From assembly GCF_004011835.1 (NCBI RefSeq), contig NZ_RKLN01000002.1:601469-665468 (forward strand): a stretch of 64,000 nucleotides of DNA, read 5' to 3'. Shown one piece after another: positions 1-64,000 of this stretch (positions within the stretch are counted from its first letter, which is position 1; each line of letters opens with the position of its first letter). Source of the DNA: Rhodococcus spongiicola. Its GTDB lineage: Bacteria > Actinomycetota > Actinomycetes > Mycobacteriales > Mycobacteriaceae. Below the pieces are notes generated by a model, which ran no database searches, was not told the DNA's origin, and worked only from the letters and a program-made list of their open reading frames with translations. A program made the position numbers and the translations under genes.

Positions 1-40
1 TCGTGCCCGAGACCGCCGACACCCCTGGGATATCGACTGC

Positions 41-120
41 AATCTCGACGGCCCGGAATCTCGACGGCCCGGAATCTCGACGGCCCGGAATCTTGATGGC
101 CCGGAATCTTGATGGCCCGG
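41..120. repeat. 16-bp tandem repeat, five copies
   Basis: Five head-to-tail copies of a 16-base unit (aatctcgacggcccgg). Copies 4 and 5 carry two C-to-T changes. The array ends one base before the stop codon of the acetyltransferase gene at 122, so it forms that gene's 3' flank. The unit has no hairpin of its own and is not a coding repeat of a recognisable gene. Confidence 0.9.
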
Positions 121-121
121 A

Positions 122-580
122 TCAGCCGGTCGGACGTCCCATGTGCAGGGTCGGGAACGGTCGCCCGCCCGAGTCGGTAGCGGAGCGGCTCAGCGTGACG
201 AACCCGTGGTACTCATAGAACGCGACGGCCTGAGGGTTCTGCTCGTTGACGTCGAGAACAAGGTCGGAATGGTCGGCGATTGCGCGTCCGAGCAGTGCGG
301 CCCCGACACCTCGCCCCCGATACCTGTCGTCGACGAACAGCATTTCCAGGGAACCGTCGGCGAGTCCGGAAAAACCTGCCGGTATCCCGTCGAGCTCGGC
401 CACGGTTACGTCGACGGCGGGCAAGTAGTCGCTCACCATCCGTGACTCGTGGAAGTCGACGTCCTCGCGAGTGAGGAAGTCGTGTGTCGCCTCGACCGCG
501 CTGCGCCAGATGCGGACGAGTACGGGCCACTCATGCTCGCCGAGGCACGGACGCAGCACCGGATCGCGCGATGTGCTCAT
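122..580 (-). CDS. GNAT-family N-acetyltransferase
   Basis: Predicted small-molecule acyl-CoA N-acetyltransferase of 152 residues, near the usual length of a single GNAT domain and resembling the E. coli YjaB type. The acetyl-CoA pyrophosphate-binding motif A is visible as RYRGRGVGAALL, followed by the typical LDVNEQNPQAVAFYEYHGF segment that closes the fold (motif B: asparagine plus YxxxGF). The ATG at 580 is preferred because it starts just before the conserved domain. A TTG at 631 would extend the protein by 17 residues but lies inside a tandem repeat. It is the last gene of a minus-strand series behind ribokinase and two transporters. The substrate cannot be told from sequence. Confidence 0.82.
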   Translation of the reverse strand: MSTSRDPVLRPCLGEHEWPVLVRIWRSAVEATHDFLTREDVDFHESRMVSDYLPAVDVTVAELDGIPAGFSGLADGSLEMLFVDDRYRGRGVGAALLGRAIADHSDLVLDVNEQNPQAVAFYEYHGFVTLSRSATDSGGRPFPTLHMGRPTG

Positions 581-610
581 GGCGTGGACCGTACGGGCGT
601 CGGCTGTGGG

Positions 611-654
611 TGCCAACTCGTTTTCTGCCAACTCGTTTCTGCCAACTTGTTTTC
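611..654. repeat. 15-bp direct repeat, three copies
   Basis: Three near-identical units (tgccaactcgttttc; the second lacks one T and the third has one C-to-T change) lie between the ribokinase stop and the acetyltransferase start. The next 20 bases repeat the ccaac and poly-T theme. The array occupies the likely 5' region of the acetyltransferase gene, so it may be an expanded spacer or a regulator site. Confidence 0.75.
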
Positions 655-680
655 TCGGGGGGCCAACCCTTTTTGGGGTG

Positions 681-1568
681 TCACGCCTGCTTGCGCAGCA
701 AAGCCTCGATCTCGGGGCGCGTCGGAGATGCGGAACTTGCTCCGGGACGCGTGGTAGCTAGCGCACCGGCCGCGCATGCGAAGGCCAAGGCGTCGCGAGG
801 GCCCCGATTCCAAACGGACGGATTCCACACGGACGCGAGCGCTCCGGCGAAGGCATCGCCCGCGCCGGTTGTGTCGACCGAGTCGACGATGGGGGAGCCG
901 ACGTGCAGGCGCTCGCCGTCGGGTCCGCGATAGCGTGCACCGGTGGCACCCAGTGTCGTCACGACATGCGGTACTGCGTCGAGCGTGCCCTCGCCGAGCT
1001 GCTCTTCCTCGGTTTCGTTGACGATCAGGACCTCGACCACTTCGAGGAGCGCCGGTGGAAGAGTTTGTGCTGGTGACGGATTGAGCATGACAGTTGTGTT
1101 GGACCGGGCCGCGTGCTGGGCCGCAGTCGTCACTGTGTCGAGCGGAATCTCCAACTGGCACAACAGGACATCGGCACCGGTAAGAGCTTCGAGATCGTCG
1201 TCGGTGAGTCCGATGACACGGGAATTTGCGCCCGAGACCACGACGATCGAGTTCTGTCCGTCGCCGTCGACGGTGATCGTGGCAATACCGCTGGGACCGG
1301 CTACTTCCCGCAGATGTTCGCTGTCGACCTCCGCGTCCACGAGAACTTCTCGCAACTCGAGCGCGAACGTATCGTCTCCGACCGCGCCCACGAACACGAC
1401 GTCCGCCCCGGCCTTCGCGGCCGCGATCGCCTGGTTGGCCCCCTTACCGCCGGGCGTCGTTGTGAACGACGTCCCGAGGACCGTCTCGCCGGGCGTGGGC
1501 AGTTGCGGGGCCGTGGCAACCAGATCCATGTTGATGCTGCCGACAACCAGGATGCTGAGTGCGGACAT
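681..1568 (-). CDS. rbsK: ribokinase (PfkB family)
   Basis: Phosphorylates D-ribose to ribose 5-phosphate with ATP. The 295-residue length is typical. The N-terminal PfkB signature GGKGANQ is at residues 40-46, after a sugar-binding start with NMD. The C-terminal DTTGAGD motif (about 232-238) carries the catalytic base Asp and the anion hole. The ATG at 1568 gives the usual short N-terminus beginning directly at the first beta strand. The gene lies 71 bp downstream of the MFS transporter on the same strand, so cotranscription is plausible, although no ribose ABC transporter is nearby. A related carbohydrate or nucleoside kinase of the family cannot be excluded. Confidence 0.9.
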   Translation of the reverse strand: MSALSILVVGSINMDLVATAPQLPTPGETVLGTSFTTTPGGKGANQAIAAAKAGADVVFVGAVGDDTFALELREVLVDAEVDSEHLREVAGPSGIATITVDGDGQNSIVVVSGANSRVIGLTDDDLEALTGADVLLCQLEIPLDTVTTAAQHAARSNTTVMLNPSPAQTLPPALLEVVEVLIVNETEEEQLGEGTLDAVPHVVTTLGATGARYRGPDGERLHVGSPIVDSVDTTGAGDAFAGALASVWNPSVWNRGPRDALAFACAAGALATTRPGASSASPTRPEIEALLRKQA

Positions 1569-1639
1569 GCCCTGACACTAGGCGGATCGGGGCATGCACG
1601 CACACAGATTCGTGCAGCCTATCGGGGCCGGTAGCGGCG

Positions 1640-3085
1640 TCAGCTTTCCGAGCGCGGGGGATGACCCGATCTTCCGTTGTGGTGCAGCACCTCGACTGCC
1701 TCTTCCCGGGTGGCCACCGAGGGCGGGCTCCCGCGCAGGGGCCTGCGTGCGGTCTCGGGGATGAGGAGGACCGCGACGCCACCCAAGACCGCCGCGATCA
1801 TCATGTACATAGGGGCGACCAAGTGGCTTCCGATCGCCTCTTGCAGTGCGGTCATCACGAGCGGCGTCGTCCCGCCGAACAGTGCGGCCGAGACGTTGTA
1901 GCCGATCGCGACGCCGCTGTAGCGCACCCCGGTGGGGAAGAGCGCGGGAAGCGTCGAGGGAAACACGCCGACGAACAGCAGCAGCAGGCACCCGAGGATG
2001 AGCAGACCCAGGAAGATCGTCACGTATGAGCCCAGTCCGATCAGCAGGTATGCGGGCACCGAGAGCACGAAGAATCCGATGCAACCCGCGAGCAGCAGGG
2101 GTTTTCGTCCCACGATGTCCGAGAAGCGTCCGACGAAGGTGATGGCGGCCATCATCAGGACCATCACGACGACCATCAGGACCAGGCCGTGGCTCTCGTC
2201 GTAGCCGAGAGTGGCCGACAGGTAGGTCGGCATGTAGGTGAGCAGTCCGTAGTCCGTGATGTCGTACGCCGCGACCAGGACGATGCACAGCACCAGCGGG
2301 CGCCAATTGGTCACGAAAGTCTCGCGCAGGCGCCCCGGCGCCGACAGGGAGGATTCGGCGACGCTCTCCGCTGCCTCGAACTTCTGGAAGGCTGGAGTTT
2401 CTTCGATGCGGATTCGCAGGTAGACGCCGATTGCGCCGATCGGTCCGGCGACGAGGAACGGAATGCGCCACGCCCAGTCGACGAGTGCTTCGTCGCTCAC
2501 CGACGCAGCGATGAGCGTGACGAGCCCTGCGGCGGCCGCGAAGCCCGCAAGCGTGCCGAACTCCAGGAAGCTCGCCAGGAACCCGCGACGCTTGTCGGGC
2601 GCGTACTCGGCGATGAACGTACTGGCGCCACCGTACTCGCCGCCGGTCGAGAATCCTTGCAGCAGACGAAATACGACCAGGAGGATCGGCGCCATGATGC
2701 CGATCGATTCGTAGCTCGGGATCAATCCGATCGCAAAGGTGCTGCACGCCATCATGATCATCGTGGTGGCGAGGACCTTCTTGCGGCCGATCCGATCGCC
2801 GAGCGGGCCGAAGTACAATCCGCCGAGTGGTCGGACGATGAACGCCGCGGCGAAGATCCCGAATGTGGACATGAGCTGCGCGGGGCCACTCGCGTCTGGG
2901 AAGAAGACTCGGCCGATCGTGGTGGCCAGGTACGCATATACGCCGAAGTCGAACCACTCCATGGCGTTTCCGAGCATGGTGGCCATGACCGCCCGCTTGA
3001 CGGCGGCGCCGTCGGTCACCGTGACCTCGGTGGACGCGAGCACCGGATCGTTCTCGGCGGTCGGCGGGGGGTCTGGTGTTGTCAT
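1640..3085 (-). CDS. MHS-family MFS transporter (ProP-like)
   Basis: Inner-membrane secondary transporter of 481 residues, likely a proton symporter for an organic acid, betaine or proline-type solute. The N-terminus has the metabolite:H+ symporter signature NAMEWFDFGVYAYL. The loop 2-3 motif is GDRIGRKK and its repeat GRFSDIVGRKP is in the second half, with about twelve hydrophobic segments. The family's RLLQGFSTGGEYGG motif in TM4 is present. The ATG at 3085 gives a short polar N-terminus before TM1; longer readings would start inside the upstream permease gene. It sits between an amino-acid permease and ribokinase, all on the minus strand. Substrate unknown. Confidence 0.88.
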   Translation of the reverse strand: MTTPDPPPTAENDPVLASTEVTVTDGAAVKRAVMATMLGNAMEWFDFGVYAYLATTIGRVFFPDASGPAQLMSTFGIFAAAFIVRPLGGLYFGPLGDRIGRKKVLATTMIMMACSTFAIGLIPSYESIGIMAPILLVVFRLLQGFSTGGEYGGASTFIAEYAPDKRRGFLASFLEFGTLAGFAAAAGLVTLIAASVSDEALVDWAWRIPFLVAGPIGAIGVYLRIRIEETPAFQKFEAAESVAESSLSAPGRLRETFVTNWRPLVLCIVLVAAYDITDYGLLTYMPTYLSATLGYDESHGLVLMVVVMVLMMAAITFVGRFSDIVGRKPLLLAGCIGFFVLSVPAYLLIGLGSYVTIFLGLLILGCLLLLFVGVFPSTLPALFPTGVRYSGVAIGYNVSAALFGGTTPLVMTALQEAIGSHLVAPMYMMIAAVLGGVAVLLIPETARRPLRGSPPSVATREEAVEVLHHNGRSGHPPRSES

Positions 3086-3183
3086 GGCTGCGCTCCCCAG
3101 CGCTCTGCGGCGCGGTGCCCAGGACTCTCCACCGAGAGTAGTCCCCCGGCAGCCTGCCGAACTTCGAGTTCCGGAACGAAACG

Positions 3184-4572
3184 TCAGTACCGAGACGACG
3201 CGCGCCCCAGCAGCGCGTAGTAGCCGGCGCTCACCATGACACCGAACACTGCGCCGACGACCAGCGCGATCCGTCCCGCGTCGCTGTAGAACAACAACAC
3301 GACGACGGACGCGAGGAATGCCAGTGTGGTCCAGGTGGTGTACGGCGCGCCCGGCAGTCGGTAGTCGGACGCCGGCAGCGCGCCGCGGTTGACGAGCCGC
3401 CGGTAGCGGAGGTGGCAGACCAGGATCACGCCCCACACGAAGATGATTCCGACCGTGGAAACCGAGGTGATGTAGATGAAGGCACGGTTCGGCGAGAGCA
3501 CATTCACGATCACTCCGATGACCATCACACCGGTGGACATGGTGATTCCCGCGTACGGCACATGTCGGCTGCTGAGCCTGGCCAGCGGTGCGGGCGCCTC
3601 GCGGCGCAGCGACAGACTGCGGAGCATCCGGCCCGTCGCGTAGATGCCCGAGTTGCACGACGACAGTGCGGCGGTCAGCAGGACGAAATTCATGATTCCC
3701 GCCGCGGCGGGAATGCCGATCTGCTCAAGTACCTCGACGAAGGGGCTCTTGCCCGCATGGAAGTCCCGCCAGCTTGCGACCGACAAGATCACGATCAGCG
3801 ACCCGATGTAGAACAGGCCGATCCGGAACGGCAGGGTGTTGATCGCCTTCCTGAGTGTCCGCCGGGGATCCTTCGCCTCGCCGGCAGTGACCCCGACGAG
3901 TTCGACTCCCACGTACGCGAACAGCACCACCTGCAGAGTCATCAGTGCGCTTCCGAATCCGTTCGGGAACACACCGCCGTCGGCCCACAGGTTCGTCACG
4001 GTCGGGTTCGTCGCGTGTCCGAAGCCGAGGGTCAGGACGCCGATGCCGATCAGGATCATGCCGACGATCGCGGTGATCTTGATCGAGGAGAACCAGAACT
4101 CCGTCTCGCCGAACAGTCGCACCGAGACGAGGTTTGCGCTGAACAGCACGAACAGGACCACGAGTGCGGTCAGCCAGGTCGGGATGCTCGGCCACCAGTA
4201 CTCGACGTACTTGCCCGCCACCGTGATCTCGGCCATACAGGTGGCCGCCCCCATCGCCCAGTACGCCCAGCCGGTGGCGAATCCGAAGAACCGTCCCAGG
4301 AACTCCTCGGCGTATTCGCCGAAACTGCCCGAGATCGGCCGATAAGTGAGCAATTCGCCGAGGGCGCGCATGATGACGAACATCGCCAGGCCTGCCACCA
4401 GGTAGACCAGGATGAGGGAGGGGCCAGCCTCCGCGATGGCCCCGCCGGCGCCGTAGAACAGGCCGGTCCCGATCGCGCCGCCGATTGCGATCATCTGCAC
4501 CGTGCGGGCGTTGAGTCCGCGGCTGTATCCCTCTTCGGAGGGGGCCGTGCGGATCGTCTCGTGTTGCGACAC
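3184..4572 (-). CDS. APC-family amino acid permease
   Basis: A 462-residue integral membrane protein that imports an amino acid, probably by proton symport. The conserved TM1 motif IAIGGAIGTGLFYGAG and the glycine-rich unwound helix are clear, as is the SFGEYAEEFLGRFFGFATGWAYW stretch in TM3 (GTP/AAT subfamily: LysP, GabP, AroP, CycA). About twelve hydrophobic segments span the whole length. The start is GTG at 4572, preceded by a GGAG box seven to eight bases upstream. It is transcribed away from proA, leaving an 82-bp divergent promoter region. The amino acid transported cannot be assigned. Confidence 0.87.
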   Translation of the reverse strand: MSQHETIRTAPSEEGYSRGLNARTVQMIAIGGAIGTGLFYGAGGAIAEAGPSLILVYLVAGLAMFVIMRALGELLTYRPISGSFGEYAEEFLGRFFGFATGWAYWAMGAATCMAEITVAGKYVEYWWPSIPTWLTALVVLFVLFSANLVSVRLFGETEFWFSSIKITAIVGMILIGIGVLTLGFGHATNPTVTNLWADGGVFPNGFGSALMTLQVVLFAYVGVELVGVTAGEAKDPRRTLRKAINTLPFRIGLFYIGSLIVILSVASWRDFHAGKSPFVEVLEQIGIPAAAGIMNFVLLTAALSSCNSGIYATGRMLRSLSLRREAPAPLARLSSRHVPYAGITMSTGVMVIGVIVNVLSPNRAFIYITSVSTVGIIFVWGVILVCHLRYRRLVNRGALPASDYRLPGAPYTTWTTLAFLASVVVLLFYSDAGRIALVVGAVFGVMVSAGYYALLGRASSRY

Positions 4573-4642
4573 CGGCTGTCTCCTTACCGGCGGTGAGTGA
4601 CCAGTGCGATTATGCGCCTCAATCGGTTGTCGAGCCGGTCGC

Positions 4643-4648
4643 TAACCT
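4643..4648 (+). promoter_or_regulatory. -10 box for leaderless proA
   Basis: TAACCT ends six bases before the proA ATG at 4655 and there is no Shine-Dalgarno sequence in the gap. This spacing puts the transcription start on the start codon, as is common in actinobacteria. Inferred from sequence only. Confidence 0.5.
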
Positions 4649-4654
4649 GTAGGC

Positions 4655-5938
4655 ATGACCGCCGCGACGCCTACCACACCGGCCGTGAGTGACTCCGGGG
4701 ACGTCCGCCAGGAGGTGCACGACGCCGCCCTTCGAGCGCGCGTCGCGTCCCGTGCTCTGGCGCTGCTCACCACCGCGCGCAAGGATGCAGCACTGCACGC
4801 TGCCGCGGATGCAGTGCTCGCCGCCGCCGACGCAGTCCTATCGGCGAACGCTGAGGACATCGAGGCGGCCCGCGCGTCGGGTACCGAGGAGTCCCTGCTC
4901 GACCGCCTGCGTTTGACCCATGCGCGCATCGAGGGCATCGCATCGGGTCTGCGTCAGGTCGCCGGCCTGGCCGATCCGGTCGGAGAGATCGTCCGGGGTT
5001 CGACGCTGCCGAACGGCCTCGAGATCCGTCAGGTGCGGGTCCCGCTCGGCGTGGTCGGCATGGTGTACGAAGCGCGCCCGAACGTCACGGTCGATGCTTT
5101 CGGCCTCGCCCTCAAGTCCGGCAACGCGGCACTGTTGCGCGGGTCGTCGTCTGCGGCGCGCTCCAATGCCGCGCTCGTGAAGGCGCTCCGGGCGTCCCTC
5201 GTAGCACAGGGCCTGCCCGAGGACGCCGTCCAACTGCTGCCCAGCGCCGATCGCTCCAGCGTCACCCACCTGATCCAGGCCCGGGGACTCGTCGACGTGG
5301 TCATCCCGCGCGGTGGTGCCGGACTGATCAATGCGGTGGTTCGGGACGCGACCGTGCCCACGATCGAGACCGGTGTCGGCAACTGCCACGTCTACGTCCA
5401 TGCCGCCGCTGATCTCGAGATGGCCGAGAAGATCGTCATCAACGCCAAGACCCGCCGCCCCAGCGTCTGCAACACAGCCGAGACGGTGCTGGTCGACGCC
5501 GCGATCGCCGAGACCGCGGTCCCGCAGTTGCTCCAAGCTCTGCAGATGCACAGCGTCACGGTGCACGGCGATCTGCCCGGCCTGGTGCCGGCCACCGAGG
5601 AGGATTGGTCCGAGGAATACCTGACCCTCGACATTGCGCTTAAGGTCGTGGACGGCATCGACGAGGCGGTCGCCCACATCGATCGGTACGGTACCGGGCA
5701 CACCGAGGCCATCGTCACCGCCGACTTGTCGGCCGCCAAGGAGTTCACTGCTCGGGTCGATGCCGCCGCGGTCATGGTCAACGCCTCGACCGCGTTCACC
5801 GACGGAGAGCAGTTCGGATTCGGTGCGGAGATCGGGATCTCCACACAGAAGCTGCACGCCCGCGGCCCCATGGGGCTGGGCGAACTCACCTCGACCAAGT
5901 GGACCGTCTGGGGAGACGGCCATACCCGACCTGCCTGA
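4655..5938 (+). CDS. proA: glutamate-5-semialdehyde dehydrogenase (gamma-glutamyl phosphate reductase)
   Basis: Second enzyme of proline synthesis: NADPH-dependent reduction of gamma-glutamyl phosphate to glutamate 5-semialdehyde in the cytoplasm. It is 427 residues, as expected. The aldehyde-dehydrogenase fold is evident, with [13 protein letters not shown] and [12 protein letters not shown] near the substrate site and the catalytic Cys at about residue 272 in [10 protein letters not shown]. The C-terminal [21 protein letters not shown] is the ProA hallmark. proB and obg lie outside or elsewhere; the upstream neighbours here are unrelated transporters. The MoxR gene follows after 19 bp, so readthrough transcription is likely. 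Confidence 0.97.
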
Positions 5939-5957
5939 CGGCCCGAAAGGAGTGAGT

Positions 5958-6860
5958 GTGGACCGGGCATTACCGACCGCACCCCCGCTGTTCGCGAGCG
6001 TCGACGACGTCGTCGATCGTCTCGCCGAGACTGGATACCTGTCCGACAAGGCGACCGCGACCGCGGTCTTCCTCGCGGACCGGCTCGGCAAGCCGCTGCT
6101 CATCGAAGGTCCCGCTGGTGTCGGCAAGACAGAACTGGCCCGTGCCGTCGCGCAGACGTCCGGCGCCGAGATGGTGCGCCTCCAGTGCTATGAGGGCGTC
6201 GACGAGTCCCGCGCGCTGTACGAGTGGAACCACGCGAAGCAGATCTTGCGCATCCAGGCCGGAGCGGCAGGTAATGGACACGGCGGCGGGGACGGTTGGG
6301 ACGCAACCAGGCAGGACGTGTTCTCGGAGGAGTTCCTCCTGCCGCGGCCGCTGTTGACCGCGATCCGTCGTGACGACCCGACGGTATTGCTCGTCGACGA
6401 GGTCGACAAAGCCGACGTGGAGATCGAGGGTCTGCTACTCGAGGTCCTCAGCGACTTCGCGGTGACCATCCCCGAACTCGGCACGATCACCGCATCCCGC
6501 AAGCCGTTCGCAGTCCTGACGTCGAACGCGACCCGGGAACTGTCGGAGGCGCTCAAACGGCGCTGTTTGTTCCTGCACCTCGACTTCCCGGACGCCGAAC
6601 TCGAGCGTCGCATCCTCGCGAGCCGGGTGCCCGAGCTTCCCGAGGCGGTCGCCGAGCAACTCGTCCGCACGGTGGGCGTGCTACGTGGCATGCAACTCAA
6701 GAAGGTTCCGTCCGTGTCCGAGACGATCGACTGGGGTCGCACGCTGCTCGCGCTCGGTCTGGACACACTCGACAACGATGCGGTGCACGCAACGCTGGGC
6801 GTCGTGCTCAAGCATCGTGCCGACCAGCAGCGTGTCGCTGCCGAGCTGCGTCTGAACTGA
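5958..6860 (+). CDS. MoxR-type AAA+ ATPase
   Basis: A 300-residue AAA+ chaperone-like ATPase of the MoxR clade. Walker A is GPAGVGKT (about 51-58), Walker B is LLVDEVDKAD (about 143-152), sensor-1 is LTSNATREL and an arginine-finger region is KRRCLF. Such ATPases partner with von Willebrand A proteins to mature or assemble other proteins, and the next gene is exactly such a partner. Start choice: AAGGAG at 5947-5952 fits GTG 5958 (five-base spacing) better than the in-frame GTG 5952, which overlaps the box. The proA-moxR-VWA order is also seen in mycobacteria (from memory). The client protein is unknown. Confidence 0.85.
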   Translation: MDRALPTAPPLFASVDDVVDRLAETGYLSDKATATAVFLADRLGKPLLIEGPAGVGKTELARAVAQTSGAEMVRLQCYEGVDESRALYEWNHAKQILRIQAGAAGNGHGGGDGWDATRQDVFSEEFLLPRPLLTAIRRDDPTVLLVDEVDKADVEIEGLLLEVLSDFAVTIPELGTITASRKPFAVLTSNATRELSEALKRRCLFLHLDFPDAELERRILASRVPELPEAVAEQLVRTVGVLRGMQLKKVPSVSETIDWGRTLLALGLDTLDNDAVHATLGVVLKHRADQQRVAAELRLN

Positions 6861-6873
6861 GAGGGTCGAACCG

Positions 6874-8316
6874 ATGGTCTCCTCGCCCGTGCGTCGCAAC
6901 GGTCCGCCCGCCCCGTATGGGCTCCCCGGGCACCTCGTCGATTTCGTCGAGGCTTTGCGGCGTCGCGGCATCCCGGTCGGGCCATCCGAGACAGTCGACG
7001 CCGGGCAGGTGATGGTGGTCCTGGACCTGCTCGACCGAGAGGCACTCCGGGAAGGGTTGGCCTGCGCGCTGCTCCGCCGCCCGACCCACCGCGCCACGTT
7101 CGACGCCCTGTTCAACTTGTGGTTCCCCGTCGGCATCGGCGTCCGCGACGACGGAGACGCCGACCAGCCGCTGCCGCGCACGCCGGACGGTGACATCGAT
7201 TACGAGGCGTTGCAGGCGATGCTCGCCGAGTTGCTCTCCGACGACTCGCCCGAGGCGCTCGCGCAGCTCGAGGATCTCGCCGCTCGGATGGTCGAGGAGA
7301 TCGGACAGTACGAGTCCAGGAACGGACCGGCGTTTTCCGCTTATCAGGCGCTGCGCAACGTGCCACCGGACAATCTGCTCGAGAAGATCCTCTCCGGTCT
7401 GCTCGGCAACCAGCCGAGCGAGGACAAGCCCGGCGGTGACTACGCCTCCGAGGTGGCCAGGCGCGGCGCGATCCAGCGGATCATGGATTTTCGCAAGATG
7501 ATCGAATCCGAGACGCAGCGAAGGTCCGCCGAGCTCGTCGGCAAGGAACGGGTCGCGAACTACGGGGTGCCGAAACTGGCCGAGGAGGTCGACTTCCTGC
7601 GGGCGTCCGACTCCGAACTCGTGGCACTGCGACGCAGCGTCACCCCGCTGGCGCGGCTGCTCGCGAGCCGCCTGGCGGTGCGGCGAAGCCGTGCTCGTGC
7701 GGGTGCGGTCGACCTGCGCCGCACGCTCCGCAAGTCCATGTCGACTGGCGGCGTTCCCATCGACCTGGTGCAGCGCAAGCCGCGTCCGGCTCGACCCGAG
7801 CTGGTTCTGCTGTGCGACGTCTCCGGGTCGGTCGCTGGATTCTCGCACTTCACGCTGCTGCTCGTGCATGCGCTTCGGGAACAGTTCTCGCGCGTGCGGG
7901 TCTTCGCGTTCATCGACAGTACGGACGAGGTGACCCGGTTCTTCGAGTCCGGTTCCGATCTGGGTGTGGCGATGTCCCGAATGATCCGGGAGGCGGAACT
8001 GATCACCTACGACGGTCACTCGGACTATGGGAACGCGCTGGGCGTGTTCGCCGAACGGTACGCGCACAGCCTCACGAACCGCAGCTCGCTGCTCGTACTC
8101 GGCGACGGGCGCAACAACTACCGCGATCCCGCGTTGCCGACCCTCGAGCATCTCGTGTCCGTCGCCAAGCACGCCCACTGGCTCAACCCCGAGCCCCGCG
8201 GACAATGGGGAACCGGGGACTCGGCAGCGCTCGTCTACAACGAGGTGATCGACATGCACGAGTGCAGATCCGCCCAGCAACTCGCCGCGGTAGTCGCCGG
8301 ATTGCTGCCTGTGTGA
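6874..8316 (+). CDS. VWA domain-containing protein (CoxE-like)
   Basis: 480 residues; partner of the upstream MoxR ATPase, 13 bp away. The C-terminal half is a von Willebrand factor A / CoxE-like domain with the metal-ion-dependent adhesion site CDVSGSV (about 314-320) and the later HSDYGNAL and LGDGRNNY loops. The N-terminal half is helical and charged, with conserved [11 protein letters not shown]. No signal peptide or membrane segment is seen, so it is probably cytoplasmic and acts with the ATPase in metal insertion or complex assembly. In carbon-monoxide dehydrogenase clusters the paralogue CoxE does this, but no such cluster is nearby. Cellular role not established. Confidence 0.83.
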
Positions 8317-8350
8317 GTCACTGCCACGAGAGACCGTAAGCTGGATCCCC

Positions 8351-9091
8351 GTGCAGCAGCCGACGCAGAACACCCCCCGGCGCCGCCTCGGCGTGATGGG
8401 TGGAACCTTCGATCCCATCCACCACGGTCACCTCGTGGCGGCTAGCGAGGTCGCGGATCGGTTCGCTCTCGACGAGGTGATCTTCGTCCCGACCGGACAG
8501 CCTTGGCAAAAGGGCGAGCGGCATGTCAGCTCCCCTGAGGACCGCTACCTGATGACGGTCATCGCCACTGCTTCGAATCCGAGGTTCTCCGTCAGCCGGG
8601 TCGACATCGACCGGCACAAGGTCACGTACACCGTCGACACACTGCGCGACCTCCGGGCTCAGCACCCGGACGCCGACCTGTACTTCATCACCGGCGCCGA
8701 CGCGCTCGAGAGCATCCTGTCGTGGCAGGACTGGGAGGAGCTGTTCGGACTCGCGAAGTTCGTCGGTGTCTCCCGCCCCGGCTACAAGTTGCACACCGAG
8801 CATCTCGTGTCGCATCTCGAGCAGCTGCCTGCCGACGCGGTTCACCTGATCGAGATCCCGGCCCTGGCCATCTCTTCGACCGACTGCCGTCGGAGGGCCG
8901 CCGAGAACCGGCCCGTCTGGTATCTCGTCCCGGACGGCGTCGTGCAGTACATCAGCAAGCGCAATCTGTACCGGGCAAGCGGCGTAGCCCGGCCCGATGG
9001 CGCGGTCTCGATGTCCGAGCCGGCTCCGGCGAGACAGGACGGCGCCCAACCACCACAATCGACAACACCAGCAGAACCGGGAGAACACTGA
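8351..9091 (+). CDS. nadD: nicotinate-nucleotide adenylyltransferase
   Basis: Transfers AMP from ATP to nicotinate mononucleotide, giving deamido-NAD+, an essential step of NAD synthesis. The nucleotidyltransferase motif [12 protein letters not shown] is at residues 16-27 and the ISSTDCRRR phosphate-binding motif near residue 174 (usually SSTxIR). At 246 residues it carries a roughly 35-residue polar extension after the conserved domain (from about 212) that is not needed for the fold. The GTG at 8351 is eight bases after a TAAGCT -10-like box, so the message may be leaderless. The stop abuts the rsfS start, implying translational coupling. Confidence 0.95.
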
Positions 9092-9511
9092 GTGAGCGCT
9101 TCGAACGAGGCCATTGCCTTGGCACGCAACGCCGCACTGGCGGCCGACGAGAAGTTGGCCTCCGACGTGGTGGTGCTGGACGTTTCGGAACAGCTCGTGA
9201 TCACGGACTGCTTCGTCCTCGCCTCTGCGCCCAACGAACGCCAGGTCAACTCGATTGTCGAGAACATCGAGGACAAGCTGCGCGAGGCCGGGCACAAGCC
9301 GGTGCGTCGAGAGGGCACCCGAGAGGGGCGGTGGGCGCTGCTCGACTACGTCGACGTCGTCGTCCACGTCCAGCACACCGATGAGCGCAACTTCTACGCC
9401 CTGGATCGGCTGTGGAAGGACTGCCCGGAGATCCCCGTCGAGGGCATCGAGCAGCGGAAGCTGCAGACCGGCACCGAGTCGGTGAGCGAGGCGGAGGAGC
9501 CGGGACTGTGA
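9092..9511 (+). CDS. rsfS: ribosome silencing factor RsfS (Iojap/YbeB)
   Basis: A 139-residue protein that binds ribosomal protein uL14 on the large subunit and blocks subunit joining when nutrients are short. The family core is evident: DVVVLDVSEQL, ITDCFVLASAPNERQVNSI and the C-terminal GRWALLDYVDVVVHV, with FYALDRLW near the end. A GTG start directly follows the nadD stop. The last four bases (GTGA) overlap the next gene's start. Its place between nadD and a phosphoglycerate-mutase-like gene is the common actinobacterial arrangement. Confidence 0.95.
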   Translation: MSASNEAIALARNAALAADEKLASDVVVLDVSEQLVITDCFVLASAPNERQVNSIVENIEDKLREAGHKPVRREGTREGRWALLDYVDVVVHVQHTDERNFYALDRLWKDCPEIPVEGIEQRKLQTGTESVSEAEEPGL

Positions 9512-10173
9512 GAGCGGCCGAGTCCGGGTCGGCAGCCAGGCGGCTGATCCTGTTGCGCCACGGGCAGACCGAGTACAACGCCACGAACCGGATGCAAGGA
9601 CAGCTCGACACCGCGCTGTCCGATATGGGGCGCGCGCAGGCGAAGACAGCCGCGCAGGCCCTCGCCGAAAAGCGTCCGTTCGCGATCGTTGCATCCGATC
9701 TGCGGCGCGCACACGACACCGCGCTCGCACTCGGCGACCACGCCGGGCTTGCCGTCGAGACCGACAGGCGGCTCCGGGAGACGCATCTCGGAGACTGGCA
9801 GGGGCTCACCCACACTGACGTCGACGCGATCTCACCCGGCGCGCGAGCCCAGTGGCGCGCTGATGCCGAATGGGCGCCACCGGCAGGGGAGAGCCGCGTC
9901 GACGTCGCTGCCCGCAGCCTTCCGGTCGTGCAGGAATTGCTCGACCGGCACGAAGGGTGGGGATCGGAGCCGCTAGTGCTCGTGGCGCACGGCGGCCTCA
10001 TCGCCGCGTTGACCGCGCGGTTGCTCGACCTGCCGGTGGATCGGTGGCCGGTACTCGGGGGACTCGGGAACACCAGCTGGGTGCAGCTCAGCGGACATCG
10101 GGAAGGTACGGAACAAGCATGGCGGTTGGATGTATGGAACGCGTCGGCGAGCGTGGCCAGTGAAGTCCTCTGA
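9508..10173 (+). CDS. gpgP: histidine phosphatase, probable glucosyl-3-phosphoglycerate phosphatase
   Basis: A 221-residue member of the histidine phosphatase (phosphoglycerate mutase) superfamily with the phospho-His motif RHGQTEYN (His18) and the second catalytic AHGG (His161). In mycobacteria the gene at this position, Rv2419c, is GpgP. It dephosphorylates glucosyl-3-phosphoglycerate to glucosylglycerate for methylglucose lipopolysaccharide, and the downstream octT-like gene supports the same pathway here. The GTG start overlaps the rsfS stop as GTGA. The stop codon lies inside the first unit of a 27-bp tandem repeat that also encodes the next protein's N-terminus. Specificity is inferred from synteny, not from residues. 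Confidence 0.85.
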
Positions 10174-10987
10174 CGGCTCGGCCGCCGCGAAGTCCTCTGA
10201 CGGCTCGGCCGCCGCGAAGTCCTCTGACGGCTCGGCCGCAGGCGACGTCCGGCCCCCCGTTCTCCTGGTGATCGCGGATTCGCTTGCCTACTACGGGCCC
10301 AAGGGCGGACTACCCGCCGACCACCCACGGATCTGGCCGACCCTGGTCGCGAAGGAACTCGGCTGGCAGGTCGAACTCGTGGCGCGGATCGGTTGGACCA
10401 GCCGGGACGCGTGGTGGGCGATCACCCAGGATCCGCGGGTGTGGGCCGCGGTATCGCGGGCCGAGGCCGTCGTATTCGCGGTCGGCGGCATGGATTCGCT
10501 GCCGTCACCGCTGCCGACGGCCCTGCGCGAACAACTGCGTTACATCCGCCCGCCTGCGCTTCGGCGCGTCGTCCGCTCCGGCTACCAGTGGCTGCAGCCG
10601 CGGCTGTCGAAGCTCGGCCGGCCGGTCGCGTTGCCGCCGGCCCTGTCGGTCCGATACCTCGAGAGGTGCCGCGACGCGCTGGCCGCGATCAGACCGGACG
10701 TGCCCGTGATCGGCACGTACCCGTCGGTGCACCGGTGCGACGCGTACGGGCGAGTGCACACCGGTCGCACGCCGGCGGTGCTGGCGCTCGAGGCGTGGTC
10801 GGCCCAGAAGTCCGTACCGATGGTCGATCTCGCGGCTGCTGTCCGCGAGAACATCTTCTCCGATCGGGCCAATCCGGACGGCATCCACTGGGGTTGGGAG
10901 GCCCACGAGGAGGTCGCGGCGGCAATGATCGACGCGATCAAGAACGTCCGCCGCCAGGCCACCTCCGTCGAGATCGAAAAGGAGTAG
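10160..10987 (+). CDS. octT: SGNH-hydrolase-like protein, probable diglucosylglycerate octanoyltransferase
   Basis: 275 residues. The SGNH fold is suggested by [10 protein letters not shown] near the N-terminus (catalytic-type Ser after Asp), the VGGMDSLPS block and the C-terminal [10 protein letters not shown] (Asp-x-x-His). At this position in M. tuberculosis lies Rv2418c (OctT), which octanoylates diglucosylglycerate early in methylglucose lipopolysaccharide synthesis, and the upstream gpgP matches. The GTG at 10160 overlaps the gpgP 3' end by 14 bases. Residues 2-28 are three copies of the nine-residue KSSDGSAAA, encoded by an exact 27-bp repeat, and are unlikely to be part of the enzyme fold. 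The acceptor and acyl specificity are inferred from context. Confidence 0.78.
10163..10243. repeat. 27-bp in-frame tandem repeat, three copies, at the gpgP/octT junction
   Basis: Units at 10163-10189, 10190-10216 and 10217-10243. The first two are identical and the third differs only at its last positions. Each unit begins aagtcctctgacggctcgg. In one frame it encodes KSSDGSAAA for octT; in the other, the first unit supplies the gpgP stop TGA, so further unit loss or gain would not alter gpgP. Confidence 0.95.
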
Positions 10988-10991
10988 CGAC

Positions 10992-11849
10992 GTGGCGGTC
11001 GTCGTCGTCACCGACTCCTCGTCGTGCCTGTCGCCGGAACTGGTCGACCGGTACGGCATTCGGGTCGTGCCCCTGCATGTGCTCCACGAGGGCCGCGACT
11101 TACGGGATGGCGTCGACGAGGCTCCGGACGACCTGTCCGGGGCGACCACGTCGGGGGCTTCGCCCGGGGAACTCGGGGAGGCCTACGCGGCGGCACTGGA
11201 GGCCAGTGGCGGTGACGGCGTCGTTGCCGTGCACATCTCGACCCAGCTGTCGGGAACGTGGGAGGCGGGACGTCGGGCGGCGGAGGATCTGGGCGAGAAG
11301 GTCCGGATCGTCGATTCGAAGTCGACCGGGATGGGGCTCGGCTACCCCGCCCTCGCAGCGGCCCGGGTCGCCTCCGCAGGAGGCAGCCTCGAGGCCGTCT
11401 ACCAGAAGGCTGTCGAGGTCGCGGCGGGTGGGCGCACACTGGTCGTCGTCGACCGGCTGGATCACTTGCGGCGCGGCGGGCGGATCGGTGCGGCGGCGGC
11501 CCTGCTCGGCACCGCACTGGCGATGAAGCCCGTCCTGCATCTGGTTGACGGCAACCTCGTGCTGCGGGAGAAGACACGAACGTCGACCAAGGCTCGAGCC
11601 AAGCTGGTCGACGCGGCCGTCGAGCAGGCCGGCGGGGACGCCGTCGCAGTCGCGGTGCATCATTGTCACGCGCGTGAACGTGCGGATGAGGTTGCGGCTC
11701 AGCTGAAGGAACGCATCCCGTCGATGAGCGAACTGGTCGTCACCGATATCGGCAACGTGCTTGGGGCACACGTCGGTCCAGGGGCCATCGGTGTCGTGGT
11801 CTGCCCGAGTGGTGTGGAAGTCGGGGATTCATCCACAGCCGCGCGTTGA
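10992..11849 (+). CDS. degV: DegV family fatty-acid-binding protein
   Basis: A 285-residue cytoplasmic DegV-fold protein of the type that binds a fatty acid, equivalent to FakB in firmicutes. The N-terminus has the conserved VVTDSSSCL motif, residues IRVVPLHVL follow, and HISTQLSGTW and VVVDRLDHLRRGGRI mark the second domain. The GTG start is four bases after the octT stop. In mycobacteria the equivalent gene Rv2417c sits in the same place, next to the acyltransferase octT, so a role in handling acyl groups is plausible but unproven. No FakA kinase gene is seen here. Confidence 0.9.
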   Translation: MAVVVVTDSSSCLSPELVDRYGIRVVPLHVLHEGRDLRDGVDEAPDDLSGATTSGASPGELGEAYAAALEASGGDGVVAVHISTQLSGTWEAGRRAAEDLGEKVRIVDSKSTGMGLGYPALAAARVASAGGSLEAVYQKAVEVAAGGRTLVVVDRLDHLRRGGRIGAAAALLGTALAMKPVLHLVDGNLVLREKTRTSTKARAKLVDAAVEQAGGDAVAVAVHHCHARERADEVAAQLKERIPSMSELVVTDIGNVLGAHVGPGAIGVVVCPSGVEVGDSSTAAR

Positions 11850-11868
11850 TCCACAGGTTTTCTCCACG
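11829..11868. other. cluster of DnaA-box-like 9-mers
   Basis: TCATCCACA (11829-11837), TGATCCACA (11847-11855) and TTCTCCACG (11860-11868) resemble the DnaA box TTATCCACA with one, one and two mismatches, all on the same strand within 40 bp. They lie at the degV stop and in the short gap before comEA. This is far too small to be an origin and may be chance or a regulatory site. Confidence 0.35.
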
Positions 11869-11918
11869 ACACGCTTTCAGCCGATCGTGCGTCGTCGCCG
11901 GAACCTACGGTCGCCGGT

Positions 11919-12860
11919 ATGGGTTCCGATCAGGTTCGAGCGAGGGTACGCAGTCGGCTCGCGGCGGCGTCCGCGAAATCGGCGCCAACACCCAAGAAAC
12001 ACCATTACGAGGACGACGACCTCGGTGACGACGACCTCGGTGACGACGACCTCGATGATGACGACACCTCGCCCTGGACGCCGGATTGGTTGTCCGGTAC
12101 GGACGCGGCATTCGGCGAGGGCCACCGGTCGCCGGAGACTTCCAGGTGGAGCGGGCCGCGTCTGAGCCCGGGGCGTAGAGGAGCGGCGGCGCTCGTCGCG
12201 GTCGGGCTGGTCGCGGCGGGCATCGCGGCGGTGTCGGTGTGGCGGGATCGCCCCACGGCGCAAGCGGTTCCGCCGCTGCCGACCGTCGCGGTCCGGGACG
12301 CGGAGGCCGAGCCTGGCGGTGGTGCGGTACCGACGGGGATCTCGGCAAGTCCGTCGACGCCAGCAAGCCCGTCGACGCCGCCTCTACCCGACGAGCATCT
12401 GGTGGTGAGTGTCGTCGGGCTTGTCAATCATGCCGGGCTGGTATTGCTTCCGCCCGGCTCGCGTGTTGCCGACGCTCTCGAAGCGGCGGGAGGTCCGCGG
12501 CCGGGCGCGGATCTGCTCGGGCTGAACATGGCCGAGCGCGTGGACGACGGGGACCAGATCCTCGTCGGGGTGGTGCCGCCGGACGGTGGGCCGAGCCCGG
12601 TCGGCAGCGCACGCGTGGGCGCCGGCACGGTCTCCGGCGCCGCGGTGGGCACGCAGTCGAAACGCGTCGGGAAGGTCAACCTGAACACGGCCGTGGAGAC
12701 GGAACTCGACGCGTTGCCTGGCGTAGGTCCGGTCACCGCGGCTGCGATCGTGTCCTGGCGGAAGGCCAACGGCAGGTTCACCGATGTCGAGCAGTTGACT
12801 GAGGTGGACGGCATCGGGCCGGCTCGGCTCGCGAAACTGCGGGACCTGGTAATGCTGTGA
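11919..12860 (+). CDS. comEA: ComEA-like helix-hairpin-helix DNA-binding membrane protein
   Basis: 313 residues. An acidic N-terminus with three DDDLG-type repeats (about 32-49) is followed by one transmembrane helix (about 88-108). Next come a Pro/Ser-rich linker, an SLBB-like domain (about 160-215) and a C-terminal double helix-hairpin-helix DNA-binding region with KVNLNTAVETELDALPGVG. The topology places the DNA-binding part outside the membrane, as in competence ComEA, which hands DNA to ComEC. The next gene is comEC, overlapping by four bases. ComEA/ComEC are widespread in actinobacteria even where natural transformation is not demonstrated, so actual DNA uptake here is an inference. Confidence 0.9.
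   Translation: MGSDQVRARVRSRLAAASAKSAPTPKKHHYEDDDLGDDDLGDDDLDDDDTSPWTPDWLSGTDAAFGEGHRSPETSRWSGPRLSPGRRGAAALVAVGLVAAGIAAVSVWRDRPTAQAVPPLPTVAVRDAEAEPGGGAVPTGISASPSTPASPSTPPLPDEHLVVSVVGLVNHAGLVLLPPGSRVADALEAAGGPRPGADLLGLNMAERVDDGDQILVGVVPPDGGPSPVGSARVGAGTVSGAAVGTQSKRVGKVNLNTAVETELDALPGVGPVTAAAIVSWRKANGRFTDVEQLTEVDGIGPARLAKLRDLVML
12012..12056. repeat. 15-bp tandem repeat within comEA
   Basis: Three units of gacgacgacctcggt (the third with two changes) encode the acidic DDDLG repeats in the cytoplasmic N-terminus of the ComEA-like protein. The repeat is in frame, so copy-number change would only lengthen or shorten the acidic tail. Confidence 0.85.
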
Positions 12861-15241
12861 CGGGGCAGGACCGCCCGCTCGATCTGCGTCTCGTTCCGTC
12901 CGCAGCGGTGTGCTGGGCCGTGACGATCGTGGGTCTGCTCGCGGGATGGCGGCCCGTGGCGGTACTCGCTGTCGGTCTCGCCGGGTTGGGTGCCGTCCTG
13001 ACGGGTCTCGCAACGTGCCGCAGTCACGGTGGGTGGCCGGACGCGGCTCGGGTCGCTGTGAGTGTGGGGGTCGTCGCGGCTGCGCTGCTTGGTACCGGGT
13101 TCGCCGTCGCGATCGCGGTGCGCTCGCACGCTATTGAGGTTCACCCGCTTGCGCAAAGGGCGGACTCGGGAGGCTTTGTGACGATGGCAGTCGTACTCCA
13201 AGAGGATCCGAAAGGGCTTCGCGGCAATGGATTCGGAGGTGAGGAACGGCTGTTGGTTCGGGCATCGTTGCGGGAGATTCGGGACGGCGACTCGCGTGTG
13301 AGCGTCGGCGGATCGGTGCTTGTCTTTGCTGAAGGGCCGCAGTGGGGGAGCTTGCTGCCCGGCCAGCAGGTGACCTTGCGTGGACGGCTCACGGTGCCGG
13401 AGCGCAGTGATCTCACCGTCGCCGTCGTCAGGGCCACGGGACCTCCGGTGCATGTCGAACCACCGCCTTGGATCCAGCGTTGGGCCGCCAGCATTCGCGA
13501 CCGGTTGGCTGAGGCGGCCGCGGCGGCGCTGCCGCCCGATCAAGCGGGTCTGCTGCCAGGACTGGTCGTCGGAGACACCTCCAGGCTGTCACAGGATGTC
13601 GAGGGCGAGTTCACCGCGGCTGGGCTCACGCACCTCACCGCCGTGTCCGGGGCGAACGTCTCGATCATTGTGGGTGCGGTGCTGCTCGTGGTGCGCGGAG
13701 TCGGGATGGGCCCGCGCTCTGGTGCGTTGCTGGCTGCCGCGGCACTGGCCGCATTCGTCGTCATCGCACGACCGTCGCCGAGTGTGCTTCGTGCCGCCGC
13801 GATGGGGTGTATCGCCCTGCTCGCACTGGTGACGGGGAGGCGGAAGCAGGCGTTGCCTGCGCTGGCTTCATCCGTCATCGTGCTGCTCGCCCTGTTCCCC
13901 TCGCTCGCAGTGGATTTCGGTTTCGCACTGTCGGTGGTTGCGACGGCGGGCCTGATTCTCGTGGCCCCGGTCTTGGTGGACCGAATGCGGCGCCGGGGAT
14001 GGCCGCGGTGGCTTGCTGAGATGTGCGCTGTAGCGGTGGCCGCGTTCGTGGTCACGGCGCCACTGGTGGCGGCCATGTCGGGCACCGTCAGCGTGGTGTC
14101 GATCGTCGCGAACATCCTCGTCGCGCCGGTCGTCGCACCGATCACGGTCGTCGGCGCGGTGGCCGCAGTCGTTGCCGCGGTGTGGCTGCCGGTGGCCACC
14201 CTCGTCGTGCGGATTGCGGGTCCTCCGCTGTGGTGGCTGCTCGAGGTCGCCGATCGAGCAGCGGCGGTCCCAGGAGCAACGGTCGCCGTCCCGGGCGGGC
14301 TGGAGGGGGCGGTAGTGGTGGCGGTCGGCGTCGCGGTGGTGGTGCCCGCCATGCGGTACCGATGGTTGCGGCGGATCTTATTGGCGCTCGGAGTCGGTGT
14401 GGCAGCGGTATGGATCCCTACGCGGGTGTACTACCCGGGATGGCCAGCGGCGGGATGGTCTTTCGTTGCCTGCGACGTTGGGCAGGGGGATGGGCTGGTG
14501 CTGTCCACGGGCGATGGTCGCGCCGTGGTCGTCGACGCAGGTCCGGACCCTGCGCCGATCGATCGATGTTTGCGGGCCCTCGGGGTCGCCGAGGTGGCGC
14601 TGGTGATCGTGACGCATCTGCACGCTGACCACTACGGCGGCCTCGATGGAGTACTGGACGGCCGCGCCGCCGGGGCGATCGCGATCGGTTCGACGAATCT
14701 GCCGGAGGGTGGATTTCGATTCGTCTCGGCGACGGCTGCCCGCGCCGGCGTCGCTCTGGTTCGGTTGGTTCCGGGACAGGAGCTGACTGCGGGGGAGCTG
14801 CGGTTGCAGGTCCTGGGGCCATTGGTCCCGCCGCCACGCGACCCCGACGCGGCGGACGAGGCGGCCAACGACAATTCGCTGGTGATCATGGCGCACACAC
14901 CGGCCGGGACGATCCTGCTCACCGGCGACGTGGAGGAGCCGGGACAGCGTGCGTTGCTGCAGTCGGGGGTGTCTTTGCGCGCTGACGTTCTCAAGCTGCC
15001 GCATCACGGCTCCCGCACGACGGCAAGGGAATTCATCGAAGCCGTGCGGCCGCGACTCGTGGTGATCAGCGTAGGTGCCGGCAATCCATTCGGGCACCCG
15101 AACGGGACCGTCGTCGAATGGATCGCAGCACTCGGCGCGGTAACGGCCCGCACCGATGTCGATGGCGACGTCGCCGTGGTTCGCTCCGGGGCCGGTGCAC
15201 TTGCGGTGGTGGGGAGTTCCCGTGGCACGATCGTCCGGTGA
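12857..15241 (+). CDS. comEC: ComEC/Rec2-family DNA uptake channel
   Basis: 794-residue polytopic membrane protein. Domain order is the standard one: N-terminal membrane helices plus a DUF4131 OB-like extracellular region, the Competence (ComEC) transmembrane core with [12 protein letters not shown], and a C-terminal metallo-beta-lactamase-like domain. That last domain carries the metal motif HLHADHYGG (about 589-597) and LKLPHHGS, and is thought to degrade the non-transported strand. GTG start; GTGA overlap with comEA. The holA start overlaps its stop in the same way, so comEA-comEC-holA is one operon, matching Rv2415c-Rv2413c. All metal ligands of the lactamase-like domain appear intact, suggesting a working protein. 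Confidence 0.92.
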
Positions 15242-16215
15242 GCCTCTCAACAAGATCTGATTCGCTCCACCTCGTTCTCGGCGACGAGGAATTGTTGGTC
15301 GAGCGCGCGGTCGCTTCTGTGGTCGGTGCGGTCCGTGCCTCTGCGGGTCCGACCGGCGAGGACATCCCTGTCTCGCGCCTGCGTGCCGGGGACGCGAGCG
15401 CCCCCGAGTTGGCGGAACTGCTCAGCCCCTCGCTGTTCGCGGAGGATCGGGTGATCGTGCTCGAAGCGGCCGCCGAGGCCGGCAAGGACGCGGTCACGCT
15501 CGTCCAGGACGCCGCCGCCGACTTGCCGGAAGGTGTGGTGCTGATCGTGCTGCACTCCGGCGCTGGTCGGGCGAAGGCGATGGCGGGGGTGCTGCAGAAG
15601 TCCGGCGCCATCGTGCACCAGTGCGCGAAACTCAAGCCCAGCGAGCGGGTGGACTTCGTGCGCGGTGAGTTCCGTGCCGCGGGGGTGCGGGTCGGTGCGG
15701 AGGTGCTGGAAGCGGTCGTCGAGGCCGTGGGATCGGACCTGCGCGAACTCGCAGCGGCCTGCTCGCAGTTGGTCGCCGACACCGGTGGGAAGATCGACGC
15801 GGCCGCGGTTCAGCGGTACTACTCGGGTAGGGCCGAGGTGTCGGGATTCGACGTCGCGGACAAGGCCGTTGTCGGCGACAGTCGCGGCGCGCTCGAGGCC
15901 CTGCGGTGGGCGATGCATCGTGGGGTGGCGCACGTCTTGCTCGCCGACGCGCTCGCCGATGCAGTCCACACGATCGCGAGAGTCGGCTCGGCCGGTCGCG
16001 GCGACCCGTTCCGGATGGCATCCGAGTTGGGCATGCCGCCGTGGAAGATCAAGAAGGCACAGGCGCAGGTCCGTGGGTGGGATCCCGCCTCGATCGGTGA
16101 GGCACTGCAGGTCGTCGCGAAGCTCAATGCGGACGTCAAGGGTCAGGCCGCCGACGCAGATTACGCCCTCGAGGTGGCCGTGCAGAAGGTTGCGAACCTG
16201 TACGGCGGTCGCTGA
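15238..16215 (+). CDS. holA: DNA polymerase III subunit delta
   Basis: Clamp-loader subunit that opens the beta sliding clamp. 325 residues, typical for HolA. It begins [17 protein letters not shown], and the region [18 protein letters not shown] followed by the C-terminal collar domain (AIGEALQV and [19 protein letters not shown]) fits the family. The GTG at 15238 overlaps the comEC stop (GTGA), giving translational coupling; starts further upstream would lie inside comEC. Followed by convergent rpsT across a strong bidirectional hairpin. Confidence 0.92.
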
Positions 16216-16299
16216 GCGTTCGGCGCCGTCACGTTCGGCGCCGTTATTCGGTGACCCAAAGAGACCGTTATTCGTTGGCCCAATGAGACCCCGAACATG

Positions 16300-16332
16300 A
16301 AGTAGCCCCCGGTCCGCGACCGAGGGCTACTT
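16300..16332. terminator. bidirectional terminator between holA and rpsT
   Basis: A 15-bp stem (AAGTAGCCCCCGGTC with GACCGAGGGCTACTT, one G-U type mismatch) and a three-base loop lie between convergent holA and rpsT. Flanking T-runs are short, so it is a hairpin-driven actinobacterial terminator that can serve both genes. Confidence 0.85.
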
Positions 16333-16369
16333 CCGCAGAGCTTGCGACGGCGGAACCGTCAGAAACTTG

Positions 16370-16630
16370 TCAGAGAGAGTTGGCGAGCTTCGCGAGCGCC
16401 GACTTCTTGTTGGCGGCCTGGTTGGCGTGAATGACGCCCTTGCTGGCTGCCTTGTCGAGCTTGCGGCTGGTGGAGATCAGGAGCTCGTTGGCCTTGTCCT
16501 TGTCACCGGCTGCCGCGGCCTCGCGGAAGGAACGGATCGCCGTACGCAGCGAGGACTTGACCGACTGGTTGCGGAGTCGGTTGCGCTCGTTGGTGCGGAT
16601 CCGCTTCACCTGGGACTTGATGTTGGCCAC
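16370..16630 (-). CDS. rpsT: 30S ribosomal protein S20
   Basis: 86-residue basic helical protein of the small subunit, binding 16S rRNA during early assembly. It begins [20 protein letters not shown], the S20 hallmark, and has the conserved [21 protein letters not shown] near the end. GTG start with an AGGA box about eight bases upstream. Monocistronic, convergent with holA, as in mycobacteria. Confidence 0.97.
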
Positions 16631-16732
16631 GCGTAAAATCCTGTTCTTTGGTTTCTGTCAAAAGCTCTGGGCACACGTGTGCGCCGACCGACGACATTAC
16701 CAGTAGCCGTTTGGTGTTCTCAAATGGGCGGT

Positions 16733-17290
16733 TCAGTGCCAGCTGTAGTCGCTCTTGAGGCGCGCGGCGACGGAGTCGAAGCGTTCGCGGTCGAGGATCG
16801 CGCCCTCGCGGCGGATGCCTTCCTCGGGTACGTCGAGGACCCGGTCCAGCCGGACCCAACTCGGCCGGCTCTGTGGGTCCCACCTGCCCGAGCCCAGGGC
16901 CAACCAATCGGGATCGGTGCCGCGTTCACTGTTCGACGAGAGCATCAGCCCGAGCAGCGTGTGCCCGTCACGGCCGATGACGAGGACCGGGCGATCCTTG
17001 CCCCGGCCCGGGTCCTCCTCGTACGCGACCCACGTCCAAACGATTTCGCCCGGGTCGGCCTGCCCGTCGAGGCTGGGGGCGTACTCGATCTTCCGTGCCC
17101 GGTGCGCGGTGGGTGCGGATGTGCGTGACACGGGTCGACCGGGCGTGGCCGCAGGATGCGGCGGCCCGGCGATCGCCTCCGTAGCGCGCTTGACGGGCCG
17201 GCTGTTCTGCAGCTGCCGAAGCAGTTTCGGGCCCTGCTTGGCGGCGTAGCCGCCGAGCATTCTGCCGATGTTGCCCCAGGTGCTCGCCAT
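16733..17290 (-). CDS. PemK/MazF-like domain protein
   Basis: 185 residues. The N-terminal 60 residues are basic and Pro-rich with no recognised fold. From about residue 75 the chain resembles the PemK/MazF endoribonuclease beta barrel: PGEIVWTWVAYEEDPGRGKDRPVLVIGRDG and WVRLDRVLDVPEEGIRREGAIL. No antitoxin gene lies next to it, and it is a conserved neighbour of lepA in mycobacteria (Rv2405 position, from memory), which argues for a housekeeping role rather than a mobile toxin. It is divergently transcribed from lepA across about 150 bp. Whether it cleaves RNA is unknown. Confidence 0.7.
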   Translation of the reverse strand: MASTWGNIGRMLGGYAAKQGPKLLRQLQNSRPVKRATEAIAGPPHPAATPGRPVSRTSAPTAHRARKIEYAPSLDGQADPGEIVWTWVAYEEDPGRGKDRPVLVIGRDGHTLLGLMLSSNSERGTDPDWLALGSGRWDPQSRPSWVRLDRVLDVPEEGIRREGAILDRERFDSVAARLKSDYSWH

Positions 17291-17442
17291 GAGTTCGAGA
17301 GTAGTGGTGACGCCGACGCGAACCGGCTGCTGACCCTGGATGTGTACGCGCAGCGGTGTTCAAGGGATGATGGTGGGCGCGGGACGCGGCGGATGTCGGA
17401 CCGGGGCGGTGTAGGTGCGTGAGTGAGACGAGGGAATAGGGC

Positions 17443-19302
<1,860 letters not shown>

Positions 19303-19326
19303 GACTCGACAAGTGTGAGGGACTCG

Positions 19327-20259
19327 ATGATCGACACCTGGTTGACCCGCGAGCTAGGGCTGGAGGTGCCGATCCTCGGTGCCCCCATGGGCGGTCGCGC
19401 CGGTGGCCTCCTGGCCGGCGAGGTCACCCGCGCCGGCGGTCTCGGTCTTCTCGGGGCCGCCCGGTACGCCACCCCCGACTGGATCGCCGAGGAGTCCGCG
19501 ATCGCCCGTGAGATCGGCGGAGAACTGCTCGGTATCGGGCTGATGACCTGGTCGCTCGACGCCGACGACTCCCTGCTCGATGCGGCGCTCGCCGAGGATC
19601 CGCGGGTGGTGACGTTGTCGTTCGGCGATCCCGCACCGTACGTCGAGCGGGTCCACGAGGCCGGGGCGCTGGCGGTCTCGCAGGTCAATACGCTCGATGA
19701 CCTGCGGGTTGTGGAGCGGGCCGGGGTCGACTTCGTCATCGCGCAGGGGGGCGAGGCAGGTGGCCACACCGGACGGATTGGCACGTTGCCGCTACTGCAG
19801 GAGGTGCTCGACGCGACGACCCTGCCGGTGCTCGCAGCCGGCGGTATCGGTACGGGGCGCGGGCTGGCCGCTGTCATCGCGGCCGGTGCCGAAGGCGCCA
19901 TGATCGGCACGGCGCTACTCGCCAGCCCCGAGACGATTGGCCCGGAGTATGCACGCGCCAAGCTGATCGAGGCGAGCAGCGCCGATACCGTCTACACGTC
20001 GATCTTCGACCAGGCGCGTGACCAGCCGTGGCCGGCTCGCTGGGGTGGCCGCGCCCTCGCCAACGAGTACACCACCAAATGGCATGGGCAGGGCGCCGAC
20101 AACGAAACCCTTTCCGCAGCTTACGATCCCGAGGATCCGGATCTGGGTGTCGTGTACGCCGGTGAGGTGGCCGGTCTCGTGACGTCGGAGCGCCCCGCGG
20201 GTGAGGTGGTGCGCACCATCGCGACCGACGCGGAACGGCTGTTGCGCCGAAACTTCTGA
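19327..20259 (+). CDS. nitronate monooxygenase / 2-nitropropane dioxygenase-like flavoprotein
   Basis: 310 residues, FMN-dependent TIM barrel of the NMO/FabK superfamily. Visible motifs are VPILGAPMGGRAGG at the N-terminus, DFVIAQGGEAGGHTG (substrate/FMN site with the His of the NMO family) and LAAGGIGTGRGLAAVIAAGAEGAMIGTALL for phosphate binding. The ATG at 19327 follows GAGGGA by a few bases and is preferred over the GTG 12 bases upstream. Detoxification of alkyl nitronates is the family function; enoyl-reductase activity in related proteins makes the exact substrate uncertain. This is the last syntenic gene before an inserted island. Confidence 0.85.
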   Translation: MIDTWLTRELGLEVPILGAPMGGRAGGLLAGEVTRAGGLGLLGAARYATPDWIAEESAIAREIGGELLGIGLMTWSLDADDSLLDAALAEDPRVVTLSFGDPAPYVERVHEAGALAVSQVNTLDDLRVVERAGVDFVIAQGGEAGGHTGRIGTLPLLQEVLDATTLPVLAAGGIGTGRGLAAVIAAGAEGAMIGTALLASPETIGPEYARAKLIEASSADTVYTSIFDQARDQPWPARWGGRALANEYTTKWHGQGADNETLSAAYDPEDPDLGVVYAGEVAGLVTSERPAGEVVRTIATDAERLLRRNF

Positions 20260-20308
20260 CCCGCAGGTCATGACCGTCGAACCGTACGCCTCGGCGACAC
20301 GGGTGTAA

Positions 20309-20505
20309 TGGACCGTCGACGGGTCCTCACACCAGGTCGAGATCTACTTCTCCATCGTGCCGCGGAAACCGATCACGCCCAACGACTTCCCCGTCCTCTA
20401 CGGTCAAGCAGCGACTTGCCGCGTTTCGAAGCGCGGTATCACGCCACCGCGACGGCGTTCGCGTGGCGCCATATCGCCGCCGACCTGAGCCGACACCTCA
20501 GAACG
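20309..20505 (+). pseudogene. IS630-family transposase remnant (C-terminal end, frameshifted)
   Basis: Two frames together give the end of an IS630-type transposase. From about 20330 the frame reads HQVEIYFSIVPRKPITPNDF, matching the usual NQVEIYFSIVQRK-x-x-TPNDF block. After about 20390 the match continues in the next frame as FEARYHATATAFAWRHIAADL, matching the family's FEDRYNATA-x-PFAWKFT ending. The N-terminal and catalytic DDE parts are gone and no terminal inverted repeat was identified. It marks the left edge of the island carrying the two thiol-redox genes. Confidence 0.75.
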
Positions 20506-20580
20506 CCTCGACAACCCACGAGACCACGTCACCCGCTCGGCTGACACCATGAACCCCGAACAGTCACTACTAGAAGATTC

Positions 20581-20692
20581 AAGGTTCGGATACCTGCTAC
20601 CTAGGAAAAATTAAGGTTCGTTTACTACATTTTGGATCTCAGCAGCCTTTGGAGGCTGGTACACGTCAGTCGACCCAGGAGGGGGCGTACGT
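20581..20692 (+). promoter_or_regulatory. AT-rich upstream region of dsbA-like gene with direct repeats
   Basis: This stretch is clearly richer in A+T than its surroundings. It contains AAGGTTCG twice, at 20581-20588 and 20613-20620. The two sites start 32 bp apart, about three helical turns, so a protein could bind both on the same DNA face. AGGAGGGGG around 20679-20687 supplies a strong ribosome binding site for the gene at 20693. Confidence 0.5.
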
Positions 20693-21418
20693 ATGGGGTC
20701 AACACGTCACGATCCAGGAATCCGTAGACAAATCTGGCTGGTCGGCATCCTGGCCCTAATGGCCGTCATACTCGGCGGCCTCCTCTTGATGGGCAGGAGC
20801 AGCGAAGCAACAGCTGGGGGCGAGGCAGAGCCGGCCGCGACCGGGACGATGGGACCGGTTGGCGATCAGTCACGCCGCATCAGCGGTGACCCCCTCTCGA
20901 TGGGGCCCGCGGACGCCCCCGTGGTGATGGTGGAGTATTCGGACTACCGCTGCCAGTTCTGCGGCATCTACAGCCGCACCATCGAACCTGAGTTGGTCGA
21001 GAAGTACGTGAACGAGGGCGTGCTGCGAATAGAGTGGCGCGACCTGGCGATCTTCGGTCCCCAATCGGAAGCGGCAGCGCGCGCGGGTCGCGCCGCCGCC
21101 GAACAGGGCAAGTTCTGGGAGTTCAACAAGGCGGTGTATGCGAAGGCACCGACCGGTGCCGGTATACGCGCCAATCTGACTCCGGAGGTACTTCGCGATT
21201 TTGCCGCGGAAGCTGGCGTGCCCGACCTCGAGAGATTCGATCGCGATGCCGCGAGTACCAAATTCGACGAGGCGATCGATCGAGACATGATGAATGCGCG
21301 GGCCATCGGCCTCACGAGCACTCCGGCATTCATCATCAACGGTTACCCAATTCTCGGAGCCCAGCCCGTTGAGAACTTCGAAAAGATAATTGAATACGCT
21401 GCGGAACCTTCGAAATGA
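20693..21418 (+). CDS. DsbA-family thioredoxin-fold protein, membrane-anchored
   Basis: 241 residues: a cytoplasmic start, one N-terminal transmembrane helix (about 14-32, uncleaved anchor or signal), then an extracytoplasmic thioredoxin fold of the DsbA/DSBA_Thioredoxin_4 type. The active site is CQFC (Cys87, Cys90) in EYSDYRCQFCGIY. The cis-Pro loop is TSTPAFIINGYPILGAQ. It should introduce or exchange disulfides in exported proteins. It overlaps the next gene (CcdA-like) by ATGA, so the two make a donor/acceptor pair. Base composition and the flanking IS remnants point to horizontal acquisition. It could oxidise or reduce substrates; the direction depends on the partner. Confidence 0.88.
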   Translation: MGSTRHDPGIRRQIWLVGILALMAVILGGLLLMGRSSEATAGGEAEPAATGTMGPVGDQSRRISGDPLSMGPADAPVVMVEYSDYRCQFCGIYSRTIEPELVEKYVNEGVLRIEWRDLAIFGPQSEAAARAGRAAAEQGKFWEFNKAVYAKAPTGAGIRANLTPEVLRDFAAEAGVPDLERFDRDAASTKFDEAIDRDMMNARAIGLTSTPAFIINGYPILGAQPVENFEKIIEYAAEPSK

Positions 21419-22293
21419 CGAACATCGGATTACTTGGCGCCTTCTTCGGTGGCCTGCTGGCGCTTATAGGCCCGTGCTCGGCGCTGATGTTGCCGTCCTT
21501 CTTTGCGTACGCGTTCGACGGAGTCGGCCGCCTCCTGACGCGGACCGCAGTATTCTATGCCGGGCTGGCCTCCGTCCTCATGCCACTCGGAGCTGGACTG
21601 GGATTGTTTGGCTCAGCTCTCACAGAGTACCGCTCCGTCACAACCACGATCAGCGGAGCTATTCTCATCGTCCTCGGACTTCTTGCCATCATGGGAAAGG
21701 GCTTCGCTTTCGCTCCCGCTCAGCGAGCGTCGAGTTCGATAAAGATCAAGGGTTCGGCATCGGTGTACGCGCTCGGTGCAGTGTACGGGTTCGCGGGATT
21801 CTGTTCCGGTCCGCTGCTCGGTAGTGTTCTCACTGTCGCCATCGCCGGCGGCTCCGCCGGGTATGGCGCGGCTCTCATGGGTATGTACGCCTTGGGTATG
21901 GCGATTCCCTTGTTCCTGCTTGCCCTGCTCTGGGACCGCTACGACCTCGGCCAACGGGGTTGGCTACGGGGACGGCCGATAAAGCTCGGCCGGCTGACAG
22001 TCCACTCGACCTCTTTGATCTCAGGTGTTCTATTCATCGCCATCGGAGTCCTGTTCCTGGTCACTGAGGGAACAGCGAACCTCGGGTCAGTGATGAGTGC
22101 CGACGATCAGTACTCCTTGCAGATCACTGTGGCCGAAATCGCGCAGAAATTCTCCGATATCAGCGTGCTGTTGATAGTGGTGCTGGTGGCGCTGGCCCTG
22201 CTGGTGGTTCGACTCGTGCGGCGGATGCGGGCAGATTCTCGTCAAAATCGGGTTGATGCCGTAGCCGAAGCGCGTAAGGCAGGGAAGGAGTAG
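21415..22293 (+). CDS. CcdA/DsbD-like transmembrane thiol-electron transporter
   Basis: 292 residues, six or more hydrophobic helices, matching the DsbD/CcdA transmembrane family that carries electrons from cytoplasmic thioredoxin across the membrane. Two Cys at the ends of helices in GPCSALMLPS (Cys21) and GFCSGPLLGS (Cys130) are the redox pair expected of the family. The ATG start overlaps the upstream DsbA-like stop. The pairing suggests the upstream protein is kept reduced, for example for metal-centre or cytochrome maturation, rather than acting as an oxidant. No cytochrome c biogenesis genes are adjacent. Confidence 0.85.
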   Translation: MTNIGLLGAFFGGLLALIGPCSALMLPSFFAYAFDGVGRLLTRTAVFYAGLASVLMPLGAGLGLFGSALTEYRSVTTTISGAILIVLGLLAIMGKGFAFAPAQRASSSIKIKGSASVYALGAVYGFAGFCSGPLLGSVLTVAIAGGSAGYGAALMGMYALGMAIPLFLLALLWDRYDLGQRGWLRGRPIKLGRLTVHSTSLISGVLFIAIGVLFLVTEGTANLGSVMSADDQYSLQITVAEIAQKFSDISVLLIVVLVALALLVVRLVRRMRADSRQNRVDAVAEARKAGKE

Positions 22294-22429
22294 TCAAATT
22301 CTGTGGACCGTGGTGGGTCAAGCGACCTCGGATGCGGCTGAATCCGGTGGAGGCTGTGGAGATTTGACGGCGCGCCACCCGGCTTGGGCGGCCTCGATCA
22401 GCTGTGTAGGCCATCGCCGACCTTGCCGC

Positions 22430-22553
22430 CGCGACCAGCGACCTCGGGACAGTTCCTCGGCGTGGTCACCTTCTGGGTGTGCAGGGCATCAGCGGTGACT
22501 ACCGTGCCGACGATGTCGATGACCCGCAACAGACTCTCAGGCTCGCCCGTGTG
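22430..22553 (-). pseudogene. ISAs1-family transposase remnant
   Basis: On the minus strand the translation GEPESLLRVIDIVGTVVTAD followed by ALHTQK matches the ISAs1 transposase block that reads NEI...LLD..D..GAVVTADALHTQ. Reading continues only as a scrambled RGGKVGDG fragment. Everything before and after is missing, so it is a short decayed relic. It overlaps the end of the GH15 gene by some 17 bases and marks the right edge of the island. The interval 22294-22430 shows nothing else recognisable. Confidence 0.55.
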
Positions 22554-24507
22554 CGGGCTGGAAGGTTCCAGTGTCGCCGGACTCCTCGGCGCGGATGACG
22601 TGGACCACGGCATTGATCAGCGCGAGGTGGGTGAACGCCTGCGGGAAATTGCCCAGGTGTCGACCAGTCTTGGGTTCGATCTCCTCGGCGTAGAGCTTCA
22701 GGGGGCTGGCGTACCCGAGAAGACGCTCGCACAACTGCTTGGCACGATGGAACTCGCCGATCTCGACGAGCGCCGAGACCAGCCAGAACGAGCAGATCGT
22801 GAACGTTCCCTCCTTGCCCGACAAGCCGTCGTCGGTGGTCTCGACTTTGTAGCGCAGCACCAGCCCGTCCTCGGTGAGTTCATCGGCAATCGCCAGCACC
22901 GTCGCCCGGATGCGGGGGTCGTCGGCGGGCAGGAACCGCAGCAGCGGTGCCAGCAGCAGGGACGCGTCGAGGGACGGATGCCCATAGCGCTGCGTGAACA
23001 CCCCGCGCTCGTCGACGCCGTGCTCGAGGACATCGGCCCGGACCTCCTCCGCGAGCTCGGCCCACTGCGCCGCGTAGGCGTTCTCGCCATGCATTGCGGC
23101 GAGCTTGGCGCCACGGTCGAACGCGACCCAGCACATGATCTTCGACGACGTGAAGTGCTGCGGCTCCCCGCGCACCTCCCAGATGCCGCGGTCCGGTTGG
23201 TGCCAGTGCTCGACGACCTCCTCGATCTGCCGCTGGAGTAGCGGCCAGAGCGTTTCGGGTACCTGGTCGCGGGATCGGACGTGCACGTACACCGAGTCGA
23301 GCAGGGTGCCCCAAATATCGTGCTGATTCTGGTGGTAGGCGCCGTTGCCGATCCGCACGGGCCGTGCACCGTCGTAGCCCTTCAGGTGGCCGAGTTCCTC
23401 TTCGACGAGGGTGCGCTCGCCACCGACGCCGTACATCACCTGCAGGGGCGTCGGCTCGCCATCGTCGGATTGTGCCGCATCGAAGATGAAGGAGAAGAAG
23501 TCGTTGGCTTCGCGGTCGAGTCCCAGGGTGTACAGACCCCACAGCGCGAAGGTGGAGTCCCGCACCCACGCGTACCGGTAGTCCCAGTTTCGGCTGCCCC
23601 CAGGGGTTTCCGGCAGCGACGTGGTCGCTGCCGCGAGGAGGGCGCCGGTCGGCGCGTACGTCAGACCCTTGAGCGTCAGAGCGCTGCGCTGCAGGTGACC
23701 GCGCCAAGGATGGTCAGGGAAGTGTCCGATCGTCACCCACTGCCGCCAGCACTCGGTGGTCTGCCACATCTTCTCGGCAGCCTCCGCGAATGTCTGCGGG
23801 GCCGACACTTCGGCCCACGACAACGCCACGAACGCGTTGTCCCCCTCCACCATGCGGGTGCGAGCCCGAGCCTCGCGCCCCTCGAGTCCCAGCCGCAGGT
23901 TCGAGGTCAAACGAAGCGTCGGGTGCTCGCCGGGCGCTGTGGCGCGGCAGGTCGCGGTGGCCTCCTCGTACACCTTGCCCGTGTACTCCCAGTGCGCGAG
24001 GGCGCGGTGATAGTCGAAGGCCGGTTCGCAGCTCATCTCGACCTCGACCGTTCCGCTCACACACTTCACGGTGCGCAGCAGGATGTGCTCGGCGTCCCAG
24101 TCCGAAGGTGTGCGACGCCGGGTAGGGGAGCGTTGCTCGGTCGCATGCCATGGCCCCATGACGAGCGCGTCACGCACGATCAACCAGCCCGTCTGCGTCT
24201 GCCAGGTGGTTTCGAGAATCAACCCTCCCGGTAGGTACCGACGCGATGCCGGCACATTCTGGCCGTACGGTCCTATCCGGAAGTGCCCCGCGCTGCGGTC
24301 GAGCATCGCGCCGAACACGCTGGGGGAGTCCGGGCGCGGAATACACATCCACTCCACTGCGCCATTCCGGGCGATCAGGCAGTTCGTCTCACAGTCGGAC
24401 AGGAACGCATAGTCGTCGATTGGCGGGAAGGCACTGCGATGCTTGGGCGCCACTGCGTGGGAATCTCGCTCCGAAGTGGCAATAGACTGCTCGGATTCGG
24501 ACGTCAT
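22537..24507 (-). CDS. glycoside hydrolase family 15 protein, probable trehalase
   Basis: 656 residues, GH15-like. The N-terminal domain begins IDDYAFLSDCETNCLIARNG, and the (alpha/alpha)6 barrel has the family signature NWDYRYAWVRDS. The catalytic-acid region is around GIWEVRGEPQHFTSSKIMCWVAFDRG, and KEGTFTICSFWL follows near the end. Mycobacterial proteins of this type at the same locus (Rv2402) hydrolyse alpha,alpha-trehalose to glucose and need phosphate; glucoamylase or isomaltase activity is the alternative. No signal peptide, so cytoplasmic trehalose turnover is likely. The ATG at 24507 begins a short polar lead-in; longer readings have no homology. Its 3' end touches the ISAs1 relic but the family C-terminus looks complete. 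Confidence 0.85.
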   Translation of the reverse strand: MTSESEQSIATSERDSHAVAPKHRSAFPPIDDYAFLSDCETNCLIARNGAVEWMCIPRPDSPSVFGAMLDRSAGHFRIGPYGQNVPASRRYLPGGLILETTWQTQTGWLIVRDALVMGPWHATEQRSPTRRRTPSDWDAEHILLRTVKCVSGTVEVEMSCEPAFDYHRALAHWEYTGKVYEEATATCRATAPGEHPTLRLTSNLRLGLEGREARARTRMVEGDNAFVALSWAEVSAPQTFAEAAEKMWQTTECWRQWVTIGHFPDHPWRGHLQRSALTLKGLTYAPTGALLAAATTSLPETPGGSRNWDYRYAWVRDSTFALWGLYTLGLDREANDFFSFIFDAAQSDDGEPTPLQVMYGVGGERTLVEEELGHLKGYDGARPVRIGNGAYHQNQHDIWGTLLDSVYVHVRSRDQVPETLWPLLQRQIEEVVEHWHQPDRGIWEVRGEPQHFTSSKIMCWVAFDRGAKLAAMHGENAYAAQWAELAEEVRADVLEHGVDERGVFTQRYGHPSLDASLLLAPLLRFLPADDPRIRATVLAIADELTEDGLVLRYKVETTDDGLSGKEGTFTICSFWLVSALVEIGEFHRAKQLCERLLGYASPLKLYAEEIEPKTGRHLGNFPQAFTHLALINAVVHVIRAEESGDTGTFQPAHGRA

Positions 24508-24609
24508 CACCTCATCATCGACCCATACCGCCGTCACCGTCCACGGTTCGGAGGGCCTGTGATGGTCGGCCTGTTCGGTGACGGCGAGGCCAGCGGCTAG
24601 GGTGATCGT

Positions 24610-24831
24610 GTGAACCAACTCGCGAGTTGGTGGGACGGCGCCGAGTTGTGGATCGCCGGGCTGCCGTTCATACCCCAGGTCATCCTGGTGCTGGCCGTGA
24701 TGATCCCGCTGTGTTTCGGCATCGCCTGGGTGCTCGATCGTTTCTTGTCCGCAGTGTTCGTCCTGGTGGGGCGCGCCGAGGCTGATCCCGCTGTTCGCGC
24801 GGACGGGCAGACGAGAGTGGGGGGTTCCTGA
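24610..24831 (+). CDS. small single-pass membrane protein
   Basis: 73 residues. An amphipathic start (NQLASWWDGAELWIAGLPF) is followed by one strong transmembrane helix (about 20-52), then a short polar tail. The GTG start lies about 100 bp from the divergent GH15 gene. A small membrane protein occupies the same place in mycobacteria (Rv2401A, from memory), so it is probably a real conserved gene. The stop overlaps the start of an even smaller membrane peptide (TGATG). Function unknown; the setting between trehalase and sulfate uptake gives no firm clue. Confidence 0.65.
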   Translation: MNQLASWWDGAELWIAGLPFIPQVILVLAVMIPLCFGIAWVLDRFLSAVFVLVGRAEADPAVRADGQTRVGGS

Positions 24832-24908
24832 TGCCACGCTCACGCGTGACCATCGCGTTGATCGCGCTGCTCGTGCTGATTGTCGTCGCCTGGTTCCTGA
24901 CCCGCTGA
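24831..24908 (+). CDS. 25-residue membrane micropeptide
   Basis: Reads MPRSRVTIALIALL then VLIVVAWFLTR: a basic start, one hydrophobic helix (about 7-23) and a basic end. The ATG overlaps the stop of the preceding 73-residue membrane protein (TGATG), the arrangement used for coupled translation, and GGGGG lies about ten bases upstream. Its size is too small for similarity evidence, so the call rests on the overlap, start site and clean transmembrane profile. Confidence 0.5.
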   Translation: MPRSRVTIALIALLVLIVVAWFLTR

Positions 24909-24951
24909 GCCGCCCGTTTTCTCCGGATTCGGACCCCCTTCGCGCCTCTGC

Positions 24952-24957
24952 TAAAGT
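24952..24957 (+). promoter_or_regulatory. -10 box for leaderless cysteine leader peptide
   Basis: TAAAGT followed by seven bases and then the ATG at 24965. No ribosome binding site precedes the ATG, so transcription probably starts on it. The same seven-base spacing is seen before the second cysteine leader at 34760. Confidence 0.6.
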
Positions 24958-24964
24958 CTGCCCC

Positions 24965-25054
24965 ATGTCTGCCGCCGTCGCTCCCCGGGTCCGCCATGAA
25001 TTGGCGTTGATCGCTGTCGGTGGTCTGACGGTTGCCGACATTCACTGTTGCTGA
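24965..25054 (+). CDS. cysteine-containing leader peptide upstream of sulfate transporter operon
   Basis: 29 codons, MSAAVAPRVRHELAL then IAVGGLTVADIHCC, ending in two consecutive cysteine codons directly before the stop. It seems leaderless, with a -10 box seven bases before the ATG. A large hairpin (25078-25118) follows, and then subI at 25284. This matches the layout of the cysteine-responsive attenuators reported upstream of sulfur genes in mycobacteria. There, slow decoding of Cys codons when charged tRNA-Cys is scarce alters downstream RNA folding and raises expression. The peptide itself probably has no function. Cysteine response is inferred. Confidence 0.75.
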   Translation: MSAAVAPRVRHELALIAVGGLTVADIHCC

Positions 25055-25077
25055 TTCGACTCTCGGCGTTGTCTCCC

Positions 25078-25118
25078 GCATGAGGCCCGGCCGCTGACTA
25101 CCGCGGCCCTGCTCATGC
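25078..25118 (+). promoter_or_regulatory. candidate attenuator hairpin before subI
   Basis: Left arm GCATGAGGCCCGGCCGC (25078-25094) pairs with GCGGCCCTGCTCATGC (25103-25118), giving a long GC-rich stem 24 bases after the leader stop. A second CCGCGG at 25126-25131 could compete for pairing with the inner stem. Position and strength fit an attenuator or a ribosome-site sequestering switch controlled by ribosome position on the leader. The rest of 25119-25283 shows no gene. Confidence 0.6.
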
Positions 25119-25283
25119 GATGTCGACCGCGGACGTGGTGTGGTCCGTCCTCAGAGCGTCATCGCGCCGAGCGCCGCCTCCAGGAACTCTGTGAGAGTTC
25201 CGAACGCCGAGACCCGGTGTTTGCCGGGTTGATTCCGTATGTGGTCTTCTGCACTTGCCGGCTCGCTTGGAAGGTTATCCGCC

Positions 25284-26315
25284 ATGAGGCACCGTTCCCG
25301 CCTGTTACTGACCGCGCTCGCCACGATCGGCGCAGTCGCGCTGACCGCGTGCAGCGGCGGCTCGAGTGACGTCGTGGGCGGCGGCGATATCGGTGGGGAC
25401 GGCAGTAGAGGCACCGTCAGCCTGTTCGCATACGGGGTTCCCAAGCCCGGTTTCGACAAGGTCATGGAGGGGTTTGCCGAGACCGAGGAAGGCGAGGGCA
25501 TCGCCTTCAAGCCCGCCTACGGTGCATCGGGAGATCAGTCCCGCAAGGTCGAGGATGGTGCCCCGGCCGACTTCGTGAGCTTCTCGGTCGAACCCGACAT
25601 CACTCGACTGGTCGACGCAGGTCGCGTCGACGAGCACTGGAACAGTGACGCGTACCACGGGATTCCCTTCGGCTCGGTCGTCGCGTTTGTCGTCCGCGAG
25701 GGCAACCCGAAGAACATTCAGGACTGGGACGATCTCATTCGGCCAGGTATCGAGGTCGTCACCCCGAATCCGTTCAGTTCGGGCTCGGCCAAGTGGAACC
25801 TCCTGGCGCCGTATGCCGCCGAGAGCGGAGGCGGCAGTGATCCGCAGGCCGGGATCGACTACCTCGAGAAGTTGGTCGGCGAGCACGTCAAGGTGCAGCC
25901 CAAGTCCGGCCGGGAGGCGACGGAGGCCTTCCTGCAGGGTCGCGGCGATGTCCTGTTGAGCTACGAGAACGAGGCGCTGTTCATCGAACGGAGCGGCGAC
26001 CCGGTCGAGCACGTGATTCCGCCGACAACGTTCAAGATCGAAAACCCGGCTGCGGTCATCAAGAACAGTCCGAACATTGTTCAGGCGACCGCTTTCCGGG
26101 ACTACCTGTACACGCCCGAGGCGCAGCGACTGTGGGCCGAGGCCGGGTTCCGTCCGGTCGATCCGGGGGTTGCGAAGGAGTTCGTCGACGACTTCCCGCA
26201 GCCGGAGCAGCTGTGGACTGTAGCCGACCTCGGTGGCTGGGAGACCGTCGACGCGGAACTGTTCGATTCGCGGACCGGCACCATCGCCGCCGTCTACGAC
26301 AGCGCGACGAAGTAG
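25284..26315 (+). CDS. subI: sulfate ABC transporter substrate-binding lipoprotein
   Basis: 343 residues. A lipoprotein signal (basic start, hydrophobic stretch, lipobox LTAC with Cys at about residue 22) anchors it outside the membrane. The mature part is a type-2 periplasmic-binding fold of the sulfate/thiosulfate family: GASGDQSRKVEDGAPADFVSFS, the GSVVAFVVREGNPKNI strand and VVTPNPFSSGSAKWNLL are typical sulfate-binding segments. The ATG at 25284 begins exactly at the signal. First structural gene after the cysteine leader; cysT starts in its stop codon. Captures sulfate (possibly thiosulfate) for CysTWA. Confidence 0.95.
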   Translation: MRHRSRLLLTALATIGAVALTACSGGSSDVVGGGDIGGDGSRGTVSLFAYGVPKPGFDKVMEGFAETEEGEGIAFKPAYGASGDQSRKVEDGAPADFVSFSVEPDITRLVDAGRVDEHWNSDAYHGIPFGSVVAFVVREGNPKNIQDWDDLIRPGIEVVTPNPFSSGSAKWNLLAPYAAESGGGSDPQAGIDYLEKLVGEHVKVQPKSGREATEAFLQGRGDVLLSYENEALFIERSGDPVEHVIPPTTFKIENPAAVIKNSPNIVQATAFRDYLYTPEAQRLWAEAGFRPVDPGVAKEFVDDFPQPEQLWTVADLGGWETVDAELFDSRTGTIAAVYDSATK

Positions 26316-27136
26316 TGGCGCGCCGCAAGAACTGGCTCGCGGTCACCGGGACCGTCGGCCCGCTGGGTATCGGAGTCGCGTCGCTGTGGCTCAGCGTCAT
26401 CGTGCTGCTGCCGCTGGCCGCGCTCACGGTGGCCTCGCTCGAGGACGGCATCGGTGGGTTCTGGGAGGCGATCACCGCACCCAGCGCGCTCGCCGCTCTC
26501 CAGGTGACGGTAGCGGTGTCGGCGATCGTCGCACTGATCAACGTCGTGATGGGAACGATGATCGCGTGGGTGCTCGTGCGCGACGAGTTCCCCGGCAAGC
26601 GGATCATCAACGCGCTCATCGATCTGCCGTTCGCGCTGCCCACCATCGTCGCGAGCATCGTGCTGTTGTCGCTGTACGGGCCGGAGAGCCCGATCGGCGT
26701 GCACCTGAGTGCGACGCGGCCCGCCCTGATCATTGCGCTGGCGTTCGTGACGCTGCCGTTCGTCGTGCGGTCCGTGCAGCCCGTACTGATCGAAGCTGAC
26801 CGCGAAGTCGAGGAAGCGGCCGCCTCACTCGGAGCGAGCAACTGGACCATCTTCCGTCGCGTGGTCCTGCCGACCCTGACCCCGGCGATCATCAGCGGAG
26901 CCGGGTTGGCATTCGCCCGCGCGATCGGTGAGTACGGCTCGGTGGTACTGATCGGCGGCAACATCCCACGTGAGACCCAGGTGGCATCGCAGTACATTCA
27001 GCAGCAGATCGAGATCGACAGGCCGGTCAGTGCGGCCGCGGTGTCGATGGCCCTGCTCGCGATCGCGTTCGCGACGTTGTTCGTGCTCCGTGTCTTCGCG
27101 GCCCGCAACCAGCGCAGAGAGGAGCACGCACAGTGA
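26315..27136 (+). CDS. cysT: sulfate ABC transporter permease CysT
   Basis: 273-residue inner-membrane permease with about six transmembrane helices and the ABC-coupling EAA loop EEAAASLGASNWTIFRRVVLPTL. The GTG at 26315 shares its first base with the subI stop. The next permease overlaps by four bases, so subI-cysT-cysW-cysA form one translationally coupled operon under the upstream leader. It forms the channel heterodimer with CysW. Confidence 0.95.
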   Translation: MARRKNWLAVTGTVGPLGIGVASLWLSVIVLLPLAALTVASLEDGIGGFWEAITAPSALAALQVTVAVSAIVALINVVMGTMIAWVLVRDEFPGKRIINALIDLPFALPTIVASIVLLSLYGPESPIGVHLSATRPALIIALAFVTLPFVVRSVQPVLIEADREVEEAAASLGASNWTIFRRVVLPTLTPAIISGAGLAFARAIGEYGSVVLIGGNIPRETQVASQYIQQQIEIDRPVSAAAVSMALLAIAFATLFVLRVFAARNQRREEHAQ

Positions 27137-27939
27137 AGATCTCCCCGCTGGCGCGCGTCAGTCTGCGCACGGTTGTGCTGGTGTATCTGTTCGCGCTCCT
27201 GTTCACCCCGGTCGCGGTCATCCTCTACCGCACCTTCGAGAACGGGTTCGTCGCGTTCTACGAGTCCATCAGCACGCCCGCCGCGATCTCGGCGCTCAAT
27301 CTGTCGCTGCTGATCGTCGCGATCGTCGTCCCCATCAACGTGGTCTTCGGCATCGTCACGGCGCTCGCCCTCGTCCGCGGTCGTTTCCCTGGACGCGGTC
27401 TGCTGCAGTCGGTCGTGGACCTTCCGTTCGCGGTCTCTCCCGTCGTCGTCGGTGTCTCACTGATCCTGCTCTGGGGCGCCGGTGGCTGGTTCGGCGGCGT
27501 CGAATCGTTGGGCTTCCGGGTAATCTTCGGGCTGCCGGGAATGGTGATCGCCACGATCTTCGTGACACTGCCGTTCGTGGTTCGCGAAGTCGAACCGGTT
27601 CTGCATGAGATCGGCGACGAGCAGGAACAGGCCGCCGCGACCCTCGGCGCGTCGAAGTGGCAGACGTTTTCTCGGATCACGCTGCCGGCCATCCGCTGGG
27701 GTCTCACATACGGTGTCGTGCTCACGGTGGCGCGCGCGCTCGGCGAGTTCGGTGCGGTGATCATGGTCTCGTCCGGCATTCCAGGTGAGTCTCAGACCTT
27801 GACGCTGTTGGTGCATGCGCGGTACATCGACGACCACAACACTTTCGGGGCGTACTCGGCGGCCACGCTACTGATGGCGATCGCGCTGCTCACCCTGCTG
27901 CTGATGACTTTGCTCGACCGCAAGAGGAGCACGACATGA
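27133..27939 (+). CDS. cysW: sulfate ABC transporter permease CysW
   Basis: 268 residues, about six membrane helices. The EAA coupling loop is [23 protein letters not shown], and family motifs [20 protein letters not shown] and [21 protein letters not shown] are present. The GTG start overlaps the cysT stop and its own stop overlaps cysA (ATGA). Second half of the sulfate channel. Confidence 0.95.
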
Positions 27940-28883
27940 TTACCGTGACCGGAGCGCGCAAGAACTACGGCGACTTCGCTGCGCTCGACGACGTCACCCT
28001 CGAGATTCCCTCGGGTTCGCTGACGGCCCTGCTCGGCCCGAGCGGCTCGGGCAAGTCGACGCTGCTGCGGTCGATCGCCGGACTCGAGCATCCGGATTCG
28101 GGCACGATCACGATCGCCGGCAAGGACGTCACCGGTGTGCCGCCGCAGAAACGCGACATCGGGTTCGTCTTCCAGCACTACGCCGCGTTCAAACACATGA
28201 CGGTGCGCGACAACGTTGCCTTCGGCCTGAAGATCCGCAAGCGTCCGAAGGCGGAAATCGCCAGGAAGGTCGACGACCTGCTCGGCATCGTCGGGCTCGA
28301 CGGCTTCCAACACCGCTACCCCGCGCAGCTGTCGGGTGGCCAGCGTCAGCGCATGGCCCTTGCGCGTGCCCTCGCGGTGGATCCGCAGGTGTTGCTGCTC
28401 GACGAGCCGTTCGGTGCGCTCGACGCCAAGGTGCGTGACGACCTGCGCGCATGGCTGCGGCGACTGCACGACGAGGTCCACGTCACGACCGTGCTCGTCA
28501 CCCACGATCAGGAGGAGGCGCTCGATGTCGCCGACCGGATCGCGGTGCTCAACCGGGGGAGGATCGAACAGGTCGGAACCCCGCAGGAGCTCTACGACAC
28601 CCCCGCCAACGACTTCGTGATGTCGTTCCTGGGACCGGTTGCCCGGCTCAACGGGCAGCTGGTGCGCCCACACGACCTGCGACTGGACCGCAATCAGCTC
28701 CCGCAGTCGTTCGCGGCCACTGTCTCCCGCGTCGTGCGCCTCGGCTTCGAGGTGCGGGTGGAACTGCAGCCGAAGACCGGTGCGCAGGAACTATCCGCGC
28801 AGATCACGCGTGGCGACGCGGAGGCACTGGACCTCCGCGAGGGGGAGACGATCTACATTCGGCCGACCGACATCTCCGGTTAG
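27936..28883 (+). CDS. cysA: sulfate ABC transporter ATP-binding protein
   Basis: 315 residues. Walker A GPSGSGKS (34-41), Q-loop [10 protein letters not shown], signature [15 protein letters not shown], Walker [13 protein letters not shown] and the switch His in [10 protein letters not shown] are all intact. A short C-terminal TOBE-like part (about 245-315) is compact compared with enteric CysA (about 365). Drives sulfate import with CysT/CysW. Last gene of the operon, convergent with the sirohydrochlorin chelatase across a shared hairpin. Confidence 0.95.
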
Positions 28884-28913
28884 CCGAGCCGGCCCTCCAG
28901 GCAGTCCCCTCGC

Positions 28914-28939
28914 AGCGATCGGCCCTCAGGCCGATCGCT
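28914..28939. terminator. shared hairpin between convergent cysA and chelatase genes
   Basis: AGCGATCGGCC and GGCCGATCGCT form an 11-bp perfect stem with a four-base loop. The stop codon of the minus-strand chelatase gene overlaps the loop (28926-28928). It can stop transcription from both arms of the sulfur cluster. Confidence 0.75.
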
Positions 28940-29762
28940 TGGCCTGTGGCAGGAAGGCCTGGGCCATACCGGACGCGTAGCGGTCGAGGGCGACCTCGGC
29001 GACGCTGGGGTGCGCGCCGATGGTGTCAGCGAATACGGCATCGGGGGCGACTTCCAGCGCGGCTCGGCCGAGGCGGTCGGTCAGGCGGCCGGGCGCCAGG
29101 AACCACGGGGCGATCACGATCCGCCTGGCGCCCCGCGAACGCAGCCGGGTGATCGCCTGCGCGACTGTGGGCTCCGAGGACGTCACGAAGCAGGTCTCGA
29201 CACCCGCCCACCCCGTCCCCTCGCCGAGGACGTCGGCGAGCGCGCGGGTGCGGTCGTTCGCCGCCGGATCGGACGAGCCGACCGCAGCGAGTACTACCCC
29301 GATCTCGGAGTCATCCGTCGCGACACCCGCCGCGACGATTCGCTCCCGCACCGCAGCGACCAGGCGGGGGTCGTGACCCAGTACGTCCGACCGGATCACG
29401 GTCAACTGCGGATGGCGGGCGCGGGCTGTCGCCAGGAGGCCCGGCAGGTCGACCCGTGCGTGGTAGGCACTGCCGAGCAGGAGCGGAACAACGATGGCCG
29501 TCGAATGGCCCTCTGCGGCGACGGCGTCGAGCACCTGGTCGACCGACGGCGCGGTGAGGTCCAGAAAACACGCTCGGACGTCGAGCTCCGGGTGCCGGCT
29601 GCGGATCGCTGCCACGGCGGCCGTGACCACCCGCGCGGAGCGGGGGTCACGGCTGCCGTGAGCGACGGCGACGAGTGGAACCGTCGCGGCAGCGACCTGG
29701 GGGTGCCCCGTCGCGGCAGCGACCTGCGGGTGCCCCCTCGCGGCAGCGACCTGCGGGTGCAC
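28926..29762 (-). CDS. sirohydrochlorin chelatase (CbiX/SirB-like)
   Basis: 278 residues. The chelatase fold begins at VPLVAVAHGSRDPRS, with the metal-binding His in AHGSRD. The second domain repeats the pattern and has IAPWFLAPGRLTDRLG. It inserts iron (or cobalt) into sirohydrochlorin; beside sulfite reductase the likely product is siroheme. Residues 1-27 are three near-copies of HPQVAAATG encoded by a 27-bp tandem repeat and not part of the enzyme fold. Start candidates are GTG 29762 (used here, four bases after the cysN stop) or an internal GTG at the beginning of VPLVAVAHG. Equivalent to mycobacterial che1 (Rv2393). Last gene of the sirA-cysH-cysD-cysN operon. Confidence 0.85.
   Translation of the reverse strand: MHPQVAAARGHPQVAAATGHPQVAAATVPLVAVAHGSRDPRSARVVTAAVAAIRSRHPELDVRACFLDLTAPSVDQVLDAVAAEGHSTAIVVPLLLGSAYHARVDLPGLLATARARHPQLTVIRSDVLGHDPRLVAAVRERIVAAGVATDDSEIGVVLAAVGSSDPAANDRTRALADVLGEGTGWAGVETCFVTSSEPTVAQAITRLRSRGARRIVIAPWFLAPGRLTDRLGRAALEVAPDAVFADTIGAHPSVAEVALDRYASGMAQAFLPQAKRSA
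29682..29762. repeat. 27-bp in-frame tandem repeat at the chelatase start
   Basis: Units 29682-29708, 29709-29735 and 29736-29762 share cgtcgcggcagcgacctg and differ at one to three positions each. They encode the first 27 residues of the chelatase, and the GTG start lies in the outermost unit. Same unit length and copy number as the unrelated repeat at 10163-10243. Confidence 0.93.
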
Positions 29763-29766
29763 AGTC

Positions 29767-31095
29767 TCAGACCCGTTCGCCGAGTTCGACCTCGGCGATC
29801 GCGTCGCCGACGAGTCCGGCCGCGAGCGTGTTGCCGCCGGCAGGGTCGATCAGCAGGAAACTGCCGGTGTGCCGGTTGACGGTGTAGTCGTCGGCCACGA
29901 TCGGCTCGGCGACACGCACCGAGATCTTGCCGATCTCGTTGAGCTCGAGCGTCTCCGGGGACGCCTCGGATACCAGTTCTTGCTCGTCCAGGCGTTCGAC
30001 GAGTGCACCGACGATCGCCTGGGTGGTACGCGTGCCGTGCTTGAGCAGCAGGCGCGCGCCCGGGCGCAGCGGCTTCTCGGCGAGCCAGCACACGGTCGCC
30101 TCGAACTGGTCGATCGGCTCGGGAGAGTTCGACGGAGAGGCGATCGTGTCACCGCGGGAGACGTCGACGTCGTCGGCGAGCACCAGCGTGACACTGCGCC
30201 CTGCGTGGGCGACGTCGAGTTCGCCGTCGGCCGTGTCGATCCGGGACACCGTGGTCCGGGTGCCCGACGGCAGGATGACGACCTCGTCGCCGGGCACGAC
30301 CGAACCGGCTGCCACCTGACCGGCGTAGCCACGGTAGTCGGGGAACTCGGCGGTGCGCGGTCGGATCACGTACTGGACCGGGAACCGCAGGCCCACATCG
30401 TGTTTGCCCTCGTTGTCGCCGTCCACCGGCACCGATTCCAGGTGCTCGATCAGCGTCGGGCCGTCGTAGTACGGCGTGTTCTCCGAGTGCACGGCGACGT
30501 TGTCGCCGTGCAGCGCCGAGACCGGGATCTCCACGACGTCCTCGGGCGCCCAGCCCAGGGATGTGGTCAGCTCGTTGAACTCGCTGGAGATCTCGGCGAA
30601 CACCGTCGCCGGATCGTCGACGAGATCGATCTTGTTGACCGCCAGCACCAGTCGCGGCACGCCTAGCAGTGACAGGACCGCGGCGTGCTTGCGGGTCTGC
30701 GCGACGACACCCTTGCGGGCGTCGACGAGCAGGATCACCAACTGGGCGGTCGAGGCACCCGAGACGGTGTTGCGGGTGTACTGCACGTGGCCGGGGGTGT
30801 CGGCGAGGACGAACGACCGGCGCGGGGTTGCGAAGTAGCGGTACGCGACGTCGATCGTGATGCCCTGCTCGCGTTCGGCGCGCAGGCCGTCGACCAGTAG
30901 CGACAGGTCCGGGGTGGACAGGCCCTTGTCGACCGAAGCGCGGGTGACCGCGTCGATCTGGTCGGCCAGGACGGACTTCGTGTCGTACAGCAGCCGGCCC
31001 ACCAGGGTGGACTTGCCGTCGTCGACACTGCCGGCCGTGGCCAGGCGCAGTAGTTTCGTTTCGCTTCGCGGGCTACGCTCGTGAAGGTCGCTCAT
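29767..31095 (-). CDS. cysN: sulfate adenylyltransferase subunit 1 (GTPase)
   Basis: 442 residues, EF-Tu-like GTPase that energises ATP sulfurylase. G1 is GSVDDGKS (22-29), the switch region is EREQGITIDVAYRYF, G3 is DTPGHVQY and G4 is NKIDLV; domains II and III follow. There is no C-terminal APS kinase (CysC) domain, unlike the fused CysNC of M. tuberculosis, which fits the use of APS reductase here. The ATG at 31095 is two bases from the cysD stop. Forms APS together with CysD. Confidence 0.95.
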   Translation of the reverse strand: MSDLHERSPRSETKLLRLATAGSVDDGKSTLVGRLLYDTKSVLADQIDAVTRASVDKGLSTPDLSLLVDGLRAEREQGITIDVAYRYFATPRRSFVLADTPGHVQYTRNTVSGASTAQLVILLVDARKGVVAQTRKHAAVLSLLGVPRLVLAVNKIDLVDDPATVFAEISSEFNELTTSLGWAPEDVVEIPVSALHGDNVAVHSENTPYYDGPTLIEHLESVPVDGDNEGKHDVGLRFPVQYVIRPRTAEFPDYRGYAGQVAAGSVVPGDEVVILPSGTRTTVSRIDTADGELDVAHAGRSVTLVLADDVDVSRGDTIASPSNSPEPIDQFEATVCWLAEKPLRPGARLLLKHGTRTTQAIVGALVERLDEQELVSEASPETLELNEIGKISVRVAEPIVADDYTVNRHTGSFLLIDPAGGNTLAAGLVGDAIAEVELGERV

Positions 31096-31097
31096 GA

Positions 31098-32084
31098 TCA
31101 GAAGTAGCCCTCTCGCTTGCGGTCTTCCATGGCGGCCTCGGACACTCGGTCGTCGCCGCGGGTGGCGCCGCGTTCGGTCAGTCGGGACGCCGCGACCTCG
31201 GCCAGAATGGCGTCGTTGTCGGCGGCGTCGGACAGGATGGCGCCGGTGGTGGAGCCGTCGCCGACGGTGCGGTAGCGCACCGACCGGACCTCGAGTTCTT
31301 CGCCCTCGGCGGGACCACCCCACACGCCCGGCGTCATCCACATGCCGTCGCGCCGGTAGACCTGACGCTGGTGGGCGTAGTAGATGCTCGCGAGTTCGAC
31401 GTCGTCGCGAGCGATGTACCGCCAGATGTCGAGCTCGGTGAAGTTGCTCAGCGGGAACACCCGCACGTGCTCGCCCGGCGCGTGCCGCCCGTTGTACAGG
31501 TTCCACAGCTCGGGGCGCTGCCGTTTGGGATCCCACTGCCCGAAGGCGTTGCGCAGCGAGAAGATCCGCTCCTTGGCTCGCGAACGCTCCTCGTCCCGGC
31601 GGCCGCCGCCGAAGACCGCGTCGAAGCGGTTCTCGGTGATGGCATCGAGAAGCGGAACCGTCTGCAGCGGGTTCCGGATCCCGTCGGGGCGCTCGGTGAG
31701 CCGGCCGTCGGCGAGGTAGTCCTCGACCTTGGCGACGTGCAGACGCAGGTCGTACTTCGCGACGACGTGATCGCGGAACTCGAGAACCTCGGGCAGGTTG
31801 TGGCCGGTATCGACGTGCAGCAGCGCGAACGGCAGCGGCGCAGGCCAGAACGCCTTGATCGCCAGGTGCAGCAGCACCGTCGAGTCCTTGCCACCCGAGA
31901 ACAGGATCACGGGCCGCTCGAACTCGCCGGCCACCTCGCGGAATACGTGGATGGCCTCGGACTCGAGAGCGTCGAGGGTGTCGAACTTGTTGCCGTCGAG
32001 TTGAACTCGCTCGGTGTGGTCGAGCTCAGGTCGCGGCACCGCGGCGTCGAGAGTCGGGACGGTCTCAGTGATGTCGATTGTCAT
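31098..32084 (-). CDS. cysD: sulfate adenylyltransferase subunit 2
   Basis: 328 residues, the catalytic subunit making adenosine 5'-phosphosulfate from ATP and sulfate. The N-type ATP pyrophosphatase loop is FSGGKDSTVLLHLA (Ser63 onward); GGGRRDEERSRAKERIFSLR and FPLSNFTELDIWRYI are the family blocks. It ends in the usual KREGYF. The ATG at 32084 overlaps the cysH stop (ATGA); upstream alternative starts would lie inside cysH. Confidence 0.96.
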   Translation of the reverse strand: MTIDITETVPTLDAAVPRPELDHTERVQLDGNKFDTLDALESEAIHVFREVAGEFERPVILFSGGKDSTVLLHLAIKAFWPAPLPFALLHVDTGHNLPEVLEFRDHVVAKYDLRLHVAKVEDYLADGRLTERPDGIRNPLQTVPLLDAITENRFDAVFGGGRRDEERSRAKERIFSLRNAFGQWDPKRQRPELWNLYNGRHAPGEHVRVFPLSNFTELDIWRYIARDDVELASIYYAHQRQVYRRDGMWMTPGVWGGPAEGEELEVRSVRYRTVGDGSTTGAILSDAADNDAILAEVAASRLTERGATRGDDRVSEAAMEDRKREGYF

Positions 32085-32794
32085 GACGCGTGCAACCCGC
32101 ATTCTGTCTTGGCCGAACCGGCCCACCGACCGCTACGCGGATCGGCGCCGGGGAGTGGTTTGGCGGTGCAGGGAGCGCACCCGATGGACGGATATCCCTC
32201 GTCGACGAGCGGATTGACCAGAATCGAGTGCTCGTCGATGTATGCCTGCATGTCCTCGTCGGACCATGCGGCGATGGGATTGATCTTCACCAGCCCGAAC
32301 GCCTCGTCGAACGAGACGAGGGGGGCGTTCGCCCGGGTGGGGGACTCCACCCGGCGGATGCCGGTGACCCACGCTTGGTAGCCACTGAGCGTCGCCTTCA
32401 GCGGCGCGACCTTGCGCAGCGCGCAGCAGCGGTTGGGATCACGCGCGAACAGGTCCTTGCCCTCGATCGCGTCCTGCTCGGCGACCGTGGTGGCCGGCCT
32501 CGCATTGACGATGTTGACGCCGTACACCTGCTCGACCGCGTCCCGGGTACCGATGGTCTCGGCGAAGTGGTATCCGGTGTCGAGGAACAGCACGTCGACG
32601 CCGGGACGCACCTGTGTCGCGAGGTGGACCAGCACACCGTCCTGCATGTTCGAGGCCACGATGTAGCTCGAGCCGAACGTGTCCTCGGTCCACCGCAGCA
32701 ACTCGAGTGCGGACGCGCCGTCCAGGTCCGCCGCCCCGCGGGCGGCGAGCGCGCGGAGCTCGTCCGCGGTTGCCGTCGTCAGATCCACCGTCAT
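32081..32794 (-). CDS. cysH: adenosine 5'-phosphosulfate reductase (assimilatory)
   Basis: 237 residues. Reduces APS to sulfite with thioredoxin. The iron-sulfur signature is present: a CC pair in RDPNRCCALRKV and CxxC in GCAPCTAKP, which distinguishes APS reductases from PAPS reductases. The catalytic Cys is in the C-terminal ECGLH. Further family motifs are VASNMQDGVL, FLDTGYHFAET and VTGIRR. The ATG start overlaps the sirA stop, and cysD follows with an ATGA overlap. Using APS directly explains the absence of cysC. Confidence 0.96.
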   Translation of the reverse strand: MTVDLTTATADELRALAARGAADLDGASALELLRWTEDTFGSSYIVASNMQDGVLVHLATQVRPGVDVLFLDTGYHFAETIGTRDAVEQVYGVNIVNARPATTVAEQDAIEGKDLFARDPNRCCALRKVAPLKATLSGYQAWVTGIRRVESPTRANAPLVSFDEAFGLVKINPIAAWSDEDMQAYIDEHSILVNPLVDEGYPSIGCAPCTAKPLPGADPRSGRWAGSAKTECGLHAS

Positions 32795-34506
32795 CGCAAA
32801 TCTCCCTCGTCTGCTCGAATCGCCCACTGTGCGAACCGTTCGCCCTCGTGACGGTTCTTGACAAAGTTGCGTACTACACGGTCGATGTAGTCGCCGAGTT
32901 CGGCGCTGGTCACCTTGTGCTGTCGCAGCTTCCGCCCGAAGGCGCTGTCGAGGCCGAGGCTGCCGCCCAGGTGCACCTGGAAGCCTTCGACCTGATTGCC
33001 CTCACCGTCGTCGACCAGCTGACCCTTGAACCCGATGTCTGCGATCTGTGATCGACCGCACGAGTTGGGGCAACCGTTGATGTTGACGGTGATCGGGACG
33101 TCGAGCTGCGCGTTCACGTCCGCGAGTCGCTCCTCGAGTTCCGGGGCGAGCACCTGCGACCGCTTGCGGGTCTCCACGAACGACAGCTTGCAGAACTCGA
33201 TGCCGCTGCACGCCAGCAGGTTTCGCCGCCAATGCGACGGCCGGCCGTGCAGGCCCAGTGGCCGGAGTTCGTCGATGAGCCACTCGACCTTGTCGTCCGG
33301 AACGTCGAGCACTACGAGCTTCTGGTACGGGGTGAAGCGCACGCGGTCGGAGCCGACGGCCTCGACCGCGGCGGCCACCTTGGTCAGGATCGTGCCCGAG
33401 ACCCGACCGGCGATGGGCGAGAACCCGATGGCGTTCAGGCCGTTGCGCAGTCGCTGGACGCCGACGTGGTCGATCGGGCGGGCCGGCTTCTCCGGGGCGG
33501 GGCCGTCGATGAGCTTGCGCTTCAGGTATTCGGTTTCGAGAACCTCGCGGAACTTCTCGATGCCCCAGTCCTTGATCAGGAACTTCAGCCGTGCCTTGGC
33601 GCGCAGGCGGCGATATCCGTAGTCCCGGAAGATGGAGACGACGGCCTCCCACACGTCCGGCACCTCGTCCAGCGGAACCCAGACGCCGACGCGCTGCGCC
33701 AGCATGGGGTTCGTCGAGAGGCCACCGCCGACCCACAGATCCAGTCCCGGTCCGTGCTCGGGGTGGACGACCCCGACGAACGCGACGTCGTTGATCTCGT
33801 GGACCACGTCCTGCTGCCCGGAAATCGCGGTCTTGAACTTGCGGGGAAGGTTCGAGTAGCGCGGATCGCCGATGTACCGGCGGACGATCTCGTCGATCGC
33901 CGGCGTCGGGTCGATGATCTCGTCCAGGGACTCGCCCGCCAGCGGGGAGCCGAGGACGACGCGCGGGCAATCGCCGCACGCCTCGGTGGTCTGGAGGCCG
34001 ACCGACTCGAGGCGGTTCCAGATCTCCGGGACGTCCTCGATGCGGATCCAGTGGTACTGGACGTTCTCGCGATCGGACAGGTCAGCTGTGTCCCGACCGA
34101 ACTCGGTGGAGATGCCCCCGAGGGTGCGCAACTGCTCGACGTTCAGAGCGCCGGCGTCGCACCGCACCCGCATCATGAAGTACTCGGCCTCGAGCAGGTC
34201 GATGTTCTCGTCACCGGTGTAGGTGCCGTCGTAGCCCTCTTCACGCTGTGTGTACAGGCCCCACCAGCGGAACCGGCCCCGTAGGTCGGCCTTGTCGATG
34301 CTGTCGAAACCCTGCTTCGAGTAGATGTTCTCGATGCGAGCGCGGACGTTGAGCGGGTTGTCGTCCTTCTTCGTCTGCTCGTTCGCGTTGAGCGGTTCGC
34401 GGTAGCCGAGCACCCATTGGCCTTCGGATCGGCGCTTTTTCGGACGGGCGGCACGAGCCTTGCCGGGAGGGCTCGTCGTCGAGTTGGCGTCGGTGGTCGA
34501 CGTCAT
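32791..34506 (-). CDS. sirA: ferredoxin-dependent sulfite reductase
   Basis: 571 residues, siroheme and [4Fe-4S] enzyme reducing sulfite to sulfide with six electrons from ferredoxin. The cofactor cysteines are visible as ACSGIEFC and NGCPNSCGRSQ. An earlier GDCPRVVLGSP sits in the repeated half-domain. The close relative in M. tuberculosis (NirA/SirA, Rv2391) is a sulfite, not nitrite, reductase, and the cysH-cysD-cysN context agrees. The ATG at 34506 has AGGAG eight or so bases upstream. First structural gene of the reductive arm, 164 bases after a cysteine-rich leader peptide. Confidence 0.95.
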   Translation of the reverse strand: MTSTTDANSTTSPPGKARAARPKKRRSEGQWVLGYREPLNANEQTKKDDNPLNVRARIENIYSKQGFDSIDKADLRGRFRWWGLYTQREEGYDGTYTGDENIDLLEAEYFMMRVRCDAGALNVEQLRTLGGISTEFGRDTADLSDRENVQYHWIRIEDVPEIWNRLESVGLQTTEACGDCPRVVLGSPLAGESLDEIIDPTPAIDEIVRRYIGDPRYSNLPRKFKTAISGQQDVVHEINDVAFVGVVHPEHGPGLDLWVGGGLSTNPMLAQRVGVWVPLDEVPDVWEAVVSIFRDYGYRRLRAKARLKFLIKDWGIEKFREVLETEYLKRKLIDGPAPEKPARPIDHVGVQRLRNGLNAIGFSPIAGRVSGTILTKVAAAVEAVGSDRVRFTPYQKLVVLDVPDDKVEWLIDELRPLGLHGRPSHWRRNLLACSGIEFCKLSFVETRKRSQVLAPELEERLADVNAQLDVPITVNINGCPNSCGRSQIADIGFKGQLVDDGEGNQVEGFQVHLGGSLGLDSAFGRKLRQHKVTSAELGDYIDRVVRNFVKNRHEGERFAQWAIRADEGDLR

Positions 34507-34630
34507 GAATGCTCCTGAATTGTGTGCAATCTCGCAGTGCACCGGTCGAAGACACGGGAGGAGGGCTGCTTCCTCACGGAGTCAGGCTCGGCCGGCCGGG
34601 ATTGGCGGGCGAAACGGGGGGAGAGGCAGG

Positions 34631-34665
34631 CCAGCGTCGACTGCTCTGGGGCAGGGAATCGCTGG
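34631..34665 (-). promoter_or_regulatory. weak candidate hairpin after the sirA leader
   Basis: CCAGCG (read on the minus strand first) can pair with CGCTGG 23 bases later, with a small CTGC/GCAG hairpin inside. It starts about five bases after the leader stop, in the right place for an attenuator, but the stem is short. The rest of the 34507-34670 gap has GC-rich inverted segments (CGGCCGGCCG near 34590) and no gene. Confidence 0.3.
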
Positions 34666-34670
34666 GCTGC

Positions 34671-34760
34671 TTACGCGCCGCAGGACAGACAACAACAGCT
34701 ACAGACACGCTTGAGGTCGACGTGGCGCCTGACCACCAATCGCACCCCTGCATCTGTCAT
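34671..34760 (-). CDS. cysteine-rich leader peptide upstream of sirA
   Basis: 29 codons, MTDAGVRLVVRRHVDL then KRVCSCCCLSCGA, with five Cys among the last ten residues including three in a row. The -10-like CACAAT lies seven bases before the ATG with no ribosome site, so it appears leaderless, as does the equally long leader at 24965. An in-frame ATG nine bases upstream is possible but would not fit that spacing. It resembles the polycysteine leader peptides described upstream of mycobacterial sulfite-reductase genes, which attenuate expression when cysteine is plentiful. Confidence 0.8.
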   Translation of the reverse strand: MTDAGVRLVVRRHVDLKRVCSCCCLSCGA

Positions 34761-34767
34761 GCGGGCC

Positions 34768-34773
34768 ATTGTG
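34768..34773 (-). promoter_or_regulatory. -10-like box for the sirA leader
   Basis: CACAAT on the minus strand, seven bases before the ATG at 34760. It departs from TANNNT at the first base, so it is a moderate match, but the spacing equals that of the other cysteine leader. Confidence 0.45.
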
Positions 34774-34888
34774 CCATGGGAATCTCGCTGTGCCGACCGC
34801 CGGGAGCATATTTCCCTCGAAACAGCGGGAAATGCCTGATCGCCGAGGCGGCCCTGGCGCGAACGTGGGCGACTGGGACACTGGAGCC

Positions 34889-36097
34889 GTGAGTGGATCC
34901 GCCCTCTCGACCCCCGCGGTCGCCTCGACACCTTTCGAACTCCCCGATTCGGCGCTGGCCGAGGTGGGCACTCGTCCGTTCGGTATCTACGTCCACGTCC
35001 CGTTCTGCGCGACACGGTGCGGCTACTGCGACTTCAACACCTATACGGCCGGTGAGTTGGGTACCTCCGCCTCGCCGCGGTCGTGGCTCGAGGCAGTCGA
35101 GCGCGAGCTGACGCGGGCCGCCGAGATCACCGGCGCCCCCCTGGTCGACACCGTCTTCGTCGGTGGCGGGACACCGTCGCTGCTGGGCGGCGAGGTACTC
35201 GCGCGCGTCCTCGGGGCGGTCAAGGCGACCTTCGGGCTCGCGGGCGGTGCCGAGGTGACGACCGAATCGAATCCCGAGTCGACGTCACCGGAGTTCTTCG
35301 CGGCCCTTCGCGAGGCGGGGTTCACCCGGATCTCGCTCGGTATGCAGTCCGCGGCCGAGCATGTGCTGAAGGTCCTCGACCGCACCCACACCCCGGGCCG
35401 GGCGGTCGCGGCGGCGCGGGAGGCACGGGCCGCTGGATTCGATCACGTCAACCTCGATCTCATCTACGGCACGCCCGGTGAGACGGAGGCCGATCTCGAC
35501 GCGTCCCTCGACGCCGTGCTCGGTGCCGGCGTCGACCACGTTTCCGCGTACGCGCTGATCGTCGAGGACGGGACGGCGCTGGCTCGGAAGGTACGGCGCG
35601 GTGAACTGCCTGCCCCCGACGACGACGTCCTCGCGTCTCGCTACGAGCGGATCGACTCGCGTCTGGCCGATGCCGGGCTGCACTGGTACGAGGTGTCGAA
35701 CTGGGCCTCGAACGACGACGCGCGCTGCCGGCACAACCTCGGCTACTGGGACGGCGGTCACTGGTGGGGGGTCGGGCCCGGCGCACACAGCCACGTCGGC
35801 GGCGTGCGGTGGTGGAACGTGAAGCATCCGGCCCGGTACGCGGATCGGCTGTCCGCTGGGCAGCTGCCCGTCGACGGCAGCGAAGCGCTCACCGAGGAGG
35901 ACATCCACGTCGAGCGAGTCCTGCTGACCGTCCGCCTGCGCAGTGGGCTGCCGCTTTCGGATCTGCGGGATGGCGAGCGCGCCGCCGCCGAGCGCGTCGT
36001 GGACGACGGTCTCGGGGTGGTCGAGGCGGATCACCTGGTGCTCACCGATCGGGGGCGCCTGCTCGCTGACGCGGTGGTGCGGGACATCCTCGCGTAG
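34889..36097 (+). CDS. hemW: radical SAM protein HemW (coproporphyrinogen III oxidase-like)
   Basis: 402 residues. The radical-SAM cluster motif is CATRCGYC (Cys40, 44, 47), preceded by YVHVPF. GGGTPSLL, TTESNPES and the SLGMQS segment are typical of HemN/HemW. It lacks the N-terminal extension needed for true HemN activity, so heme chaperone HemW is the better name. GTG 34889 is chosen, since the region upstream is non-homologous and lies over the divergent sirA leader promoter. The M. tuberculosis counterpart at the same place is Rv2388c. Confidence 0.92.
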   Translation: MSGSALSTPAVASTPFELPDSALAEVGTRPFGIYVHVPFCATRCGYCDFNTYTAGELGTSASPRSWLEAVERELTRAAEITGAPLVDTVFVGGGTPSLLGGEVLARVLGAVKATFGLAGGAEVTTESNPESTSPEFFAALREAGFTRISLGMQSAAEHVLKVLDRTHTPGRAVAAAREARAAGFDHVNLDLIYGTPGETEADLDASLDAVLGAGVDHVSAYALIVEDGTALARKVRRGELPAPDDDVLASRYERIDSRLADAGLHWYEVSNWASNDDARCRHNLGYWDGGHWWGVGPGAHSHVGGVRWWNVKHPARYADRLSAGQLPVDGSEALTEEDIHVERVLLTVRLRSGLPLSDLRDGERAAAERVVDDGLGVVEADHLVLTDRGRLLADAVVRDILA

Positions 36098-36129
36098 GCG
36101 GTCCTCACATCATCCGTGCCAGTAGATGT

Positions 36130-36462
36130 TCACTGCTCGGTGGCCTGCTCCGCATCGAGGCCCTGCTCGGCATCGAGGTCGTAGACCCGCGCATGGAGGA
36201 CAGTCCGGTTACGTAGTGCCGACCGCACCGCGTGGTGTACGCCGTCCTCGAGGTAGAGCACGCCGTGCCACAGCACCGCGTGCGGAAACAGATCGCCGTA
36301 GAAGGTGGAGTCCTCGGAGAGCAGTCGGTCGAGTTCGAGGACCTTCGTGGTGGTCACGATCTCGTTCAGGCGTATCTGGCGAGGCGGTATCCGGGACCAG
36401 TCCCTCAGCGTCAGTCCGTGATCTGGGTATGGCCTGCCGTCCCGGACACCCTTGAAGATCAT
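36130..36462 (-). CDS. conserved hypothetical protein
   Basis: 110 residues, no signal or membrane segment. It begins MIFKGVRDGRPYPDHGL; the C-terminal half has LYLEDGVHHAVRSALRNRTV, reminiscent of the ExxxDGxHR phosphate/nucleotide loop of ParB- and sulfiredoxin-like folds. That resemblance is weak. A small protein sits at the same spot next to hrcA in mycobacteria (Rv2375 position, from memory), so it is likely a genuine conserved gene. Transcribed toward hemW, divergent from hrcA. Function unknown. Confidence 0.72.
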   Translation of the reverse strand: MIFKGVRDGRPYPDHGLTLRDWSRIPPRQIRLNEIVTTTKVLELDRLLSEDSTFYGDLFPHAVLWHGVLYLEDGVHHAVRSALRNRTVLHARVYDLDAEQGLDAEQATEQ

Positions 36463-36628
36463 TGCGTTCCGCCTGTGTTCTGTCTACGGCGTTCTTTAGC
36501 TCTGTGGCGTTCTGCGCCTCCGGCCGGACCTACATACCGACCCGACGACAACCCTACGGCTTGGCGGGATGCCGGGCAGGTGACGAATGTCCCGTGCGGC
36601 CTGCGCCGTTAGCATTCCAACCGGCCAT

Positions 36629-36634
36629 TAGACT
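36629..36634 (+). promoter_or_regulatory. candidate -10 box upstream of hrcA
   Basis: TAGACT about 95 bases before the hrcA GTG would start a transcript near 36641. TTAGCATTC just upstream resembles the left half of a CIRCE operator but no matching right half was found. The 36463-36729 interval holds no gene. Confidence 0.35.
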
Positions 36635-36729
36635 TGAGTACCGAGGTGGGTGCCACGAACCGCGGTATCCGATGCCGGGGGGTGCCTACGGCAGGCTCAG
36701 ATCTTGTGGCGAAGTGGAGGTGGTCGACG

Positions 36730-37773
36730 GTGCCAAGCACGGAGGAAAGGCGATTCGAGGTACTCCGGGCGATCGTCGCCGACTACGTCTCCACCAAGGA
36801 GCCGATCGGGTCGAAGACGCTGGTCGAGCGCCACAACCTGGGTGTGTCGAGCGCCACGATCCGCAACGACATGGCCGCTCTCGAGGCCGAGGGCTACATC
36901 GCCCAGCCGCACACGAGCTCGGGTCGGGTACCGACGGACAAGGGATACCGTCAGTTCGTCGACCGCATCGCAGAGGTCAAGCCGCTGTCACCAGCGGAAC
37001 GCCGCGCCATTCTCGAGTTCCTCGAATCCGGAGTCGACCTGGACGACGTCTTGCGGCGAGGGGTTCGTCTGCTGGCGCAGCTCACCCGGCAGGTCGCGAT
37101 CGTGCAGTATCCGACCCTGTCGGCGTCGTCGGTACGCCACATCGAGGTGGTTGCTCTCACGCCGGCTCGTCTGTTGTTGGTTCTGATCACCGACTCCGGC
37201 CGGGTCGATCAGCGGATCGTCGAACTCGGAGACGTGATCGACGACGCGGATCTTTCGCGGCTGCGGTCCCTGCTCGGGGGTGCGCTCGAGGGCAAGCGGC
37301 TCGCCGCGGCCTCGATCGCGGTGTCCGAACTCGCGGAGGACGCGCCGGAGAGCATCCGTGACGCCGTCGTCCGGTCGGCGACAGTCCTGGTCGAGACGCT
37401 CGTCGAGCATCCCGAGGATCGACTGCTGCTCGGTGGTACCGCGAACCTGACCCGCAACGCGGCCGACTTTGCGCCCCAGGCCGGCCTGCCCGGTTCGCTG
37501 CGATCCGTGCTCGAGGCGCTCGAGGAACAGGTCGTGGTCCTCAAGTTGATCGCCGCGACGCAGGGCGCGGGCCGGGTGACGGTGCGGATCGGCGAGGAGA
37601 CGCAGGTCGAGGAGATGCGGGGCACGTCGGTGATCTCGACCGGTTACGGCGCCGCCGGCACCATCCTCGGCGGTATGGGGGTCCTCGGTCCCACCCGAAT
37701 GGACTATCCGGGAACAATTGCGTCGGTCGCTGCCGTTGCGAGATACATCGGTGAGGTACTCGCCGAGCGGTAG
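36730..37773 (+). CDS. hrcA: heat-inducible transcription repressor HrcA
   Basis: 347 residues. The N-terminal winged helix has [23 protein letters not shown] and [37 protein letters not shown] is the family's most conserved block. The GAF-like C-terminal domain ends with [18 protein letters not shown]-type sequence. It represses groE/dnaK-type chaperone genes through CIRCE. GTG 36730 sits just before the conserved start. Followed by dnaJ after about 110 bp, the standard hrcA-dnaJ2 arrangement. Confidence 0.95.
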
Positions 37774-37881
37774 TGTGCGTCCGGGGCGGCGGTGTCGGAC
37801 CGGACGTCGTCCAGGTTGCTCCGGGGTCGGAGCTGTTCACCGCGTGGTGCGAACGAAGTAGAGAAGGACGAGATACCCAAA

Positions 37882-39030
37882 GTGGCACGGGATTACTACG
37901 GCATCCTCGGCGTCGGGCCGAAGGCGACCGATCAGGAGATCAAGCGGGCATACCGAAAACTGGCCCGTGAGCTGCATCCGGACGTCAACCCGGACGAGTC
38001 GGCGCAGACCCGCTTTCGTGAGGTCTCCACGGCGTACGAGGTGCTGTCGGACCCGGAGAAACGTCGCATCGTCGACCTGGGCGGCGACCCCATGGAATCA
38101 GCTGCCGGGGGTGGTGCCGGGTTCGCTGGTGCCGGCTTCGGTGGTCTCGGGGACGTGTTCGAGGCGTTCTTCGGTGGCGGTGGCGGGGCCTCCCGCGGGC
38201 CCAGGGGGCGTGTCCAGCCTGGCGCCGATTCGCTTCTGCGCACCAAGTTGACGCTCGCCGAGTGCGCCACCGGTGTGACCAAGACCATCACGGTCGAAAC
38301 GGCGATCCTGTGCGACGGCTGTGCCGGTGCGGGAACCCACGACAACTCCAAGCCGATCCGCTGCGAGACGTGCGGCGGTGCCGGCGAGGTCCAGTCGGTG
38401 CAGCGCTCGTTCCTGGGCCAGGTCATGACCTCGCGACCGTGCCCCACCTGTCGTGGTGCCGGCGAGACGATCCCCGACCCGTGTCACAAGTGTGGCGGCG
38501 ACGGTCGGGTGCGTGCACGTCGGGACATCAACGTCAAGGTGCCCGCGGGCGTGAGCAACGGCATGCGGATCCGGCTCGCCGCACAGGGTGAGGTGGGACC
38601 GGGCGGCGGTCCGGCCGGCGACCTGTATGTCGAGGTGGTCGAGCAGCCGCACGAGACCTTCGTGCGCGACGGCGACGACCTGCACTGCACGATCCGGGTG
38701 CCGATGGTCGACGCGGCTCTCGGCACCACCGTCACGCTCGACACGATCATGGACGGTCCCACCGAGATCACCGTCGATCCCGGCACGCAGCCCGGCTCGG
38801 TGTCGGTGTTGCGCGGGCACGGCATGCCGAAGCTGCGGTCGACCGTCCGTGGTGACCTGCACGCGCACCTCGAGGTGGTCATCCCGGCCCGCCTCGACGG
38901 TAAGCAGATCAAGTTGCTGGAGGAGCTCAAGGCCCACCGCGACCGCGATCACGCCGAGGTGGTGTCCACGGGGTCGCAACACAGCGGGGGTCTGTTCTCT
39001 CGGCTGCGTGACGCCTTCAGCGGTCGCTGA
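37882..39030 (+). CDS. dnaJ: chaperone protein DnaJ (DnaJ2 type)
   Basis: 382 residues, co-chaperone of DnaK. J domain (1-65) with HPD at 32-34, a Gly/Phe-rich linker (about 75-105), then four zinc-finger repeats [24 protein letters not shown] and CHKCGGDG and the C-terminal substrate-binding domains. The GTG at 37882 begins [10 protein letters not shown] exactly at the J domain. It pairs with hrcA upstream and rsmE 16 bp downstream. Confidence 0.95.
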
Positions 39031-39046
39031 CCGGAGCGGGCCGCTT

Positions 39047-39808
39047 ATGGTTGCGTCGGTTTTCTACCTGGAGCCGCTGCCCGCCGTCGGGCAGCCCGCC
39101 GTGCTCGACGGTCCCGAGGGGCGTCATGCTGCGACGGTGCGCAGGATCAAGCCGGGTGAGCGACTGCTGCTCGCCGACGGTCGCGGCGGGATCGCCGACG
39201 CGACCGTCACCGCAGCTGCGAAGGACCGCCTGGACCTCGAGGTCACTGCCCGCCGGGAGCAGCATCGGCCGACGCCGACGGTGACGCTGGTGCAGGCGCT
39301 TCCCAAGGCCGAGCGCTCCGAGCTTGCCGTCGAACTCGCGACGGAAGCGGGCGTCGATGCGGTGGTGCCGTGGCAGTCGGCGCGATGTATTGCGCGCTGG
39401 GAGGGCGCCAAGACCTACAAAGGGGTCACTCGCTGGCGCAACGCGGCGATCGCGGCGGCCAAACAGTCCCGACGCTCGTTCGTACCCGATGTCGCGGAGT
39501 TGCACCACACCCCCCAGGTGCTCGAGCTGGTCCGCGGCGTCGTCGGTCGCGGCGGCGCTGTCGCGGTGCTGCACGAGTCGGCACGGGCGCCGCTGGCATC
39601 ACTGCGGCTGCGGGAGGTCCCCGAATTGGTGCTCGTCGTCGGTCCCGAGGGTGGATTGTCCGACGAGGAGGTCACCGACCTCACCGACGCCGGCGCCACG
39701 GCGGTGCTGCTGGGCCCGACCGTGCTGCGGACTTCGACGGCGGCGGCGGTCGCGCTCGGCGCGATCGGAGTGCTCACCGAGCGCTGGGCCTCAGCGCCGA
39801 TCGACTGA
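39047..39808 (+). CDS. rsmE: 16S rRNA (uracil1498-N3)-methyltransferase
   Basis: 253 residues, SPOUT-class methyltransferase using S-adenosylmethionine on 16S rRNA. A PUA-like N-terminal domain (RHAATVRRIKPGERLLLADG) precedes the knot domain with LVQALPKAERSELAVELATEAGVDAV and the cofactor loop VVGPEGGLSDEEV and LGPTVLRTSTAA. ATG 39047. The dnaJ-rsmE order is the actinobacterial norm. Confidence 0.93.
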   Translation: MVASVFYLEPLPAVGQPAVLDGPEGRHAATVRRIKPGERLLLADGRGGIADATVTAAAKDRLDLEVTARREQHRPTPTVTLVQALPKAERSELAVELATEAGVDAVVPWQSARCIARWEGAKTYKGVTRWRNAAIAAAKQSRRSFVPDVAELHHTPQVLELVRGVVGRGGAVAVLHESARAPLASLRLREVPELVLVVGPEGGLSDEEVTDLTDAGATAVLLGPTVLRTSTAAAVALGAIGVLTERWASAPID

Positions 39809-39860
39809 TACCCCTCGACTGACCGTCAATCGACTCGTGCCCAGGAGCGGAGCGACCAAT

Positions 39861-40616
39861 TTGACCAGAACACGCATCGAGTACGGCCCCGAGCCGCAAC
39901 AGTTCGGACATTTCTATCCGCCGGAGGGGACAAGTGAGGGGCCCGTTCCGGTCGTCATGGTGCTCCATGGCGGCTTCTGGAGCGGCGAGTACCACCTGAA
40001 CCTCGGGACGCCGTTGTCGGTCGACTTGGCCCGCAGCGGCGTCGCGGTGTGGAACGTCGAGTACCGACGGATCGGTGAAGGAGGACTGTGGCCGGAGATG
40101 TCGGCGGACGTCGTCGCCGCGCTCGAGGCCATCGCCGGTCCTGTCGCCGACGCGTCACCGGTGCCGCTCGACCTGGATCGAGTGCGCGTCGTCGGCCACT
40201 CGGCGGGTGGGCAGCTCGCAATCTGGCTTGCGGGCCAAAGCGATACAGCGGTTCGTCCCGAACTGTTCGTGTCGCAGGCCGGCGCATTGGATCTGGCGTC
40301 GGCGGGGGAACGGGGCCGTCGGATCAGCTACATAGAGGACCTGTTCGGGGTTACGTACGGGGAGGATCCCGACCTGTACCGTTCGGCGTCGCCACTGCAT
40401 CGGGTGCCGATCGGTGTGCCCGTGGTGTGCATCCACGGCACCGAGGACGCGCAGGTTCCCGCGAAGATCGCGTCCCGCTATCACGACGCTGCCCGCGCGG
40501 CCGGCGATCCCGTGGCCCTGCACCTGATCGATGGGGAGGATCACTTCGCCTTCCTGGATCCGGCTACGCGGAGTTGGAAGCTCTCGCGCGAACTGCTCCT
40601 CGATAGTCAGATCTGA
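39861..40616 (+). CDS. alpha/beta hydrolase (esterase/lipase-like)
   Basis: 251 residues, no signal peptide. Oxyanion HGGFW motif, nucleophile elbow GHSAGG, Asp in HGTEDAQVP and the catalytic His in DGEDHFAFLDP are all present, so it should be active. The family resembles BD-FAE/kynurenine-formamidase-like and hormone-sensitive-lipase-like esterases; the substrate is unknown. TTG 39861 is preferred for its GGAG eight bases upstream; GTG 39837 is an alternative. The stop codon lies within a short palindromic tandem repeat. Confidence 0.82.
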   Translation: MTRTRIEYGPEPQQFGHFYPPEGTSEGPVPVVMVLHGGFWSGEYHLNLGTPLSVDLARSGVAVWNVEYRRIGEGGLWPEMSADVVAALEAIAGPVADASPVPLDLDRVRVVGHSAGGQLAIWLAGQSDTAVRPELFVSQAGALDLASAGERGRRISYIEDLFGVTYGEDPDLYRSASPLHRVPIGVPVVCIHGTEDAQVPAKIASRYHDAARAAGDPVALHLIDGEDHFAFLDPATRSWKLSRELLLDSQI

Positions 40617-40656
40617 CAGATCAGACCTGACAGATCAGACCCGATAATCAGGCCTG
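40606..40656. repeat. 14-bp repeat with palindrome at the hydrolase stop codon
   Basis: GTCAGATCTGAC is a perfect palindrome at 40606-40617 that contains the TGA stop. It is followed by two exact 14-base units (ctgacagatcagac at 40613-40626 and 40627-40640) and a degenerate third ending ggcctgac. The arms can fold in several registers, so it may act as a weak terminator. Confidence 0.7.
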
Positions 40657-40844
40657 ACCTCCCTTGACGTGGGCAGCGGCAGGATGCGCAGGTGGGGGTC
40701 CTGCTCAGCTAGGAAGCCGGCACGAGTTCGGCCAGATAACTCGCTGTGCGCTGTCGTCGTCGGCGCTAGACTTTGGGCACGCACGACACCATGTCGTGTG
40801 AGCGTAAGAACCCGTCGGACCTGAAAGAAGGCCATAGCCCTCAC

Positions 40845-41936
40845 GTGAGTGAACAAATCGAGAACGGCTCACCGCGCTACAGCGGCGCCCAGCAGGATCC
40901 TGCACAGCCGGCCGAGCGCACCGTGCGTTCGAGTATGGAACTGCCGCCCGAGGTGGTGCCGCCGTTACTCGGAGCCTCCGATGAGAATCTGATCGCTCTC
41001 GAACGGGTCCTCGACGCAGACATTCATGTCCGTGGGAACTCCGTCACCCTGACCGGGACGCCGGCCGAGGTTGCGTTGGCCGAACGGGTCCTCGAGCAGC
41101 TCGCGGCGCTGGTCCGTCGCGATGAGCCGGTCACCGCCGATGTGGTCCGCCGCACCTTCGGCATGCTCACCCAGGGGCTCTCCGAGTCGCCGGCCGACGT
41201 GCTTAGCCTCGACATTCTGTCCCGGCGTGGTAAGACGATCCGGCCCAAGACGCTCAACCAGAAGCGATATGTCGATGCGATCGACGAGAACACGATCGTG
41301 TTCGGCATCGGCCCGGCCGGCACCGGCAAGACCTACCTCGCGATGGCCAAGGCCGTGCAGGCCCTGCAGAGCAAGCAGGTGACGCGGATCATCCTCACCC
41401 GACCCGCCGTCGAGGCAGGTGAGCGGCTGGGTTTCCTTCCGGGCACGCTTCACGAGAAGATCGACCCGTACCTGCGTCCCCTGCACGATGCCCTGCACGA
41501 CATGATGGATCCGGAGGCGATCCCGAAGCTGATGCAGGCCGGGGTCATCGAGGTCGCCCCGCTCGCGTACATGCGCGGCCGCACCCTCAACGACGCGTTC
41601 ATCATCCTCGACGAGGCGCAGAACACGACGGCCGAGCAGATGAAGATGTTCCTGACCCGGCTGGGCTTCGGCTCCAAGATCGTCGTCACCGGCGACATCA
41701 CTCAGGTCGACCTTCCGGGCGGGGCACGTTCGGGTCTGCGCGCCGCAACCGAGATCCTCGACGGCATCGGCGGGATACAGTTCGCCGTCCTCGACAGCAG
41801 CGACGTGGTGCGGCACCGCCTTGTCTCCGACATAGTCGAGGCGTACGACCGCTTCGAGGCGTCTCGTGCCGACGAGTTGCCGCTCGGGAACCGCGCGCAG
41901 CGGCGAGCCGTCCAGTCGCGTTCGCACCGGCGGTAG
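40845..41936 (+). CDS. phoH: PhoH-like ATPase
   Basis: 363 residues. The N-terminal KH-like region (about 35-85) is followed by the PhoH ATPase domain with Walker A GPAGTGKT (about 157-164), [16 protein letters not shown], Walker [10 protein letters not shown] and [11 protein letters not shown]. It is thought to act on RNA with YbeY, whose gene follows 86 bp downstream. GTG 40845 was chosen because further upstream codons lack conservation. The phoH-ybeY-CBS-era order is conserved in actinobacteria. Confidence 0.93.
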
Positions 41937-42022
41937 GGTTGTCCCCGCCCCGCAGTTTCCGTGCGACAGTTTCCGCGCGAGAGGGCCACGGATGGCCCGC
42001 GACCGACCAGAGAGCGACGTAG

Positions 42023-42565
42023 ATGAGCATCGAGATCTCCAACGAATCGGGGATGGAAGTCTCCGGCGAGGAACTGATCAGTGTCGCTCGATTCGTGATC
42101 GCTCGCATGGACGTTCACCCCGCGGCGGAACTGTCTATGGTGCTTGTCGATTCGGCGACCATGGCGGATCTGCACATGCGCTGGATGGACCTGCCCGGGC
42201 CGACCGACGTCATGTCCTTTCCGATGGACGAACTCGAGCCCGGCGGACGTCCCGACGCGCCGGGGCCCGGACCGGCGATGCTCGGCGACATCGTGCTGTG
42301 CCCGTCCTTCGCGGCCGAACAAGCCGAGAAGGCGGGTCATTCCGTCGATCACGAGCTGGCGCTGCTGACCGTCCACGGCGTCCTTCATCTCCTTGGTTAC
42401 GATCACGCCGAGCCCGAGGAGGAGAAGGAGATGTTCGGTCTGCAGAAGGAGCTGCTCGCCGGGTGGTACGAGGACCTGCGTCGCGCGGAGCAAGAGGCCG
42501 AGCTGGCGGCGCGGGACCAGCGGCTGCTGGGCAACACGGGATTTGTCGATGGGGCCGGGCAGTGA
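42023..42565 (+). CDS. ybeY: endoribonuclease YbeY (rRNA maturation factor)
   Basis: 180 residues, single-strand endoribonuclease for 16S rRNA 3' maturation and ribosome quality control. The zinc motif [11 protein letters not shown] (about 118-128) is intact, and DVMSFPMDE and LGDIVLCP are typical. A charged C-terminal tail of about 30 residues extends past the core. Precedes the CBS-domain membrane protein by 24 bp. Confidence 0.95.
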
Positions 42566-42589
42566 CCCGCGACGGATGGTGATCGACCG

Positions 42590-43921
42590 GTGAGTGACGT
42601 CGTCATCCTGATAGCGATCGCGGCCGTCCTCGTTCCGCTCGGCGGTCTATTCGCCGCCCTGGATTCGGCACTGAACACGCTCTCACCCGCTCGGGTCGAG
42701 GAACTGGCGAAGGATGGACACGCCGGCGCGGCGCGGCTGGTGCGGATAGTCTCGGACCGGCCCCGGTACATCAATCTCATGGTCCTGCTGCGAATCTTGT
42801 GCGAGATCGCAGCCGCGGTCCTACTCGCCGGGGCGTTGATCGAGCTGATCGGCCCAGTCTGGGGCGTGGTCGTCACGATCGTGGTGATGGTTCTCGTCGA
42901 CTACGTCGCGATGGGGGTCGGTCCCCGCACCCTGGGCCGTCAGCACGCCTACCCGCTCACACTCGCAGGCTCGATGCCCCTGGTCGCGCTCGGGGTGCTG
43001 CTCAGCCCGGTCACCCGGCTACTGATCGTGGTCGGCAACGCGCTCACCCCGGGCCGAGGATTCCGCGCCGGGCCCTTCGCGTCCGAGATCGAGTTGCGTG
43101 AGTTGGTCGACCTGGCGCAGGAGCGCGGCGTGGTGGCGGCCGAGGAACGCCGAATGATTCAGTCTGTGTTCGAACTCGGTGACACCTCGGCTCGTGAGGT
43201 CATGGTGCCCCGGCCCGAAATGGTGTGGATCGAGGTGGACAAGACAGCCGGTCAGGCCACGTCATTGGCGGTCCGCAGCGGGCACTCCCGTATTCCGGTG
43301 ATCGGTGAGAACGTCGACGACGTGCTGGGTGTGGTCTATCTCAAAGACCTTGTGCAGCAGACCTATTATTCGTCGGACGGTGGCCGCAGCGTCACCGTGT
43401 CGCAGGTGATGCGCCCGGCGGTGTTCGTGCCCGACTCGAAGCCGCTCGACAGCCTCCTCGCCGAGATGCAGCGCGACCGCAACCACATGGCCATCCTCGT
43501 CGACGAGTACGGCGGTATCGCTGGACTCGTCACGATCGAGGATGTGCTCGAGGAGATCGTCGGGGAGATCGCCGACGAGTACGACACCGATGAAACGCCG
43601 CCGGTCGAGGACCTGGGTAATGGCACGTACCGAGTTTCGGCGCGCCTGCCGGTCGAGGACCTCGGGGAACTGTTCGACCTCGAGATCGAGACCGACGAGG
43701 TCGAGACGGTCGGTGGACTGCTCGGCTACGAACTCGGACGCGTGCCGCTGCCCGGGGCGGAGGTTGTCACAACGGGGCTGCGGCTTCGTGGCGAGGGCGG
43801 CGCCGACGCGCGCGGGCGGGTGCGGATCAGCACTGTGCACGTCGAGCGTGTGCCCAGCGACGAGTCGGCTGCGGTCGATGATGTGAACGAAGACGGGAAC
43901 GTGGACCAGGAGCGACCATGA
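42590..43921 (+). CDS. CNNM/CorC-type hemolysin-family membrane protein with CBS domains
   Basis: 443 residues. N-terminal DUF21 membrane domain with four hydrophobic segments, a CBS pair (about 195-330, with [15 protein letters not shown] and [21 protein letters not shown]) and a C-terminal CorC/HlyC domain (about 350-420). Members export or regulate magnesium or cobalt; the older name hemolysin is misleading. GTG start; its last four bases overlap the era start (ATGA), so it is coupled to era, as in mycobacteria (Rv2366c region). Confidence 0.9.
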
Positions 43922-44823
43922 CCGACAACGAATTCCGTTCCGGCTTCGTCTGTTTCGTAGGGCGGCCCAACACTGGTAAGTCGACGCTGACAAACGCCTT
44001 GGTGGGCGAGAAGATCGCGATCACGTCGTCCCGGCCACAGACGACCCGACATGCGATCCGCGGCATCGTGCACCGCGACTTCGCGCAGTTGATCCTGGTG
44101 GACACGCCGGGTCTGCATCGACCACGGACCCTGCTGGGTCAGCGCCTCAACGATCTCGTGCGCGATACGTATTCCGAGGTCGACGTGATCTGTCTTTGCA
44201 TCCCCGGCGACGAGAAGATCGGCCCGGGCGACCGGTGGATTCTCGACCAGGTCCGGCGAATGGCACCGAAGACCAAGCTCGTCGGCATCGTCACCAAGAT
44301 CGACAAGGTGAGCAAGGACGCTCTCGCCGCGCAACTCGTAGCGGTCTCCAAGCTCCTGGGCTCGGAGGCCGAGGTGATCCCGGTATCCGCTGTGTCAGGT
44401 GAGCAGGTTGAGCTGCTGGTCAAGGTGCTCGCCGAGCTGATGGAGCCCGGTCCGGCGTTCTACCCGGATGGTGAGCTCACCGACGAGCCCGAGGAAACCC
44501 TCATGGCCGAGCTGATCAGGGAGGCCGCCCTCGAAGGCCTGGGGGACGAGCTGCCGCACTCGCTGGCCGTCGTCATCGAGGAGGTGCGCGAGCGTGAGGG
44601 TCGCGAAGACATGCTCGATGTTCATGCGCTGCTGTATGTCGAGCGGCCCAGTCAGAAGGGCATTGTGATCGGCAAGGGCGGCGCGCGGCTGCGTGAGGTC
44701 GGCACGGTGGCGCGCAAGCAGATCGAGAAGTTGCTCGGCACCAAGATCTATCTGGACCTGCACGTCAAGGTTGCGAAGGACTGGCAGCGCGACCCGAAGC
44801 AGTTGGGCCGACTGGGTTTCTAG
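43918..44823 (+). CDS. era: GTPase Era
   Basis: 301 residues. G1 is GRPNTGKST (15-23), G3 is DTPGL, G4 is TKIDK; the C-terminal KH RNA-binding domain has [24 protein letters not shown]. It binds the 3' end of 16S rRNA and helps 30S assembly. ATGA overlap with the upstream CBS protein. Ends the phoH-ybeY-CBS-era run. Confidence 0.96.
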
Positions 44824-44918
44824 TTCCGCGGGCGCGCCGGTGCCAGGTCCGGACTGGTGTCCTATGCGATCATCGGACCCTGGACGTTTTCCCGATGCCG
44901 GACGAAACGAGGGATCCG

Positions 44919-45431
44919 ATGTCCGAGAACGGAAGGTATCGAGCCGCGAATCCGCTGCAGAGGTTCGTCATCAGGAACGGCGCGTCGGTGGCCGCGGGTC
45001 GGATCCTTGCCCCCACGCAGCGTCACATCGATGCACTGATCTTCCGGATCAGTAAGGGCCGGCGAACGCTGACGAGCATGGCGCTGGGTTGGCCGATCGT
45101 CATGCTGACCTCTGTTGGTGCGAGAAGTAGCCTGTCCCGAACGGTTCCGCTCCTCGGCCTCCCGGACGGGAACCGAATTGTGGTGATCGCGTCGAACTAC
45201 GGACAGGCCGGCAATCCGTCTTGGTACCACAACCTGCGCGCCCATCCGCATGCTTCGATGACGGTTGCTGGCGGACCCTCACAGCAGGTCCTCGCGCGCG
45301 AGGCAGAAGGCAGTGAGCGCGAGCGATTGTGGCGGCTGGCGCTGGAGTACTACCCGGGATGGGCGGATTACGAGCAGCGGGTCACGGGTCGCCGGATCCC
45401 CGTAATGGTCCTCGAGCCCGAAACGGATTGA
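44919..45431 (+). CDS. nitroreductase-family deazaflavin (F420)-dependent oxidoreductase
   Basis: 170 residues, split-barrel protein of the DDN/AOR type found in F420-producing actinobacteria. The family segments LTSVGARSSLSRTVPLLGLPDGNRIVVIASNYGQAGNPSWYHNL and PVMVLE are visible in pieces: NPSWYHNL is the best-known block. Likely reduces a quinone or similar compound with F420H2. The ATG at 44919 follows GAGGGA; an ATG 24 bases upstream lacks a ribosome site. Convergent with the TetR gene, two bases between stops. Confidence 0.82.
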   Translation: MSENGRYRAANPLQRFVIRNGASVAAGRILAPTQRHIDALIFRISKGRRTLTSMALGWPIVMLTSVGARSSLSRTVPLLGLPDGNRIVVIASNYGQAGNPSWYHNLRAHPHASMTVAGGPSQQVLAREAEGSERERLWRLALEYYPGWADYEQRVTGRRIPVMVLEPETD

Positions 45432-45433
45432 GC

Positions 45434-46015
45434 TCACCGATCCAGCATGAACGCGCCCCCGATCAGCTGCAGCAATGCACTCGAAATCTCCTGTCCACCA
45501 GCGCCGGTGGCGAGTCGACGCAACTGTAGTCCAGCGATCGTGGCCACGACCGTCGACGCCAGGGTCTCCGGTTGCGGGACGCCGAGCGCGGTCAGGATCG
45601 TGAGAGTCAACTCGTCGTAGGCTGCGAAGCACGCGGCCGCCGCGCTGCGCAGTTCCGGATCGCGTCCGGCCTGAATATAGAGCTCGAACGGCGCAATCCG
45701 CTCCGCCGAGAACGCCAGGTCGAGCGCGACTTGCTCGGTGAGCGTGGCGGCGTCCTCGAGGCTGAGCCCGTTGCCTCGATAGGTCTCAGCGAGGTCGCGC
45801 AGCCGTGCCGTCTCGCCGGCGACGAACTCCGTGAGCGCCGCTCGCAGCAGGTCCGATTGCGATGTGAAGTGGTAGGTAATCGATCCCAGCGAAACAGCCG
45901 CCTCGGTGGCTATACGCCGATTCGTCACCGCCGGAACACCTTCGGTGCCGACGATGTGCAGCGCCGCGGTGAGGATTCGCTCACGGACGTCTGTATTCCC
46001 CACCGTCACCACCAC
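45434..46015 (-). CDS. TetR-family transcriptional regulator
   Basis: 193 residues. The N-terminal helix-turn-helix is typical: RILTAALHIVGTEGVPAVTNRRIATEAAVSLGSITYHFTSQSDLL. The C-terminal ligand domain resembles the BetI-like TetR_C_6 type. Its start overlaps the end of the amidase gene by 10 bases on the same strand, so the two are cotranscribed and it may regulate its own operon. Ligand unknown. Confidence 0.88.
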   Translation of the reverse strand: MVVTVGNTDVRERILTAALHIVGTEGVPAVTNRRIATEAAVSLGSITYHFTSQSDLLRAALTEFVAGETARLRDLAETYRGNGLSLEDAATLTEQVALDLAFSAERIAPFELYIQAGRDPELRSAAAACFAAYDELTLTILTALGVPQPETLASTVVATIAGLQLRRLATGAGGQEISSALLQLIGGAFMLDR

Positions 46016-47433
46016 TGCTCAGGTCTGCGTTCGTGCCACCGTTCGACCGACTCGAGCTGCGCTGCAAGAGAAACCAGGAGCGGCTCCGCATTGTCGTGGC
46101 CCATGAGCTGGACGCCGATCGGTAGCCCGTCGACGGTGAACCCTGCGGGAACGTTCACACCGGGCCAGCCCAGAATGTTCCACGGCCACGTGTAGGGGCA
46201 CGCGGTGGTGATCACCTTGTTGGTCTTCATGCCCCCGATCCCGTCCATGGCGTCCACCCGCGGCGGGGGAGTTGCTGTTGTGGGGGCGAGGATCACGTCG
46301 TAGTCGTCGAAGATCGCGCCGATTCGGCGTCGAAGCCGAGGTTCGACTGCCCGGGCGGCTCGCAAGGGCCAGCCCGACAGCAGCCGCCCGGTGCGGGCGT
46401 TGGATCGGGTACGCGGGTCGACGAGTGCGGGGTCGGGAAGCTGGTCGAGCCAGTCGTGTACCCCGGCGAGTGAGCGGGGAAGGAAGTTGAGTCCCAGCAG
46501 TAGTCCGTACGCGGGATCGTCGACGACAACGTCGTGACCGAGTCGTCGGAGGGTGTGCGCCATGCGACCGACGGCGGCCCGGATCTCCGGATGCAGTTCC
46601 ATCGGCGTCGCTTTGAACGGGATCTGCAACGACAGCGCGATCCGCAGGCGCCCGGGGTCGCGGCCGACCGCGTCGCGCACTGTGACCGGTGGTGGCTTGT
46701 GCAGGTCGCCGTCGTGGTTGCCGGCGGCGACGTCGAACAGCAGTGCAGCGTCGGCGACCGTACGGGCCAAGGGGCCGTTGACTGTCAAACCGTTGAACGC
46801 CTCGGGCTCGGGCCACGTCGAGAGGCGACCGCGCTGAGGCTTGATGCCGACAAGATTCGTCCAGGCTGCGGGGATGCGGACCGACCCGGCGCCGTCCGAT
46901 CCGATCGCGGCGGGAACGAGGCCGGCCGCGACCGCAGCGGCTCCGCCGCCGGAGGACCCGCCCGGGGTGTGCCTGCTGGCCCACGGATTGCGGGTGTGGC
47001 CGAACGTGCCCCCCGTGAACGGCCACTGCCCGAGTTCTGGACTGTTCGTCTTTCCGACGATCACCGCGCCGGCGGCCCGCAGCCGTCGAACCACCTCGGA
47101 GTCGGCGCGCTTCGCTGGGAAATCGCCAGGGCACCCGAAAGCCGTCGGCTCGCCCGCCACGTCGACGTCGTCCTTGACTGCGATGGGTACCCCCAGCAGG
47201 GGCAGTCGCTCCCCGGCGGCCAGGCGGCGGTCCGCGTCGGCGGCCTCGGCGAGCGCGGTGTCACGGCGCACGATCCGGAATGCGTTGAGAGTCGACTGGC
47301 TCGCTTCGATCCTGTCCAGGGCGGCGGTGACAGCGGCAACCGACGACGTGTGGCCCGCGGCGAGGGCGGCGGCCTGATCCTCGAGCCCTGGCGCGTGCTC
47401 TTCGGCGGACTGTTCCCGCAGTTCAGTTGTCAT
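46006..47433 (-). CDS. amidase (amidase signature family)
   Basis: 475 residues. Catalytic triad of the amidase-signature fold: Lys87 in GVPIAVKDDV, the cis-Ser in TPGGSSGGGAAAV and the nucleophile Ser in IGSDGAGSVRIPA. The C-terminal half has WPWNILGWPGVNVPAGF. It hydrolyses amides (substrate not evident) and occupies the site of mycobacterial amiA2 next to recO. The ATG at 47433 is preceded by a GGGACAGGA stretch; a longer reading lacks similarity. Divergent from recO with about 120 bp between. Confidence 0.9.
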   Translation of the reverse strand: MTTELREQSAEEHAPGLEDQAAALAAGHTSSVAAVTAALDRIEASQSTLNAFRIVRRDTALAEAADADRRLAAGERLPLLGVPIAVKDDVDVAGEPTAFGCPGDFPAKRADSEVVRRLRAAGAVIVGKTNSPELGQWPFTGGTFGHTRNPWASRHTPGGSSGGGAAAVAAGLVPAAIGSDGAGSVRIPAAWTNLVGIKPQRGRLSTWPEPEAFNGLTVNGPLARTVADAALLFDVAAGNHDGDLHKPPPVTVRDAVGRDPGRLRIALSLQIPFKATPMELHPEIRAAVGRMAHTLRRLGHDVVVDDPAYGLLLGLNFLPRSLAGVHDWLDQLPDPALVDPRTRSNARTGRLLSGWPLRAARAVEPRLRRRIGAIFDDYDVILAPTTATPPPRVDAMDGIGGMKTNKVITTACPYTWPWNILGWPGVNVPAGFTVDGLPIGVQLMGHDNAEPLLVSLAAQLESVERWHERRPEQWW

Positions 47434-47555
47434 TCCTGTCCCGTTCGATCGCGCTGCTCGTTCGAACGAACAGTAACAAGTTCTAGTTCTCGGGGAAATG
47501 GTACGGCGGACGTGCCTGTCCAACGACGTCACCGTGGCGTGGGAGACTGGGGCAC

Positions 47556-48371
47556 GTGAGGTTGTACCGGGACAATGCGGTGGTGCTGCGCCTGCACAAG
47601 CTGGGCGAAGCCGACCGCATCGTGACCCTGTTGACCCGGCAGCACGGCCTGGTGCGCGCGGTTGCCAAGGGAGTGCGGAGGACCAAGTCGAAGTTCGGGG
47701 CCCGCCTCGAACCGTTCGCGCACATCGACGTGCAGTTGCATCCCGGCCGCAGTCTCGACGTCGTCACCCAGGTACACACCATCGACGCGTTCGGTGCCGA
47801 CATCGTCGACGACTACGGCCGCTACACCACCGCCTGCGCGATTCTCGAGACGGCCGAGCGTCTCGCAGGCGAGGAGCGGGCCCCCGCACCGCGGTTGCAC
47901 ACGCTCACCGTCGGAGCCCTGCGAGCGGTGGGGGAGCAAACCCGACCGGCCGAACTGATCCTGGACGCCTACCTGCTGCGGGCGATGGGATATGCGGGGT
48001 GGGCACCCGCCCTCGGCGAGTGCGCACGGTGCGCGGCCCCCGGGCCGCATCGTGCGTTCCACGTTGCTGCCGGTGGCGCAGTATGCGTGCACTGTCGGCC
48101 GCCGGGCGCAGTCACTCCGGCGCCCGGCGTGCTCGACTTCATGGACGCGCTCGCGCGCGGGCAGTGGCAGGACGCCGAGTCCGCGACACCAACGACGCGT
48201 AGCCAGGCGAGTGGGCTCATTGCCGCGCACCTGCAGTGGCATCTCGAACGACAGTTGCGCACACTGCCCCTGATCGAACGTGACCGTTCACATGCGGCGG
48301 TAGGGGACGGCGAAGGGGTCAGGCAGGATGGGGAGCGTGATTCGACGACGCGATCCGCAAGCTCGGCCTGA
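47556..48371 (+). CDS. recO: DNA repair protein RecO
   Basis: 271 residues. N-terminal OB fold starting [26 protein letters not shown] with [23 protein letters not shown], a helical domain, and a zinc site with CARCAAPG and CVHCR. It loads RecA onto SSB-covered DNA with RecR. The 3' end overlaps the uppS start by 44 bases, so the last 15 residues are encoded in a shared region. Confidence 0.94.
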
Positions 48372-49134
48372 AAGGGAGATCCGCCCGCCGTTCCCGCATC
48401 CCTCGGGCGCCCGCCCGCCCATTTTGCAGCCCGAACTGATCCCCAACCATGTGGCGCTCGTGATGGACGGTAACGGCCGATGGGCGCAGGAGCGTGGGTT
48501 GCCGCGGACCGCCGGGCACGAGCGCGGCGAGGACGTCCTCATGGACACCGTCGCGGGGTGCATCGAGATCGGTGTCAAGTGGTTGTCTGCGTATGCCTTC
48601 TCCACGGAGAACTGGAAGCGCAGCCCCGACGAAGTCAAGTTCCTGATGGGCTTCAATCGAGACGTGATTCGGCGCCGTCGTGACGAGATGCACGAGATGG
48701 GTGTGCGGGTCCGCTGGGCGGGTCGCCGGCCGCGTCTGTGGCGCAGCGTCATCAAGGAACTCGAGATCGCCGAGGAGCTCACTAAGAAGAACACCACCAT
48801 GACGCTCACGATGTGCGTCAACTACGGCGGCCGGGCCGAGATCGCCGACGCGGCAAGGGAGATCGCTCGTCGGGCTGCCGCAGGGGAGATCGACCCCGAG
48901 AAGATCTCCGAAGCGGCATTCGCGAAGTACCTCGACGAACCGGGCATGCCCGACGTAGACCTGTTCCTACGTCCGTCCGGAGAGCAGCGGACATCGAACT
49001 TCCTGATCTGGCAGTCGGCGTACGCGGAGATGGTGTTCCAGGAGAAGTTGTTTCCCGACTTCGATCGCCGCGACCTGTGGGCGGCGTGCGTCGAGTACGC
49101 GTCGCGCGATCGCCGCTTTGGTGGTGTCAAGTAG
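48328..49134 (+). CDS. uppS: isoprenyl transferase (decaprenyl/undecaprenyl diphosphate synthase)
   Basis: 268 residues, cis-prenyltransferase making the polyprenyl carrier lipid for peptidoglycan and arabinogalactan. Motif I is [10 protein letters not shown] (about 45-54), followed by [10 protein letters not shown], and the C-terminal block is [19 protein letters not shown]. Start uncertain: ATG 48328 (used) or GTG 48337, which has GGGGAG just before it. The first 40 residues are Arg/Pro-rich as in the mycobacterial enzyme (Rv2361c). Overlaps recO upstream and the next gene's GTG by one base. Confidence 0.94.
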
Positions 49135-49541
49135 TGAGCACCGGGATGGATGCGGCCGAGGAGTTGCAGGCGCGGGCGGGCGCAACGCTCGGGAACTTCG
49201 TTGCCGTCGAAGCCGACGACGACGGTTCGTTGCGCTTCGAGTACGGGGGCGCTCTGTGCTCGCTGCGTGCGGTCACCCTCGCCGAAGGCCTGGACGTGCT
49301 GTCGCTGACGGGCGTGCTGGCGTGGGACTGCACGGTCAAGCCCACCCTGCACAAGCGGGTGGCCGAGCGGAATTCGCAGGTTCAGTTCGGCACCATCAGT
49401 GTGATCATGCGAGGCAAGTACGCCGACGTGGTGCTGCGCTACACGTTTCCGGCGACGGGATTGGCCGACGCGCCACTCACGACCATGCTGCTGCTCGTAC
49501 TCTCCGGTATCGAAGAAGCACGAAAGGGCCTGCTGGCGTAA
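49134..49541 (+). CDS. conserved hypothetical protein (YbjN-like?)
   Basis: 135 residues, soluble, no motifs of catalysis. It reads as a mixed alpha/beta protein: ATLGNFVAVEADDDGSLRF, RAVTLAEGLDVLSLTGVLAW, MRGKYADVVLRYTFP. The pattern recalls YbjN/type III chaperone-like folds, but that is weak. The GTG start shares a base with the uppS stop, so it is the last member of the recO-uppS unit, and the same small gene follows uppS in mycobacteria (Rv2360c, from memory). Function unknown. Confidence 0.7.
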   Translation: MSTGMDAAEELQARAGATLGNFVAVEADDDGSLRFEYGGALCSLRAVTLAEGLDVLSLTGVLAWDCTVKPTLHKRVAERNSQVQFGTISVIMRGKYADVVLRYTFPATGLADAPLTTMLLLVLSGIEEARKGLLA

Positions 49542-49559
49542 GGGGCGTCAGTGCTGCTG

Positions 49560-49997
49560 CTATCCCGTCACGGAGCACTCGCGGCACGTGCCGAAGATTT
49601 CGACGGTGTGGCTGACGTCCGTGAAGCCGTTCTTCTCGGCGATGGTGTCGGCCCACTGCTCAACGGCGGGACCGTCGACCTCGACCGTGAATCCACACCC
49701 GCGGCACACCAGGTGATGGTGGTGTCCGGACGAGCAACGGCGGTAGACCGATTCGCCGGTGTCGGTACGCAGCACATCGACCGTGCCGGCCTCGGCGAGG
49801 GCCTGGAGGGTCCGGTACACGGTGGTCAGTCCGATTCCCTCGCCGCGTTTGCGGAGCTCGTCATGCAGTTCCTGGGCCGACCGGAACTCGGAGATCTCGT
49901 CGAGCAGCGCAGAGATGGCACTGCGTTGTTTGGTGGCGCGTACGCCGACGACAGCGCGTCCACGTGGGCCGATCCCGTCCGTTGCATTCTCGGTCAT
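49560..49997 (-). CDS. zur: zinc uptake regulator Zur (Fur family)
   Basis: 145 residues. Winged helix with [31 protein letters not shown] and [10 protein letters not shown]; the structural zinc site is two CxxC pairs, VCRGCG and CRECS, plus the HHHH sensory region. In mycobacteria FurB (Rv2359) is Zur, repressing zinc uptake and ribosomal-protein paralogues when zinc is present. The ATG overlaps the upstream smtB stop (ATGA), so the two are one operon. Confidence 0.92.
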
Positions 49998-50359
49998 TCT
50001 TCCTCCGCGTGGGCGACGGCATCGACCACGATGTGGGCGAGGTGGTCGTCGACGAGCCGGTACATCACTTCGCGACCGGTGCGCTCGCCGTGCACGACAC
50101 CCACAGCTTTGAGTACCCGCAGGTGCTGGCTGATCAGGGGTTGGGTGACGCCCAACGCCCCGACGAGTTCGTGAACGCACCGCTGCGACTGGCGGAGTTG
50201 CAGCACGATTGCTATCCGTACGGGTGCGGCGAGGGCGCGCAGGATCTCGCCTGCGGCGGCGAGTGTCTCCTTCGACGGCATCGGGGCCGGTGGGGTCTCG
50301 GCGCACGCCCCGTGGTCGGCTGCTTCCGGGTGCCGGTGGCCCGCATCGGCGACACTCAC
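49994..50359 (-). CDS. smtB: ArsR/SmtB-family zinc-responsive repressor
   Basis: 121 residues. ArsR winged helix with [44 protein letters not shown]. The C-terminal helix has the pattern D-x-H-x10-H-x2-E in [19 protein letters not shown], identical to the alpha-5 zinc-sensing site of SmtB/CzrA, so zinc sensing is well supported. GTG 50359 has GAGGAG seven bases upstream. Matches Rv2358-furB: zinc would release SmtB and allow zur expression. An inverted repeat at 50429-50444 is a likely operator. Confidence 0.92.
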
Positions 50360-50428
50360 GGCGGAACTCCTCACATGGATCGACGGTGGTCGGACACGTC
50401 CCTTATTGCAAATCAATTCCATTTTTAT

Positions 50429-50444
50429 ATGCACGAATGTGCAT
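50429..50444. promoter_or_regulatory. candidate SmtB operator between smtB-zur and glyS
   Basis: ATGCAC-GAAT-GTGCAT is a perfect 6-4-6 inverted repeat about 70 bases upstream of the smtB start, within an unusually AT-rich patch (50404-50432). A site of this type suits an ArsR/SmtB dimer. A TAGTCT box at 50482-50487 is a candidate -10 for glyS on the other strand. Confidence 0.55.
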
Positions 50445-50545
50445 GTCAACCGGGCCCGTGGGGCTCCGGTGCGGCTACCGATAGTCTGGACGGGCGAAAT
50501 CCGCATGTGAACCACGCATCTATTACCCAGATGGAGAGCATCCCA

Positions 50546-51937
50546 GTGGCACCCAAGTCCAAGATCGATACCGTCGCCAACCTCGCCAAGCGCCGGGGCC
50601 TCGTCTACCCATGCGGGGAGATCTACGGCGGTACCAAGTCGGCCTGGGACTACGGTCCGCTCGGCGTGGAACTCAAGGAGAACATCAAGAAGCAGTGGTG
50701 GCGCAACATGGTCACCAGCCGTGACGACGTCGTCGGCCTTGACTCGTCGGTGATCCTGCCCCGCCAGGTGTGGGAGGCGTCGGGCCATGTCGAGGTGTTC
50801 ACCGACCCGCTCGTCGAGTGCCTCAACTGCCATAGGCGTCACCGCCAGGACCACCTGCAGGAGGCGTACGCCGCGAAGAACAACCTCGACGACCCGGACG
50901 CCGTTCCGATGACCGAGGTCGTGTGCCCCGACTGTGGCACCAAGGGCCAGTGGACCGAGCCCAAGGCGTTCTCCGGGCTGCTCAAGACGTTCCTCGGCCC
51001 CGTCGACAGTGAGACCGGACTGCACTACCTGCGCCCCGAGACCGCGCAGGGCATCTTCGTGAACTTCGCCAACGTGCTCACCACGTCGCGGAAGAAGCCC
51101 CCATTCGGCATCGGCCAGATCGGCAAGAGCTTCCGCAACGAGATCACACCGGGCAACTTCATCTTCCGCACCCGCGAGTTCGAACAGATGGAGATGGAGT
51201 TCTTCGTCAAGCCGGGCGAGGACGAGGAATGGCACCAGTACTGGATCGACTACCGCATGGACTGGTACACCGGCCTCGGCATCAACAAGGACAACCTGCG
51301 CCTGTACGAGCACGCCCAGGACAAGCTGTCGCACTACTCCAAGCGCACCGTCGACATCGAGTACCGCTTCCAGTTCCCGGGTAGCGAGTGGGGTGAACTA
51401 GAGGGCGTCGCGAACCGCACCGACTTCGACCTCGCCACTCACGCCAAGGCCTCGGGCGTGGACCTCGGTTACTTCGACCAGACGACCGGTGAGCGCTACA
51501 CGCCGTACGTCATCGAGCCCGCAGCCGGTCTCACCCGCTCGCTGATGGCTTTCCTTGTCGACGCGTACACCGAGGACGAGGCCCCCAATGCCAAGGGAGG
51601 CGTCGACAAGCGCACGGTGCTGCGCCTGGACCGTCGTCTCGCACCGGTCAAGGCCGCGGTCCTTCCGCTCAGCCGCAACGCCGACCTGTCTCCAAAGGCG
51701 AAGGAACTGGCGACCACCCTGCGTCAGTACTGGAACGTCGAGTTCGACGACGCCGGCGCCATCGGTCGCCGTTACCGCCGCCAGGACGAGATCGGTACAC
51801 CGTTCTGCATCACGGTCGACTTCGACACCCCCGAAGACCAAGCGGTCACGATCCGAGAACGTGACACGATGACGCAGGATCGGGTTGCCCTCGACCAGGT
51901 GGAGGGCTACCTGGCCCAGCGCCTGGTCGGCGCCTGA
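50546..51937 (+). CDS. glyS: glycine--tRNA ligase (dimeric, class II)
   Basis: 463 residues, eukaryote-like alpha2 GlyRS. Class II motif 2 is [43 protein letters not shown] opens the domain; a zinc-binding insertion has CLNC and CPDC. The anticodon-binding C-terminal domain starts near residue 365 ([15 protein letters not shown]). GTG 50546 is chosen because GGAGAG lies seven bases before it; an ATG at 50531 would overlap that ribosome site. Strong terminator downstream. Confidence 0.96.
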
Positions 51938-51948
51938 GCTTCGCGAAC

Positions 51949-51982
51949 GCGCGGTGTCCGGGAGCTGATCCGGACACCGCGC
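51949..51982 (+). terminator. glyS terminator
   Basis: GCGCGGTGTCCGG and CCGGACACCGCGC form a perfect 13-bp stem with an eight-base loop, 11 bases after the glyS stop and followed by CGTTTCGTCTT. Confidence 0.88.
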
Positions 51983-52034
51983 CGTTTCGTCTTCGAGTAG
52001 ATGCTCGCTTTGTAATGGATGGACCTCCAGTAGA

Positions 52035-52082
52035 TAAGGCCCTCTTAGAAGCAGCCCTCCTGGAAGCAGCCCCCTAGAAGCG
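52035..52082. repeat. 15-bp repeats spanning the TPM-protein stop codon
   Basis: Three diverged copies of a unit reading ggctgcttccaggag on the minus strand begin at the gene's final Gly-Arg-Phe-stop codons and continue downstream. Frames after the true stop again read GCF followed by Q or a stop, so the 3' end of the gene seems to have been partly duplicated. Confidence 0.65.
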
Positions 52083-54128
52083 GCCTCCGCCTCCGTGACC
52101 GATGCGGCCCGAACTGCTCGGCCCGCCGAACGACCCGGGACCTGGACCGCCCCAACCGCCGCTGCCCCGGCCGCCCCAGTGACCGCCGCCTCCGAGGCCG
52201 CCGCGCAGCACGGCGTCGATGAGGATGCCGCCGAGAATGGCACCGCCCAGGTTGCCGCCACCGCCGCGGGTGCCGCCGCTGGGTGGCCGATGGCTGTCCT
52301 GGTACCGGTTCACATCCGCCTGGGCCGCCCACAGGGCTCGCGAAGCCAGTTGGGTTGCCGCCTGCGCATGCTGCAGCGCCTGCGACGGATCCGAGTCGGC
52401 CAGTTGCTGCGCCGCCTGCAGGTGCCGCTGCGCTTCCGACAGTCTCGTACGCGCCTCCGCTCCGACGGCGCCGCGCCGGGTGGAGATGAAGTCCGACGCC
52501 GCCGCCACCTGCGACCGGGCGGCGGTCAGATCCTGCTCGAGTCGCGCGCGGGCCCGATCGGCCTGCTGCTTGGACTCCTGCGCCTCGGCCAGGGCGGCGT
52601 CGAGTTTCGCGTCGGCCTCGACGACCTTGCTGAAACTGCCGAGCGGGTCGGTGTCCTTGGTGGCCTGAGCGTTTCGCAGTGCCTCCTCAGCGGCCGCCTT
52701 CGCGTCGGCGAGCTTCTGGCCGCCTTGGGCGGCGAGTCCCTCTGCGTCGGTGATGCCGCGCTGTACGTCGGCCATCGCTTCCGGCAGGGTCGCGATCGCA
52801 TGCCGGATGTCGGTGTCGGCGCGGTCCACGGCGTCGAGGAGTGCGCGGGCCTGTTCCAGCGCGCCCTCTGCCGTGCGGATCGCGACAACCGCCGGGCCCT
52901 GCTTGCCGGCGGGGAGTGCCACCGCGTCGCGTCCGGAGGCGATGCTCTGCTCGGCGAGCTCGATCCGTTCCCGAGCCATCGCTGGGTTGTGCTCGATCGT
53001 GGCCAGCACGGAAGCCGGGAACTCGGTGCGGAGGGTGGTCAGTTTGGAGTCGGCCTGGGGAACCCGGACGGTCTGTGCGACGACCGACTGCGTGAGCGTG
53101 TCGAGGCGGGCTGGGGCGTCGAGCAGCAGATCACGCATCGAGTCGAACTCGTCCACACGGTCATTGAGCTCTTTGTCGGCGCGGGCGCACGTCGTCACGA
53201 GTTCGACGAGCATCTGTCGCTGCTGCTCAGGAGTCTCGGGGATGTCGTCGTCGAGACGCTGGCGGATGGTGAACGCGGACGCCAGAGTTCTGCGGGCCCG
53301 CTCGAATGCCGCGGTGAATGGTGCGGTGGTGTCGGGGCCGAACTCGCCGACGGCCAGGTTCAGTTCTTCTTCACTGGTGCGGATCGCGTTGTCCATTTCG
53401 ACGAGCGCATCCTTGGCGAGCGCATCCAACGCCGGAATGGGAAGCGCGGCAAGCGCGGCGGCGTCGGTGGGATCCACATTGCGCGCAGCGGAAACGGACT
53501 GCTCGAGGCGCTCGGCGCGTTTTCTGCGCGAGAACAGGAACACTCCGGCCCCCACGGCGACGAGCAGAACGACCCCGATGCCGATCACCGCCAGCGACGT
53601 GCGGGTAGCTGTCATCGCGTTCCCGATCCCGTCCGCCGCGGCGATCGCGGCGCCAGACCAGTCCTCCTGCCGCAAAGCGGGTTCCACCGAATCCTGTCGT
53701 ATCGACTGGGCGTCGGAGGCGGTGACCTCCGACAGCGCCACCGGAATGTTGAGGAAGTACGCGCGATCGGTCGTAGCGACCGCGAGCAGGGCGTCCCGGT
53801 CGCCGAACCCACTCAGGCCGATGGTGCGCTCGGCCCAAGCTTGTGGGGAGAGCCCGTCGAAGCTGGGGACGTACACCACCCAGAGCGACACCCGGTGCTG
53901 GTCGTAGAGAGTGTCCAGGGTGGTTCGGACGTCCAACTGCTGGGCGGAGTCGAGGACCCCAGACAAATCGGTGAGGGGCTCTGGCACCCGCAGTGGGGCC
54001 TCCGCTGCCGCGGTCGCGGGGGAGAACGCGAGGACTATCGCCGACAGCAGTGCGCCGATGACCGTCATGGCGAGCGGTCGGCGCGAAACGTGGTGGCGTG
54101 GGAGCGGACGCGACGGAGCGTGAACCAT
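52074..54128 (-). CDS. TPM-domain (DUF477-like) secreted/membrane protein
   Basis: 684 residues. N-terminal signal or anchor (about 18-43, ending ATAAAEA), TPM domain (about 48-165, LTDLSGVLDSAQQLDVRTTLDTLYDQH and LLAVATTDRAYFLNIP), transmembrane helix (about 178-199), then about 400 residues rich in Ala/Glu/Arg heptad-like helices predicted to form coiled coils. The C-terminus is very Gly-rich (GGGGHWGGRGSGGWGG) and ends GGGGRF. Matches the M. tuberculosis Rv2345 type. Function unknown; TPM domains occur in photosystem-repair and membrane-associated proteins. Probably leaderless: TAGATT is six bases before the ATG. Confidence 0.85.
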   Translation of the reverse strand: MVHAPSRPLPRHHVSRRPLAMTVIGALLSAIVLAFSPATAAAEAPLRVPEPLTDLSGVLDSAQQLDVRTTLDTLYDQHRVSLWVVYVPSFDGLSPQAWAERTIGLSGFGDRDALLAVATTDRAYFLNIPVALSEVTASDAQSIRQDSVEPALRQEDWSGAAIAAADGIGNAMTATRTSLAVIGIGVVLLVAVGAGVFLFSRRKRAERLEQSVSAARNVDPTDAAALAALPIPALDALAKDALVEMDNAIRTSEEELNLAVGEFGPDTTAPFTAAFERARRTLASAFTIRQRLDDDIPETPEQQRQMLVELVTTCARADKELNDRVDEFDSMRDLLLDAPARLDTLTQSVVAQTVRVPQADSKLTTLRTEFPASVLATIEHNPAMARERIELAEQSIASGRDAVALPAGKQGPAVVAIRTAEGALEQARALLDAVDRADTDIRHAIATLPEAMADVQRGITDAEGLAAQGGQKLADAKAAAEEALRNAQATKDTDPLGSFSKVVEADAKLDAALAEAQESKQQADRARARLEQDLTAARSQVAAASDFISTRRGAVGAEARTRLSEAQRHLQAAQQLADSDPSQALQHAQAATQLASRALWAAQADVNRYQDSHRPPSGGTRGGGGNLGGAILGGILIDAVLRGGLGGGGHWGGRGSGGWGGPGPGSFGGPSSSGRIGHGGGGRF

Positions 54129-54134
54129 CCTCCG

Positions 54135-54190
54135 AATCTAGCGGGTCTGGCGCGTCGTCCGCCGCGGCCGGGTCGACCGACTGGCAGAAT
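54135..54190. promoter_or_regulatory. divergent leaderless promoters between the TPM and DUF218 genes
   Basis: On the minus strand TAGATT (54135-54140) is six bases before the ATG at 54128. On the plus strand CAGAAT (54185-54190) is six bases before the GTG at 54197. Both genes thus seem to be transcribed from their start codons out of a 68-bp gap. Confidence 0.5.
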
Positions 54191-54196
54191 CGTGGG

Positions 54197-54904
54197 GTGA
54201 GTACCGCGCCCAGTTTCGATCCGCCGGGGTTGTCGTCACCTCCCGTGCCGGGCCGTTCGTCGCGTCGCTCGGTCGGTACCACAATCCGGCGTTGGGTCGG
54301 CCGACTGCTGCTGGGCGGGGTGGTGATCCTGGTCGTCCTCGTGGCTGGAACCGCGGTCCGCGTATGGCAGGTTGCCCGGATCAGTGACACCACGCCGGCC
54401 GATGCGATCGTGGTGCTCGGGGCGGCGCAGTACGCCGGTACTCCGTCGTCGGTGTTCGAGGCCCGGCTGGACCAGGCCCGTAAGTTGTACGAGCAGGGTG
54501 TGGCACCCACTATCGTGACCGTCGGTGGCAAGCAGGATGGTGACCAGTACACAGAGGCCGCGTCGGGCAAGAGTTTCCTGATCGACGAGGGGGTGCCGGC
54601 CGACGCGATCATCGCCGTCGAAGAAGGATCGGACACCCTGCTCAGCATCGAGGCGGTCAGTCGGGAGATGGGACGCCAGGGGATGCACTCGGCCGTCCTC
54701 GTGAGTGACCCATGGCATTCGTTGCGCACCCGAACGATGGCGCGCGACGCGGGTCTCGAGGCATGGACGGCGCCGACCCGACAGGGTCCGGCGGTGTTCA
54801 CACGGGAGTCGCAGTTGAACGGAATTGCCAGGGAGACAGCTGCTTTGCTCTGGTATCAGCTCACCCACTTCTCCGTGGACTTCGCCTACGCGGCGGGCCG
54901 ATGA
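54197..54904 (+). CDS. YdcF/DUF218-family membrane protein
   Basis: 235 residues. Pro/Ser-rich cytoplasmic start, one transmembrane helix (36-55), then an extracytoplasmic DUF218 domain: [53 protein letters not shown] and [19 protein letters not shown] are the standard blocks. SanA/ElyC proteins of this fold affect envelope integrity. The stop overlaps the dgt start (ATGA). Confidence 0.88.
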
Positions 54905-56190
54905 GCAGTGCCGCGGCCCACGCGGGCTACACCACGCACGATCTGGAACGGCGAGTGTCCGAGGCGCCGAAGACCGCCGGGTTGGCGCCGGCGGCGGAAG
55001 CGTCGCAGCATCGCTCGGCGTTTTCCCGCGACCGGTCGCGCGTACAGCACTCCGCGGCGCTACGTCGCCTGGCAGACAAGACCCAGGTCGTCGGCCCTCG
55101 TGACGGTGATACCCCCCGCACTCGGCTCACCCACTCGATCGAAGTGGCGCAAATCGGGCGCGGGATCGCGGACGGTCTCGGACTCGACCCGGATCTCGTC
55201 GATCTCGCCGGCCTCGCTCACGACATCGGTCATCCGCCGTACGGCCACAACGGGGAGACGGCCCTCGACGAGGTGGCCGCCGACTGTGGTGGTTTCGAAG
55301 GCAACGCCCAGAACCTGCGTATCCTCACCAGTCTCGAACCCAAGGTCCTCGACCCGCACGGCCGCAGCGTCGGTCTCAACCTGACCCGGGCCTCGCTCGA
55401 CGCGGTGATCAAGTACCCGTGGACACGGCCCGCGCGCGGCGCCAAGTTCGGTGCGTACGCCGACGACGCGGAGGTCCTGGCCTGGGTGCGCGAGGGTGCG
55501 CCCGAGGAGAGCCAGTGCTTGGAGGCGCAGGTGATGGACTGGGCGGACGACGTAGCGTACTCGGTGCACGACGTCGAGGACGGCGTGATCGCGGGCCGTA
55601 TCGATCTACGTGTCCTCGGTGATCCATCCGAAGTCCGAGCCCTGGCCGAGTTGGGAGCTACGCAGTTCACGGCCCTGATCGCCGACGAACTGGTCGAGGC
55701 GGCCGAGCGGTTGTCGCAGCTTCCCGTCGTTGCTTCCGTCGGCGTCTACGACGGCACGCTGACCAGTTCGGTGGCTCTGAAGAACCTCACGAGCGAGCTC
55801 GTGGGCCGGTTCGCTTCTGCGGCCGTCGGTGGTACCCGCGCCGTCACCGGCCCGGGTCGGCTTGCGCGGTATCAGGCGGCCCTCGAGGTGCCGCCGATCG
55901 TGGCGGCCGAGGTGGCCCTGCTCAAGACAGTCGCGTTGCATTACGTGATGTCCGACGCCGGTCACAAGAACCGGCAGGATCGGCAGCGGGAACGGATACA
56001 TCGGGTAGCGGAATGGCTACTGCGGACCGCGCCGGCCAGTCTGGACCCGCTGTTCCTCCCCGCCTGGACCGCCGCCCCGGACGATGGCGCGCGGATGCGG
56101 GTGATCGTGGACCAGATCGCGTCGTGCACCGAAAGTCGGCTCGAACGCATCGACAAGCAGAGCCTCGGCGCGCAGGCCAGCTGGGGGTAG
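54901..56190 (+). CDS. dgt: deoxyguanosinetriphosphate triphosphohydrolase-like protein
   Basis: 429 residues. HD-domain metal site: HSIEVAQ (first His), [13 protein letters not shown] (HD pair and following His), and the later Asp in [13 protein letters not shown]. It cleaves dNTPs to nucleoside and triphosphate. The N-terminal [26 protein letters not shown] is typical of the bacterial family. ATG 54901 overlaps the DUF218 stop. Followed by dnaG after 33 bp, as in mycobacteria (Rv2344c-Rv2343c). Confidence 0.93.
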
Positions 56191-56211
56191 GTGGGTTCGA
56201 GGAATACGGCC

Positions 56212-56217
56212 TAGACT
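56212..56217 (+). promoter_or_regulatory. -10 box for leaderless dnaG
   Basis: TAGACT lies six bases before the dnaG GTG at 56224, with no ribosome binding site in between. Confidence 0.5.
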
Positions 56218-56223
56218 GCCCTC

Positions 56224-58146
56224 GTGGCGGGCCGAATTCCTGACAGAGACATCGCGGCCGTTCGCGAGCGCACGCGGATCGAGGACATCGTCGGCGAGTA
56301 CGTCTCGCTCAAGCGCGCAGGCGGCGATTCCATGAAGGGGCTCTGTCCCTTCCACGACGAGAAGTCGCCATCGTTCCACGTCCGCCCCAACCACGGTCAC
56401 TTCCACTGCTTCGGGTGTGGCGAGGGCGGCGACGTCTACTCGTTCCTGCAGAAGATCGAGCACGTCAGCTTCGTCGAGGCGGTCGAACAACTCGCCGACC
56501 GCATCGGGTACCAGATTTCCTATGAGGGTGGTGGCACGTCGGTCCAGCGTGACCGGGGTACCCGCGCGCGTCTGATTGCCGCCAACGCCGCCGCGCAGGA
56601 GTTCTACGCAGCGCGGCTGGGGCAGCCCGACGCCCAGGCCGCGCGGGACTACCTGACCGAGCGGAACTTCGACTCAGCCGCCGCCGCCCAGTTCGGCTGC
56701 GGCTACGCCCCAGACGGGTGGGACACCCTTACCAAGCACCTGATGGGGAAGGGATTCGAGGCGAAGGAACTGGAGGCCGCCGGACTGTCCAAGGAGGGAC
56801 GTCGCGGACCGATCGACCGGTTCCGACGGCGGCTGTTGTGGCCGATCCGCAACCTTGCAGGCGACGTCATCGGCTTCGGTGCCCGAAAGCTGTTCGACGA
56901 CGACACCATGCCCGGTAAGTACGTCAACACGCCCGAGACGATCCTCTACAAGAAGTCGCAGGTGCTGTTCGGGCTGGATCTGGCCAAGCGGGAGATCGCC
57001 AAGGGGCACCAGGCGGTCGTCGTCGAGGGATACACCGACGTGATGGCGATGCACCTCGCTGGCGTGAAGACGGCGGTCGCGTCGTGCGGCACCGCGTTCG
57101 GTGACGAGCATCTTGCGATGCTGCGCCGACTCCTCATGGACGACAGCTACTTCCGTGGTGAGGTGATCTACACGTTCGACGGCGACGCCGCGGGGCAGGC
57201 GGCGGCAATGAAGGCCTTCGAGGGTGACCAGAAGATGGCCGGACAGACGTTCGTCGCAATCGCTCCCGACGGAATGGACCCGTGCGAACTGCGGCAGGAA
57301 TCCGGCGATGTCGCCGTGCGTGACCTCGTCGCGCGCCGCACCCCGATGTTCGAGTTCGTCGTCAAATCACTTCTCGCCGAACATGATCTGGATACCGCGG
57401 AAGGGCGGGTCGAAGCCCTGCGGCGCACCGTCCCGGTGGTGGCGCGGATCAAGGAGCCGACGCTGCGCGACGGGTACGCCGTGCAGTTGTCCGGCTGGGT
57501 AGGGTGGGACGACATCCCGGCAGTCCGGCGCCGCGTGCGCGACGAGGCACGCAAGATCACGCGCGGAGGGGGTGGGACCGGAAAGCGCCGTCCGGCCGCT
57601 GCGTCTCAGGCCGACGTCGGTTCGCCGACCCCGGGTCTGTCGCGGCCGCGGCCGAACGATCCGGCATTGTGGCCGCAGCGGGACGCACTCAAGGCCGCAC
57701 TGCAATACCCGGCGATCGCGGGCACGGTCTTCGACTCACTGCCACGTGAGTCGTTCACGCACCCGGCGTACGCCGCCGTGCGTGAAGCGGTCGCCGCAGC
57801 GGGTGGCACATCCGCCGGCCTTGGTGGCGGCGAGTGGGTCGACGCAGTCGGGCGCAACGCCGGCGATCTCGTTGTTCAGTCCATCGTCATGGAACTCGCA
57901 GTCGAGCCGCTGCCGGCCGACGACGACACCGCCCCCCGGTACATCCGGGGCGTGCTCGCGCGACTGCAGGAGGCATGGGTCGGTGAACAGGTGGCCGAAC
58001 TCAAGTCCAGGCTGCAGCGGGTTTCGCCGACCACCGACTCCGACGAGTTCCATTCCCTGCTGGGCGATCTCGTCGCGCTCGAGCAATACCGCCGTAGCCT
58101 GCTCGATCAGGCGATCGGCGACACCAGCGGTGAAGGGATCGCCTGA
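56224..58146 (+). CDS. dnaG: DNA primase
   Basis: 640 residues. N-terminal CHC2 zinc site (CPFHDEKSPSFHV, then CFGCGEGGD), RNA polymerase domain with TOPRIM (VVVEGYTDVMAMHLAGV, and the acidic TFDGDAAGQAA), and a C-terminal helicase-interaction domain after a Pro/Arg-rich linker (about 440-480). It makes RNA primers at the replication fork. GTG start at 56224, right at GRIPDRDIAAVRERTRIEDIV. Confidence 0.96.
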   Translation: MAGRIPDRDIAAVRERTRIEDIVGEYVSLKRAGGDSMKGLCPFHDEKSPSFHVRPNHGHFHCFGCGEGGDVYSFLQKIEHVSFVEAVEQLADRIGYQISYEGGGTSVQRDRGTRARLIAANAAAQEFYAARLGQPDAQAARDYLTERNFDSAAAAQFGCGYAPDGWDTLTKHLMGKGFEAKELEAAGLSKEGRRGPIDRFRRRLLWPIRNLAGDVIGFGARKLFDDDTMPGKYVNTPETILYKKSQVLFGLDLAKREIAKGHQAVVVEGYTDVMAMHLAGVKTAVASCGTAFGDEHLAMLRRLLMDDSYFRGEVIYTFDGDAAGQAAAMKAFEGDQKMAGQTFVAIAPDGMDPCELRQESGDVAVRDLVARRTPMFEFVVKSLLAEHDLDTAEGRVEALRRTVPVVARIKEPTLRDGYAVQLSGWVGWDDIPAVRRRVRDEARKITRGGGGTGKRRPAAASQADVGSPTPGLSRPRPNDPALWPQRDALKAALQYPAIAGTVFDSLPRESFTHPAYAAVREAVAAAGGTSAGLGGGEWVDAVGRNAGDLVVQSIVMELAVEPLPADDDTAPRYIRGVLARLQEAWVGEQVAELKSRLQRVSPTTDSDEFHSLLGDLVALEQYRRSLLDQAIGDTSGEGIA

Positions 58147-58162
58147 CCGGCCGCCTCTCGCG

Positions 58163-58411
58163 TCAGTTCCGCCGTAATCGGTCGTGGGGGACCAGGACGG
58201 TGGTCGTTTCGTCGATCGGCTTCATCGGCTCGAGTCGTGGCTGCGTGTTGAGCGAGTCCGACAGCTTCTGCCGGCCTACTTCGACCACCTTCTTGGTGGC
58301 CGGACTGGTCGCCACCGCCTTGGCCGCCTTGCTGATCTGTTCGTACCGGGCCCGCCCGGCTCGGGTGCCGAGGACGTAGCCCGCCGCAACACCAACCAAC
58401 AACTGCAACAT
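58163..58411 (-). CDS. small YtxH-like protein
   Basis: 82 residues. A short hydrophobic N-terminal helix (MLQLLVGVAAGYVLGTRAGR) followed by an amphipathic Lys/Ala/Glu-rich helix, as in YtxH/gas-vesicle-like small envelope proteins. A similar gene follows dnaG in other actinobacteria. Convergent with dnaG. The 130 bp before tRNA-Asn contain only its promoter. Function unknown. Confidence 0.7.
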   Translation of the reverse strand: MLQLLVGVAAGYVLGTRAGRARYEQISKAAKAVATSPATKKVVEVGRQKLSDSLNTQPRLEPMKPIDETTTVLVPHDRLRRN

Positions 58412-58543
58412 TCCGGATTCCTCCCGTTGAAGTGCCTGCCTACATCCTGCCCGATCGGCCTCTGGTCAGGCGATTTGGTGCATGGGTGGGGGTATGGGCT
58501 ACAGTTTTCCAGGCGCCGCCGAGAGGCGGTGCACGCAGGACAA

Positions 58544-58616
58544 TCCCCTGTAGCTCAATTGGCAGAGCATTCGACTGTTAATCGAACGGTTGCTGGTTCG
58601 AGTCCAGCCGGGGGAG
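58544..58616 (+). tRNA. tRNA-Asn (GTT)
   Basis: 73-nucleotide cloverleaf: acceptor TCCCCTG pairing with CGGGGGA, D-arm TAGCTCAATTGGCAGAGCA, anticodon loop CTGTTAA with anticodon GTT, T-arm GCTGGTTCGAGTCCAGC, discriminator G. CCA is not encoded. Followed by a strong terminator. tRNA-Asn next to dnaG is also the mycobacterial arrangement (from memory). Confidence 0.97.
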
Positions 58617-58622
58617 CTCTCA

Positions 58623-58662
58623 GGGAAGGCCCCCACCCGACTGGGTGGGGGCCTTCCCTTTT
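58623..58662 (+). terminator. terminator after tRNA-Asn
   Basis: GGGAAGGCCCCCACCC and GGGTGGGGGCCTTCCC form a perfect 16-bp stem with a GACT loop, followed by TTTT. Confidence 0.93.
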
Positions 58663-58760
58663 CCACATCTTCCCCTTCCCCCTATTCACTCCTTGTCCAC
58701 TGCCACCTCGGTCGTGGCACGTGGCCCGTTGGCGTGGATCGGGCGTGCCGCTTCCTCGGG

Positions 58761-59474
58761 TCAGGCCACGGTTCGGATCGGCCATCGGCCGTCGACGTCC
58801 GACGCGTCCCTGCCCTCGCGTTGCAGATACTCGACGCGGTCGAGCTGGCGCTTGGCATGCCAATTCGCCTGACTGGTCATCATGTCCTCGAGGTCGGCGA
58901 GGTGTGGAAAGCGCTGCGGGAGTAGACGAGCGAGTTCGGCCGCGGCGAGAGCGTCAGCCTCGGCTTGGTGGGCGAAACCGAGATTGATCCCATAGTGTTC
59001 GCACAGCGCGCCGAGCGTGCGTTTGCCGCGGCGGTCCCGGTCGACCTCGCGATCTATCACGTACGGATCCAGCACGAGCCCGTAGCCATCCAATGGGGGC
59101 AGGCCGAGGCGACGGCCCTCGGCATCCATCACGGTGAGATCGTAGGCCGCGTTGAACGCGACGACGGCATACCCAGCGGCCCACGCGTCAGTGAGTGCTT
59201 CGCGGATCTCGAGATATCCCGAGGCATAGTCCTGGCCGTGGTGGCGCACGTAGGAGGTGGAGATGCCATGTATGGCGACTGCGTCCGCAGGTATCTCGAT
59301 CCCCGGGTCGACGATCCAGTTTCGCGCCCGCGGCGGGGCCCCGTCGGCCGGGACGCCGTAGAGGACGACGCAGGCGGTAACGATTCGGGCCGAGAGCGGG
59401 TCTCGGCCAGTAGTTTCCAGATCGAACGCACAGATCGGTCGAGTGGTCCAGTCGCTCCTGGTCGAGTTGCTCAT
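58761..59474 (-). CDS. DEDDh 3'-5' exonuclease (DnaQ-like)
   Basis: 237 residues. Exo I FDLETTG (Asp18, Glu20), exo II FNAAYDLTV, exo III HQAEADALA (His and Asp), so all DEDDh metal and general-base residues are present. Likely a DNA polymerase III epsilon-like proofreading or repair exonuclease rather than the core epsilon. ATG 59474 follows GGAGG at a good distance; upstream in-frame codons are not conserved. Lies between two tRNA genes. Confidence 0.9.
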   Translation of the reverse strand: MSNSTRSDWTTRPICAFDLETTGRDPLSARIVTACVVLYGVPADGAPPRARNWIVDPGIEIPADAVAIHGISTSYVRHHGQDYASGYLEIREALTDAWAAGYAVVAFNAAYDLTVMDAEGRRLGLPPLDGYGLVLDPYVIDREVDRDRRGKRTLGALCEHYGINLGFAHQAEADALAAAELARLLPQRFPHLADLEDMMTSQANWHAKRQLDRVEYLQREGRDASDVDGRWPIRTVA

Positions 59475-59644
59475 TGGCGGTCCTCCGAATATCGCTGGAG
59501 CCTGCTGCTCGCACGTGTTGCCGCTGAGTCTGCGCGCAGGCACCGACAGTCCTTCGTCCGTGCGCGACACTCGCCACCCCGCGGGCGGAGTCTGACGCGT
59601 GCAGGCGGTAACATTTGGCTGTCGACGAGACGTCGTCGCGAGTC

Positions 59645-59718
59645 GGGGCGGTAGCTCAGTCGGTTAGAGCCGTGGACTCATAATCCATTGGTCGCGGGTT
59701 CGAGCCCCGCCCGCCCCA
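59645..59718 (+). tRNA. tRNA with CAT anticodon (Met elongator or Ile2)
   Basis: 74-nucleotide cloverleaf: acceptor GGGGCGG/CCGCCCC, anticodon loop CTCATAA, T-arm GCGGGTTCGAGCCCCGC, discriminator A, no CCA encoded. Initiator features (unpaired first base pair, three GC pairs in the anticodon stem) are absent, so it is elongator Met or Ile2 with lysidine at C34; sequence alone does not separate these safely. The adjacent integrase fragment indicates use as a phage attachment site. Confidence 0.93.
59690..59718. other. probable prophage attachment site (attL) in tRNA 3' end
   Basis: The 3' half of the CAT tRNA, with the remnant integrase gene 84 bp away and reading toward it, is the usual arrangement for tyrosine-integrase phages that regenerate the tRNA. 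The repeat of this segment expected at the other end (attR) is not in the window, so the exact core is inferred. Confidence 0.5.
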
Positions 59719-59801
59719 CTGCGGTTGATGCAGTTGGGGCATGCTTTCCGGATACAGAAGGGCGGGCCCCACGTTGTTTCTGCCCACATCTTGCCCACAG
59801 A

Positions 59802-60275
59802 TCAAGTGGCGGTGCGGCGAGTAGCGAGGTCGACGACCTCGCCTTGATCTCGGAACGGGTCGATCCGGGCCGCCACCTCGTTGAGATCGTCGTCGAATAG
59901 GTGCCTGTAGTGGTCGAGCGTCATCGTGGCGGTCGCGTGGCCGAGCATCCTCTGCACGGCCTTCACGTTCGCGCCGCGACTGATCGCGATCGAGGCAGCG
60001 GTGTGCCGTAGATCGTGCGGGGTGAAGTTCACCGACGGGATCGGAGTCTTTCCCTCCTCTTCCTCGACGGGCGGGAACAGCTTCAGCACGGCCGGGTCGA
60101 ACCAGTCGCGGCGCGCATTCTTGTTTCGCATCACACCACCACCGCGGGCAGGGAACAGAAGATCCTCCGGTCGCAGACCCTTGGTGAGCTCGTCGATCTC
60201 GTCAACCAGGAATGGCGGAACGGCGAGTGACCGCGCCTCATGTGTCTTGGGGGTACCCCATGTGAGCATCTGAGT
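59802..60275 (-). pseudogene. truncated tyrosine recombinase (phage integrase)
   Basis: Only the C-terminal catalytic half is present, about 155 residues from WGTPKTHEARSLAV to the stop. It keeps the beta-hairpin Lys, the HDLRH box (His, Arg), LGHATATM and the nucleophile Tyr in LDHYRHLF. The arm- and core-binding domains and the first catalytic Arg are missing. Upstream of about 60275 the sequence becomes unrelated (hairpin, then a plus-strand beta-propeller fragment), so the gene has been cut by a rearrangement and should not be active. Confidence 0.85.
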
Positions 60276-60299
60276 GTTGGGTCCCTCCGCCGACGGCAG

Positions 60300-60331
60300 C
60301 GCCCCCACCATCACGGAAGATGGTGGGGGCG
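60300..60331. terminator. GC-rich hairpin at the integrase break point
   Basis: CGCCCCCACCATC and GATGGTGGGGGCG form a perfect 13-bp stem with a six-base loop, then GGGGGC repeats. It resembles a terminator without a T-run. Its arms resemble those of the hairpin at 60935-60969. Confidence 0.6.
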
Positions 60332-60356
60332 GGGGCGGGGGCGCTTTCGGCGTGCC

Positions 60357-60920
60357 AGCGTTTACGACCCCGAAGACCCCAACGAACCCCAAGACCCAAG
60401 CGATCCCAAGTGCCCGGTCGAGGGTGTCACGCCGATCGCGATCACCGACACCGTGACCAATAAAGTCACGGCCACGATCCCGGTGGGCCGGGAGACATTT
60501 ATGATGGCGATCACGCCCGACGGAACCCATGCCTACGTCACCATGCCCGACGACCGACGGGTGTCGGTGATCGCAATCGACCAGGCACCGACACTGATCG
60601 ACACACCACCGGCTGGTATCGAGGGCCAGTTCTACTACCACGAGCTCACGATCACCGGCGAGCCGAGGCCCACCATTGAGGTCACCGCCGGCGCCCTGCC
60701 CGATGGGCTAGTTCTCACGGCCGACGGCTTCCTTACCGGCGTCCCCAACACCGCCGGACGGTTCGAGTTCACCATCACCGCCAGCAACGGCATCGGTGAC
60801 GACGCCACCCTGCCCGTCGTCCTCGAGATCACCGACACATCGTCAACCGGATCTTTGGGGTCGCTCGGATCCTTGGGGTCGACCGAGTTCGCTGGGTCGC
60901 TTGGCTCCTCGGGATCGTAG
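60357..60920 (+). pseudogene. fragment of a YVTN beta-propeller / Ig-like domain surface protein
   Basis: The coding frame from about 60357 starts with low-complexity Asp/Pro repeats (YDPEDPNEPQDPSDPK). One YVTN-type propeller blade follows (VTNKVTATIPVG, AITPDGTHAYVT), then a putative Ig-like (He_PIG) domain with ALPDGLVLTADGFLTGVPNTAG, and it ends in GSLGSLGSLGS repeats. No promoter, signal peptide or credible start is present, and codons upstream are the antisense of the integrase, so it is a captured internal or C-terminal fragment. Its two low-complexity ends are inverted copies of each other. Confidence 0.65.
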
Positions 60921-60934
60921 ATCCTGAGACGATG

Positions 60935-60969
60935 AACGCGCCCTCGCCTCAACTTGAGGTGGGGGCGTT
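60935..60969. terminator. hairpin downstream of the beta-propeller fragment
   Basis: AACGCGCCCTCGCCTCAA and TTGAGGTGGGGGCGTT pair with small mismatches, followed by GTCTTTGTG. It could end transcription from both directions. Confidence 0.65.
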
Positions 60970-60983
60970 GTCTTTGTGTCGCT

Positions 60984-61259
60984 CTACCTTCGCCGCCAGC
61001 GCTCCCCGAAGTCGAGCGGCCCAGTGTGTGGCGGCCGGAACGCGATCACCCCGCAGGTGCGGCATTCGTAGGTGCGGTGTCCGCCGTAGTCGGTGCATCC
61101 GCAGGCCATCCATCCGACGATGACGCGACCCGGTCCGAGCTGGTGGCCGGCCGGGCAGGTCTTGGGTGCGCGTTCACACCTCGGCACCCACCCACATTCG
61201 CACACACGTTCGAGTGTGGTGTTATGGTTGCGTCGAGGCCTGAGGGAAGCGGGCCCCAC
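60984..61259 (-). CDS. small cysteine-rich (zinc-ribbon-like) phage protein
   Basis: Up to 91 residues. Cys pairs VCECGWVPRC, KTCPAGHQ, ACGCTDYGG and YECRTCG suggest two zinc ribbons. Start uncertain: the full reading begins at 61259, but a GTG at 61205 right before CECGW, after AT-rich sequence, would give 73 residues. Stop at 60984. Small zinc-ribbon proteins are common in actinophages; no function can be named. Confidence 0.5.
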   Translation of the reverse strand: MGPASLRPRRNHNTTLERVCECGWVPRCERAPKTCPAGHQLGPGRVIVGWMACGCTDYGGHRTYECRTCGVIAFRPPHTGPLDFGERWRRR

Positions 61260-61300
61260 GATTCGCCCCGCCGTGTTGCCTGCGGCGCGGCGTCTTCATG
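61245..61300. repeat. first copy of a direct repeat flanking the 61380-61838 gene
   Basis: GGAAGCGGGCC, then CGATTCGCCCCGCCGTGTTGCC and a GGCG-rich arm, is repeated at 61887-61940 as GGAAGCGGGCC, CGATCGCCCCGCCGTATTACC and TACGGCGGGGCG. In this copy the hairpin is weaker (10 bp, one mismatch). The two copies lie about 640 bp apart. Confidence 0.7.
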
Positions 61301-61379
61301 CGTGGGGTCTCGCCAACACAGAACCGGCCGCGTGGTTTGATACCGGCATGAAGGGGAGACTCGCGATAGGGGCTGGAAC

Positions 61380-61838
61380 GTGACTGAGCAGCCCGGAAAA
61401 GGCGAAGAGACCGACGGTGGCCTGCCAACCATCCGCCAAGACGGGATCGTCGCGTACCTCAAGTCCTGGAAGGTCCCGCTGCTCGGACTACTGGCTTTCG
61501 GTGGGGTTGTGGCCGCGATCATTGGGGTCACGTCGTACTGGACCAGCGGCTCGGAGGAGCGAGATGCGATTTCGCACTGCGAATCAGCAGTGAAGAACAG
61601 GCTCAGGTCACCATCGACGGCAGTCTTCCCGGACACCTCTGCACATGAGGGTGGCGAGTACGTCTACAACGACATCCCCGCTCGCTACCGAGAGATGGAG
61701 AACGTGACGACCTGGGTTGTCACAGGTCCCGTGGATGCACAGAACGGGTTCGGAGCCACCATCAGGAACAAGTTCAACTGCCGCGCAATCTTCTCGGACG
61801 GCATGTTCGCCGGAACTGAGATCGGCTACATCGAGTAG
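61380..61838 (+). CDS. membrane-anchored small phage protein
   Basis: 152 residues: a polar N-terminus, one transmembrane helix (about 33-52), then an extracytoplasmic domain with CESAVKNRLRSPSTAVFPD, a block found in many prophage and plasmid-borne lipoprotein-like or membrane proteins of actinobacteria, and a second Cys in NKFNCRAIFSDG. The two Cys may form a disulfide. GTG start at 61380 just after a GGGGCTGGAAC stretch. It is flanked by copies of the same hairpin repeat, so it may be a self-contained cargo (moron-type) gene. Function unknown. Confidence 0.65.
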   Translation: MTEQPGKGEETDGGLPTIRQDGIVAYLKSWKVPLLGLLAFGGVVAAIIGVTSYWTSGSEERDAISHCESAVKNRLRSPSTAVFPDTSAHEGGEYVYNDIPARYREMENVTTWVVTGPVDAQNGFGATIRNKFNCRAIFSDGMFAGTEIGYIE

Positions 61839-61886
61839 CCCACACTTCGTCCGTCGGCCAAGCGCGCACCGCGCGTCATAGCCGCT

Positions 61887-61940
61887 GGAAGCGGGCCATG
61901 CGATCGCCCCGCCGTATTACCTCTACGGCGGGGCGTCGTC
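61887..61940. repeat. second copy of the direct repeat flanking the 61380-61838 gene
   Basis: See 61245-61300. This copy holds the stronger hairpin and overlaps the 3' end of a small minus-strand gene. Confidence 0.7.
61905..61935. terminator. bidirectional hairpin
   Basis: CGCCCCGCCGTA and TACGGCGGGGCG form a perfect 12-bp stem with a seven-base loop, after the plus-strand gene ending at 61838 and at the stop of the minus-strand gene at 61923. Confidence 0.78.
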
Positions 61941-62054
61941 GTAGTAGCGGTGCATCGCCAACTCCCAGCGCACAAGGTCGATCGCCTCGCGTAGCTGCGG
62001 GTCGTCGGGGTCGAAGCCTTCGTCGCGGATCGCTGCGGCTTCGATCGGGTCCAT
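61923..62054 (-). CDS. very small acidic phage protein
   Basis: 43 residues, MDPIEAAAIRDEGFDPD then DPQLREAIDLVRWELA and MHRYYDDAPP. Acidic, helical, no Cys. ATG at 62054 lacks a good ribosome site; a TTG about 39 bases upstream is an alternative. It continues the minus-strand series of small genes 55 bp after the one above. Size makes this tentative. Confidence 0.45.
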   Translation of the reverse strand: MDPIEAAAIRDEGFDPDDPQLREAIDLVRWELAMHRYYDDAPP

Positions 62055-62109
62055 GTGGGTTGGACGCGCTGGCTGAGCGATTCGTTCCAACGTCGCACCC
62101 AGGGCGACG

Positions 62110-62484
62110 TTACGTGCCCGGCTGGGGTCCGAACTCGCGCAGCACGTCGACGGAGGCGAGCACCCGCACCCTCTTCTGGCGGTGCACGGTCATGTTCGTC
62201 TCCTCGATCCGGGTCTCGACCTCCCGGAGAGAGAATCCGTAGATCCGCCCGACGGCAGGCACGGTTACCCACTCGACCTCTGCCAGCACCGGGTCTTCGC
62301 GGCCCCAATTGCCGCGCCCGGGGCGGGCCGCCATCCAGGCGTCGATAGTCTCAGGCAGCCAGCCGCGCCGGTCGCCGATCATGGCATCCGGCGGGGGCAG
62401 GTGGTAGCTCTCCTTCAGCGAGTCCCGGTGGACCCCGGCCCGCTCGGCGACCTCGGTGCGGGACAGATAGACGGTTGTACTCAT
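62110..62484 (-). CDS. helix-turn-helix (excisionase/AlpA-like) DNA-binding protein
   Basis: 124 residues. The N-terminal part (about 5-55) reads YLSRTEVAERAGVHRDSLKESYHLPPPDAMIGDRRGWLPETIDAW, a MerR/excisionase-type winged helix in which the protein selects DNA and a Trp-Leu-Pro turn follows. A second, weaker helix-turn-helix (VPAVGRIYGFSLREVETRI) occupies about 72-92. ATG 62484 overlaps the XRE gene stop (ATGA). Could control integrase direction or early transcription. Confidence 0.72.
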   Translation of the reverse strand: MSTTVYLSRTEVAERAGVHRDSLKESYHLPPPDAMIGDRRGWLPETIDAWMAARPGRGNWGREDPVLAEVEWVTVPAVGRIYGFSLREVETRIEETNMTVHRQKRVRVLASVDVLREFGPQPGT

Positions 62485-62858
62485 TCCCTCATCTCCTCTC
62501 GTGCGACGGCGTCGTCTGGTACCTGGACGTCCAGGGCGACAAACCCGACCTGGCGGGCGGCGCGGGCGACGATGGCTCGCTCCCACTTGGTCGCGCGCTC
62601 GGGCATCGTGAGTTCGTTCATCCCGTCTTGCTCGGTGGCGGTGATAAGCCGTCGGACGGCGGCGTCGAACTCGTCGTGCAGCTCGTAGATGTTGTCCCAC
62701 AACGAGACCGGCACCGCGGCGGCACCGGTCTCCATCCGCTGATAGGAGTTGCGGCTCATGCCGATTTGCTCGGCCATCTCGCGCGTGGACAGCCCGAGGT
62801 AGTCCCGGGCCGCGCGCAGGCGCCCGGCCCGCCCCCACTCGTATGTCTTCTCGCTCAT
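62481..62858 (-). CDS. XRE-family helix-turn-helix regulator
   Basis: 125 residues. HTH from about 12 to 60: RLRAARDYLGLSTREMAEQIGMSRNSYQRMETG, a classic Cro/CI-type fold, then a helical C-terminal part ending DDAVAREEMRE. ATG 62858 has AAAGGA about ten bases upstream; 13 more residues are possible from 62897. Translation is coupled to the next HTH gene. Probable phage regulator. Confidence 0.75.
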   Translation of the reverse strand: MSEKTYEWGRAGRLRAARDYLGLSTREMAEQIGMSRNSYQRMETGAAAVPVSLWDNIYELHDEFDAAVRRLITATEQDGMNELTMPERATKWERAIVARAARQVGFVALDVQVPDDAVAREEMRE

Positions 62859-63311
62859 CAGGCTGATGTCCTTTCGATCACCTTCCCCGCGCACCACTCT
62901 TAGTGCCGACCCGTAGGTCTAGGCGGGGCTATCGGCAGCGTGCTCCAGCGTCCTGCCGACCCGCGTGGATGTCCCGTATTTCCCACGGTGTGTCCCCTAT
63001 AGCCCGCTCCCGCACAGGGGGGCTATTCGGTTTCAGTCTTACGCCCTCCGGGTGCAGCCCGCAGAGGTACCGTCCCATCCGCTTCGCCTCATTGGCCGAA
63101 TATGCCAGATCACGATGCCTCACAACACCATTGACTCGTCCCGTCCCGGAGTCGCGCCCCACTCCTGGCAACGCCGTACAACAAGACCCTTCGCCGCCAT
63201 CGCGGCGGGGCTGATGCTCACAGGAGCCCCAGCCGCGCACGTCGCCCGCCTAGCGTTCGCGGAGATGTGTTTTCGCCGTTCGGGGGAATATCGGCTGCAA
63301 AGCCCCGGGGA
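62859..63311. other. phage intergenic region
   Basis: About 450 bp between the XRE and HNH genes, with no strong gene. It has a lower-GC, mixed codon pattern, short inverted segments (for example TAGGTCTAGGCGGGGC near 62917) and a possible 49-codon minus-strand reading (listed separately). It would hold the promoter of the XRE operon. Confidence 0.4.
62929..63078 (-). CDS. possible small phage protein
   Basis: 49 residues from ATG 63078, MGRYLCGLHPEGVRLK and on to DIHAGRQDAGARCR. No ribosome site is evident and third positions are not GC-rich, so coding is doubtful. Listed because it fills part of an otherwise empty gap in the right orientation. Confidence 0.3.
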   Translation of the reverse strand: MGRYLCGLHPEGVRLKPNSPPVRERAIGDTPWEIRDIHAGRQDAGARCR

Positions 63312-63623
63312 CTACCGCCCCTCCGTGAAGGGGGTCTCCCCCCACCCTTGCCGCGCCTCACCATCGCCGTCCGCGCGGTATCCGGCGTCTGGGAGCCGGT
63401 CTCGGTTGCCGCGGCGCAGGTTGCACCGTAGGTGCGTCGCTTGCAGTGGCCCGGTGTTCGACCCTCCCTTGGAGACCGGGGTGACGTGGTCGGCGCTGGC
63501 GCTCATCGGGTCTGGGTAGGACAGGTCGGGGTCGATCCATTGACCGCATAGCGCGCACACGTCGGAGGTGCGCAGGATCCGGTCGCGGTTGCGGCGGTAG
63601 GTGCGGTGCCCGGTGAGGCTCAT
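63312..63623 (-). CDS. HNH endonuclease
   Basis: 103 residues. The beta-beta-alpha-metal fold is clear: CALCG (Cys23, Cys26), DHVTPVSKGGSN (Asp45-His46) and LRCN (Cys67), with a basic N-terminus RTYRRNRDRIL. Phage HNH proteins of this size assist terminase in DNA packaging or nick DNA. ATG 63623 overlaps the stop of the upstream small gene (ATGA). Confidence 0.85.
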   Translation of the reverse strand: MSLTGHRTYRRNRDRILRTSDVCALCGQWIDPDLSYPDPMSASADHVTPVSKGGSNTGPLQATHLRCNLRRGNRDRLPDAGYRADGDGEARQGWGETPFTEGR

Positions 63624-63802
63624 CGTTTCAGCCGTGCCCAACCGCGCGGCTTGGTCTCGCCGTCCGGTTGGTCGTCGGTGATGTGGAGGTGGATGTGGAT
63701 GCCGCCGCTCGACTGCTGACTAGGCGTCTGTGCGTCGATGCTGTCGGCGATACGGCGCAGAACTCCCGCGGTGATGGATGTGATTGCGTCGATCGGGTTC
63801 AC
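63620..63802 (-). CDS. small phage protein upstream of HNH
   Basis: 60 residues, VNPIDAITSITAGVLRRI then ADSIDAQTPSQQSS and a His-rich HIHLHIT strand, ending KPRGWARLKR. GTG 63802 has a strong GGAGG six bases before it, and its stop overlaps the HNH start, so it is well supported as a gene. No family recognised; the His cluster might bind metal. Confidence 0.62.
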   Translation of the reverse strand: MNPIDAITSITAGVLRRIADSIDAQTPSQQSSGGIHIHLHITDDQPDGETKPRGWARLKR

Positions 63803-64000
63803 AGCGCCTCCTCAACGCGAATACTCGGGTTCACGCGGCGGCAATGGCGTGGTTGCTCCGAAATGTCGGCGTCTGGTGATAGCTTCCGTCACGCCCGGGG
63901 GGGATCTACTCGCGTTCTTTCGAGATGCCACCGGTGCACCACGTCATACGGAGAACGAGAGAAAGAGATTCCTTGATCAAGTCAGTACGTGCCGCTGCCG
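63803..64000. other. divergent intergenic region at window end
   Basis: No complete gene. It should contain the promoter for the small-protein/HNH pair. A TTG at 63973 after GAGAAAGAGA could start a plus-strand gene (IKSVRAAA...) that runs out of the window; this is too short to judge. Confidence 0.35.

Follow-up and report, generated by a model that had tools for sequence, protein, structure and literature searches.

In Rhodococcus spongiicola, a short ORF rich in cysteine codons lies upstream of sirA, and another short cysteine-containing ORF precedes the sulfate-binding gene of a convergent gene cluster. The locus raises the question of whether such an ORF ties sulfur assimilation to the supply of cysteine and, if so, which of its features does the sensing. 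We analysed a 64,000-nucleotide stretch of R. spongiicola DNA, hereafter the window. We read the ORF at 34760-34671 on the minus strand as the form that the Ms4527A leader takes in Rhodococcus/Prescottella: a short leaderless ORF tying expression of sirA-cysH-cysD-cysN to the availability of cysteine. We assign this reading a probability of roughly 0.8. The relevant features are as follows.

34792..34797, minus strand: −35-like GTCGGC, 18 bases before the −10-like box (TCGG at least 90% conserved in a 77-row alignment)
34768..34773, minus strand: −10-like CACAAT, seven bases before the leader ATG at 34760 (sequence and conservation)
34671..34760, minus strand: leader ORF MTDAGVRLVVRRHVDLKRVCSCCCLSCGA*, Ms4527A-type, probably leaderless (translation, profile match, conservation)
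34689..34691, minus strand: TGT codon of Cys24, at +9 from Asp15 and almost invariant in the family
32791..34506, minus strand: sirA, sulfite/nitrite reductase family, 571 aa (matches fall short of the curated family cut-offs)
32081..32827, minus strand: cysH, (phospho)adenylylsulfate reductase (profile match)
31098..32126, minus strand: cysD, sulfate adenylyltransferase small subunit (coordinates of the longest ORF, whose true start may be internal)
29767..31536, minus strand: cysN, sulfate adenylyltransferase large subunit (match starts near residue 157 of the longest ORF)
28926..29762, minus strand: sirohydrochlorin chelatase-like gene (matches below NCBIfam cut-offs)

The leader ORF, its promoter-like boxes and its family

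Translation of 34671-34760 (minus strand) bore out the original prediction of a 29-codon leader with five cysteines among its final ten residues (positions 20, 22, 23, 24 and 27) and seven bases between the −10-like box and the ATG. The stop codon is separated from the start of sirA by 164 nt, and the two frames have the same orientation. Cysteine codons near the end of a short ORF, as seen here, are one of the features expected of a leaderless cysteine-responsive attenuator. Among the ATG/GTG ORFs of 15–60 codons in the window, only the leader ORF, with its four nested starts, had at least five cysteines in its last ten codons; 30 randomised versions of the window from a first-order Markov model contained none.

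To describe conservation, we used a named set of 80 loci kept from 463 relatives, of which Rhodococcus xishaensis is the closest (sirA 99% identical). The leader was present in 76 of these loci; two of the other four end at a contig end, and two Gordonia loci (L051, L054) lack a recognisable leader of the family before sirA. The 76 leaders comprise 27 to 37 residues. In these, the stretch LV[AV]RRHVD[LFY][KQ]RVC is almost unchanged and the tail drifts, amino-acid divergence being 0.069 in the conserved stretch versus 0.372 in the tail. Divergence at fourfold sites of the conserved stretch was 0.293, as compared to a mean of 0.345 over 29 overlapping sirA windows, eight of which were at or below 0.293. 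These divergence values were anchored on YFMM in sirA and cover 75 of the 76 loci, L076 being left out. The window's sirA reads LEAEYFMM here; EAEYFMM was absent from the frame searched in 70 of 76 relatives, and R. xishaensis has LEAKYFMM at this otherwise conserved place. The ORF could in principle be a chance one without function, being short and lying in a region (34300-35000) that holds no consensus promoter. However, its retention in 76 of 80 relatives and the empty Markov controls leave this explanation a next to negligible probability.

A consensus sigma-70 scan of 34300-35000 on both strands found no promoter-like site, and the promoter call therefore rests on the conserved CACAAT box. 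With in-frame starts chosen by a rule favouring CACAAT and a gap of seven, the 76 named leaders had CACAAT with a seven-base gap in 62 cases, CACAAT with a 6-nt gap in eight, CAGAAT with a seven-base gap in five and CACGAT with a seven-base gap in one. In a wider, class-level set, a strict −10 test was passed by 12 of 60 leaders versus 21 of 1746 control start codons, so that leaderlessness, as judged from sequence, is weakly supported outside the order.

Comparison with NCBIfam profiles placed the leader near described families. Against leader_Ms4527A (NF042936), it scored 41.5 bits (E 7.3e-11), below the cut-off of 45; by contrast, the leaders of four of four relatives tested scored 46.0–50.7 bits. 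The R. spongiicola ORF is therefore a counterpart by place and similarity and not a scored member. It shares with Ms4527A, which we take to be located before sirA, the peptide match, the cysteine-rich end, the position of a short ORF before a sulfur gene and the promoter box beside the start; it differs in its sub-threshold score and in belonging to another genus. The Ms4527A family reportedly derives from the Mycobacterium smegmatis leaders of Canestrari et al. 2020 (Mol Microbiol 114:93). Against NF042934, annotated as ‘putative leader peptide’, the leader scored 24.7 bits (23.3 in a genome scan), below the cut-off of 27. It has in common with this family the core ending in a cysteine at +9, but 47 of 86 NF042934 members have one or two cysteines from the Asp on. 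The leader upstream of the uptake genes, described below, scored 57.9 bits (55.4 in the genome scan) against leader_Ms4533A (NF042937), above the cut-off of 31. It is a member by score, although it lacks the HVDLxR core found in the sirA leader.

Thus, both leaders belong near or in described cysteine-rich leader families and their identity is already known; as NCBIfam holds both the Ms4527A and Ms4533A families, the leader pair is not new. The sirA leader extends a described type of regulator to another genus. A review (PMC9031893) describes leaderless M. smegmatis ORFs with contiguous cysteine codons that control downstream genes by attenuation, and PMC9094748 describes regulatory cysteine-rich ORFs conserved in M. 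tuberculosis. Leaderless cysteine-rich ORFs had been noted earlier (PMC4633059), and candidate leaders without obvious terminators are described upstream of Mycobacterium cys operons in PMC1262725.

The peptide core and the UGU codon at +9

The leaders contain a constant peptide core, [HA][VIM]D[LFY]xRxx[SGT]xxC, in which the cysteine nine residues after the Asp (+9) is encoded by UGU. In the named set, the +9 codon was TGT in 75 of 76 leaders, the exception being CCC in L041. We then examined the class using a protein profile, which yielded 90 loci (L114-L203), of which 86 were kept; three had no match and one (L130) a low score. All 85 distinct leader segments had TGT at +9. Because the profile ends in Cys, a cysteine at this position is partly circular in the profile-found set, but its wobble base is not. 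In the same 85 segments, the Asp codon was GAC in 65 and GAT in 20, and the neighbouring bases varied.

Two further data sets were independent of the protein profile. The first was anchored on sirA and comprised 84 of 92 sirA matches (84 of 91 genomes); G102, G117, G119 and G135 were left out, as were weak matches in G070, G093, G111 and the second match of G145, and four of the loci (L224, L232, L283, L286) had short upstream stretches. Sixty of the 84 upstream regions, including that of the window, had the core in a short sense ORF. Cysteine was at +9 in 58 of the 60 leaders, invariably as TGT, and at +10 in the other two. The core was absent upstream of the remaining 24 sirA genes, two of which had fewer than 210 upstream bases available. 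In seven upstream regions, the core was on the antisense strand; by sequence, these look like leaders of divergent genes. The second data set was a DNA pattern for HVDLxRxxSxxC (AGC Ser), which gave 123 TGT matches in 80 of 197 genomes, counted as matches and not as confirmed leaders. The corresponding TGC pattern gave a single match, also leader-like, in one genome of 197, and the reversed-pattern control gave none in the genomes listed.

This codon choice departs from that of the surrounding genes. In sirA of the named loci, cysteine codons were TGC in 522 cases and TGT in nine (9/531); in the class, as represented by the longest ORF of 30 loci, they were TGC in 173 and TGT in 40. The other cysteine codons of the leaders comprise both triplets and are richer in UGU than genes are (in the named set, UGU in 16 of 16 at +7 and 21 of 76 at +5; in the class set, 3 of 35 at +2 and 7 of 31 at +7), and only +9 is fixed throughout. 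As other wobble bases vary freely, the fixed T of the +9 codon argues for selection on this base, with the qualification that the sequences are related and do not count as independent. A single tRNA-Cys decodes UGU by wobble. In the literature searched, we found no statement of a UGU rule, which Canestrari et al. 2020 may describe. The preference is the opposite of that in uORFC-8-2, a cysteine attenuator before cysS in Rhodobacterales: according to PMC8632094, this uORF likewise places cysteine codons ahead of a cysteine gene, but it has two tandem cysteines, mostly UGC, and an intrinsic terminator.

The number of cysteines is far less constant than the codon. The 76 named leaders had two (17 leaders), three (38), four (2), five (11), six (4) or seven (4) cysteines, and 31 of 53 unique class-level sirA leaders had a single cysteine from the Asp on. 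That the leader is the operon's first gene and makes a functional small cysteine-rich protein, such as a metal or redox binder, would suit a conserved peptide with up to seven cysteines. This is nevertheless very improbable: the number of cysteines varies, the tail is not conserved, and a fixed wobble base should be irrelevant to the finished protein.

A stronger contender is plain attenuation by a codon run, in which nothing but the number and position of cysteine codons matters and the peptide is conserved incidentally, owing to an RNA hairpin within the ORF:

34718..34742, minus strand: hairpin inside the leader ORF, GUGGU/GCCAC, with outer CGA/UCG (synonymous-site pattern, folding)

Part of the constancy of the conserved leader stretch is attributable to this hairpin. 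Consistent with the codon-run explanation, synonymous sites in the stem are mostly fixed while those in the loop are free, and the hairpin is on average modestly more stable than synonymous variants (mean z of −0.84 for 53 unique segments, as compared to −0.04 for 40 control windows). The UGU-richness of the other leader cysteine codons relative to genes, seen at +7 and +5 of the named set, points the same way, as does the stress on contiguous cysteine codons in PMC9031893. By contrast, most unique class-level sirA leaders do without a second cysteine from the Asp on; the peptide core is common to leaders of other genes whose predicted hairpins differ; and in the class set UGU is fixed as a triplet amid variable neighbours. 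On this evidence, we regard codon-run attenuation as a serious but doubtful alternative.

To the contrasting proposal we give even odds: that the leader family is a single-codon sensor positioned by the nascent peptide and not a polycysteine counter. The core [HA][VIM]D[LFY]xRxx[SGT] would hold the ribosome, the near-invariant rare UGU would sense, and the extra cysteines of Rhodococcus and Mycobacterium would be later additions. In arrest peptides such as TnaC, a short leader has residues at a fixed distance from the stall codon. Leaders of the sirA type are also short, with conserved residues at a fixed distance from the presumed stall codon, the cysteine at +9; they differ from TnaC in that their stalling is putative. 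If core and UGU act together, cysteine in the class would be under the control of a specific arrest-peptide system, and the sufficiency of the single codon could be tested with one synonymous change. Of these findings, the one most worth testing is that a near-invariant UGU follows a conserved peptide at a set distance throughout the class.

The RNA between the leader and sirA

The untranslated spacer between the leader and sirA contains two further elements.

34558..34575, minus strand: spacer hairpin GAGGA-AGCAGCCC-UCCUC (stem covariation)
34512..34517, minus strand: sirA Shine-Dalgarno CAGGAG (sequence; at least 90% conserved in the 77-row alignment)

A hairpin with a CAGCCC loop was found ∼42–62 nt before sirA in most loci; CAGYC was absent from the search range in ten of the 77 rows. 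The arms of this hairpin co-vary: 29 of 42 unique sequences scored at least 5, as compared to a mean of 15.7 and a maximum of 24 in 500 deals in which the arms were re-dealt. RNAalifold output consisted chiefly of the hairpin inside the ORF, and the whole leader RNA was no more stable than its shuffles (z of 0.05). The only curated Rfam elements in a gathering scan of the window were two tRNAs. Separately, 34715-34723 of the leader and the first sirA codons at 34495-34503 (both minus strand) have ACGTCGACC in common; because GTCGAC is self-complementary, the leader and the start of sirA could pair.

No intrinsic terminator-like site was detected in 34300-35000, which sets the sirA leader apart from a classical trp-type attenuator with its terminator between leader and gene. 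The same result would be compatible with Rho-dependent attenuation, in which Rho loads on the untranslated spacer except when a ribosome has stalled; a weak prediction of this kind for mycobacterial cys leaders appears in PMC1262725. However, the conserved spacer hairpin suggests a translational element: in the window, CUCCU on its 3′ side (34563-34559) could pair with the sirA Shine-Dalgarno. We therefore consider the Rho mechanism unlikely.

In the preferred, translational model of the sirA leader, transcription would start at or beside the leader ATG and ribosomes would load on the 5′ end of the mRNA. When Cys-tRNA is ample, ribosomes would pass the cysteine codons and the mRNA fold would largely hide the sirA Shine-Dalgarno. 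When Cys-tRNA is scarce, the cysteine codons would bring a ribosome to a halt, most of all the UGU that follows Asp15 by nine codons, while the conserved peptide occupies the exit tunnel. The ribosome would be positioned by the nascent peptide on one slow codon. The footprint of this halted ribosome would block the inhibitory pairing, and sirA would be translated. According to folding of the window RNA, the probability that the Shine-Dalgarno is unpaired is 0.35 in the free RNA, rising to 0.65 when a ribosome occupies the first cysteine codon and to 0.67 when it occupies the stop codon. Across 77 loci, placing a ribosome on the first cysteine codon changed mean accessibility by +0.009, with shifts greater than 0.05 being upward in 26 and downward in 18. 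As the effect is not consistent over the 77 loci and a ribosome on the stop codon does equally well, the RNA switch is something we infer, as we do the start site, the stalling and the direction of the response.

Paired leaders on the convergent sulfur arms

The second leader of the window precedes the uptake genes.

24965..25054, plus strand: partner leader MSAAVAPRVRHELALIAVGGLTVADIHCC*, Ms4533A family, before subI (NF042937, 57.9 bits, cut-off 31; genome scan)
25239..26315, plus strand: subI/cysP sulfate-binding protein, first gene of the uptake arm (profile match)

The partner leader has 29 codons with two cysteines, and TAAAGT at 24952-24957 (plus strand) is followed by seven bases to its start. 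As had been proposed, each leader marks the outer end of one of two convergent arms, subI to cysA on the plus strand and sirA-cysH-cysD-cysN-chelatase on the minus strand; we took the two ORFs between subI and cysA for permeases. The seven-base gap was ruled out as a special link between the two leaders: CACAAT with this gap occurs in 62 of the 76 named leaders, and a spacing that common in the family implies no special tie between the sirA and subI leaders.

A search of related genomes for paired leaders, suggested by the original prediction, was positive. The subI gene was present in 15 of the 80 named loci, convergent with sirA every time. Both leaders were found in all 11 loci that include DNA upstream of subI, the other four subI genes being truncated by the locus end. 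The partner leader had two cysteines in 12 of 12 cases (the window and the 11 loci), and the sirA leaders of the 11 paired loci had three to seven.

It had also been proposed that uptake and reduction are tuned by the same signal with different sensitivity, through two versus five cysteine codons. The analysis upholds what looks like a leaderless cysteine leader on the sirA arm with a counterpart before the uptake genes, but it does not support sensitivity set by cysteine number. The count in sirA leaders ranges from two to seven in the named set and, from the Asp on, falls to one in many class-level leaders, which speaks against a tuned setting; since it varies among loci, it is no stable difference between the arms.

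Related leaders precede other genes. NF042934 was matched above its cut-off in 128 of 197 class genomes, with many matches in some (14 in G247, 11 in G116). We scanned ten genes behind other leaders, hand-picked by longest ORF, a choice that may err. These encode a cysteine synthase, a PAPS reductase, two luciferase-like monooxygenases (NtaA/DmoA type), a flavin reductase, an FMN reductase, three solute-binding proteins and a symporter; several fit sulfur acquisition. R. spongiicola itself has a further leader, the third overall, MFANHELMLTRRRAVDLCRLGGCCCPCC (G000 C1:721797-721865; L112, L288). It has TGT at +9 and is Ms5788A-like, scoring 41.1 bits against a cut-off of 45, and the reading frame behind it looks like a sulfurtransferase gene. 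Finally, some leader cores occur back to back on opposite strands, ∼90–100 bases apart, as if each of two divergent operons had one, to judge by their arrangement; examples are G216:C103:819-981, G129:C172:14727-14898 and G206:C71:5317-5479.
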